Shown: positions 1 through 35,388 of the stretch, piece by piece
How positions within the stretch are numbered: position 1 is the first letter of the stretch
How the letters are laid out: the number at the start of each line of letters is the position of its first letter
NCBI GenBank assembly: GCA_028691985.1
Contig: JAQUYG010000010.1
Location: 1-35,388 of the forward strand
DNA: 35,388 bases
Origin: Minisyncoccota bacterium
GTDB taxonomy: Bacteria; Patescibacteriota; Minisyncoccia; JAHIHE01; JAGLIN01
Direction of reading: 5' to 3'
Program-made: the position numbers and the translations under genes
Notes under the pieces: generated by a model
Seen by the model: only the letters and a program-made list of their open reading frames with translations
What the model was told of the DNA's origin: nothing
Database searches by the model: none

Positions 1-120
1 CTCCTGCTCAAAGCACCCTCTCGTCTTTATATATTTTGTATACCCCCCATGGGACCGCACTTCATGGCCCCTTCATCATGACATAAACAGTTTATTCCTC
101 TTCTAGATTCCGTCAATAAG

Positions 121-129
121 TTATCCACA
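121..129 (+). promoter_or_regulatory. Perfect DnaA box TTATCCACA
   Basis: An exact match to the classical 9-mer DnaA-binding consensus lies in gene-free DNA beyond the 3' end of ksgA. A second exact match in the same orientation lies at 186-194. They could titrate DnaA or regulate an adjacent transcript. The motif is seen in the sequence; binding is inferred. Confidence 0.5.
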
Positions 130-185
130 AGATATGGGTCTTAATGATAGTCACTTTTTATATACGGAGGCTTTGCGTTCAGCAT

Positions 186-194
186 TTATCCACA
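186..194 (+). promoter_or_regulatory. Perfect DnaA box TTATCCACA (second copy)
   Basis: Exact 9-mer, same orientation as the copy at 121-129 and 65 bp from it. It ends one base before a strong terminator hairpin. No other exact TTATCCACA was noticed in the dnaA region, where the boxes are degenerate. Confidence 0.5.
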
Positions 195-195
195 C

Positions 196-222
196 AAAAA
201 GCGGGAGGAATCCCGCTTTTTT
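196..222 (+). terminator. Rho-independent terminator
   Basis: A perfect GC-rich stem (AAAAAGCGGGA, loop GGAA, TCCCGCTTTTT) runs into a T tract. It would end a plus-strand transcript entering from the left edge. No coding gene is visible at 1-195, so that transcript is either non-coding or begins outside the window. Confidence 0.7.
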
Positions 223-371
223 ATATTGAAAGATTGATTTGAAAAAAGGAGAAGAGCAGAAAGGAAAAGGTGTTTAATAATGGTGATCTTGTAATTATAT
301 TGTCCTTTCTCTGCTCTTCAAAATGTAGATCTTTTGTTTACCTCCCGGCACTTTATTCAAGTGCCTTTTTT
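223..371 (+). ncRNA. Candidate structured small RNA
   Basis: This roughly 149-base stretch lies between two plus-strand terminators and contains no usable ORF. It has a strong stem: GAAGAGCAG (251-259) pairs with CTGCTCTTC (311-319), and AAAGGA (260-265) pairs with TCCTTT (303-308), leaving a 2-nt bulge and a 37-nt loop. The 3' end is a separate terminator hairpin. I compared it with 6S, 4.5S/SRP and tmRNA signatures and saw no match. Transcription is inferred only from the terminator and structure, and no convincing promoter was found. Confidence 0.35.
347..371 (+). terminator. Rho-independent terminator
   Basis: The stem GGCACTT / AAGTGCC is followed by six T residues. It would end the candidate small RNA and separates it from the convergent ksgA gene. 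The T run is on the plus strand, so it fits plus-strand transcription better. Confidence 0.65.
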
Positions 372-426
372 ATCTTTGCATGATAATATCACACTTTTAT
401 AAATCTGTCAATACACGAAACAAAAT

Positions 427-1272
427 CTATATCGAATCCAAATCTTTCAATTTCACCCAATCTACGACCTCTAAATCTTGCGCGCGAGCGGATGCGCCAA
501 TATTGCAATCCGACAAAATTTTTTCCACCTCGATTTTCTCCATCTTCAACCCCGCGGAAAGATTATTAACCAATTTCTTACGCTTGGAAGAAAAACCGAT
601 TTTGATGATCCGAAAAATTTTCTGATAATCCGAGACGGAATATTTTTTTGAAATATTGCTGATTTTCAAAACAGTAGAATCAACTTTAGGCGCGGGATAA
701 AAAGCCTCATGCGAAACTGTCCGCGCCATCTCCGGCTCGCCATAGAGAAGTACGCTCAAAGCCAGGACACTCAGGTCTCCTTTCTTGGCGCAGATTCTTT
801 CTGCCACTTCTTTCTGCATCAAGAGCACAATCATCTCCGGCTGGATTTCCGCTTCCAAAAAAAGCTTTATGATCGGAGAAGTGATGTAATAGGGGATATT
901 GGAAACCAATTTATATTTTTTTATTCCCCGCATCGCCAAAAATTCCGATAGATTGATTTTTAAAATATCATCGCTCAAGATTTCGATATTCGCTTTTTCA
1001 CCGAGTTTTTCCAAAATCTCTTTTCTCAAAACCTTGCCCATCTTCCGGTCTTTTTCAATTGCCACGACCTTCTTACATTTCTCCGCTAAAGCAAACGAAA
1101 GGGTTCCCATTCCCGGTCCGACTTCAACCACGACATCCTCCGGCCCCAAGTCTGCTGCTGCAACGATATCTTCCAAAACTTTTTCATCAATCAAAAAATT
1201 CTGTCCCAAGCTCTTAAGAACTTTCAGATCCTCCTCGCGCAAAGTTTTTTTAATGTCTTCAATATTGAACAT
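427..1272 (-). CDS. rsmA/ksgA: 16S rRNA (adenine-N6,N6) dimethyltransferase
   Basis: The 281-aa product matches the KsgA/RsmA family, which uses SAM to dimethylate two adjacent adenosines in the 3'-terminal hairpin of 16S rRNA during late 30S assembly. Visible motifs are GQNFLID near residues 23-29, the SAM-binding EVGPGMG at 50-56, the acidic motif IEKD at 72-75, and the catalytic NIPYYI at 125-130. The C-terminal helical domain (about 190-270) contains PAPKVDS, typical of the family. Length is normal. The gene lies 112 bp downstream of the uvrD-like gene on the same strand, with a REP-like hairpin between them. The leader before the ATG is A/T-rich without a clear Shine-Dalgarno. Confidence 0.95.
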   Translation of the reverse strand: MFNIEDIKKTLREEDLKVLKSLGQNFLIDEKVLEDIVAAADLGPEDVVVEVGPGMGTLSFALAEKCKKVVAIEKDRKMGKVLRKEILEKLGEKANIEILSDDILKINLSEFLAMRGIKKYKLVSNIPYYITSPIIKLFLEAEIQPEMIVLLMQKEVAERICAKKGDLSVLALSVLLYGEPEMARTVSHEAFYPAPKVDSTVLKISNISKKYSVSDYQKIFRIIKIGFSSKRKKLVNNLSAGLKMEKIEVEKILSDCNIGASARAQDLEVVDWVKLKDLDSI

Positions 1273-1294
1273 ATTTTTAAAATTTTAATTTGTC

Positions 1295-1316
1295 ATTCCG
1301 GGCCCCGACCCGGAAT
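1295..1316. repeat. REP-like palindrome
   Basis: A perfect 8-bp stem ATTCCGGG/CCCGGAAT around a CCCGA loop sits between the uvrD-like gene and ksgA. Together with the preceding GTC it resembles the short dispersed palindromes found between genes in many bacteria. It lacks a T tract, so it is not a convincing terminator. A related sequence style recurs at 7614-7708. Confidence 0.45.
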
Positions 1317-1384
1317 CTTCATTACATTTCATTTTATAAAATCCTGGAACAATAAATATTTTTTTAAGACAAGGAGTAAAGAAC

Positions 1385-3427
1385 CTAATACCTCACCGAC
1401 TTCTCTTCATAAAAATCATCCAGATAACGATAACCCTGATTCTGCTTTTCTACAAGTTTTTGCGGGACATCCGAGATGAAACGGGACTCCATGTTTGACT
1501 GGATGGATCCAAAAATCTTACGCGTCCGAGCGCAGGTGAGGTATAGATTCCGCTTGGCACGAGTCATCCCCACATAACACAAACGCCGTTCTTCCTCCAT
1601 CTCGCTCTCATCCTGCAAGCTTCGTCCATGGGGGAGTAGTCCTTCTTCCATACCAACCATAAACACCGAATCGAATTCCAGCCCCTTGGCAGCGTGCAAA
1701 GTCATCAGCGTCACCGCCTCGCTCTTATCGTCCCAATCATCAACATCACTCACCAGCGCCACATCTTCCAAAAACGCCCGGATACCTTCCCTAGCTCCCA
1801 TCTCTTTATACTTCTCCAGCGCACTGAAAATTTCCCGCACATTTTCCCATCTGCTTTCGCCCTCATCAGTCCCATCTTTTATATGGCCTTCATAGTTAAT
1901 CTTCTCCAAAACAAATTCCAAAAATTTGTCCGTTTCCATCTCTGCCAGTTTTTCCCGCATATCCGAAATAGTTTTAGCAAAACTTTGAAGAGCAACAATC
2001 TTGTTTTTTGCCAGCTCCTTGCCTTCATAACCCAAAATCGCCTCGACAAAATCCTTACCCGAAGAACGCATTTCCTTTTCGACCTTATCGAGTGTCGCCT
2101 TGCCGATCTTACGAGCAGGAACATTGATGATTCGTTCCAAACTGGCAATATCACTCGGATTCTGTACGAAGCGCAGATATGCTAGGACATCCTTCACCTC
2201 ACGCCTGGCATAAAATTTGATACCGCCCACAATCTTATATGGCACCTGAAATTCCAAAAATGATTCCTCAATAGAACGCGACTGAGCATTAGTGCGATAA
2301 AGGATAGCTACATCATTCAGACTGACTTTCTCTCCATCCGCACCGCGATTCAACTTGGCCGTCTCAGAGATAATGAACTCCGCCTCGCCCTTCTCATCGG
2401 CAGCCTCATAAACCACGATTGCCTTACCGCCTTTCTTCTCCGTCCACAAGTTTTTTTCCTTGCGATTTTTGTTCTTGGAAATCACGCTATATGCCGCATC
2501 CAAAATATTCTGTGTCGAACGGTAATTCTGTTCCAAAAGCACGGTCTTGGCTTCTGGGTAATTTTTTTCAAAATCCAAAATATTCGCGATATCCGCACCG
2601 CGCCACTTATAGATGCTCTGCCAATCATCTCCCACCACACACAAATTGCGATGTTTGCAACTCAAAAGATCAACCAGTTTATATTGTGCGTGATTCGTAT
2701 CCTGATATTCATCTACCATCACAAAATGAAATCTGTCCTGATATTTCGCAAGTGCCACCGGATGATCCGTAAAAAGTTTTGTCGTCTGCATGATAAGATC
2801 GTCGAAATCCAAAGCCCCACATTCCATAAGCCGTTTCTGATAGACCTCATAAATCTTGGCGACATTTTCCAGAAAGAAACTGTCCGCAGCATTCATCACA
2901 TTTTCCGGAGTCCTAAGTCGGTTCTTGGCATCGGAAATTGCGCCATGCACCGAACGGGGATTGAATTGTTCTGTACTGAGATTCATTTCTTTCATCACGC
3001 CCTTCACAATACCCAGCTGATCGTCACTATCGTATATGACAAAATCCCGCTTGATTCCCAGACTCTCTGCATCCTCACGAAGAATCCTCACACAAAGACT
3101 GTGAAAAGTCCCGATGAGCGGCAGAGCGGTATTAGTCGTCTTTTTAAAATATGTGCTGAATGGATCGTTATTATCAACTGCGCCCCCCTCGCGACCGTCC
3201 ACCTTGCCAAGCAGATCGCCCACTCGCAACCTCATCTCGCTCGCTGCCTTATTGGTAAAAGTGACCGCCAAAATATTCTCCGGTCGCACACCTTTCTCTC
3301 TTATAAGATATACGATTCGGTGTGTCAGAGTCTTGGTCTTCCCCGAGCCCGGACCGGCAATAATCAAAACCGGCCCCTCTGTCTTCTGCACGGCTTCTTT
3401 TTGTTTCTCGTTCAAATCTCTCAACAT
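1385..3427 (-). CDS. UvrD/PcrA-family ATP-dependent 3'-5' DNA helicase
   Basis: This 680-aa superfamily 1 helicase has all the hallmark motifs in order: Q motif LNEKQKEAV (5-13), Walker A GPGSGKT (25-31), motif Ia TFTNKAA, motif Ib GTFHSL (106-111), Walker B DEYQD (239-243), motif III GDDWQSIYKWRGA, motif IV EQNYRST, motif V TLHAAKGLEFD and motif VI VGMTRAK. This set is diagnostic of UvrD/PcrA/Rep, which unwind DNA in nucleotide excision repair, mismatch repair and at stalled forks. A low-complexity insert (about 75-100, DGREGGAVDNND) precedes motif Ib. The gene is slightly shorter than E. coli UvrD. An extended -10 (TATAAT on the minus strand) lies 30-35 bp upstream of the start. UvrD, PcrA and Rep cannot be separated by eye. 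Confidence 0.95.
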   Translation of the reverse strand: MLRDLNEKQKEAVQKTEGPVLIIAGPGSGKTKTLTHRIVYLIREKGVRPENILAVTFTNKAASEMRLRVGDLLGKVDGREGGAVDNNDPFSTYFKKTTNTALPLIGTFHSLCVRILREDAESLGIKRDFVIYDSDDQLGIVKGVMKEMNLSTEQFNPRSVHGAISDAKNRLRTPENVMNAADSFFLENVAKIYEVYQKRLMECGALDFDDLIMQTTKLFTDHPVALAKYQDRFHFVMVDEYQDTNHAQYKLVDLLSCKHRNLCVVGDDWQSIYKWRGADIANILDFEKNYPEAKTVLLEQNYRSTQNILDAAYSVISKNKNRKEKNLWTEKKGGKAIVVYEAADEKGEAEFIISETAKLNRGADGEKVSLNDVAILYRTNAQSRSIEESFLEFQVPYKIVGGIKFYARREVKDVLAYLRFVQNPSDIASLERIINVPARKIGKATLDKVEKEMRSSGKDFVEAILGYEGKELAKNKIVALQSFAKTISDMREKLAEMETDKFLEFVLEKINYEGHIKDGTDEGESRWENVREIFSALEKYKEMGAREGIRAFLEDVALVSDVDDWDDKSEAVTLMTLHAAKGLEFDSVFMVGMEEGLLPHGRSLQDESEMEEERRLCYVGMTRAKRNLYLTCARTRKIFGSIQSNMESRFISDVPQKLVEKQNQGYRYLDDFYEEKSVRY

Positions 3428-3456
3428 CTTATTTGAATGGTTATTTTTTACACTTC

Positions 3457-3462
3457 ATTATA
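3457..3462 (-). promoter_or_regulatory. Possible extended -10 for the uvrD-like gene
   Basis: On the minus strand the bases read TGTTATAAT, a TGn extended -10 with a perfect TATAAT. It ends about 30 bp before the ATG at 3427. No good -35 is present at 17 bp spacing, so it depends on the extended -10. Confidence 0.4.
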
Positions 3463-3522
3463 ACAGAAAGAAGATTAGCGGAACAGAAATTAACCACGAA
3501 GATCTTATCGGATATACGATAT

Positions 3523-3551
3523 TTGACAAAAATAATAATTATATGTATATT
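3523..3551 (+). promoter_or_regulatory. Sigma70-type promoter P1 of the LysM-CHAP gene
   Basis: TTGACA (3523-3528), a 17-bp spacer and TATATT (3546-3551). It lies just upstream of a second consensus promoter, so the LysM-CHAP gene appears to have tandem promoters. The surrounding DNA is very AT-rich. Confidence 0.5.
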
Positions 3552-3561
3552 ATAAATATCA

Positions 3562-3590
3562 TTGACACCATTTTGCCCCCGTGCTAGATT
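3562..3590 (+). promoter_or_regulatory. Sigma70-type promoter P2 of the LysM-CHAP gene
   Basis: TTGACA (3562-3567), exactly 17 bp, then TAGATT (3585-3590) preceded by TGC as an extended -10. Transcription from here would leave a leader of about 190 nt before the annotated GTG at 3787. The same TGTGC/CGTGC extended -10 style recurs at the 3D-domain gene (11091-11119). Confidence 0.6.
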
Positions 3591-3786
3591 TTTAGTGTAA
3601 CGATTAATTATTAACTTTTAGCTCTTTGCCGATTGGTCAGTGCCATAAGCCTCAAATCATAGAAAATGACAGAAAAGGTGACCATTAAGCGAAAAGCTTG
3701 AAAGAAATAAAACGATTAGTACTGAAATTATACAATCTCAAGACTCTGATATTTCGCTAGAAAAGCAGGAAACTCGCAATTCTAAA

Positions 3787-4956
3787 GTGAAGTTGTTTTG
3801 TTTTATTTTTGATTTTGCAAGATCGAATATTACTGCTTTGTCAGTGGTTTTTTTATTGTCCCTAGTCTCAATCTCTAATGCGATGGTTTCAGACTATAAT
3901 TTTCAGAAGGGAAGTATCCTCTTCAGTTATCTGGACGGAAAAGGCGGAGGATATGACAATGACGGCAACATCATCGTTAGAGGAGTTGCTGCCCTTGCAA
4001 ATACCTCGACTAACGAGGAAAAGATTACCAATCTGATCAAAGTTGCCAGCGCCGACACTGCTTTCTGGGGAAAAACCAAAAGCAGCGCCCAACAAGACGA
4101 AGAAGAGGGAACCGTCAAGACGATTTCAACCGGAAACGCACAAAAGGTGAATTTCTCGCCGATGCTCGTACAAGAGAGTTTCTTGGTTTCTCCTTCCAGC
4201 TTCTATGACGAAAGTTCCGAGGAACAAAGATACGGGATTATCAAATATACCGTCGAAAACGGAGATACAGCAAGTTCAATTGCAACCTCCTTCGGAGTTT
4301 CTACATATACTCTCCTTTGGGCAAATGACTTGAAAGTTACCAGCTACATCAAACCGGGACAGATCCTAGAAATCCTTCCCGTAACCGGCGTCAAGCACAT
4401 CACCATCGAAAGTGACACGATTGAAAGCATCGCCAAAAAATATAATGCCGATGCCCAGGAAATAATCTTCTTTAATGAGCTCCCAGCTGATGGGACATTA
4501 ACTGCCGGAAAAACCTTGATTGTTCCGAACGGGGAGAAAGAAAAACCGGTTGAGGTGGTACCAGTACAACCGTCAGGAACCAGTGGAAGCACTGTCGTTT
4601 CTTCAACAAAATATGCTTACAGCAGCTCTAATCCTCTAAAGGGACACACTTTCCCATATGGACAATGTACCTGGTATGTCTCAACTAGAACTTTCGTTCC
4701 TTGGGGAGGCAACGCTAAGGCTTGGTTAGTCAACGCCGCCGCTTACGGATATTCCACTGGCAGAACACCGGTTCCAGGAGCGATCGTCGTTACCACTGAG
4801 CACAGATTATACGGCCATGTCGCTTATGTCGAATCTGTAACCGCCACCACCGTCACGGTTTCAGAAATGAACTATGTCGGTTGGGCAAGAAAGAGTGTCA
4901 GAGTCATTCCAAGAGACAGCGCGGTCATCAGAGGATATATCTATCCGAAAGAATAA
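3787..4956 (+). CDS. Secreted LysM-CHAP peptidoglycan hydrolase
   Basis: The 389-aa product has an N-terminal hydrophobic segment (about 14-32), a low-complexity region, two LysM repeats (about 152-198 and 202-248) that bind peptidoglycan, a Ser/Thr-rich linker and a C-terminal CHAP domain (about 286-387). The CHAP nucleophile is C294 in FPYGQCTWY, with H344 in GHVAYVE and E360/N362 in SEMNYVG. CHAP domains act as amidases or endopeptidases on cell-wall peptides, so a role in wall remodelling or division outside the membrane is likely. The start is uncertain. GTG 3787 has only a weak AGGA 14-17 bp upstream. The frame stays open back to a stop near 3680 with no usable start codon, and an ATG ORF (3666-3701) runs into it in another frame. 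See findings. Confidence 0.88.
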   Translation: MKLFCFIFDFARSNITALSVVFLLSLVSISNAMVSDYNFQKGSILFSYLDGKGGGYDNDGNIIVRGVAALANTSTNEEKITNLIKVASADTAFWGKTKSSAQQDEEEGTVKTISTGNAQKVNFSPMLVQESFLVSPSSFYDESSEEQRYGIIKYTVENGDTASSIATSFGVSTYTLLWANDLKVTSYIKPGQILEILPVTGVKHITIESDTIESIAKKYNADAQEIIFFNELPADGTLTAGKTLIVPNGEKEKPVEVVPVQPSGTSGSTVVSSTKYAYSSSNPLKGHTFPYGQCTWYVSTRTFVPWGGNAKAWLVNAAAYGYSTGRTPVPGAIVVTTEHRLYGHVAYVESVTATTVTVSEMNYVGWARKSVRVIPRDSAVIRGYIYPKE

Positions 4957-5035
4957 AGACTTTATAATGTTTTACATAAAAAAAGGCAGAAAGAGATTTC
5001 TGTTTTTTGTTTGTCTCGTTTTGTTTAACGACAAC

Positions 5036-5072
5036 GAGGTCTGACCTTGAAATATCTGAAAGGTCAGACCTC
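5036..5072 (+). terminator. Hairpin terminator after the LysM-CHAP gene
   Basis: A perfect 13-bp inverted repeat (GAGGTCTGACCTT / AAGGTCAGACCTC) with an 11-nt loop sits about 80 bp after the CHAP stop codon and is followed by ATTTCTTA. The stem is very strong but the T tract is poor, so it may also stabilise the mRNA end. Confidence 0.5.
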
Positions 5073-5084
5073 ATTTCTTAATCA

Positions 5085-5112
5085 TTGACAAACACAACAA
5101 AAAAGTTAAACT
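5085..5112 (+). promoter_or_regulatory. Promoter of tRNA-Val(GAC)
   Basis: TTGACA (5085-5090), a 16-bp spacer and TAAACT (5107-5112), placed 16 bp before the tRNA 5' end. This is a normal distance for a tRNA promoter. Confidence 0.5.
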
Positions 5113-5127
5113 GGAATAGTGATTTAC

Positions 5128-5201
5128 GGGTTCGTAGCTCAGTTGGTTAGAGCGCCACATTGACATTGTGGAGGTCGGAAGTTCGAATCTCCCCGGACCC
5201 A
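5128..5201 (+). tRNA. tRNA-Val (anticodon GAC)
   Basis: Cloverleaf read by eye: acceptor GGGTTCG/CGGACCC, D arm TAGCTC..GAGC, anticodon stem CCACA/TGTGG with loop TTGACAT (GAC, valine), T loop TTCGAAT and discriminator A. The T stem GGAAG/CTCCC has one A-C mismatch at its third pair. CCA is not encoded. A promoter lies upstream and a terminator 14 bp downstream, so it is a single-gene unit. Confidence 0.93.
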
Positions 5202-5214
5202 CCCCAATAAAAAT

Positions 5215-5236
5215 CCGCCGAGTGAGGCGGGTTTTT
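5215..5236 (+). terminator. Terminator of tRNA-Val(GAC)
   Basis: A five-base-pair GC stem CCGCC/GGCGG with a six-base loop is followed by G and five T residues, directly after the tRNA. Confidence 0.7.
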
Positions 5237-5385
5237 AGTCTTCTTCGCCATTCAAAAAGCTGTACGCACTTGAAAAATTTGAAAATGCTATCAGGCTCAC
5301 AAACTATCACTTTTACAGCGGGGGGAATAAATATCCCGAGAGGGCAATTCTTGTCATTATTTATTTATCATTTTTTGATTTTAAT

Positions 5386-5414
5386 TTGTCCAAATGCTTA
5401 TTTTAATATATTGT
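5386..5414 (+). promoter_or_regulatory. Possible promoter of the pseudouridine synthase gene
   Basis: TTGTCC (5386-5391), a 17-bp spacer and TATTGT (5409-5414), 26 bp before the start codon. Both boxes are imperfect. The preceding 150 bp are AT-rich and hold nothing else I can support. Confidence 0.3.
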
Positions 5415-5440
5415 ATAGTTGATATTTAATACTTGCCGCC

Positions 5441-6385
5441 ATGAACGATACATCCATTAAAATCACCGCCGCCCAATCTAACCAACGCCTAGATAAATTC
5501 CTAGCTGATTTTGATGGAGCTAAATCACGCTCCGCTTGGCAAAAGCTGATCAAGAGCGGACATATAACGATAAACGGCGAGCAGAAGGAAGCAAATTATA
5601 TATTGAAAGAGAACGACGAAGTAGCTATCCTGCCCGAAGAAAAAGAAAATAACAGAAAGGAAATAAAAATTCCCAATATAGAAATATTATACGAAGACGA
5701 GACTGTCATTGTGATTGATAAGCCCATCGGCGTGGTAGCACAAAAAGCCGAAACTAGTGATGCGCCTGCGGTTACAGATTTTTTGGAATCTCATTTCCCA
5801 TCCATCAAAAAAATAGGGGAGAGCGAGCAGAAAAGCGGAATTGTGCATCGCCTCGATAAGGACACCTCTGGAATTATGATTGCCGCCAAAACACAAGAAG
5901 CTTTTGAATTTCTAAAAAACAAATTCAAGAAACGAGAAGTGCGGAAGATTTATACCACGCTGGTCTATGGCAAAGTTGAACCGGAAGAAGGAGAGATAGA
6001 CTTTGCCATCGGAAGAAACCCCAAAATGCCTTGCAAACAAACTATCGTCAAAAATCCGGAAAAGTCCGATATCAAATCACGCGAGGCGCGTACTCTCTAT
6101 AAAACACTAAAGGGCTATAAAAACTATTCGCTCCTCTCCGTCGAGCTAAAAACTGGAAGAATGCACCAAATTCGCGTTCATATGAAAGCCATCGGGCATC
6201 CGGTGGTCGGAGATCAAAAATATGCCGATTCCAGGCTCCTAAAAACCGCCCCCGAACTACAAAGGCAGTTTTTACACGCAACCGAGCTAAAAATCACCCT
6301 TCCAGATGGAAAAGAACGGACTTTCAAATCCGACCTCCCAAGCGACCTCAAAGATTTTATAAAAAAGTTGTACAGCCTTGACTAA
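5441..6385 (+). CDS. RluA-family 23S rRNA pseudouridine synthase
   Basis: The 314-aa protein has an N-terminal S4 RNA-binding domain (about 14-70, with RLDKFL and the GHITINGE turn) followed by the RluA catalytic domain. The signature HRLDKDTSG is at 136-144, where D139 is the catalytic aspartate that attacks uridine C1'. Later RluA motifs include TGRMHQIRVHM and GHPVVGDQKY. The S4 plus RluA layout is that of RluD/RluC, which modify 23S rRNA helices during 50S assembly. Which uridines are targeted cannot be told from sequence alone. The gene overlaps the next promoter: the rplS -35 box starts just before its stop codon. Confidence 0.93.
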   Translation: MNDTSIKITAAQSNQRLDKFLADFDGAKSRSAWQKLIKSGHITINGEQKEANYILKENDEVAILPEEKENNRKEIKIPNIEILYEDETVIVIDKPIGVVAQKAETSDAPAVTDFLESHFPSIKKIGESEQKSGIVHRLDKDTSGIMIAAKTQEAFEFLKNKFKKREVRKIYTTLVYGKVEPEEGEIDFAIGRNPKMPCKQTIVKNPEKSDIKSREARTLYKTLKGYKNYSLLSVELKTGRMHQIRVHMKAIGHPVVGDQKYADSRLLKTAPELQRQFLHATELKITLPDGKERTFKSDLPSDLKDFIKKLYSLD

Positions 6386-6406
6386 TCGGATTTTTTACAT
6401 TACTAT
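6378..6406 (+). promoter_or_regulatory. Promoter of rplS
   Basis: TTGACT (6378-6383), 17 bp, TACTAT (6401-6406). The -35 box overlaps the last codons and stop of the upstream pseudouridine synthase gene. The leader to the ATG at 6485 would be about 72 nt. Confidence 0.55.
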
Positions 6407-6484
6407 GAAGTAGTCTAAAAGGAGATTAGGCAATTTCTTTTATTTGTTTGAATAAAGATAATTTAACCAAGATAAATCAATAAA

Positions 6485-7072
6485 ATGACGCTGACTTTAA
6501 TCGATTTTAACCACACCAATACCAGGAAGGATCTGCCACAGATCAGACCAGGTCATGTTGTTAAAGTTCACCAAAAAATTACCGAAATCAAGGGAACCGG
6601 AAAGAAACAAGAAATCAAGGAGAGAATCCAGATTTTTGAAGGGTTGGTAATCGGAGTAAAAGGGGGAACTGGCCTTAACGCAACCATAACAGTTCGAAAA
6701 ATATCCGGGGGAATCGGAGTTGAGAGGATTTTTCCTGTAAACACACCGACAGTCGAGAAGATTGAAATCATAAAAATCACAAAAGCACGAAGAGCAAAAC
6801 TCAATTATATGAGAGACCGATTCGGAAAAGCCACTAAGCCAAAAGGGGAGCTGGCGACTGAAAAAGACAACGAACCGATGACAAGCAAAGGTGTTAACAA
6901 AAAGCTTGAAGAAGAGATGGCGGAAGAGGTTGAAGCCGTGACCGAGGAAGAAAAGATTGCTGCGGAAGAAATTGCCCAAGAGGAAGTAGTTGCCGAGACC
7001 GAAGAAAAAGAAGCGGCGACAGAAGAAAAGAAAGAAGAAGTCGCATCTGAAGAAGTCAAAGCGGAGAAATAA
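6485..7072 (+). CDS. rplS: Ribosomal protein bL19 with an acidic C-terminal extension
   Basis: Residues 1 to about 118 are a clear bL19, a 50S protein at the interface with 30S. Visible family motifs include [40 protein letters not shown] and the C-terminal [11 protein letters not shown]. Typical bL19 ends here at about 115 residues. This one continues for about 77 residues of Glu/Ala/Lys/Val repeats ([11 protein letters not shown].., [15 protein letters not shown]) predicted to be highly acidic and helical or disordered. It has its own promoter and is followed by tRNA-Leu. The start has no Shine-Dalgarno. Confidence 0.93.
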
Positions 7073-7085
7073 TCTAACCGAATTA

Positions 7086-7114
7086 TTTACAAAATCGATC
7101 TTTAAAGATAGAAT
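7086..7114 (+). promoter_or_regulatory. Promoter of tRNA-Leu(GAG)
   Basis: TTTACA (7086-7091), 17 bp, TAGAAT (7109-7114), 28 bp before the tRNA 5' end. It may also drive tRNA-Val(TAC), which starts 53 bp after the tRNA-Leu with no terminator between. Confidence 0.5.
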
Positions 7115-7142
7115 TAGTTGGTGATTGCAAAATCGCTAGCTT

Positions 7143-7225
7143 GTCGGAGTGGCGGAATTGGTATACGCAACAGGTTGAGGGCCTGTGCTCGCAAGAGCGT
7201 GAGGGTTCAAGTCCCTCCTTCGACA
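7143..7225 (+). tRNA. tRNA-Leu (anticodon GAG)
   Basis: Class II tRNA with acceptor GTCGGAG/CTTCGAC, anticodon stem ACAGG/CCTGT, loop TTGAGGG (GAG, leucine CUC), a long variable arm GCTCGCAAGAGCG and T arm GAGGG TTCAAGT CCCTC. Discriminator A. The CA that follows is not part of an encoded CCA. Confidence 0.93.
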
Positions 7226-7278
7226 CAGAAATTGGAAGCCGCAAAAACCCGACTTGTAACCGAAAGGTTATGAGCTTG

Positions 7279-7352
7279 GGGCGCTTAGCTCAGTTGGCTA
7301 GAGCATCTCGTTTACACCGAGAGGGTCGGGGGTTCGAATCCCTCAGCGCCCA
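7279..7352 (+). tRNA. tRNA-Val (anticodon TAC)
   Basis: Acceptor GGGCGCT/AGCGCCC, D arm TAGCTC..GAGC, anticodon stem TCTCG/CGAGA with loop TTTACAC (TAC, valine), T arm GGGGG TTCGAAT CCCTC, discriminator A. Its last 16-18 nt are repeated twice more downstream at 115-bp intervals. Confidence 0.94.
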
Positions 7353-7584
7353 CAGTGAAGATAGATAAAAACAAGAGAAGAGTGTTTAACACGGCATAGA
7401 TTAGAAAGGGTAGGATGAGAAGTTTATGCCCAGTAGCAGAGCGAATGGGTAAATCCCTCAGCGCCCACAGTGAAGATGGATAAAGATAAGAGAAAAATGT
7501 TTAACACGGCATAGATTAAAAAGGGCAGGATGAGAAGTTTATGCCCAGTAGCAGAGCGAATGGGTAAATCCCTCAGCGCCCACA
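7337..7584 (+). repeat. 115-bp tandem repeat anchored in the tRNA-Val 3' end
   Basis: The segment AATCCCTCAGCGCCCACA, identical to the T-arm/acceptor 3' part of tRNA-Val(TAC), begins at 7337, 7452 and 7567, exactly 115 bp apart. The spacer (about 97 bp, GTGAAGAT...GCGAATGGGT) is present twice with roughly 10 substitutions. Each spacer contains GGCATA...TATGCC, which could form a hairpin. No ORF is supported. The unit looks like a tandem duplication whose boundary lies inside the tRNA gene; the third copy holds only the tRNA-end part. Confidence 0.85.
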
Positions 7585-7613
7585 ATCACAGTTGATACGG
7601 TTTTACATCGTGT

Positions 7614-7708
7614 TATCCTGAGGCTACCGCCGAAGGATCCCGTTACTATGCGCCACTTGTATTCTCCCGAGATTCTTCACTTCGCGTTCACTACGCTCAG
7701 AATGACAG
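7614..7708. repeat. Pair of REP-like intergenic palindromes
   Basis: Two short imperfect palindromes lie side by side: ATCCTGAGGC..CGAAGGAT at 7614-7639 and GATTCTTCACTTCG..CTCAGAATGACA at 7671-7707, whose ends ATTCT/AGAAT pair. Sequences of this style are dispersed between genes in many bacterial genomes. They explain most of the DNA between the 115-bp repeat and tRNA-Phe. No coding potential is seen. Confidence 0.5.
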
Positions 7709-7726
7709 AATATTACAATTATTCTT

Positions 7727-7799
7727 GCCGGGGTAGCTCAGTTGGTAGAGCAAAGGACTGAAAATCCTTGTGTCGGCGGTTCAAGTCCGCCTCCTGGCA
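7727..7799 (+). tRNA. tRNA-Phe (anticodon GAA)
   Basis: Acceptor GCCGGGG/TCCTGGC with two G-U pairs, D arm TAGCTC..GAGC, anticodon stem AAGGA/TCCTT, loop CTGAAAA (GAA, phenylalanine), T arm GGCGG TTCAAGT CCGCC, discriminator A. A palindromic terminator follows within 8 bp. Confidence 0.94.
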
Positions 7800-7806
7800 C
7801 AAACAT

Positions 7807-7832
7807 AAAATCGCAGAGATATCTGCGATTTT
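7807..7832. terminator. Bidirectional terminator after tRNA-Phe
   Basis: AAAATCGCAGA and TCTGCGATTTT form an 11-bp stem around GATA with A/T tails on both sides. It ends tRNA-Phe and may also end the convergent frameshifted gene at 7901-8217. Confidence 0.65.
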
Positions 7833-7900
7833 ATTTATGATCATTAGATCTATCCTCTTTCCAAAAAATCCTTCAGTTTTCCATATATTTTTTTAGAATA

Positions 7901-8217
7901 CTATACTTCGCCAACTTTTTCAGGGATATATCCTCCGAGAATACTAACATTCTTATCTAAATCTAGCATATCTACAATTTGCCATATACACCGAAAAAAT
8001 ATCTTTTTGACTGCAATATCCACTCTCCAATCTTCATTTTTATAAAAATATAATCTATCTTCATAAACACCCCCTCTAACATCATTTTTGAAATCACCAA
8101 ACAGGCTTTCTGTATCATCCGTTCCCTATGGATTCTCCTATCTTTTTCTGTGGCAAGATATAAGTTATCATCAACAATACAAAACATTCTTTTTTTATAA
8201 TACTCTTTTTCATCCAT
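7901..8217 (-). pseudogene. Frameshifted small gene of unknown function
   Basis: From ATG 8217 the frame reads MDEKEYYKKRMFCIVDDNL.. and closes at 7972. In the -1 frame, starting at a five-G run (C run on the plus strand, 8070-8074), protein-like sequence continues as GVYEDRLYFYKNEDW..VDIAVKKIFFR..ILGGYIPEKVGEV to a TAG at 7901-7903. One extra G (or two fewer) would join both parts into a protein of about 105 aa. The two halves look similar in style (VDDNLYLA and YEDRLYFY), suggesting one domain. I do not recognise the family. It could be a real pseudogene or a homopolymer sequencing error. Confidence 0.55.
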
Positions 8218-8276
8218 AAAATTATAAAAGTATTAGCAGACAAACCATTAATTGAGATATAACATATTAATAACCC

Positions 8277-8306
8277 AAAAACCACCTTTTAAAAAGTGGT
8301 TTTTTA
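8277..8306 (-). terminator. Terminator downstream of tRNA-Gly
   Basis: AAAAACCAC and GTGGTTTTT form a 9-bp stem with A/T runs on both sides. On the minus strand it lies 6 bp after the tRNA-Gly 3' end, so it probably ends that transcript. The symmetric flanks allow function in either direction. Confidence 0.65.
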
Positions 8307-8311
8307 TTCTG

Positions 8312-8385
8312 AGCGGGTGACCGGGTTCGAACCGGCGACCTTCTCCTTGGCAAGGAGGCGTTCTAGCCAACTGAACTACACCCGC
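8312..8385 (-). tRNA. tRNA-Gly (anticodon GCC)
   Basis: Minus-strand cloverleaf: acceptor GCGGGTG/CACCCGC, D arm GTTC..GAAC, anticodon stem CCTCC/GGAGA with loop TTGCCAA (GCC, glycine), T arm GCCGG TTCGAAC CCGGT, discriminator T. One mismatch (C-A) closes the outer end of the anticodon stem. It has its own promoter and terminator. Confidence 0.92.
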
Positions 8386-8399
8386 TTATTCACTTAAAT

Positions 8400-8427
8400 A
8401 TTCTAGCATATATAAGCCGCTTGGCAA
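8400..8427 (-). promoter_or_regulatory. Promoter of tRNA-Gly(GCC)
   Basis: On the minus strand: TTGCCA, a 16-bp spacer, and TAGAAT preceded by TGC (extended -10). It ends 14 bp before the tRNA 5' end. Confidence 0.5.
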
Positions 8428-8445
8428 GAGGTAATAATAAAAAAC

Positions 8446-8530
8446 GGAGTAGCAGGCTTTAGCCTGCATGGTTGTCCAAGGCGGTTCTATCCGCTTGGGA
8501 TAGTAAGCGCAGGTTGAAATCTGCTACTCC
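8446..8530. repeat. 85-bp palindromic REP/MITE-like element
   Basis: The ends GGAGTAGCAG and CTGCTACTCC are perfect 10-bp inverted repeats. Inside are three smaller hairpins: GCAGGC..GCCTGC (8452-8467), CCAAGGCGG..CCGCTTGG (8476-8498) and GCAG..CTGC (8509-8524). The element would fold into a multi-arm cruciform. It lies in gene-free DNA between tRNA-Gly and the thyX promoter and has no ORF. Confidence 0.6.
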
Positions 8531-8579
8531 ATGAGAATAACCACGCGGGATAAATTCTAATACTCCGAATACATGTTTT

Positions 8580-8608
8580 TTGCCTCAAAACTTCAAAAAT
8601 GATAGAAT
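8580..8608 (+). promoter_or_regulatory. Promoter of thyX
   Basis: TTGCCT (8580-8585), 17 bp, TAGAAT (8603-8608), giving a leader of about 27 nt to the ATG at 8642. The leader is A-rich and has no Shine-Dalgarno. Confidence 0.45.
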
Positions 8609-8641
8609 ATACCCAGTAAACAGCTAACCCTAAACAATAAA

Positions 8642-9535
8642 ATGTCTATCGAGATCAAGGAGGTTAAACCGCAAATTTGGAATTTTCAAGTCATAGGAGG
8701 GAAAGATGCTTGGAAAGAAATCGCTTATTCGGCCAGAATGAGCGGAGTCCCGCCTTATGTAGAAGGAAAAGATATCTTCCGGATGATACTCAAAAATGAT
8801 TACACATCAGCTTTTGAACACATCATAATCAAATTCGACATCAAAATCGCCAAAAGCATCGCACCGGAACTTCTAGAGCACAGGATGTCGTCCCACTCTG
8901 GTTTTTCTACGCGATATGTCCATCCTAACAAAAGCGCATTGGAATTAGATTTCAAGGAAAAAGATGTCTATGAGATCATCACCCCTTGGCATCTTATCAA
9001 AACCGACAAGATGAGCGAGAATAAGAAGAAACAACGCGAAATTTTTCTTAAGAACATAAACAACAACTTGGAGGCATATGAGGAGCTTTTAGAAAAAGGT
9101 CTGCCACGGGAATCCGCTCGCTATATTCTGCCCTTCTGCCAAGCGGTCGGTATCTACCATTTTACGATGAACTTGCGTTCCCTTCTCAATTTCCTCTCGC
9201 TCCGACTCTGCGTGCGTGTCGCACCGGAAATGAGATCCATTGCCAGCCAGCTCTATTTTTACCTCGAGACCGACCTTCCCATTATCGAAGGAATGATCGG
9301 CTGCCGAGGATTCATGAAGCGCGCCTGTCCTGAAAGCGGCGTTACCGGAGTGCGCGAAGGAGAGCAGCACCCTGTTTATCCTCCCTGTCTTTTTAAAAGT
9401 CCGCAATCAGAAATTTTCATCCCCACTCAGAAGGAACTGGCTAAAGGCGGAACTTTCAAAAAATTTGATCGCGAAAAAGCCCTTCAAGCGCAAGAATTCA
9501 ATTTCAAGAAATGGGCTGACTGGACAGGAGAATAA
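8642..9535 (+). CDS. thyX: FAD-dependent thymidylate synthase
   Basis: The 297-aa product matches ThyX, which makes dTMP from dUMP with CH2-tetrahydrofolate as carbon donor and FAD/NADPH as reductant. The ThyX signature RHRx7S is represented by E79-H80-R81..S89-T-R91, so the first Arg is Glu. Other family blocks are YTSAFEH (54-60), LPRESARYILP (154-164) and the substrate-binding NLRSLLNFLSLR (177-188). The C-terminal 80 residues after the core carry four or five Cys/His positions (CRGFMKRACPES, HPVYPPC) that I cannot assign. The next plus-strand gene is a glyA-like gene that would supply CH2-THF. Confidence 0.9.
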   Translation: MSIEIKEVKPQIWNFQVIGGKDAWKEIAYSARMSGVPPYVEGKDIFRMILKNDYTSAFEHIIIKFDIKIAKSIAPELLEHRMSSHSGFSTRYVHPNKSALELDFKEKDVYEIITPWHLIKTDKMSENKKKQREIFLKNINNNLEAYEELLEKGLPRESARYILPFCQAVGIYHFTMNLRSLLNFLSLRLCVRVAPEMRSIASQLYFYLETDLPIIEGMIGCRGFMKRACPESGVTGVREGEQHPVYPPCLFKSPQSEIFIPTQKELAKGGTFKKFDREKALQAQEFNFKKWADWTGE

Positions 9536-9723
9536 CGCTCGAAAAACTTTTTCAAAACCTGTAGCTTTGAGCGGATCCAGTAAAAACGAAAATCACATGG
9601 AGCTCCCGTAATATTGTATAAGAATAGGGCCAACAAAGCTGCCTATACCTCCCAGCCCCTTCAACTGAATACGAGCCTCAGAGTAACAAAAAAGATCAGA
9701 TATAATAATTCATAACCAAACAA

Positions 9724-10956
9724 ATGGAAAAAATCATCGAACTTTTAGAAGAGCACAACACTTGGAGGAAAAAGTGTATCAATCTCATTGCCTCAGAAAA
9801 CACGATGTCTCCCTATTGTGAAAAGTATTATGTATCAGATTTAATGCACCGCTACGCGGAAGGACTTCCTTTCAATAGATACTATCAAGGGCTTAAGTTC
9901 GTAGATCAAATCGAAGACTTGGCACAGAAAGCTTTTATGGAGCACTTTGATGCCGACTTCGTGGATATCCGGCCCATTTCCGGAACACTGGCTAATTTCG
10001 CCGTCTTTTCCGCTCTAGCCGACCGCGGCGACACAATTATGAATCTCGGCATTCAAGGAGGCTCCCATGTCTCCCATGAGCAGGCCGGAGCAGTCGGAGT
10101 GCTAGGACTCAAATCCTATGCATTACCTTTCGACGAAGTAAATCTCAAACTCGATCTTCTAAAAATTGAAGAAAAAATTCTAGAACTGAAACCGAAATTC
10201 ATAGTTATGGGAGGATCAGTAATTACTTTTCCGCAACCGATCAGGGAAATCCGCAAGATATGCGACCAAACTGGAACAAAAATCATATACGACGCTGCCC
10301 ATGTGTTCGGTCTTATCACTGCCGGTAAATTCCAAAATCCATTCGAGGAAGGCGCAGATCTCATTACCGCCTCCACCCACAAGACCTTCCCCGGACCACA
10401 GGGAGGGATTATTATCGGGAAAAACATCAATGAAAAGTTGCAAAAGAGGATCCAGAGCAAAGTCTTCCCAGGGGTGCTCTCCAACCACCACTTGCACCGC
10501 ATCCCACCGCTTTATTTGGCACTACGAGAGATGCAAGAATTCGGAGATGAATATACTTCTCAAATCATCAAAAACGCCAAGGCCCTAGCGACTGCGCTGG
10601 ACAAAGCCGGGTTTGATGTACTCTATAAAGACCGCGGGTTTACCGAAAGCCACCAAGTCGTAGTTAATGTCGAGAAACAGGGAGGAGGTGACCCGATTGC
10701 CAAAAAACTTGAAGAAGCCAGCATAATCCTCAATAAAAACATTATTCCAGGCGATACAGATAACCCTTCCAAGCCCAAAGGACTCCGAATCGGGGTGCAA
10801 GAGATGACCCGTTATGGAATGAAAGAGGAGGAAATGCAAAAAATTGCCGACTTGATTACGGCCGTAGCCATAGAAAACAAAGACACAACCGAAATCAGAC
10901 AAACAGCGGAAGCGCTCAGAAACCAATTTCAAAAAATTAGCTATTGCCTCGGATGA
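9724..10956 (+). CDS. glyA: Serine hydroxymethyltransferase-like PLP enzyme
   Basis: The 410-aa fold-type I PLP enzyme resembles SHMT, which converts serine and THF to glycine and CH2-THF. Support: LIASENTMSP (21-30), the RYYQG loop (52-56), SGTLANFAVF (86-95), YDAAHVFGLI (189-198) with D190 for the PLP ring nitrogen, and ASTHKTFPGPQGG with the Schiff-base lysine K220. Near the C-terminus, GLRIGVQEMTRYGM corresponds to the SHMT substrate-carboxylate arginine region. It is more divergent than usual bacterial GlyA (for example HRYAEGLPFNRYYQG), so a related PLP transferase cannot be excluded. It sits 188 bp after thyX with a TATAAT-like -10 at 9701-9706 but no good -35. Confidence 0.85.
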   Translation: MEKIIELLEEHNTWRKKCINLIASENTMSPYCEKYYVSDLMHRYAEGLPFNRYYQGLKFVDQIEDLAQKAFMEHFDADFVDIRPISGTLANFAVFSALADRGDTIMNLGIQGGSHVSHEQAGAVGVLGLKSYALPFDEVNLKLDLLKIEEKILELKPKFIVMGGSVITFPQPIREIRKICDQTGTKIIYDAAHVFGLITAGKFQNPFEEGADLITASTHKTFPGPQGGIIIGKNINEKLQKRIQSKVFPGVLSNHHLHRIPPLYLALREMQEFGDEYTSQIIKNAKALATALDKAGFDVLYKDRGFTESHQVVVNVEKQGGGDPIAKKLEEASIILNKNIIPGDTDNPSKPKGLRIGVQEMTRYGMKEEEMQKIADLITAVAIENKDTTEIRQTAEALRNQFQKISYCLG

Positions 10957-10987
10957 ATTAGTTATCACAACCGATTATAACAAAAAA

Positions 10988-11008
10988 CCGCTTAAAAGGC
11001 GGCTTTTT
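10988..11008 (+). terminator. Terminator of the glyA-like gene
   Basis: A short stem CCGCT/GGCGG with loop TAAAA is followed by C and five T residues, about 30 bp after the stop codon. Confidence 0.55.
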
Positions 11009-11066
11009 GTTGTGGAAGGACCAGAAGCAGGCGAGTCTTCGTCTTTCTAAAAAGAACCTAAATATT

Positions 11067-11095
11067 GTCAAGTTTTTTACCATGCAATACTTGAC
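11067..11095. promoter_or_regulatory. Possible operator over the 3D-gene promoter
   Basis: GTCAAGT (11067-11073) and ACTTGAC (11089-11095) are 7-bp inverted repeats, and the right arm covers the -35 box. A repressor or activator could bind here. No known regulator is implied. Confidence 0.3.
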
Positions 11096-11119
11096 GCATC
11101 GGGAATAATGTGCTAAACT
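11091..11119 (+). promoter_or_regulatory. Promoter of the 3D-domain gene
   Basis: TTGACG (11091-11096), 17 bp, TAAACT (11114-11119) preceded by TGC as an extended -10. Transcription would start near 11126, so the in-frame GTG at 11110 cannot be the start and ATG 11170 is preferred. Confidence 0.6.
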
Positions 11120-11153
11120 ATTCACACAAGTTCCCAAAGAGGGGATTTTTTAA

Positions 11154-11177
11154 ATGGCTAAAATTATCCATGATTAA
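11154..11177 (+). CDS. Seven-codon leader ORF (MAKIIHD) overlapping the 3D gene start
   Basis: ATG 11154 has the best Shine-Dalgarno of this unit (AGAGGGG at 11139-11145) and opens a 7-codon ORF whose TAA at 11175-11177 overlaps the ATG 11170 of the 3D-domain gene in another frame. Translation of the leader could re-initiate at 11170 (translational coupling). The ORF is seen directly; its use is inferred. Confidence 0.35.
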   Translation: MAKIIHD

Positions 11178-11742
11178 AAGTATATCTATCTCCAAGTTGG
11201 AAGAGCCTCCCTTATTGTTCGTTTTTCTGACCATGCTAAGCCTTGTTTTTAACCTCTGTTTCCCACAGTACTCGGCTTCAGCAAGCACAGAAAAACAAAA
11301 TTTTACCCTTGCAAAAGGCTATATCGAAAAAAATGTAGGGGTAGTAGAAATTAAAGAGGAGATTGTCAAAGCCCAAGAGAAAAAGAATGCTATCGAAAGT
11401 CAGACACACTCGGAGCTGGTTCTGTCCAATAAGAAGGAATCCTCAGAAGCACTTTTCAGCAGATGGGTAACTGTAACGGCCTACTCATCGACTGTCGATC
11501 AGTGCGACTCAAGTCCCTTCATAACCGCCAGTGGTACCTATGTAAGAGACGGAATTATCGCCACCAACCTTCTGGCTTTCGGAACCAAAGTAAAATTCCC
11601 GAGCGTTTATGGAGATAAGGTGTTTGTAGTAGAAGATCGAATGAATGCCCGATATTCCGACAGAGCCGACATCTGGTTTGAAACCAGAGAAGAAGCCAAA
11701 CAGTTCGGAATCAAAAAATTAGAAATGGTTGTCGTATCATAA
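11170..11742 (+). CDS. Secreted 3D-domain (YabE/MltA-like) protein
   Basis: From ATG 11170 the product is 190 aa. It has an N-terminal hydrophobic segment (about residues 17-38, ending near SASAS) that acts as a signal peptide or anchor, a linker, and a C-terminal 3D domain (about 98-190). That domain is the double-psi barrel found in YabE, YuiC and MltA and named for three aspartates. Visible motifs are VTVTAYSS, TASGTYVRDGIIATN, GTKVKFP, VEDRMN and ADIWF, the last two carrying two of the Asp residues. Members cleave or bind peptidoglycan at the cell surface. A longer frame opens at GTG 11110 but overlaps the promoter. Confidence 0.85.
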   Translation: MIKSISISKLEEPPLLFVFLTMLSLVFNLCFPQYSASASTEKQNFTLAKGYIEKNVGVVEIKEEIVKAQEKKNAIESQTHSELVLSNKKESSEALFSRWVTVTAYSSTVDQCDSSPFITASGTYVRDGIIATNLLAFGTKVKFPSVYGDKVFVVEDRMNARYSDRADIWFETREEAKQFGIKKLEMVVVS

Positions 11743-11762
11743 CATATATTGCTATACGAAAA

Positions 11763-11795
11763 ACAGGATCGCTACTCGCGTATCCTGTTTTTTTT
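11763..11795 (+). terminator. Rho-independent terminator of the 3D gene
   Basis: ACAGGAT and ATCCTGT form a 7-bp stem followed by eight T residues, about 20 bp after the stop codon. Confidence 0.75.
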
Positions 11796-11804
11796 ATAGA
11801 GAGA

Positions 11805-11952
11805 GGAGGTTATACCGAATTAACCTACTCTGTGACATAATGATTTCACTTTTACCCCCTCACCCCAACCCTCTCCCGAGAAGAGAGGGAGAAATTCCAA
11901 ATGTTGTACAGCTAGATTATAGAACAGATTTAATTAATTCGGTATTACCTCC
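11805..11952. repeat. 148-bp inverted-repeat element (MITE-like)
   Basis: GGAGGTTATACCGAATTAA (11805-11823) and TTAATTCGGTATTACCTCC (11934-11952) are inverted copies with 18 of 19 bases matching. Between them is a second palindrome (CCCTCT..AGAGGG at about 11870-11890) inside a C-rich tract ACCCCCTCACCCCAACCC. The right end covers the last three codons and stop of the convergent flippase-like gene. No transposase is encoded. It could be a non-autonomous mobile element or a long RNA hairpin. Confidence 0.55.
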
Positions 11953-13033
11953 AGTCTTTAGGAACGAAATTTATAAAAAACCGGTGAAGCTTGGCGAAAA
12001 TCGGGGGCGTTTCAAAAGACACTCTGTGTTTCATGGTTATTATCGTAAAGTGTAAAATGGCAAAAAATCCAACTAGGCAGAGCATTATGTTTATGAATCT
12101 AAAAATGAGACTGAAGGCCAAACCAGCATCTTTTCCGATTCCCAGCAGATAAAAGGCAAAAGTAAGTGCAACCTCAAAGCTCCCCAAAGATCCTGGAATC
12201 GGGACAAGGTTCGCTAAAGTCACCAAAGAAAAAATTCCAGCGGAGCGGAATATGCCAAGATTTACCCCCAAATAGAAACAGATTAGCGATACGACTAACA
12301 GATAGCAAAAAGCCTCCAAAAGCCCCAGGGAAACGACCAATAAAAAATATTTTTTATCACCTTTGAAAAACCGCTCCACATCCAACTCTGTTTCTTGAAT
12401 GCTTTTCATTTTGCTCTTTACAAATTTAATTCGATCTAGATTTATCCGATGTATGAGAAAAGTAAAAAAAGCCTGCTCATCCTCTCCCTTTGTTATGATT
12501 TTCTTATAAAATAGGTAAAAGATAGAACATGAGAAGAAAAAAACCGCCATAAAACTATACAACACCTCTTGTGGCAGAGAAAAATGTTCCAACAGATAAG
12601 CAAAGCCTATTAAGACGGAAAGAAAAAGAGCGGCCAAAAAAATCGCCTGGTCTACGACTACGGAGGCCAGTGACCTCTCCCAGCTGCAATTCGATTCCTC
12701 CTTGATCATATAAGCACGAACTGGCTCACCTCCCACCAATACCGAAGGAGTGATATAGCTGACCGTAAATCCAGCCATTTTCGCTCTCAATACCTTAAAA
12801 AACTTTATGCGACACCCCTGCGACCGTAAAATCATCTGCCATCTCAAAGAACCTATTATAAAAACCGCAAAAAAATTCAGGAAACAGACAACAACAAGCG
12901 CCTCCCTAGAGAAAGTTGAAAGAGTCTCCATTATTTCAGATACACCCACCTGCTGGAATGCGGAGACGAAAAGAAAAAAACCTAACACCAACGAGGCGAG
13001 GAATAAAAATAATTTTTTGCCTTTGTTTGCCAT
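11945..13033 (-). CDS. UPF0104/YbhN-type (LPG synthase TM domain) membrane protein
   Basis: The 362-aa integral membrane protein has about eight hydrophobic segments and matches the lysylphosphatidylglycerol synthase/flippase-like TM family (YbhN, AglD region). Visible family features are LRWQMILRSQG after the second segment, ITPSVLVGGEPVRAYMIK, and the late VPIPGSLGSFEVAL block before the last TM segments. Members lacking the soluble synthase domain are thought to move or help build lipids or glycolipids; the substrate is unknown here. The last codons (DWR stop) lie in the right arm of a 148-bp inverted-repeat element. It starts 8 bp after the next upstream gene ends, so the two may be cotranscribed. 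Confidence 0.8.
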   Translation of the reverse strand: MANKGKKLFLFLASLVLGFFLFVSAFQQVGVSEIMETLSTFSREALVVVCFLNFFAVFIIGSLRWQMILRSQGCRIKFFKVLRAKMAGFTVSYITPSVLVGGEPVRAYMIKEESNCSWERSLASVVVDQAIFLAALFLSVLIGFAYLLEHFSLPQEVLYSFMAVFFFSCSIFYLFYKKIITKGEDEQAFFTFLIHRINLDRIKFVKSKMKSIQETELDVERFFKGDKKYFLLVVSLGLLEAFCYLLVVSLICFYLGVNLGIFRSAGIFSLVTLANLVPIPGSLGSFEVALTFAFYLLGIGKDAGLAFSLIFRFINIMLCLVGFFAILHFTIITMKHRVSFETPPIFAKLHRFFINFVPKDWR

Positions 13034-13041
13034 ATTAAAGG

Positions 13042-13884
13042 TTAATCCTTTATTTCTTTTTCTACTATTTCACCGGTAACGATATCCATATAGCTTATGT
13101 GATTGTCATCCATCCACTTTGAATCTAGTCTGGTTATATCTACCTCAAAAAAATCAGGGTATGTGTATTCGTAATATTCAAAATCAATGTCATAAGAAAT
13201 AACGACATGTTCAAGGTCAGAATGAATATCATACACAGAGAGATATAATTTATCATTGTTTATAATCTCTAACAAAGCTCGCTCTTTTTCCATGTTAAAT
13301 TCATATGCAACCGTACCCGCAGGAAAGGCATATCTTTCATAAGAAAGATTTTCCGTGTCGAATTTAAAAATTGAAGCAAGACTGACTACGGGCGGATCTG
13401 CAGCAGAAAACAAGTTGATTACTCCCCAAAAATAACGACTATCGTCAGACCACCCTAGCCAACTCGCAAGAAAATAATACTGAGAATATTCCGGGATTCC
13501 CTCCACATAGCCTATCATCTGATCCGAGGCCATATCGTATAATTCAAAATCTAATTTTTCTCCAGTGCCAAGAGTTGCAAATACTAATTTTTCATTAGAA
13601 TATAACAACACTTTATCTTCATCTTCGCTATAAAATTCATATTCCGTCGGACTGTCCAAATCCACTGTCCCAAAAGCATACCGACCATCAGGAGAAATCG
13701 TATCCATAGAGACATTTTCCCCATCACCAACTAAATCTCCCAGTCCATAATAATTTTTTGTATCAATACCCCCTAAAGCATCGTCATTCCCTATAGTTTG
13801 ACCAAGATCGCTCACTTTCCATAAAACAAAAAAAGACAACAACGCGAGAATAGAAACTGCCAGAACAACGATTTTCTTATTCAT
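13042..13884 (-). CDS. Membrane-anchored extracellular protein of unknown function
   Basis: The 280-aa product has one N-terminal hydrophobic segment (about 4-22) without a lipobox Cys, then a soluble domain rich in Asp, Tyr and beta-strand patterns. Phrases such as ISPDGRYAFGTVDLD and LGWSDDSRYFWGVI resemble blades of TolB/WD40-type propellers, but too few repeats are visible to claim a fold. It is probably outside the membrane. It lies just upstream of the flippase-like gene with 8 bp between and may share its transcript. I do not recognise the family. Confidence 0.7.
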   Translation of the reverse strand: MNKKIVVLAVSILALLSFFVLWKVSDLGQTIGNDDALGGIDTKNYYGLGDLVGDGENVSMDTISPDGRYAFGTVDLDSPTEYEFYSEDEDKVLLYSNEKLVFATLGTGEKLDFELYDMASDQMIGYVEGIPEYSQYYFLASWLGWSDDSRYFWGVINLFSAADPPVVSLASIFKFDTENLSYERYAFPAGTVAYEFNMEKERALLEIINNDKLYLSVYDIHSDLEHVVISYDIDFEYYEYTYPDFFEVDITRLDSKWMDDNHISYMDIVTGEIVEKEIKD

Positions 13885-13912
13885 CTTATTGCCGCTAATT
13901 TATAATTTCATG

Positions 13913-13997
13913 TACCGGGAGAGGGAATCGAACCCTCAAGGAGTATAAATCCAACGGATTTTAAGTCCGTCGCGTCTACCAATTCCGCCACCCCGGC
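13913..13997 (-). tRNA. tRNA-Leu (anticodon TAA)
   Basis: Class II tRNA on the minus strand: acceptor GCCGGGG/TCCCGGT, anticodon stem ACGGA/TCCGT with loop CTTAAAA (TAA, leucine UUA), a long variable arm, T arm GAGGG TTCGATT CCCTC, discriminator A. It lies 93 bp downstream of tRNA-Cys and is likely cotranscribed with it. Confidence 0.93.
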
Positions 13998-14090
13998 AAA
14001 ACAATCTATGTCCAACAACCTATAACCTAGACAATAACAAACGAATATTATCAATGCAGGCTATAGATTGCTAATAATCTAATAATAATG

Positions 14091-14161
14091 AGGCCTGGAT
14101 CGGATTTGCACCGATCTAGACGGTTTTGCAGACCGCTACCTAACTACTCGGTCACCAGGCC
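14091..14161 (-). tRNA. tRNA-Cys (anticodon GCA)
   Basis: Minus-strand tRNA with acceptor GGCCTGG/CCAGGCC, anticodon stem CGGT/ACCG region with loop CTGCAAA (GCA, cysteine), T loop TGCAAAT, and discriminator T, which is the identity base for cysteine. At 71 nt it is short but normal for tRNA-Cys. Confidence 0.92.
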
Positions 14162-14183
14162 AAAGACGCTATAAACACTAATA

Positions 14184-14212
14184 AAACTAACACAAAAAAG
14201 CCGCGTGGTCAA
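14184..14212 (-). promoter_or_regulatory. Promoter of tRNA-Cys/tRNA-Leu
   Basis: Minus strand: TTGACC, a 17-bp spacer, TAGTTT, ending 22 bp before the tRNA-Cys 5' end. It lies just beyond the terminator of the upstream uracil-DNA glycosylase gene. Confidence 0.45.
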
Positions 14213-14216
14213 TATA

Positions 14217-14240
14217 AAAATCCCCCACAAGGAGGATTTT
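14217..14240 (-). terminator. Terminator of the beta-helix/UDG operon
   Basis: On the minus strand AAAATCC/GGATTTT form a 7-bp stem followed by more T residues, 6 bp after the UDG stop codon. Confidence 0.65.
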
Positions 14241-14245
14241 AGGTG

Positions 14246-14818
14246 TCAGGACCGTTTGTTTTCATTTTTGGCAAGCTTGATTATTTTCGGTATCTTCTTA
14301 AAATCCACTTCTAAGGTTTGTAGCAGACGGCGCTGATAGATAGTTGCTGCCGGATGATAGATGGGGAAGTATGTTTGTCCGTCTCTAAGCTTAGGTTTTC
14401 CGTGATCCTCAGAGATTTTGAGTCCGGGCAAAAACCTATCCATTGCGTGCCGACCCAAAAGTACGATTATTTGCGGTTTTATGATTGCAACCTGTCTTGC
14501 GAGAAAATCTCGACAAGCAGCAACCTCTTCCGGTAGGGGATCGCGATTAAGCGGTGGACGACACTTAACCACATTAGTTATAAAAACATCCTCTCGCTTG
14601 AGATTGATACTTTCCAAAAGTCCATCTAAAACCTTTCCAGCAGCACCGATAAATGGTCTACCCTGCAAGTCCTCATTTTTACCCGGACCTTCGCCGATAA
14701 AAACGATTTCCGCCCTACTATTTCCACAACCGGGCACGGTATTCGTTCTGGTCTCGCACAGCGGACACTTTTGACAGTTCTTTACCTCTTCATTTATTTT
14801 TACCAGGCTATCCTTCAT
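14246..14818 (-). CDS. Family 4 uracil-DNA glycosylase (Fe-S)
   Basis: The 190-aa protein matches family 4 (UdgA-type) uracil-DNA glycosylases, which remove uracil from DNA to start base excision repair. Four cysteines suited to bind a 4Fe-4S cluster are present: C15 and C18 (NCQKCPLC), C86 (VVKCRPP) and C102 (ACRDFL). The catalytic motif is GEGPG at 42-46 with E43, and the second motif is HPAA at 155-158. Length is typical. Its start overlaps the beta-helix gene stop by 4 bp (ATGA), so the two are translationally coupled. Nearby nfo would act on the abasic sites it makes. Confidence 0.92.
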   Translation of the reverse strand: MKDSLVKINEEVKNCQKCPLCETRTNTVPGCGNSRAEIVFIGEGPGKNEDLQGRPFIGAAGKVLDGLLESINLKREDVFITNVVKCRPPLNRDPLPEEVAACRDFLARQVAIIKPQIIVLLGRHAMDRFLPGLKISEDHGKPKLRDGQTYFPIYHPAATIYQRRLLQTLEVDFKKIPKIIKLAKNENKRS

Positions 14819-16020
14819 ATTCTTGACCCCAATTTTTTACCATCCGATCCCGACTCGAGGAAAGGGGAGTCTTCGCTTAAACTGAAATCATATTCTGCGG
14901 CATTTATAAACGCCGAATCCCCGGAAAAATTATTACCCAACATCTTGCACTCTCCGAAACACAAGAAATTATTTTTATTGTTCCAAAGATTATTATAATC
15001 GATGACTACACCTGAGCTTTTCTCATCTGCATAGATTCCGCTGCAAAGTTCACAAGTTCCATTATCAGTTATTATATTATTTTTTATTTCTGCACTACCG
15101 CTTGTCAGATAAACACCGAAAGTCGCGCCTGCATAGCTACCATAAGAATCGTTGTAGCTTATAGTGTTGTGTTCGATTTTTACATTTGCCTTATAGGCAT
15201 TTATGCCTTTCTTGTTCTGGAATATAAAGTTGTCGATAATGACGGGAAGGGAATTGTTTGGCTTCTCTAGATTAAAAATCTGCACTCCGGCTTTACTCGA
15301 ACTCAGACGGTTGCGCTGGATTGTCGGGGAAGACTCTCCTTTTATATAGATATCATAATCATTATCCAGTATGATATTCCGGTTGATGATAGGGGAGGAG
15401 TCTTCAATCATCACACCGCTCAGATTTTCTTCTGAGTTCTTGATTGTGAATCCTTCCAGGCGAGTATCGACATCGACAATATTTTTGAAAGCCACCACAT
15501 TACCGACCTTTTCTCCGTCCAAAATAGTATTTTCCGCACCCGCCCCGATCAAGCTCACACCATCCTTCATAGTAATATTTCCCTTATATTCACCTGCAGA
15601 AACAAACACCGCATCTCCCGACACTGCTGCATCTATCGCCTCCTGGATAGAAACAAAATCTTCTGGAATATTAAATATTCTCTGTTTATCTTGCACAGAA
15701 ACTTTATCCATTATCTCCCCGAGAGGAACAACCTCGCTCAAAAGAAAATAAGATCTCTCAAAAATGTTCTGATCATCCGACTGTTCTTCCTCGACCACAT
15801 CTGTTTCTACGGACGGACTTTCTCCGCTATAGCTAACTGCGGAGACACCTTCCTCCATAGATTCTTTATTGACAAAAGAGATAGAGAGGATCACTGCAAC
15901 GACGATAAACCCGATTGCCGCAACCAAAAAACTCCGCCGCCTGTCTGAAAAACATAACTTTTTAAATTCTGCATAAAGTTTTTCCAGATCTATCCTTTTT
16001 AATAAATCATTCTTTATCAT
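14815..16020 (-). CDS. Membrane-anchored right-handed beta-helix protein
   Basis: The 401-aa product has a cytosolic basic N-terminus, one TM segment (about 31-50) and an acidic linker. A parallel beta-helix of the NosD/CASH type follows from about residue 110, opening with IPEDFVSIQEAIDAAVSGDAV and continuing with repeated turns such as SLIGAG, NTILDG, LEGFTIKNS, SPIINRNII, SPTIQRNRL, KIEHNTISYN and AEIKNNIITDN. Such folds bind or cut polysaccharides or serve as adhesins; no catalytic residues can be assigned. The linkage to a DNA repair gene by ATGA overlap is probably only operonic. Two Cys pairs near the end (CELC, CFGEC) may form disulfides. Confidence 0.8.
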   Translation of the reverse strand: MIKNDLLKRIDLEKLYAEFKKLCFSDRRRSFLVAAIGFIVVAVILSISFVNKESMEEGVSAVSYSGESPSVETDVVEEEQSDDQNIFERSYFLLSEVVPLGEIMDKVSVQDKQRIFNIPEDFVSIQEAIDAAVSGDAVFVSAGEYKGNITMKDGVSLIGAGAENTILDGEKVGNVVAFKNIVDVDTRLEGFTIKNSEENLSGVMIEDSSPIINRNIILDNDYDIYIKGESSPTIQRNRLSSSKAGVQIFNLEKPNNSLPVIIDNFIFQNKKGINAYKANVKIEHNTISYNDSYGSYAGATFGVYLTSGSAEIKNNIITDNGTCELCSGIYADEKSSGVVIDYNNLWNNKNNFLCFGECKMLGNNFSGDSAFINAAEYDFSLSEDSPFLESGSDGKKLGSRI

Positions 16021-16096
16021 CTAAAAACATCTTAATTCATAAAACAACTACTTGCATTTTAACATGAAATTGAAAAAACTAGAAAACTACATGGCT

Positions 16097-16328
16097 CTAC
16101 TTTTTTAAATTATCGATTTTTCCCCTCACCACCTTCAACCCGTATTCTTTCTTCCCTCTGCGCTTCTTCTTATTACCACTACCTTTTTTATCAATTTAAT
16201 GCAATGAACAGCTCACCCTTTTTGTTTTTATCAGCTGACATCTAAAAGATATGGTTCTGTCCTTCGGATTCTGTGCAAAGTACGGCAAGATTTTCCAATG
16301 GCGCTCCCATTTTCTTCAAAATATCCAT
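16097..16328 (-). pseudogene. Possible decayed small ORF(s)
   Basis: This 320-bp gap (16021-16340) has no intact gene. On the minus strand ATG 16328 opens MDILKKMGAPLENLAVLC..HIF, then an in-frame TAG, then MSADKNKKGELFIALN, then TGA. Skipping one base there leads to DKKGSGNKKKRRGKKEYGLK and on to a TAG at 16097-16099. The pieces look protein-like but need readthrough and a frame change to join, so they may be remnants or chance. The left part of the gap is only T/C-rich DNA. Confidence 0.25.
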
Positions 16329-16340
16329 GCCCACAAAATA

Positions 16341-16802
16341 CTAGATATTCTTTATCACACCCTTCAATATCCCCAAATCTTTCCTCACGCCTAGGGGAGG
16401 AGTCTCTAATACAAAATCAAGGTCATATTTTTCGAGTTCCCTCAAAATGGCGGTTATGCCCTCAATGCCGATTTTGCCTTTCCCGATATTGGCGTGACGG
16501 TCTACATGCGAATCAAGCATCGCTGCCGAATCATTGAGATGAACTAATTTTATTCTATCAATTCCGACGATTTCATCAAACTTTTCAAAAGTCTCGTGAA
16601 CAACCTCGGTGCTGCTCAAGTCATACCCGGAAGCGAAAGCGTGCGCCGTATCAAAGCATACTCCCAAAATATCCGTGCCCACAATTTTCTCTGTTTCCTT
16701 AATAAAAGATGCAATCTCCTCAAAGGTGTCTCCCATGATTTCTCCCGACCCTGCTGCATTAAAGCCAAAATGAAAGTACCAAACAATAAGTAATACAAGC
16801 AA
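16341..16802 (-). pseudogene. 5'-truncated nfo (endonuclease IV) paralogue
   Basis: From AAGSGEIMGD onward this 153-codon frame matches the C-terminal half of the intact nfo at 18810-19682. It keeps D190, H193, H227, D240, H242 and E272 equivalents but lacks the segment with H66, H106 and E153, so it cannot form the three-metal site. It begins with an unrelated hydrophobic stretch MLVLLIVWYFHFGF. Bases 16396-16754 are identical to 18859-19217 except one (Ala for Val in GITAILREL). Outside that patch the two genes are diverged but alignable: ETPPLGVRKDLGILKGVIKNI here, ETPPGRIGEDLQILKGYHH there. It is likely a remnant paralogue partly overwritten by gene conversion. Confidence 0.8.
16396..16754 (-). 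repeat. 359-bp direct repeat, copy A (partner 18859-19217)
   Basis: Copy A of a 359-bp segment that is 358/359 identical to 18859-19217, in the same orientation and 2463 bp away. The single difference is at 16450 versus 18913. The pair brackets the 654-aa orphan gene. Recombination between the copies would delete it together with the nfo 3' end. Confidence 0.9.
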
Positions 16803-16835
16803 AAATATGTTTCTTTTTATTTTAATAGTTTTCTG

Positions 16836-18800
16836 TCATTTTGTTGTTTTGCTCAATATATTTTTTACTCTTTCCATAATATTAACAGACCTAACCCGCG
16901 TCAATACTGAGTTATGAGCTTCTTCAACTACGGCACTTTCCTCCTGCCCCACAGAAATATTTTCTACAGAACCAAAATCTATAGAGGAAGTTATCAATTT
17001 ACCTTCTTTTGTTGGAGCTACCAATTGACTCACTATACGACCATCCTCAGTACCAGTTTGGGTCACGATAAATTTATTAAAATTATCAACCCCCATTTCT
17101 TCAAGCGCTCCCTTTATACACATAAAAATAGAACTGCGATCCGAATTACTAAATCCCTGTTCCTCACCGAACTCTTTTTCTGTCATACTTGCTACCATCA
17201 TTATGGCCTCTTTTGGACTATCTTTCGCGATACCCTTTAAATTATCAATATCAATTCCATATTTATCTAATACATTCCTGGTTAATTCTTCTCGGAGATT
17301 ACCATCGGGACTATTTTCAAAAGATTCTATAGAATATGGCAGATATTTTACCTCTTTTCCAGACAACAAATTGTTTAATTTTTTTCCATTGTCAGTATCC
17401 GTCCACTTTTCTAAATCTTCCCTCAGTACATTTTCATTGAAATCACCGTTCGCACCTTGCCTCTCTGCAACAATATCAATTATAGCATTAATAGCTTCCG
17501 TATGATTATTTTTCAATTTATCCATATCGTAACCTTTTTCCTGCAATTCGCCTACTACAACTTTGCCGTATATTTCTTCAATTCTTACACCCCTCCCTTC
17601 ATGTGACTCTAGAGATGAGAACGGATTATCTAGCCTTTCTTTGCTAAGGGCACTCCAAATATTATCGTATCCATTTTTCTCTCCCCATGATTCAAATTCT
17701 GCTATAGCCACTTTCTTTTCGTCTGGATTATTCCAATCGTATCTTTCTGTCAACTCATTGCATTTGCTCTGAATTTCTCCCACGGAATGATAGTCCTTAT
17801 CAATATCAAAATCTTCTAGAGAAACGACAGAAACCCTCTCTTCTGGATTATCAGCTGTATAAAATAAATCTTCAAAATATTCTTTTACTCTTTCTTCTGG
17901 GACTCCCATTGTAGAAGATATCTCACTTATAATTCTGTCTCTATTTCTATCGAATTCTTCCATTGTTATTTCAGCTTCGGTAACAATATTAGAAGGATTG
18001 TGTCCTTCTGTCATATCTAATATCATATTACCTATTCTAGAATAATCCTCTTGAACCTCTTTGACATCGCCTTGAACATCATAAGTTCCTATATAGTTCA
18101 GCCCTATCACTCTCTCTCCTTTATTATTTTCCGATATAACAAAGTTTAATGCGAAACCGTCATCATTGGATAATGGCTCTACGGCATAGGCCTGCAAAAC
18201 ATCTACCGGCATGTCTTGATCCAAATTTAAAGCTTCTTTGAAATCAGAATTTTTTGCCAAATCTTCTAAAGAAAATACCTGCCCATCAAAATTAATCTGC
18301 ATATCCTGCGAAAAAAAATCTTCCGCCATTGCCACGGGAAAACTGGAAAAATACAGAAATACGACAATGGCCTTTATAACTAAATGATGATCTCGCGCAA
18401 ATTCTATTATTCTATCGGGGTGCTTTGTGGGACTGACAGAATCCATATTCTCATTGAAGAAATTCATATAAGTTTTTCTGGCATTATCATCAGATTCTAT
18501 TAAATAAGCAATCAGAGAGCCTGTATTTTCAAGCATATAGCCACTTTTACCAGTCTCATCAGGAATTTGAATCTCTTTTCTCTCAATAAATTCTCCTGGA
18601 TTTTTTAGTTGTTCTATAATATTAAGTTCTAATCCCGACATTTCCACAACATTCTCGACAGAAATGCCGGTTTCCCTTGAAACATTCTCGATCCTATTTT
18701 TCATAAAATCCAATAACGGTCTTATCTCCTCCATTCCTTCCATACGCTTTCCTTCTAAACTTTCATTAAGTTTGGCACTTTCAAAAAAATTTTCTTTCAT
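16836..18800 (-). CDS. 654-aa orphan membrane/exported protein of unknown function
   Basis: A large acidic protein I do not recognise. Residues 1-135 are hydrophilic and helical. A hydrophobic stretch with a possible signal-peptidase-like site follows (about 139-159, VIKAIVVFLYFSSFPVAMAED), then about 490 residues of charged, mixed helix/strand sequence. This suggests a cytoplasmic N-terminus and a large exported part. The block DRSSIFMCIKGALEEMG (about 566-582) followed by VSQLVAP and SSIDFGS loosely recalls the Cys region of transglutaminase-like folds, but no matching His is seen, so this is only a weak hint. The gene lies between two nfo copies with direct repeats and ends 33 bp before the truncated one. 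Its AT content looks somewhat higher than that of nfo. No Shine-Dalgarno stands out. Confidence 0.75.
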   Translation of the reverse strand: MKENFFESAKLNESLEGKRMEGMEEIRPLLDFMKNRIENVSRETGISVENVVEMSGLELNIIEQLKNPGEFIERKEIQIPDETGKSGYMLENTGSLIAYLIESDDNARKTYMNFFNENMDSVSPTKHPDRIIEFARDHHLVIKAIVVFLYFSSFPVAMAEDFFSQDMQINFDGQVFSLEDLAKNSDFKEALNLDQDMPVDVLQAYAVEPLSNDDGFALNFVISENNKGERVIGLNYIGTYDVQGDVKEVQEDYSRIGNMILDMTEGHNPSNIVTEAEITMEEFDRNRDRIISEISSTMGVPEERVKEYFEDLFYTADNPEERVSVVSLEDFDIDKDYHSVGEIQSKCNELTERYDWNNPDEKKVAIAEFESWGEKNGYDNIWSALSKERLDNPFSSLESHEGRGVRIEEIYGKVVVGELQEKGYDMDKLKNNHTEAINAIIDIVAERQGANGDFNENVLREDLEKWTDTDNGKKLNNLLSGKEVKYLPYSIESFENSPDGNLREELTRNVLDKYGIDIDNLKGIAKDSPKEAIMMVASMTEKEFGEEQGFSNSDRSSIFMCIKGALEEMGVDNFNKFIVTQTGTEDGRIVSQLVAPTKEGKLITSSIDFGSVENISVGQEESAVVEEAHNSVLTRVRSVNIMERVKNILSKTTK

Positions 18801-18809
18801 ACTTTCAGA

Positions 18810-19682
18810 TTAATGATGATAGCCTTTTAATATTTGCAAATCTTCTCCGATTCTCCCTGGAGGAGTCTCTAATACAAAATCAAGGTCATATTTTTCGAGT
18901 TCCCTCAAAATGACGGTTATGCCCTCAATGCCGATTTTGCCTTTCCCGATATTGGCGTGACGGTCTACATGCGAATCAAGCATCGCTGCCGAATCATTGA
19001 GATGAACTAATTTTATTCTATCAATTCCGACGATTTCATCAAACTTTTCAAAAGTCTCGTGAACAACCTCGGTGCTGCTCAAGTCATACCCGGAAGCGAA
19101 AGCGTGCGCCGTATCAAAGCATACTCCCAAAATATCCGTGCCCACAATTTTCTCTGTTTCCTTAATAAAAGATGCAATCTCCTCAAAGGTGTCTCCCATG
19201 ATTTCTCCCGACCCTGCGGTAATTTCCAGAAGCAGCTTCGTCTGGAATCTCTGATATTTTTTCTTCGCATCTTTTGAAGAAGAGGGGACTTCGAATATCT
19301 TACACAGCCCCTCGACCAATTTCTTCTTGGCTTCTGTTTTCCCCAGGTCTTTCGCACTTCCAAGATGGGTTACTACACCGCTAGCCCCCAACAGATCTGC
19401 AATCTCCAGCTCATCCCTTATGGCAGAAATGGAACCGTAATATATGCGATTATTGTCCGAAGCAAGATTTATATAATAAGGTGTATGGAGATAGCAATTG
19501 CCCAGCTTATATTTTTTACACTCTGCACGGAACTCTTCCGCCACCCCCTTATCAATCTTTTTGAATTTTCCGCCGTGGGGAGAACGAGAGAAAATCTGGA
19601 AGCACTCCGCTCCAAAATCAAAAGCTCGCGCCGGAGCCTTTTCAATGCCACCTTCGATTGATACATGAAGTCCGAACTTCAT
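18810..19682 (-). CDS. nfo: Deoxyribonuclease IV (AP endonuclease, endonuclease IV)
   Basis: The 290-aa TIM-barrel enzyme cuts DNA 5' to abasic sites in base excision repair. By analogy with E. coli Nfo all nine metal ligands can be placed: H66 (LHTPYYINLAS), H106 (THLGSA), E153 (LLLEITAGSGE), D190 and H193 (CFDTAHAFASG), H227 (VHLNDS), D240 and H242 (VDRHANIG) and E272 (VLETPP). The 3' half contains a 359-bp segment shared with the truncated copy at 16341-16802. The last codons (GRIGEDLQILKGYHH) differ from that copy. The orphan gene follows 9 bp downstream. Functionally it fits with the family 4 UDG encoded 4 kb away. Confidence 0.95.
   Translation of the reverse strand: MKFGLHVSIEGGIEKAPARAFDFGAECFQIFSRSPHGGKFKKIDKGVAEEFRAECKKYKLGNCYLHTPYYINLASDNNRIYYGSISAIRDELEIADLLGASGVVTHLGSAKDLGKTEAKKKLVEGLCKIFEVPSSSKDAKKKYQRFQTKLLLEITAGSGEIMGDTFEEIASFIKETEKIVGTDILGVCFDTAHAFASGYDLSSTEVVHETFEKFDEIVGIDRIKLVHLNDSAAMLDSHVDRHANIGKGKIGIEGITVILRELEKYDLDFVLETPPGRIGEDLQILKGYHH
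18859..19217 (-). repeat. 359-bp direct repeat, copy B (inside intact nfo)
   Basis: Copy B of the repeat described at 16396-16754, corresponding to nfo codons of about residues 156-274. Both boundaries fall inside coding sequence, and homology continues at a lower level at least on the 3' side. This pattern suggests a conversion tract rather than a clean insertion. Confidence 0.9.
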
Positions 19683-19687
19683 AAGCT

Positions 19688-20218
19688 TTATCTTAAATTC
19701 CTATATTTTTTAATAAGACCATGCACCTCTTTGCGGACCTCCTCCTCGCTTTTTGCGCGCTGCGAAATTGCCATCAACTCTTTGAAAAACAAATCGGTAT
19801 GAGGACAACTGCCATTGTGATTTTCCATATACTTCAAATGGCTCTCTCTATAACTGTCCAGGTCTTTGCATGAAATATTATGCGGCTTCGAATCATAAAA
19901 AAGACAGAGCTTGAAAGACCAGAATTCAAAAATATAATCATCCAAAAGCCCCTGCTGAAAAAACAGGAATTCATTGGTCAAAAGATTCCAATAACGAAAA
20001 TACCAGATGTCCGCTTTTTGTCTATCACCACATCCGAGCGAATCCAACATTATAGAGTCGTATTCACTGGAAAAAAAGTGGAGAGCGCTGATCAGGTTCG
20101 CTTTCTGCCCGATTTCAATCGATTTCGAAACCTTCTTGATCTGCAGATAGGAAAAAATTACACCAAAAGTGACCGCGAGATTGGTCACATTCTGTATATA
20201 CGCCGAAAGTCCATCCAT
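19688..20218 (-). CDS. Small membrane-anchored protein of unknown function
   Basis: The 176-aa product has one N-terminal hydrophobic segment (about 8-27, VTNLAVTFGVIFSYLQIKK) and then a mostly helical aromatic-rich domain (IWYFRYWNLLTNEFLFFQQG, FEFWSFKLCLFY). The layout resembles small proteins with an N-terminal anchor and a DUF4760-like helical domain, but I cannot confirm that. Its ATG has AAGGA upstream, one of the few Shine-Dalgarno-like sites here. It starts 4 bp after the nrnA-like gene ends and stops 5 bp before nfo, so it belongs to the same transcript. Confidence 0.7.
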   Translation of the reverse strand: MDGLSAYIQNVTNLAVTFGVIFSYLQIKKVSKSIEIGQKANLISALHFFSSEYDSIMLDSLGCGDRQKADIWYFRYWNLLTNEFLFFQQGLLDDYIFEFWSFKLCLFYDSKPHNISCKDLDSYRESHLKYMENHNGSCPHTDLFFKELMAISQRAKSEEEVRKEVHGLIKKYRNLR

Positions 20219-20222
20219 AGTT

Positions 20223-21212
20223 TTATCCTTCCTTATTTGTTTTATCTTTGAGCCGCAAAACCATATTACTAATTTTTGCTATACTTCTGCCGATGTCTCC
20301 CTCCATCTCGAAACCTGAAGCGAGTTTGTGTCCGCCTCCGCCCAGACCTCTGGCAAGCCTAGAAACATCCATGCCCTTATAATCTTCGCTGCGTAAACTT
20401 CCTTTGATTTTATTTTTATCATATTCCGTGAGCAACAAAGAAAATTTCGCATCGCTCACCGTATTGATAACACTTATAAGCCCAGAGAGGTCCTCCTCTT
20501 TGGCACCCGCTTCCTCAATGTCTTCCATCGTCACATAAGAGACCGCCATTCCAGTATTGCTGCTGTTTTCTATCCGACTCAACGCCTTTCCCCAAAGCTT
20601 GATGGCCGGGACGCTCTTGCCGCTGAACATATTTCTGGAAATTTTTTCTATGCGCGGACCTTTCTTCATCAGCTCAGCGGCAGCCCTCATGGAAGACTCG
20701 TCTGTATTACTGTGTTGAAAGCCTCCCGTATCAGTAAATATTCCAGTCAAAAGGCAAGTGGCGACATCTTTACTTATGTTCACACCCATCTCGATCAGTA
20801 GTTCATAAATCATCACCGCAGTCGAAGACTTCTTTTCATCGATCCAATATTCACTCTCCGCAGATTCTTCCACTTCCGTTTTAGGGTGATGGTCCACAAT
20901 GATCAGCCTATCGAAAGAAGCGGCGACCCTCTGGATATCCTCGATGCCCGTCCTCGAAAAAGTTGCGCAATCCAAAAGCACCACAAGGTCATAATTCATA
21001 AAATCGGCGCCTTTCCTAAAAAAATCTACGCCCGGCAAAAAATTGAACACCTCAGGAATTCCGCTTACAGAGAAACAAGAGACTTCCTTGCCTAGAGTCT
21101 TCAAGGCGAGCGCGAGCGCAAGAGAAGAGCCGACCGCATCACCGTCCGGATTCTTGTGGCTCAGGATCAGAATATTCCTGCTATTTTTTATTTGTTCAAT
21201 TATCTTTTTCAT
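20223..21212 (-). CDS. DHH-family phosphoesterase (NrnA-like)
   Basis: The 329-aa protein has DHH and DHHA1 domains. Motifs are SHKNPDGDAVGSSLAL (18-33, metal ligands D23 and D25), LLDCATFSRTG, IVDHHPK (the DHH motif), GIFTDTGGFQHSNT and, in DHHA1, GLGGGGHKLASGFEM. NrnA-type enzymes degrade short RNA (nanoRNA) and dephosphorylate pAp; related ones cut linear pApA derived from c-di-AMP. In Firmicutes and others this gene also follows rbfA, as here. The ATG at 21212 has no Shine-Dalgarno. Confidence 0.9.
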   Translation of the reverse strand: MKKIIEQIKNSRNILILSHKNPDGDAVGSSLALALALKTLGKEVSCFSVSGIPEVFNFLPGVDFFRKGADFMNYDLVVLLDCATFSRTGIEDIQRVAASFDRLIIVDHHPKTEVEESAESEYWIDEKKSSTAVMIYELLIEMGVNISKDVATCLLTGIFTDTGGFQHSNTDESSMRAAAELMKKGPRIEKISRNMFSGKSVPAIKLWGKALSRIENSSNTGMAVSYVTMEDIEEAGAKEEDLSGLISVINTVSDAKFSLLLTEYDKNKIKGSLRSEDYKGMDVSRLARGLGGGGHKLASGFEMEGDIGRSIAKISNMVLRLKDKTNKEG

Positions 21213-21246
21213 AATATATCAAAAAACAAAATCGCCAGCTTTGCAA

Positions 21247-21582
21247 CTAACGATCAGTTTCTGAAATAATCTCATTTATCCTATCGAAATGGTCTCCACC
21301 GAGATCCAATCTGAATCTGATTTTCGGCACTGGTTTCATAAAGAGTTTCTTGTTAATTTTCTGTTGCATGGCATAGATATCTTCCTCCAAAAAAGCAAGA
21401 ACGGCATCTTCCTTCTCCTTCGGAATCACGCTTATATAGACATCAGCGTAACGCAAATCTAAAGAAGTGTCGACACTGATCACAGTGACCACAGCATCAA
21501 AAGGGAAGTCCACATCTTCAAGAATCATCCTTCCGACTTCTTGTTTAAAAAGCTTGTTAACTTTTATTATTCTTTCGCTCAT
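21247..21582 (-). CDS. rbfA: 30S ribosome-binding factor A
   Basis: The 111-aa product matches RbfA, a KH-type assembly factor that helps mature the 16S 5' end region of the 30S subunit. Visible traits are ERIIKVNKLFKQEVG at the N-terminus, VTVISVDTSLDLRYADVYISV in the centre and RFRLDLGGDHFDRINEII at the C-terminus. Its ATG overlaps the infB stop by 4 bp, which implies translational coupling. The infB-rbfA order is widely conserved. Confidence 0.93.
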   Translation of the reverse strand: MSERIIKVNKLFKQEVGRMILEDVDFPFDAVVTVISVDTSLDLRYADVYISVIPKEKEDAVLAFLEEDIYAMQQKINKKLFMKPVPKIRFRLDLGGDHFDRINEIISETDR

Positions 21583-23375
21583 ATACTAATTGTCCTTTGT
21601 CTCTTTTCTTCCTTATAAATCAAAGCCTCATCTCCCTCTTGCACAGTCACATTGCCTCTGAAAGTTATGCCGGCATTATTCCCCGACTTGAGCTCAGAAA
21701 CTGTTTTTTTGTTGTGCTGGAGCTCGCTGATCACTCCTTCGCCGACTTTTTCTCCGTTTCGCATAATCTCGATCCGCCCGCCCTTTTCCGCCTTGCCATT
21801 TGATATCTTTGCTCCGAAGATCATATCAACAACCTTAGCTGACTTCCTCGGCAACTTGAAAATCGCGATGACTTTCAGCTTCCCCAGATCAACCCTAACA
21901 ATTTCCGCTTCCAGAAGCTTTGAAAGCTCTTCTTTGACATAGCTTGCCAGCTCATAAATGATACCGAAATTATTGAACACAACTTTTTCTTTGTCGGCAA
22001 ACTTCCTGGTATTAGAATCCACACTGCTGTTAAAACCTATGATTTTTGCGTCAGAAGATCTTGCAAGCTTTATATCAGTTTCAGTGATATTTCCAACTCC
22101 AGTCTTCAAAATGTGGGTCGCAACGCCTTCGCCCTTCATCGTCTCCAAAATCTGGATTATAGCTTCCAAAGAACCTTTTGTGTCCGCCTTGATAATCAGA
22201 TTAAGTTTCTTGATCTTTTCAACATCCTCGCCCTCTCCGGTTTTGGATGAGCTTATGACCTTGCCACCGTTTGCAAAATTTGATTCTTTCTCATCATGTA
22301 GAGATGCCTCCGTAACGGCTTCGGCTTCTTTCCTGACTTTGAACGCCTTGATTATCGATCCCGCCTTAGGAACATTATTGAATCCTAGGATCGTAACCGG
22401 CATAGAGGGGGTAGCCGCCTTGATTGAAACTCCTTTGAAATCATTCATTGTTTTAACTCTTCCACGAACTGGACCTGCTGTGATGAAATCTCCCGGTTTT
22501 AGCGTTCCGTTCTGAATGAGCGCGACTGCCACGGGACCTATCTGCGGATCCAAATAGGACTCCATGATAAAGCCTTCCGCCATCACATCATATTCCGCCC
22601 TAAGCTCCTCCATATCAGAGTAGAGGATTATCATATCTAAAAGATTATCTATACCTTCCCCGGTCTTCGCTGAAATGTTCACACAGACAGTCTGTCCGCC
22701 CCATTCCTCAGGTAGAAGATCAATTTCAGATAAATCCTTCTTAACCTTTTCAATATTCGCTTCCGGCTTGTCAATCTTATTGATAGCGACCAGAATCGGA
22801 AGCCCGGCATTTTTGGCAAACTCCACCGCCTCCTTCGTCTGAGGCTTCACGCCGTCATCCGCTGCCACCACGATTACCGCCATATCGGTTATAAAAGCAC
22901 CCCTCTCCCGCATCGAATGAAAAGCCTGATGACCGGGAGTATCCATAAAAGTTATAACTTCGCCCTTTTTCTTGACCTGATAAGCGCTCACATTCTGAGT
23001 GATTCCTCCAGATTCGCCCGAAGCTACATTAGTCGACAGTATCTTATCCAGTAGCGTGGTTTTTCCGTGATCGACATGACCCATTACCACAACCACCGGT
23101 GGTCGTTTCTTCGCTTTCTTACCAAGCTCTTTCTTCTTGATCATCTGTCTTCCTCTTTCCAATTCAGTTCTAACTTTCATAATCTCAAAACCGAGGTCAT
23201 CCCCGACAATTACAGCAGTATCAAAATCGACAGTTTCATTTATACTGGCAAAAATTTTGTTTTTCATAAGTTCGGCAATCAGCTCCGTCACCTTGATTCC
23301 CATTTTCTCTGCCAAGTCTTTAACGACTATATTATCGCCGATTTCAATTATATTTTTTTCTTTTTTTTCAACCAT
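21579..23375 (-). CDS. infB: Translation initiation factor IF-2
   Basis: The 598-aa GTPase delivers fMet-tRNA to the 30S subunit. It has a short N-terminal IF2_N-like part (14-68, VVKDLAEKMGIKVTELIAELM), a G domain with P-loop GHVDHGKT (99-106), DTPGH and NKID, then domain II (YLDPQIGPVAVALIQNGTLKPG), domain III (IIKADTKGSLEAI) and the C-terminal fMet-binding domain. It lacks the long low-complexity N-terminus of E. coli IF-2 (890 aa), as is usual in reduced genomes. It is preceded by a DUF4446 gene and overlaps rbfA by 4 bp. Confidence 0.96.
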   Translation of the reverse strand: MVEKKEKNIIEIGDNIVVKDLAEKMGIKVTELIAELMKNKIFASINETVDFDTAVIVGDDLGFEIMKVRTELERGRQMIKKKELGKKAKKRPPVVVVMGHVDHGKTTLLDKILSTNVASGESGGITQNVSAYQVKKKGEVITFMDTPGHQAFHSMRERGAFITDMAVIVVAADDGVKPQTKEAVEFAKNAGLPILVAINKIDKPEANIEKVKKDLSEIDLLPEEWGGQTVCVNISAKTGEGIDNLLDMIILYSDMEELRAEYDVMAEGFIMESYLDPQIGPVAVALIQNGTLKPGDFITAGPVRGRVKTMNDFKGVSIKAATPSMPVTILGFNNVPKAGSIIKAFKVRKEAEAVTEASLHDEKESNFANGGKVISSSKTGEGEDVEKIKKLNLIIKADTKGSLEAIIQILETMKGEGVATHILKTGVGNITETDIKLARSSDAKIIGFNSSVDSNTRKFADKEKVVFNNFGIIYELASYVKEELSKLLEAEIVRVDLGKLKVIAIFKLPRKSAKVVDMIFGAKISNGKAEKGGRIEIMRNGEKVGEGVISELQHNKKTVSELKSGNNAGITFRGNVTVQEGDEALIYKEEKRQRTISI

Positions 23376-23421
23376 TTATATTATCAAAATTTATCAAATT
23401 ATTAAAAAGGCATCACTGCCT

Positions 23422-23919
23422 TTACCTTTTCATAGCCATTTGTAGCGCATCTTCCTCTTCTTTGCTGAGCTGATACTCGCATTTTCCTTCCGAAATCGCC
23501 TTGCCGTAAATCCTGACTCCTTCGCGTGAATAAAGACTTAGTATAATAACACCTGAGTTATAATTGTCAAGAAGTGCCACTGTAAAACTCTGGTTTCCTC
23601 CGACATCTCCGAACGGATTAAAACGGATTATTCCGACTTTCTGCACGGCACGAGAGAGCGTATCCAAAATCCTCTGATCCGCATCTTTCAGTCCGGTTAT
23701 GGCATTTTCCAATTCCTTGCTCTTTTCGACTTGGGAAAGAATTATGTCTTCCAAATTGCTAGCATTCTTGCCAGAAAATAAAACCTTGGCGTTTTTCTTG
23801 AGCTTAGAGACTTCCAAATGCAAATAAGCGCTTATCAAAGCCAAAAAAACTACCACGACCAGCAAAATAAGCACTATTGATTCCTGATTATCACTTATAA
23901 ATCCGAAAGATGCAGACAT
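23422..23919 (-). CDS. DUF4446 family membrane-anchored protein
   Basis: The 165-aa protein has one TM segment (about 15-34), a coiled-coil-like helix (35-85) and the C-terminal DUF4446 core with VGIIRFNPFGDVGGNQSFTVALL and YSREGVRIYGKAI. The family is common in Firmicutes and CPR, often near parB or infB, and has no assigned function. It is the first gene of the infB operon, downstream of a consensus promoter, with 46 bp before infB. Confidence 0.85.
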   Translation of the reverse strand: MSASFGFISDNQESIVLILLVVVVFLALISAYLHLEVSKLKKNAKVLFSGKNASNLEDIILSQVEKSKELENAITGLKDADQRILDTLSRAVQKVGIIRFNPFGDVGGNQSFTVALLDNYNSGVIILSLYSREGVRIYGKAISEGKCEYQLSKEEEDALQMAMKR

Positions 23920-23973
23920 AAAATTGCTCTTAATTGCCGATAAAAAATAAAAATCCCCTTAAAGACTATGCTT

Positions 23974-24002
23974 ATAATAGCCTTTTTTAGGGAAGAGGTC
24001 AA
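23974..24002 (-). promoter_or_regulatory. Promoter of the DUF4446-infB-rbfA-nrnA operon
   Basis: Minus strand: TTGACC, 17 bp, TATTAT. It ends 55 bp before the DUF4446 start. It is back to back with the plus-strand promoter at 24025-24053, so the two start sites are divergent and about 90 bp apart. Confidence 0.55.
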
Positions 24003-24024
24003 TAAAAAAATCTTATATTTCTAC

Positions 24025-24053
24025 TTGACAAATATAACAAGAACTCATAGACT
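24025..24053 (+). promoter_or_regulatory. Promoter of the 137-aa unknown gene
   Basis: TTGACA (24025-24030), 17 bp, TAGACT (24048-24053). Transcription would begin near 24060, which excludes the long frame opening at 23968 and points to ATG 24088. Confidence 0.6.
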
Positions 24054-24087
24054 ATGCTCAATGAATGCTGAGGAAAAGGAAGGAAAT

Positions 24088-24501
24088 ATGACTGCAATAA
24101 CCATAGAAAAATCATCATCAGCTGGAAGTGTAGAGGAAAGAACAAAAAACAAAAATTGGTGGGAATACATAAGGGAGAACCCACCCCGTGAAGTAAAAGA
24201 GACTCTCTTAGGAGAACTTGCACAAGCTGAAAAAGATTACGAGAAAAGGTTAGACAGCTTATATTGGTTAATCATTTTCAGACTGGTAAACATTACACAA
24301 GTCTCCTGCTACATCAAAAAATCAAACAACCTAACGGAAGCGAGGTATTATTTTAGCAAAGCCCAGGAAATGATAAAAAGCTATCCTCAAAAAGAATACA
24401 AAAGAGCCTTATTCGAAAAGATGGGACCTGCTTTTGAAAAACTGAAGTACTGGTCAGACATAGAGGATCTCTTAGAGGTAGCAGCGCCAGGAGGCTACTG
24501 A
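24088..24501 (+). CDS. Small helical protein of unknown function
   Basis: Start ATG 24088 is chosen because a promoter ends at 24053 and AAGGAAGG sits 5-6 bp before it, a rare clear Shine-Dalgarno in this window. ATG 24061 is a leaderless alternative. The 137-aa product is charged and helical, with one moderately hydrophobic helix (about 58-75) and LTEARYYFSKAQEMIKSY, which resembles one TPR-like helix pair. No family is recognised. It is a lone plus-strand gene among minus-strand operons and is convergent with the O-antigen ligase-like gene. Confidence 0.65.
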   Translation: MTAITIEKSSSAGSVEERTKNKNWWEYIRENPPREVKETLLGELAQAEKDYEKRLDSLYWLIIFRLVNITQVSCYIKKSNNLTEARYYFSKAQEMIKSYPQKEYKRALFEKMGPAFEKLKYWSDIEDLLEVAAPGGY

Positions 24502-24510
24502 TAAGAAATT

Positions 24511-24553
24511 AAAAACTGCATCTTAGCAAAAAGTTAAGCTCTGCAGTTTTTTC
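24511..24553. terminator. Shared bidirectional terminator
   Basis: AAAACTGCA (24512-24520) and TGCAGTTTT (24542-24550) form a 9-bp stem, with TTAGC/GTTAA pairing partly continuing it and A/T runs on both flanks. It separates the convergent genes ending at 24501 and 24566. Confidence 0.7.
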
Positions 24554-24565
24554 GTGACAAAAATC

Positions 24566-25945
24566 TTATTTCTTGGAAGAAGAGAGATATCCAATCCCCG
24601 CCGCCAGCCAAAAAATCATCGCGAGATCATTTTTCCAGTAGAGTGTATCGACCAAGCCGTGGATGAGAAAATATATAAGAAAAAGAAAAACAATATCGCT
24701 TGTCCGCGCTTTCTTACAGAACCAAAACAATATCAACAAGAATCCGATAAAACCGATAATTCCCGACTGCAAATAAAAAGCCAGAAAGATATTATGCGGC
24801 TCAGCCACCGCCCACTCGAGATAGGGTACCGAAAAACGACCCTGATAATCGAGATAAACTTCTTGAAAAGTTCCCGGGCCGATTCCGAAAATAGGATTGT
24901 CTTTAAGCATCTCGCGCGATGCATCCCAGATCATAAGTCGGGAATGGAAAGACGACCTCTCGTTGGAATTCACAATCTGCTCATATTTCTGATAGCTTAA
25001 GGAGGAAAACATCACCAACGCGATAGCTGACACGAATATCAGCGTTTTTTTGTTGTCTGAAAAAAAATGCGTATTTTTGCCTTGATATCTTTTCAACAAA
25101 AAGCAAAAAAGTGCCACCACGATTCCCAACACCGCGCCGTAAGATTTAGTAAGAAAGATCACGGTTATAAGAACCAGCAAAATTGTGGCCTGTATTTTTT
25201 TATCATTCTGGACAAAATCACTGCTTCGCAAGAACAGTCCCCGCACAGAGAAAACTTCCTTCACTGCACTAGGGCAAGCAATGTTATATTTTTTCGCTAA
25301 AGAGGAATTCCTCACATCCGTTCGAAACGACAAAAAAGCGTTCTCTTGAAAAACAAAAAAATAAACGGCGAATAAAAATGCCGGCGACAGATACATCGCG
25401 AGATAATTAGGGGACTCATAAAAAGCACCCAGCCGACCGTCAAAAGTCAGACTATCGCTTAATGCATAACCGCCACCTATTAAAGCCACGACTAAGCCGG
25501 AGAGAATAAGACCCCAAAACACATTTGCAAGTTGCCTCTGATCCTTTATGACACTGGCAAAAACCCAGAAAAATAAAAAAGGATCCACAAACCAACCTTT
25601 CAAAATTCCCAGGCTAGTCCTTAAGTCGCTTGAGTTTACAGTGGAGAGAATGACTCCGACGAATAAAAGTACTATGCCCCAAGACAAAAGTTTTTCTTTT
25701 TTATAAAACCCTCCGACGCTTCTTGAAGTGTCAGGCTTATTTCCATTTTTTGAAAGCCATAGCAAAAACAAGATATAAATCATCATTTCCAGCACTGTCG
25801 TCGGAATATTAAAAAGCGTGAAACGCAGTAGGTATGTTGGCAATAAAAAGATGACCGCATAAATGCCGTTTTTTATGTCCTTGTACATAAGGTACGCAAA
25901 AGCAGAAAAGAAAAACGGAAAAATGAATTGAAAAGATAAAGCCAT
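24566..25945 (-). CDS. O-antigen ligase/polymerase-like membrane protein 1
   Basis: The 459-aa protein has about 10-12 TM segments and a Wzy_C/O-antigen ligase-type central block with the extracellular loop ASREMLKDNPIFGIGPGTFQEVY and later EPHNIFLAFYLQSGIIGF. The GxGxGxF and H-N motifs are typical of the WaaL/Wzy/PglL/TuaE group, which polymerise or attach glycans on the outer face of the membrane. An unusual soluble insert is seen around residues 205-240 (FLSFRTDVRNSSLAKKYN..). It lies next to a second member of the same family and a flippase. Confidence 0.85.
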   Translation of the reverse strand: MALSFQFIFPFFFSAFAYLMYKDIKNGIYAVIFLLPTYLLRFTLFNIPTTVLEMMIYILFLLWLSKNGNKPDTSRSVGGFYKKEKLLSWGIVLLFVGVILSTVNSSDLRTSLGILKGWFVDPFLFFWVFASVIKDQRQLANVFWGLILSGLVVALIGGGYALSDSLTFDGRLGAFYESPNYLAMYLSPAFLFAVYFFVFQENAFLSFRTDVRNSSLAKKYNIACPSAVKEVFSVRGLFLRSSDFVQNDKKIQATILLVLITVIFLTKSYGAVLGIVVALFCFLLKRYQGKNTHFFSDNKKTLIFVSAIALVMFSSLSYQKYEQIVNSNERSSFHSRLMIWDASREMLKDNPIFGIGPGTFQEVYLDYQGRFSVPYLEWAVAEPHNIFLAFYLQSGIIGFIGFLLILFWFCKKARTSDIVFLFLIYFLIHGLVDTLYWKNDLAMIFWLAAGIGYLSSSKK

Positions 25946-25977
25946 AACTATATAAAAATTTTTACCGAACAGCGGAG

Positions 25978-27450
25978 CTATTCTCTTCCTTTCTCTATTT
26001 TAACACACCTTATCACCAAAACTGCCAATGAAAGAACTACCATGAATATCGCGAGGATGTTAGGTGCGTAGATAGAAGTGTCAAAGAAAGAATGCGCCGA
26101 GTACCAAATCAGAGAGCCGATAAGACCGAGTGCGATGCGAGAGGTTATCGCATCCTTGCTTCTTCTTCCAAAAATATAGAGTTCATACACAGTCACACAG
26201 ATGAGCAATACCCAGGCGAGCAAGGCGAATATGCCCAGCTCCGCCCCCAGGTCCAGATAAAGATTATGCGCATAGATCGGCGTGCGATAAGCCGTTGTCG
26301 GATCAAGGAAGAAAGAGTAATTCCCGATGCCAACGCCCTGAAAAAAATTCCCGCAAAAAGTTTCAAGTCCCTGCTGCCAATTCTTGAACCGTTCCACATT
26401 CGAGCCCTCTCTCAGATTGAACATAGAAACGAATCTGGCGAGAACAGCTTGCCCAAAAAAGAACAATGCCAGAACTATAGACAGCAAGACCGTACCGAAA
26501 TATTTTTTCCGAATCTTGCCCAAGTCTTTCCGAAAGAGAAAAATCATAACCAAAAAGCTCGCCACCATCCCGACATAGCCGCCGCGAGAAAAAGTAAAAA
26601 GTTCTGCGAGCAGAGAAAAAAAGAATGCAAGCCAGATGATTTTTCTGTGCCCTAAAATTTTATCTTTCGCGAAAGACTCCTTGTCTATAAGCAAAAAAGA
26701 AAATAATAACGGAATGATCAAGCCAAGGTAAAAAGAAAAGATATGCGGATCAGAAAAAATAGCAAAGGACCTAAGCAGCGTGATGCCACCCACATTTACC
26801 AACCAGCTCGGATTAGCAACCACTTCCGCTGCGAATGAATTTCCATAAAAAACCGGCGCGATTACTTTGGCAAAAAAACTGAAGAGAGGATTGATTCCAA
26901 AAATAAACTGCGCCATAAACTGTAAAACGGCAAAGAAGGAGATAAAGAATACACCCGCAAAAAGAGCCTTGAGAATTTTCAAAACTAATTCCTTGCTAGG
27001 AGGAAAGGAGGTCAGCACAAAATACAAGGGAAAAACTGAAAGAAAGACCAGCATCTTACGGATGGCCCGATCCATCTCAAATACCTGCAGGAATGAAAGC
27101 CCGGCAAAAAATAGGAAGAGACAGACCAAGAGTGTCTGCAAAGAAAAATTTATGGCGAACCTCCCGTCTTTGAGGGACTTGAATGTCCAAACTAAAAGCA
27201 CGAACAAAATCAGGACTCTGCCCGAAGCCACATCGAACCCCGCCGCTACATTGAGCGCAAGCTGGAAAGGAAGATAAAAAACAAGCAAAATGACAAAATC
27301 GTCAAATCTCTCCAAGGCAAAAATACAGAAGAAAAAAGCCGCCAACAGCGCGAAAGGATATAAGACATTAATCGTCGTTAATAGTCCTAACAGCAAAGAT
27401 AGTGCAAAGATCGGCAGCTCGTTCTTTAAAGAAAGATTTTTTACCAGCAT
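25978..27450 (-). CDS. O-antigen ligase/polymerase-like membrane protein 2
   Basis: The 490-aa membrane protein has about 12 TM segments and the same O-antigen ligase-type loop: FKNWQQGLETFCGNFFQGVG..NYSFF, then AYRTPIYAHNLYLDLGAELGIFALLAW. It is a divergent paralogue of the preceding gene, not a recent duplicate. It starts 9 bp from the flippase gene, so the three form one operon: flippase, ligase 2, ligase 1. Confidence 0.85.
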   Translation of the reverse strand: MLVKNLSLKNELPIFALSLLLGLLTTINVLYPFALLAAFFFCIFALERFDDFVILLVFYLPFQLALNVAAGFDVASGRVLILFVLLVWTFKSLKDGRFAINFSLQTLLVCLFLFFAGLSFLQVFEMDRAIRKMLVFLSVFPLYFVLTSFPPSKELVLKILKALFAGVFFISFFAVLQFMAQFIFGINPLFSFFAKVIAPVFYGNSFAAEVVANPSWLVNVGGITLLRSFAIFSDPHIFSFYLGLIIPLLFSFLLIDKESFAKDKILGHRKIIWLAFFFSLLAELFTFSRGGYVGMVASFLVMIFLFRKDLGKIRKKYFGTVLLSIVLALFFFGQAVLARFVSMFNLREGSNVERFKNWQQGLETFCGNFFQGVGIGNYSFFLDPTTAYRTPIYAHNLYLDLGAELGIFALLAWVLLICVTVYELYIFGRRSKDAITSRIALGLIGSLIWYSAHSFFDTSIYAPNILAIFMVVLSLAVLVIRCVKIEKGRE

Positions 27451-27459
27451 ATAGAGAAC

Positions 27460-28896
27460 TTAGATTTTTTTCTGAAAAAGTTTTTCCATTTCAGCTTTTG
27501 ATATTCCCCCCATAACATAGATAAAAAACATATAAACGATTCCTCCTAAAGCAACCGAGGAAAAAAGTCCCAGAAAATCAAACCACCGCAAGGCAATCAA
27601 CATGAGATAACCTGCAAAGATACCGATAGCCATCCTTTTAAAAGAGGGGATGAAATCAATTTCCTTGTAGATAACCCAGAGCATAAGCACCGTTACCAAA
27701 AACTCAGTGGCAAGCGTCGTGCCCGAAGCACCAAAGTAAGAATACTCCGGAATATAGACTAAATTAGCGACAATATTAAAAAAGGCACCGATGAAATAAA
27801 TATAAGCTAAATATTTCTGTTTCTTGAGAGCGATTATCATATTGCTGAAAAGCGCACCTAAGAAAATGAAACCTAGGGCAACCACCAGAATCTGGAGCAC
27901 CAGCGACGAATCCTGGAACTCTGACTTGGAAAGAGTCAAAATTATCTTATCAGAAATAGCGAATGTTCCGAAGATGATTGCGCAGATCGCCACCAAGAGA
28001 AAATCCAGCGTCCTTTGCGAGATAGACTTGAATTTTTTGATATCATCAGAGGCGGCACGACTCATAAGCGGCATCGTCAATCCCACTACGATAGAAGCGA
28101 AGCAGGTTAGACTCTCCATTATACGATAGGCCAAACTGTATATTCCCACCGCCTCGCTTCCTTTCATGACCGAAAGAAAAATCGTGTCCAGCTTGAAATA
28201 AATCAAAACCAATATTGCCGAAACCGCAAGAGGAAAAGCCCTGCGAAGCATATCCTTCCAGAATACGAAATCAAAATCTAGTCGGATCCTGATCAGCTTC
28301 CTGGCAAAGAATAAAACGATAAAGAAATCAAAAAAAGCGCCTACACAGATAGTCCCCACTATCCACAAAAAACCTAAGTCATATCTGACGCACAGAAAAA
28401 CTGCCAGAAGTTGAGCCATCCGAGCAGAAAGACTCGCCACAGAAACTTTGTCCATTATCAAATGCTTCTGAAAAAGCCCCATCAGAACTTGAGTACAGGA
28501 CATAAGCCAATAACCGAAAGACGCTATCAACACCCCCAACTTGACATCATTCGAATAGGGAAACAAGAAAGAAGCGAAATAAGCGGAAGTAAAAATCACC
28601 AGCCCCAAAATTAACCGCATTGTGAAGGCGTTGTTGATGATTTTCGCTTCATCGGCATCGGCAGATGATATGTCCCTTACCGTAATAGAATATAGCCCGA
28701 AATCAGCCAGTACCGAAAAAATATAAACAAAAGCGAGGATGGTCCCATAGTCGCCAAAACCACTGACATTCAGATAACCTGCGTTCAGCTTTATTATCAA
28801 AAAAGCTATTACCATCTCCAAAAGCCGGGATGTCGAAGAAAAGGCGGCGTTATAAGCTACCTTCTGTGTCAGATTCAGATTCTCTTTCTTAAACAT
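27460..28896 (-). CDS. Wzx-like polysaccharide flippase (MOP superfamily)
   Basis: The product is 478 aa from ATG 28896; a TTG at 28914 would add six residues. It has about 12-14 TM segments and matches the oligosaccharide flippase/MATE-like MOP family that moves lipid-linked sugars across the membrane. Support includes the N-terminal KVAYNAAFSSTSRLLEMVIAF helix, GDYGTILAFVYIFSVLADFGL, and the repeated halves with YSLAYRIMESLTCFASIVVG. It is followed by two ligase-like genes, which suggests a Wzx/Wzy-style surface glycan pathway. Its glycosyltransferases are not in this window. It lies 82 bp downstream of jag. Confidence 0.88.
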   Translation of the reverse strand: MFKKENLNLTQKVAYNAAFSSTSRLLEMVIAFLIIKLNAGYLNVSGFGDYGTILAFVYIFSVLADFGLYSITVRDISSADADEAKIINNAFTMRLILGLVIFTSAYFASFLFPYSNDVKLGVLIASFGYWLMSCTQVLMGLFQKHLIMDKVSVASLSARMAQLLAVFLCVRYDLGFLWIVGTICVGAFFDFFIVLFFARKLIRIRLDFDFVFWKDMLRRAFPLAVSAILVLIYFKLDTIFLSVMKGSEAVGIYSLAYRIMESLTCFASIVVGLTMPLMSRAASDDIKKFKSISQRTLDFLLVAICAIIFGTFAISDKIILTLSKSEFQDSSLVLQILVVALGFIFLGALFSNMIIALKKQKYLAYIYFIGAFFNIVANLVYIPEYSYFGASGTTLATEFLVTVLMLWVIYKEIDFIPSFKRMAIGIFAGYLMLIALRWFDFLGLFSSVALGGIVYMFFIYVMGGISKAEMEKLFQKKI

Positions 28897-28978
28897 ATCT
28901 TCATAAAAAAACAAATTGCAGTTTTAGACAGACGAAAATGACATTTTCATAATCTAAAAGCTACAATTTATTACGATA

Positions 28979-29485
28979 TTAGTCCTCTTGATATTTTATA
29001 ACAACTCTTCTCATCAAATTATCTCCAATACTTTCCGTGACCAGATTCTTTCGAGCAGAAATTTCCAGATGTATGACCTTTCTTTCATAAGCCGACATCG
29101 GCCTCAAGGCAACAGAGTTCTTGCTATAGGTCACCTGGTCAGCCATATTCTCCGCCAATTTGACTAAAGACTCTTTTTTCTGCTTCTTATATCCATTCAC
29201 ATCAATATTAAATTTCACATCTTCCTCGATATTCACTGATTCGTCTTTTTCGGAAAGAATCTTATGTTTGACTATAACTCCCACCAAATGTTGCAAGCAC
29301 TGCAAATTACTTCCATACTGACCGATCAAAAGATTCGGCTGCTCCGTTTTTAGATCCACAGTAAAAATTTCCTTACCGTCCTTAGTGGTTTCAATTCTTT
29401 CTTCCTCTATGACGGCCTCCAAATCCATAACCTCCAAAAGTTCAATAATAGTTTGCTTTACCAATTCTTGAGTTTTGTTACACAT
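28979..29485 (-). CDS. jag: KH-R3H RNA-binding protein Jag/KhpB
   Basis: The 168-aa protein has a KH-like domain (about 38-95, with LLIGQYGSNLQCLQHLVGVIV, a GxxG-like GQYG loop) and a C-terminal R3H domain (about 105-168, ALRPMSAYERKVIHLEI). The N-terminal Jag_N domain of the Firmicutes protein is missing, as is common in reduced genomes. Jag binds RNA, works with KhpA in cell-size and division control in Gram-positives, and is nearly always encoded next to yidC, as it is here (15 bp). Confidence 0.93.
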   Translation of the reverse strand: MCNKTQELVKQTIIELLEVMDLEAVIEEERIETTKDGKEIFTVDLKTEQPNLLIGQYGSNLQCLQHLVGVIVKHKILSEKDESVNIEEDVKFNIDVNGYKKQKKESLVKLAENMADQVTYSKNSVALRPMSAYERKVIHLEISARKNLVTESIGDNLMRRVVIKYQED

Positions 29486-29500
29486 ATTTTTAAAGATAAA

Positions 29501-30271
29501 TTAAGCTTTCGGATTATCTTCTCTGCGCCTTTTAATTATAAGGTATTGCTGGACAATTGCAAATATTGTCGTAACCGACCAATAGAGAGCAAGTCCCGAA
29601 GGAAGGCTCATCGCAAAGACAAGGGTCAGAAACGGCATAAAATACATCATATTTTTGCTCATTGCTTGAGTGAACTCCTGAGTTTTTTCCTCTGGAGTTT
29701 TTTCTCCTTCATTTTTTTCTTCTTTTGGATTCTCCTTGTCTTTAGACACATTCATGATACTTCTGGTCTGGAAATACTGTAAAACGGCCGCAATAACCGC
29801 TAGATAAATGTTGGAAACTGACAAATCGACGAAGCCGAAAGAAATAGCCTGTATATGCCCAGGATTCGGAACAAAGGAGTATAAATGCATCAGACTCTCG
29901 TCCTTAAAACCGTCCAGAAAGACCCGATAAAGAGCAATAATGATCGGAAGTTGTATCAGAAGAGGTAAACACCCAGAAAAAGGATTGATTTTGTGTTTCT
30001 GATAGAGAGCCATCAGCTCTTGAGCCTGTTTTTCCTTATTATCTTTGTATTTTTTCTGAAGTTCTTTTATCTCCGGCTGGATTTCTTGGAGTTCCCTCTG
30101 ACTCTTGATCGATTTCCCATTAACCTTATAAAGTGCCAGCCTTACGATTATGGTAAGTAAAATGATTGCTACTCCTATATCCTGTCCGGGGACGATATTA
30201 TAGAGAAAAACCAAAAGATTAAAAAGCGGACGATACAACAGTTCAGTATAAATAAAGAAAAGTATGTTCAT
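29501..30271 (-). CDS. yidC: Membrane protein insertase YidC/Oxa1
   Basis: The 256-aa short YidC lacks the large periplasmic P1 domain of E. coli YidC, as in Gram-positive YidC/SpoIIIJ. It has about five TM segments. Recognisable blocks are IGVAIILLTIIVRLALYKVN, the coiled C1 loop QRELQEIQPEIKELQKKYKD, NPFSGCLPLLIQLPI and SLPSGLALYWSVTTI. A charged insertion (about 180-205, KDKENPKEEKNEGEKTPEEK) lies in the loop before the fourth TM segment. It inserts membrane proteins with or without SecYEG. The neighbours yidD and jag fit the canonical operon. Confidence 0.95.
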   Translation of the reverse strand: MNILFFIYTELLYRPLFNLLVFLYNIVPGQDIGVAIILLTIIVRLALYKVNGKSIKSQRELQEIQPEIKELQKKYKDNKEKQAQELMALYQKHKINPFSGCLPLLIQLPIIIALYRVFLDGFKDESLMHLYSFVPNPGHIQAISFGFVDLSVSNIYLAVIAAVLQYFQTRSIMNVSKDKENPKEEKNEGEKTPEEKTQEFTQAMSKNMMYFMPFLTLVFAMSLPSGLALYWSVTTIFAIVQQYLIIKRRREDNPKA

Positions 30272-30287
30272 TTTTTTGAAGTTATTT

Positions 30288-30524
30288 TTATTTTAGTGGG
30301 TCATGTCCGCCTTTAGAGAGGGGATTGCATTTTAAGATTCTTCTCGCTCCTAGAGATGAGCCCTTTAAAACCCCGTATTTCTCAACAGCCTGAAAGGTGT
30401 ATTCGCTGCAAGAAGGAAAAAATCTACAACCAAACGAAGTTCTCATAAAAGAAAAGAAACCGTGATCGAAAGACAAGGTTTTTTGGTAGAATCTTATTAA
30501 TTTTAAAAAAATATTCTTTATCAC
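30288..30524 (-). CDS. yidD: Membrane protein insertion efficiency factor YidD
   Basis: The 78-aa product has the YidD core: LIRFYQKTLS, CRFFPSCSEYTFQAVEKYG, and the terminal GARRILKCNPLSKGGHDP. It carries the family's three conserved cysteines. YidD is a small membrane-associated protein that aids YidC-dependent insertion. It sits 16 bp before yidC and 19 bp after rnpA. Confidence 0.94.
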   Translation of the reverse strand: MIKNIFLKLIRFYQKTLSFDHGFFSFMRTSFGCRFFPSCSEYTFQAVEKYGVLKGSSLGARRILKCNPLSKGGHDPLK

Positions 30525-30543
30525 AATCAGATATTTATTTGCC

Positions 30544-30885
30544 TTATGTACATAATCCAGACTTTTTCAACAGGTTATCAACAATATCCTTGGCCTCAGT
30601 CATCTTTTTTTCAGAAAAGTCGGCCCTCGCCATTACTACAACATCAAACCCCGGAACTATGTTCTTATAAGAGGTACGGATAGACTCCCTTAAAAGCCTT
30701 TTCATCCGGTTTCGCTTCACTGCCTGCTTGGAGATCTTATTACTTACAACAAAACCGAAACGAGAATAAAAAAGATCGTTCTTTGCCAGCTTGAGTGCCA
30801 GATATCCCGAGGAAAAGAAGACCCCCTCCTTAAAAATCCTGTCAAAGTCCCGCTGCTTCCTTATCCTTAAATCTTTTTTTAGCAT
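30544..30885 (-). CDS. rnpA: Ribonuclease P protein component
   Basis: The 113-aa protein pairs with RNase P RNA to trim tRNA 5' leaders. The signature RNR motif is KQAVKRNRMKRLLRE (about 53-67), and the N-terminus RIRKQRDFDRIFKEG and central RFGFVVSNKISK are typical. It lies 32 bp after rpmH, the universal order. The RNase P RNA gene is not in this window. Confidence 0.95.
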   Translation of the reverse strand: MLKKDLRIRKQRDFDRIFKEGVFFSSGYLALKLAKNDLFYSRFGFVVSNKISKQAVKRNRMKRLLRESIRTSYKNIVPGFDVVVMARADFSEKKMTEAKDIVDNLLKKSGLCT

Positions 30886-30917
30886 TATTTCTTTTTAAAA
30901 ACAAAACAAGCCCAGAC

Positions 30918-31052
30918 CTAAACAGTCAGAGCTTTTCTGCCTTTGCTTCTTCGAGAAGCCAAAACTCTCTTGCCTCCCGGAGTCCTCATTCGGGAAAGAA
31001 ACCCATGGACTCGCGCCCGCTTCTTTTTCTTTGGCTGATAAGTACTTTTCAT
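30918..31052 (-). CDS. rpmH: Ribosomal protein bL34
   Basis: A 44-aa product too short for ordinary ORF cut-offs. The N-terminus reads [18 protein letters not shown] and the end [12 protein letters not shown], with [12 protein letters not shown] between; this is the basic, single-helix bL34 of the 50S subunit. The start ATG at 31052 has no Shine-Dalgarno, but a consensus promoter lies 40 bp upstream. It leads the rpmH-rnpA-yidD-yidC-jag operon away from the origin. Confidence 0.96.
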
Positions 31053-31091
31053 AAGTATACAAAACAACAACTGATTAACGAAACTAGGCTA

Positions 31092-31120
31092 AGTATAATA
31101 TGCACCCGCAAAAAAGTCAA
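31092..31120 (-). promoter_or_regulatory. Promoter of the rpmH operon
   Basis: Minus strand: TTGACT, exactly 17 bp, TATACT. This is one of the best promoters in the window and suits a ribosomal protein operon. Confidence 0.65.
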
Positions 31121-31430
31121 TAATAACACCAGAAAAACCTCTTTCCCAAAATTTTTCCCAATATCCCGAAAAAACCAGATCTTTATAGGCCGGGAACGCA
31201 ACAAAGACAGAAACTGCCCGTTAGCTGCCCCTCACGATGCCCTGCGTTCAAAAAAAGCTTATTGCTCACAAGAATTGACTTTGTTTTTTATTATTATAGA
31301 TTAAAACTACACCCGTACACAATTCATCCACAGCTTATTAACAATCCTCTTTATTTAGAGCCATTTTTAAAAAAAATCGTCTGTGCTATACTGGTCTTAT
31401 CAACAAAGCCAGATTACAATTTAAAAAAAT
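31121..31430. promoter_or_regulatory. rpmH-dnaA divergent control region
   Basis: The gene-free region between rpmH and dnaA. It contains near-matches to DnaA boxes (TTWTNCACA): TCATCCACA at 31324-31332, TTATTAACA at 31335-31343 and TTATCAACA at 31397-31405, each with one mismatch. A possible upstream promoter TTGACT (31275-31280), 16 bp, TAGATT (31297-31302) is present. These sites would allow DnaA autoregulation and may be part of the origin. The rest is AT-rich without ORFs. Confidence 0.4.
31382..31392 (+). promoter_or_regulatory. Extended -10 of the dnaA promoter
   Basis: TGTGCTATACT gives TATACT with TGC in front, the same extended -10 style as the LysM-CHAP and 3D gene promoters. The -35 is weak (TTTTTA at 31364-31369). 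The leader to ATG 31431 would be about 32 nt and overlaps the DnaA-box-like TTATCAACA. Confidence 0.5.
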
Positions 31431-32786
31431 ATGAATAATGAACAGCTTTGGCAAGCAACACTAGGAGAGCTTGAACTTTGTATAAGCAAAGCCAACTTTA
31501 TAACCTGGTTTAAAAACACCAGCATAGCGTCCAAGAAGGAAGACCAGCTGGTAATAAGCGTGCCTAATGGCTTTACCAAAGAATGGCTTAAGAATAAATA
31601 TCATAAAGATATTATAAAGGCGATACAGAATATCTGCCCAGAAATAAAGAACATCGAATATAAGGTGGGGCAAGGAACATCGCAAGGTCAGCCGCAAGAA
31701 GAAGAAAGGCGCGCGGAGATGAAACCGACACCCGAGAGAATATCTTCTACTTCCGACAGGAATAATTTTTTGAACCCGTCATACAATTTCAACAATTTCA
31801 TAGTTGGTCCCAACAATGAGCTCGCCCATGCCGCATGCATAGCTGTGAGTAAAAACCCGGGACAGAAATATAATCCCTTGTTCATTTACGGCGGAGTGGG
31901 ATTAGGGAAGACTCACCTTTTGCAATCCATCGGCAACGAGGCTCTCAAGAAAGACCCTCACAAAAAGATAAAATATGCCTCGTCAGAAAAATTCACCAAT
32001 GAACTTATCGAGGCCATATCAGGTAAAAACACCAAAACTTTCAAAAACATGTACAGGGAGATCGACATACTGATAATTGACGATATCCAATTTTTAGCAG
32101 GCAAAGAAAAAACCCAAGAAGAATTTTTTCATACCTTTAATACGCTCTACGAAAACAACAAGCAAATAGTGCTCTCCAGCGACCGGCCTCCGAAGGCCAT
32201 TCCGGCCCTAGAGGAAAGACTCAGGTCCCGCTTTGAGGGGGGAATGATTGCGGATGTCGGTTTCCCAGATTATGAGATAAGACTTGCTATTTTAAGAACA
32301 AAGGCCAAAGAAAAAAACTTCGACATTCCCGAAGAGTCTTTGAACTATATTGCGCTTCATATCCAAAGGAATATCCGAGAGTTACAAGGAGCCCTTAACC
32401 GGGTGGTCGCGGTATGCGAGCTGGACGGAAGCTATCCTGACATAAAAAAAACCACCGCTATCTTGGCAAATATAATTTCCCAGCCGATTAAAAAAGCCAC
32501 GACTCCTAAAGACATTATGAAAAGTGTTGCCGATTTCTATGGCGTTACCAGCAACGAGCTTACTGATAAGAGTAGGAAAAAGGAGTTTGTAAAACCGAGG
32601 CAAATAGCGATGTTTTTGATGAGGAAAGAATTAAAAAGTTCTTTCCCTTCAATCGGATCCTGGCTAGGAGGAAGAGACCACACTACCGCCATGCATGCCT
32701 TTGACAAAATAACGACCGAGATAGAAAATGACAAGTTGATCGAGCAAGAAATAAACCTGATCGTGGAACAAATCTACAATGACTGA
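31431..32786 (+). CDS. dnaA: Chromosomal replication initiator DnaA
   Basis: The 451-aa protein has all four DnaA domains: domain I (1-80, helicase-loading/self-interaction), a short linker (80-115), AAA+ domain III with Walker A GGVGLGKT (154-161) and Walker B LIIDDIQF (214-221), and DNA-binding domain IV ending in the signature RDHTTAMHA (415-423). Length is near normal. It binds DnaA boxes in the flanking regions and opens the origin. Start ATG has an A-rich leader without Shine-Dalgarno. Confidence 0.97.
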   Translation: MNNEQLWQATLGELELCISKANFITWFKNTSIASKKEDQLVISVPNGFTKEWLKNKYHKDIIKAIQNICPEIKNIEYKVGQGTSQGQPQEEERRAEMKPTPERISSTSDRNNFLNPSYNFNNFIVGPNNELAHAACIAVSKNPGQKYNPLFIYGGVGLGKTHLLQSIGNEALKKDPHKKIKYASSEKFTNELIEAISGKNTKTFKNMYREIDILIIDDIQFLAGKEKTQEEFFHTFNTLYENNKQIVLSSDRPPKAIPALEERLRSRFEGGMIADVGFPDYEIRLAILRTKAKEKNFDIPEESLNYIALHIQRNIRELQGALNRVVAVCELDGSYPDIKKTTAILANIISQPIKKATTPKDIMKSVADFYGVTSNELTDKSRKKEFVKPRQIAMFLMRKELKSSFPSIGSWLGGRDHTTAMHAFDKITTEIENDKLIEQEINLIVEQIYND

Positions 32787-33087
32787 TCAAGTCCCTATAT
32801 GTCCAAAAGCTGTGTATAAGCTATGCAAAAACCCACGATAAATGCTTATAATTTTTGGGAAAAACCTACTGATAAATATCGGATATCGCGAAAAATATTA
32901 AGTCTCAAAAAAAATATCTTTCTTGTCCCAAGAAAGAACCCAACTAAAAGCATAGTCTTTCCACAGTTTAAAAAAGTTATTTCGCTCTAAACAGACAACA
33001 AAGAAGCACTTTTCCACCGTTTTTCGTTCCTTTACTATTACTACTTTATTAATAAACTTATTATTTAAATACAATAACCATTAAAGT
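32787..33087 (+). other. Candidate oriC: dnaA-dnaN intergenic region
   Basis: No gene. A DnaA box fitting TTWTNCACA lies on the minus strand at 32811-32819 (TTATACACA). Near-boxes are CTTTCCACA (32957-32965) and TTTTCCACC (33010-33018), each one mismatch from TTWTNCACA. About 13 bp after the last one, the triplets TTA-CTA-TTA-CTA-CTT (33032-33046) give on the complementary strand a run matching the DnaA-trio rule 3'-[G/A]A[T/A]-5', followed by about 40 bp of almost pure A/T (33047-33085). Box, trio and AT-rich DNA resemble the B. subtilis unwinding element. Also present is a perfect 9-bp palindrome TCTTTCTTG/CAAGAAAGA (32917-32937) and TATAAGC/GCTTATA (32815-32850). Confidence 0.55.
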
Positions 33088-34224
33088 ATGAAGATAACTT
33101 GTACCCAAGAAAACTTAAATAAAGCACTTAGTATAGTTGGTAAGGTAATTAATAAAAACACCACCCTTCCTATATTGAATAATGTTCTTTTGAAGACAGA
33201 TAAAAAAGGACTTAGATTAAGTTCAACTAATTTAGAGCTTGGGGTTAATTATTGGATAGGAGGTAAAATCGAAGAAGAGGGAGAGATCACTATTCCGACC
33301 AAATTGTTTGCTAACTTTGTTGCCAGTATTCCTGATGGAAATGTGGAGATAAAAACCCGGGAAGATATGGTGAATATAAAGTGTAATAGTTATAAGATAA
33401 ATATAAAAGGTATTGATGCCAAGGAATATCCACTGGCTCCCAAAATCGAGAATGACTTTTTGTTCAAAGTGAAAAGCGAAGATTTTAAGGAAGCGGTCGT
33501 ACAGGTTCTGCCTTCAGTTTCCATGAGTGAATCCAGGATGGAGATAACTGGAATCCTTTTAGATTTTTCTGAAATAGAAGACGGCAGGATTGTTTTGGTA
33601 TCGACTGATAGTTATCGCCTGGCGCAAAAGACCATACAGCTTTCTAGAGAAAATATAAACAAAGAAAGTTTGAATGCCTTAGGTAATATAAGATCTGTGA
33701 TTATTCCTAAAAATGCGATGCAGGAACTTTCTAGGGACTTGAGCGAAGAAAGTGAAATGTTGGAAATAGTGATCGCTGAGAATCAGATAGTTTTTAATTT
33801 CGGAAAAGCGGTGATAATCTCTAGGCTGATAGAGGGCAACTATCCTCAATATAAACAAGTGATACCAGAAAAATTTATGTCGCAGGCAGTTATGGATATC
33901 AAGGATATCTCCAATGCTGTAAAAATTTCTGGATTATTTTCCAGCGCTTCAAATAATAGTGTAAAATTTAAAATGGGCTCTGATGGTAAAATAGAAGTTA
34001 GTTCGGAAGCAAATGAACTGGGTAATAATAATTCCAGAATTGTCGCTAAGACTTCTGGTAAAGAACTTGAGGTGGTTTATAATTATAAATATCTGATGGA
34101 TGGGCTTAACAGCGTTCTGGGAAATGAAGTCGTCCTTGATATCAATGATGAGAATTCTCCTTCGATCTTGAAAACAAGCTCGGATGAAACATTTATTTAT
34201 GTTATTATGCCAATCAGAAATTAA
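33088..34224 (+). CDS. dnaN: DNA polymerase III beta subunit (sliding clamp)
   Basis: The 378-aa protein has the three-domain clamp fold. Typical parts are the N-terminal MKITCTQENLNKALSIVGKV and LPILNNVLLKT, the central VSTDSYRLAQ and LIEGNYPQYKQVIP in the third-domain junction, and the C-terminal VIMPIRN, equivalent to the conserved PMRL end. It tethers the polymerase to DNA. It follows dnaA after the candidate origin. No obvious Shine-Dalgarno precedes ATG 33088. Confidence 0.96.
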   Translation: MKITCTQENLNKALSIVGKVINKNTTLPILNNVLLKTDKKGLRLSSTNLELGVNYWIGGKIEEEGEITIPTKLFANFVASIPDGNVEIKTREDMVNIKCNSYKINIKGIDAKEYPLAPKIENDFLFKVKSEDFKEAVVQVLPSVSMSESRMEITGILLDFSEIEDGRIVLVSTDSYRLAQKTIQLSRENINKESLNALGNIRSVIIPKNAMQELSRDLSEESEMLEIVIAENQIVFNFGKAVIISRLIEGNYPQYKQVIPEKFMSQAVMDIKDISNAVKISGLFSSASNNSVKFKMGSDGKIEVSSEANELGNNNSRIVAKTSGKELEVVYNYKYLMDGLNSVLGNEVVLDINDENSPSILKTSSDETFIYVIMPIRN

Positions 34225-34238
34225 TCGTATTAAAAAAT

Positions 34239-34529
34239 ATGCTGAGTTCCATCAGTGCAGACCTTAAAAAATCTATCAACAAGGCCGGTATCTCCAGGCA
34301 GATTGAGGCGGTGGAAATTTGTGATTTATGGGAAAAGGTAATTTGTCAGATTTTCGGCGATCAGGTTATAGACAAGTCTAGCGCACTGAGCTTTAAAGAT
34401 GGAACTCTGACGGTTGCTGTCTTAAGTCCGGTTCTTTCGCAGGAATTTCGTTTTAAAGAAGAGGAAATAAAAGACAAACTTAATCGGGGAAGAAAAATTT
34501 GGGTAAAAAAAATAAGATTTGAAATATAA
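34239..34529 (+). CDS. DUF721/DciA-like protein
   Basis: The 96-aa product matches the short DUF721 form: an N-terminal helix, LWEKVICQIFGDQVIDKSSALSFKDGTLTV, then AVLSPVLSQEFRFKEEEIKDKLN, the two-strand/helix KH-like core. DUF721 includes DciA, the ancestral replicative helicase operator in bacteria lacking DnaC/DnaI. Its position 14 bp after dnaN fits a replication role. Many genomes carry recF at this place followed by DUF721; here recF is absent. DUF721 membership is fairly clear, helicase loading is inferred. Confidence 0.8.
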   Translation: MLSSISADLKKSINKAGISRQIEAVEICDLWEKVICQIFGDQVIDKSSALSFKDGTLTVAVLSPVLSQEFRFKEEEIKDKLNRGRKIWVKKIRFEI

Positions 34530-34625
34530 TCTTTTTTTGTTTTTTATAGGAAGGTTTTTATCTGGAAGTGGTGGAATTTTGGAAATATTCTTAAAGTAGT
34601 ATCTTAAGAAAAATAACAATTTCTT

Positions 34626-35388
34626 ATGTCTTTTAGAAAAATGTTTACCAGTGTTCCTTTTTTGTTTTTTATTGTTTTGCTTGCGGTGGCGTTGGCTATT
34701 TTTGAAAGTCGGGCGGCTGCCGAGGACACATCGGATATCCGATATGTCTTAGAGGAGGAGTTATTGGATGGGAATGAAGAGGGCGGACAAGAATTACAGC
34801 CGGCGGAGGTTGTTGATGATTCGGGTAATGATGAGAAAACGGAAAGCACAGAGGAAAACAATGGAGATTCTTCTGAAAATGGCGGTTCTACGGAAATCGG
34901 TGGTGGAGAGGTTTCTATGGAAGACGCTTCTTCGGGGTCCTGTAGTTCTTCTGTTGATAGCGGCATAGTTATAAGCGAGCTCCTTATAAATCCGGAGGGA
35001 ACTGACACTCTCGGTGAATTTATAGAGATTTATAATACAGGAAATACAAAAGTTGATATTACCGGATGGACCTTAAGCGATCAATCTGGAAAGGTAAAAA
35101 CATTCTCTATTTTAGAAACTTATATGGATTCAGGAGAATATAAAGTTTTTTATTATAGTGAGACAAAAATCTCTCTTAATAATGATGGCGATGGCGTGAT
35201 TTTATCTGACATAAACGGATGCCAAGTTTTTGCAACTTTGATAAGCGGTGCGGCAGAAGAAGGATTTTCTTATGCGCTTGATGAGAACAAAAATTGGCAG
35301 TGGACGATCATGTCGACGCCTGGAGGAGTAAATATTATAGATGCAGGAGGAGAAGCTATAAACGATCCTGAAGATGGCGGCGTAGATT
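34626..35388 (+). CDS. LTD (lamin-tail) domain surface protein, truncated by the window end
   Basis: From ATG 34626 the frame is open to the last base (254 codons seen). It has an N-terminal signal peptide (about 8-31, ending near SRAAAED), a long acidic Glu/Ser/Gly/Asn-rich linker (about 35-115) and an LTD domain from about 117: IVISELLINPEGTDTLGEFI, IYNTGNTKVDITGWTLSDQSG and later GDGVILSD. LTD domains occur in secreted bacterial proteins, often with nuclease or glycan-binding partners. A Cys pair (in SGSCSSS and NGCQVF) may form a disulfide. The C-terminus lies outside the window. Confidence 0.85.
   Translation, partial: MSFRKMFTSVPFLFFIVLLAVALAIFESRAAAEDTSDIRYVLEEELLDGNEEGGQELQPAEVVDDSGNDEKTESTEENNGDSSENGGSTEIGGGEVSMEDASSGSCSSSVDSGIVISELLINPEGTDTLGEFIEIYNTGNTKVDITGWTLSDQSGKVKTFSILETYMDSGEYKVFYYSETKISLNNDGDGVILSDINGCQVFATLISGAAEEGFSYALDENKNWQWTIMSTPGGVNIIDAGGEAINDPEDGGVD

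Follow-up and report, generated by a model that had tools for sequence, protein, structure and literature searches.

Conjugation in E. coli has been reported to leave partial duplications of the target: 56 of 60 clones gave a PCR product diagnostic of such a duplication, the 14 that were sequenced measured 109-950 bp, and the structures were explained by a single crossover of donor DNA that had been trimmed and recircularised (PMC3240628). Insertion with long target duplication has been described as a polymorphism of Helicobacter pylori (Nobusato et al. 2000, as related in PMC1643837 and PMC3154945). At T6SS loci, an incoming module anchored in the conserved upstream part of a gene has been proposed to displace old gene parts (PMC5361080), and the Saccharibacteria have been found to be naturally competent (PMC10633639).

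We analyzed a 35,388-nucleotide stretch of DNA (the window), contig 29 of a 1.1-Mb, 50-contig patescibacterial genome (G000), in which nfo is followed by a 654-aa gene and a partial second copy of nfo. As in the E. coli clones, one homologous and one illegitimate join would account for a partial target duplication, here of 359 bp. That system, however, used a laboratory plasmid with identical homology, whereas the event at nfo would have happened in nature, and the donor tail there is ~50% identical (PMC3240628). As in insertion with long target duplication, so far as the two later papers describe it, a novel gene lies between long direct repeats of the target; in those accounts the insertion often goes with restriction-modification genes, whereas the cargo at nfo is the 654-aa protein. 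T6SS/Rhs effector loci share the conserved upstream homology anchor and a new 3′ module that displaces the old 3′ part downstream, but nfo is a repair gene and the locus has no effector/immunity pair (PMC5361080). The locus is best read as an ordinary though instructive recombination scar, left by gene transfer of a known kind, and as no new system.

A repeated segment of nfo

Read along the minus strand, the locus consists of a DHH phosphoesterase gene, a 176-aa gene, full-length nfo, the 654-aa gene, 81 bp and the nfo fragment (16341-16754), followed by a spacer of ~320 bp, a NosD-like gene and uracil-DNA glycosylase (UDG) (Table 1). Direct comparison recovered the two-copy repeat of the original prediction at the same coordinates: the copies are offset by 2463 bp and identical at 358 of 359 positions, the sole mismatch being 16450 G / 18913 A, and a search of the 1.1-Mb genome found the 359-bp sequence at these two sites only. 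Between the copies lie 2104 bp; new DNA is bracketed by long direct repeats of its target, the arrangement known from insertion with long target duplication. This anatomy can be read directly from the contig.

Table 1. Positions of features at the nfo locus in the window
Feature	Position	Strand	Evidence or remark
Full-length nfo (endonuclease IV), 290 aa, donor-type tail (proposed)	18810..19682	-	TIGR00587, PDB matches, ligands
First copy of the 359-bp repeat (codons 156-275 of nfo)	18859..19217	-	direct comparison
Full-gene tail GRIGEDLQILKGYHH*, proposed donor origin	18810..18858	-	nearer to tails of genomes with a 654-aa homologue
654-aa gene, family-restricted protein family, proposed acquired	16836..18800	-	homologues in relatives, GC3, codon usage
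AT-rich 81 bp after the 654-aa gene, hydrophobic leader-like stretch	16755..16835	-	ends at the proposed illegitimate junction
359-bp repeat copy 2, displaced resident nfo fragment (proposed)	16396..16754	-	direct comparison
Resident nfo tail LGVRKDLGILKGVIKNI* (proposed)	16341..16395	-	tail comparison
Candidate decayed relic of a 654-aa gene homologue of type B	16194..16340	-	p ~0.003 (shuffles) to 0.02 (genomic null)
45-bp element before NosD, promoter-like	16034..16078	-	common to G002 only
NosD-like beta-helix gene, landmark of conserved order beyond nfo	14815..16020	-	conserved gene order

The full-length gene encodes an endonuclease IV, as judged by its score against TIGR00587 (208 bits; cut-off 129.65) and by its PDB matches, which are endonuclease IV as well. 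All nine metal ligands are present (H66, H106, E153, D190, H193, H227, D240, H242 and E272), at positions assigned according to the E. coli enzyme. The fragment begins past E153 and is predicted to be inactive because H66, H106 and E153 are missing; it is thus not expected to work as an AP endonuclease. Its frame stays open through the preceding hydrophobic stretch, which we regard as chance.

Of the two joins at the locus, the 3′ one is in register and the 5′ one shows no homology. The diverged but alignable C-terminal flank noted originally proved to be a genuine nfo tail: PLGVRKDLGILKGV matches the tail of the full gene at 7 of 14 positions, and only 5 of 38,946 14-mers in the window, itself counted, reach its score. 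On the opposite side, where the residues starting FNA had been taken for an nfo variant, ungapped identity falls immediately to 3/10, 3/10 and 2/10, and the sequence is AT-rich and codes for a hydrophobic stretch, so this reading did not hold. A 20-nt echo (19/20) of the repeat interior (16665-16684, 19128-19147) was seen at 16317-16336, just past the stop codon of the fragment.

The nfo-NosD interval in related genomes

We compared the locus with 13 genomes of the same family (G001-G013), all from other genera; the relatives carry the labels Patescibacteria, Paceibacterota or Moraniibacteriota. The family keeps the order IF2, DHH, nfo, a variable interval, NosD, UDG. In five genomes nfo is followed by a short spacer and NosD (G002, G006, G007, G012, G013), in two by a longer spacer and NosD (G001, G005), and in five by homologues of the 654-aa gene (G003, G004, G008, G010, G011), an ATPase gene being added in two. 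Extra cargo in the G004 interval is an AAA ATPase gene (L055:13108-14451) with a match to PADLOC PDC-S01, and a similar-looking ATPase gene lies in that of G008 (L056). By its neighbouring proteins, G002 is the nearest relative of the window genome; it belongs to a different genus, and its nfo and NosD adjoin without an insert.

Separate phylogenies, proposed originally for the patch and its flanks, were obtained for the nfo 5′ half and the repeated core. Both were sister to G002 (support 98/97 and 100/99), and the repeat copies are thus of resident type. The identities had raised the suspicion of a mosaic nfo whose 5′ half came from a different lineage, and the same trees led us to discard it. 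In a comparison based on 14 residues, the full-gene tail scored higher against genomes that carry a homologue of the 654-aa gene than against those that do not (Mann-Whitney p=0.015), and the fragment tail showed no such preference (p=0.57). Furthermore, the element before NosD aligned to G002 with a score of 40 (shuffle mean 19, 0/2000), compared with 17-23 for eight other relatives; it lies 52 bp past the nfo stop in G002 and 262 bp past the fragment stop in the window. Because of the kinship with G002 and the element shared with G002 only, the tail of the fragment is likely to be the resident 3′ end.

These comparisons bear on gene conversion, one of the two readings offered in the original prediction, in which a long-standing second, truncated nfo copy would recently have been made identical over 359 bp by a conversion tract. 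Such a tract would naturally end where the 5′ homology ends, and the abrupt fall in identity, from 99.7% in the repeat to 50% in the tail, is in its favour. However, nfo occurs exactly once in 12 of the 13 family genomes and was not found in G009, and a second nfo, suggested at the outset as something to look for in relatives, was present in none of the 13, which counts against an old paralogue. Conversion would also require two or more events and would leave unexplained why the fragment's tail lies beside a G002-type NosD element. We therefore consider it unlikely, although it is the strongest of the alternatives.

Distribution and composition of the 654-aa gene

The five homologues of the 654-aa gene sit between nfo and NosD, or straight after nfo at a contig end, and the gene is absent from the sister genome G002. 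Because these homologues share its position, the gene is a family-specific occupant of the nfo-NosD site and not the unknown orphan that it had been taken for. Samples of the wider class and phylum gave no convincing match. A donor was not found, the closest homologue (G003) being 41% identical, and a phage or plasmid origin was dropped when no match to either was found.

The gene contrasts in composition with its neighbour: its GC is 0.353 and its GC3 0.287, the lowest among the genes compared, versus 0.438 and 0.447 for nfo, and its codon usage is the most similar to that of low-GC relatives among 24 genes. Since genes of this family are AT-rich within their own genomes too, we treat composition as supportive of acquisition and no further. 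Among Pfam families only PF04473 was matched (E=0.12); the structure models were poor (pLDDT 52 and 59), and a fold search against the PDB gave no significant match. Type-B homologues (L055:12325-13038, L053:7002-7676) have Cys-His-Asp motifs resembling a transglutaminase-like domain. These motifs occur only in G004, G011 and G010, and have been lost from G003 and from the window protein, in which the Cys and His are gone.

The stretches flanking the fragment were less easily assigned. The 81-bp leader may be where a NosD-like gene of the donor began and corresponds in position to the NosD start in G003 and G011; as an identification this was rejected, since the position fits but the similarity is not significant (96/240 controls equally good). 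The spacer beyond the fragment may hold what is left, in decayed form, of the C-terminal part of a type-B homologue, an assignment that is suggestive only. If it is true, the resident lineage had lost its own copy, and the proposed acquisition restored one of another type (type A, 41% identical to G003).

Such a remnant of the same family after the fragment could also point to a plain tandem duplication of the unit of nfo and the 654-aa gene, the second unit of which then decayed. The remnant, however, is most like the other (type B) branch; moreover, a recent duplication should have left identical tails, and an old one would not have kept 358/359 identity, which makes this explanation very improbable. 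The least probable of those considered is site-specific integration of a mobile element at the 3′ end of nfo. Some elements rebuild the 3′ end of the gene that they enter and produce the same anatomy, namely a restored gene end, cargo and a displaced old end, but the insert has room for one gene, there is no integrase or transposase match and no tRNA nearby, and a core of 359 bp is very long.

Proposed acquisition by recombination at nfo

The original prediction had left gene conversion and recent recombination side by side; in a refined form recombination fits best, since conversion needs an old second nfo. We think it probable that one event joined a donor piece, consisting of an nfo tail and the 654-aa gene, at nfo and displaced the resident 3′ end. 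The resident allele would have been nfo with the tail LGVRKDLGILKGVIKNI, a spacer and NosD, as in G002. The donor piece would have come from another family member and comprised the nfo 3′ end, the 654-aa gene and ~80 bp more. One end of this piece would have been linked in register to the 3′ end of nfo, giving the full gene a donor tail. An illegitimate join of the other end further upstream, at codon 156, would have left 359 bp of nfo in two copies and carried the resident 3′ end beyond the newly arrived gene. The sharp 5′ border, the identity of the cores and the difference between the tails would follow together, because one event duplicates the stretch between its two joins. We infer the direction, the single event, the identity of the donor and the route. 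As to the latter, a donor piece that had been trimmed and recircularised may have integrated by a single crossover, provided that its nfo core was almost identical; alternatively, sister chromosomes may have undergone homology-facilitated illegitimate recombination. Either route would produce the observed anatomy. Each line of evidence for acquisition is modest; taken together, they favour it.

The state of the genome draft raises a further alternative, an assembly or strain-mix artefact in which the 305 bp over which the repeat is exact served to join in a circle or the allele of another strain. The 50 contigs apparently derive from a metagenome assembly, and a collapsed repeat with two ways in and two ways out can be miswired, for example from a chromosomal nfo with the resident tail and a 2463-bp circle. 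Elsewhere this draft does have a real gap: comEC, dprA, ftsZ and hisS, clustered in relatives (L129, L130), are all missing from G000, whose stated completeness is 99.88%. Because FtsZ and HisS are missing from the same stretch, the lack of ComEC and DprA looks like an assembly gap, apparently of ~20 kb, and we did not use competence loss as an argument on the route. The comEC match of the nearest relative (G002:C18:45791-46567) contains two in-frame stops. On the other hand, the junction 16754/16755, from leader to codon 156, must be in the reads whatever the wiring, the single mismatch and the two tails are distinct, and the 654-aa gene is at its family-typical position. We regard an artefact as quite improbable, more so than conversion. 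On the chromosome, the replication origin is probably not far from the locus, since dnaA and dnaN (31431-34224) lie ~12 kb away.

The 359-bp repeats would make the insert excisable, a proposal of the original prediction that is sound in principle. When the flanks were joined in silico, Nfo was intact at 292 aa but carried the other tail, and NosD came next, the arrangement observed in G002. A bolder extension, to which we assign little probability, is that species of this patescibacterial family repeatedly exchange DNA at the nfo-NosD interval, swapping variants of a fast-diverging protein with nfo as the homology anchor, and that through the repeats the insert can be lost reversibly, with a switch of the Nfo tail.

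The locus would also carry a warning that a direct repeat with divergent flanks is not necessarily gene conversion. If the proposed acquisition is true, the window holds a fresh, nearly unmutated scar of gene acquisition between lineages in an uncultured patescibacterium, and a core repair gene can act as a landing site and acquire a foreign 3′ end.
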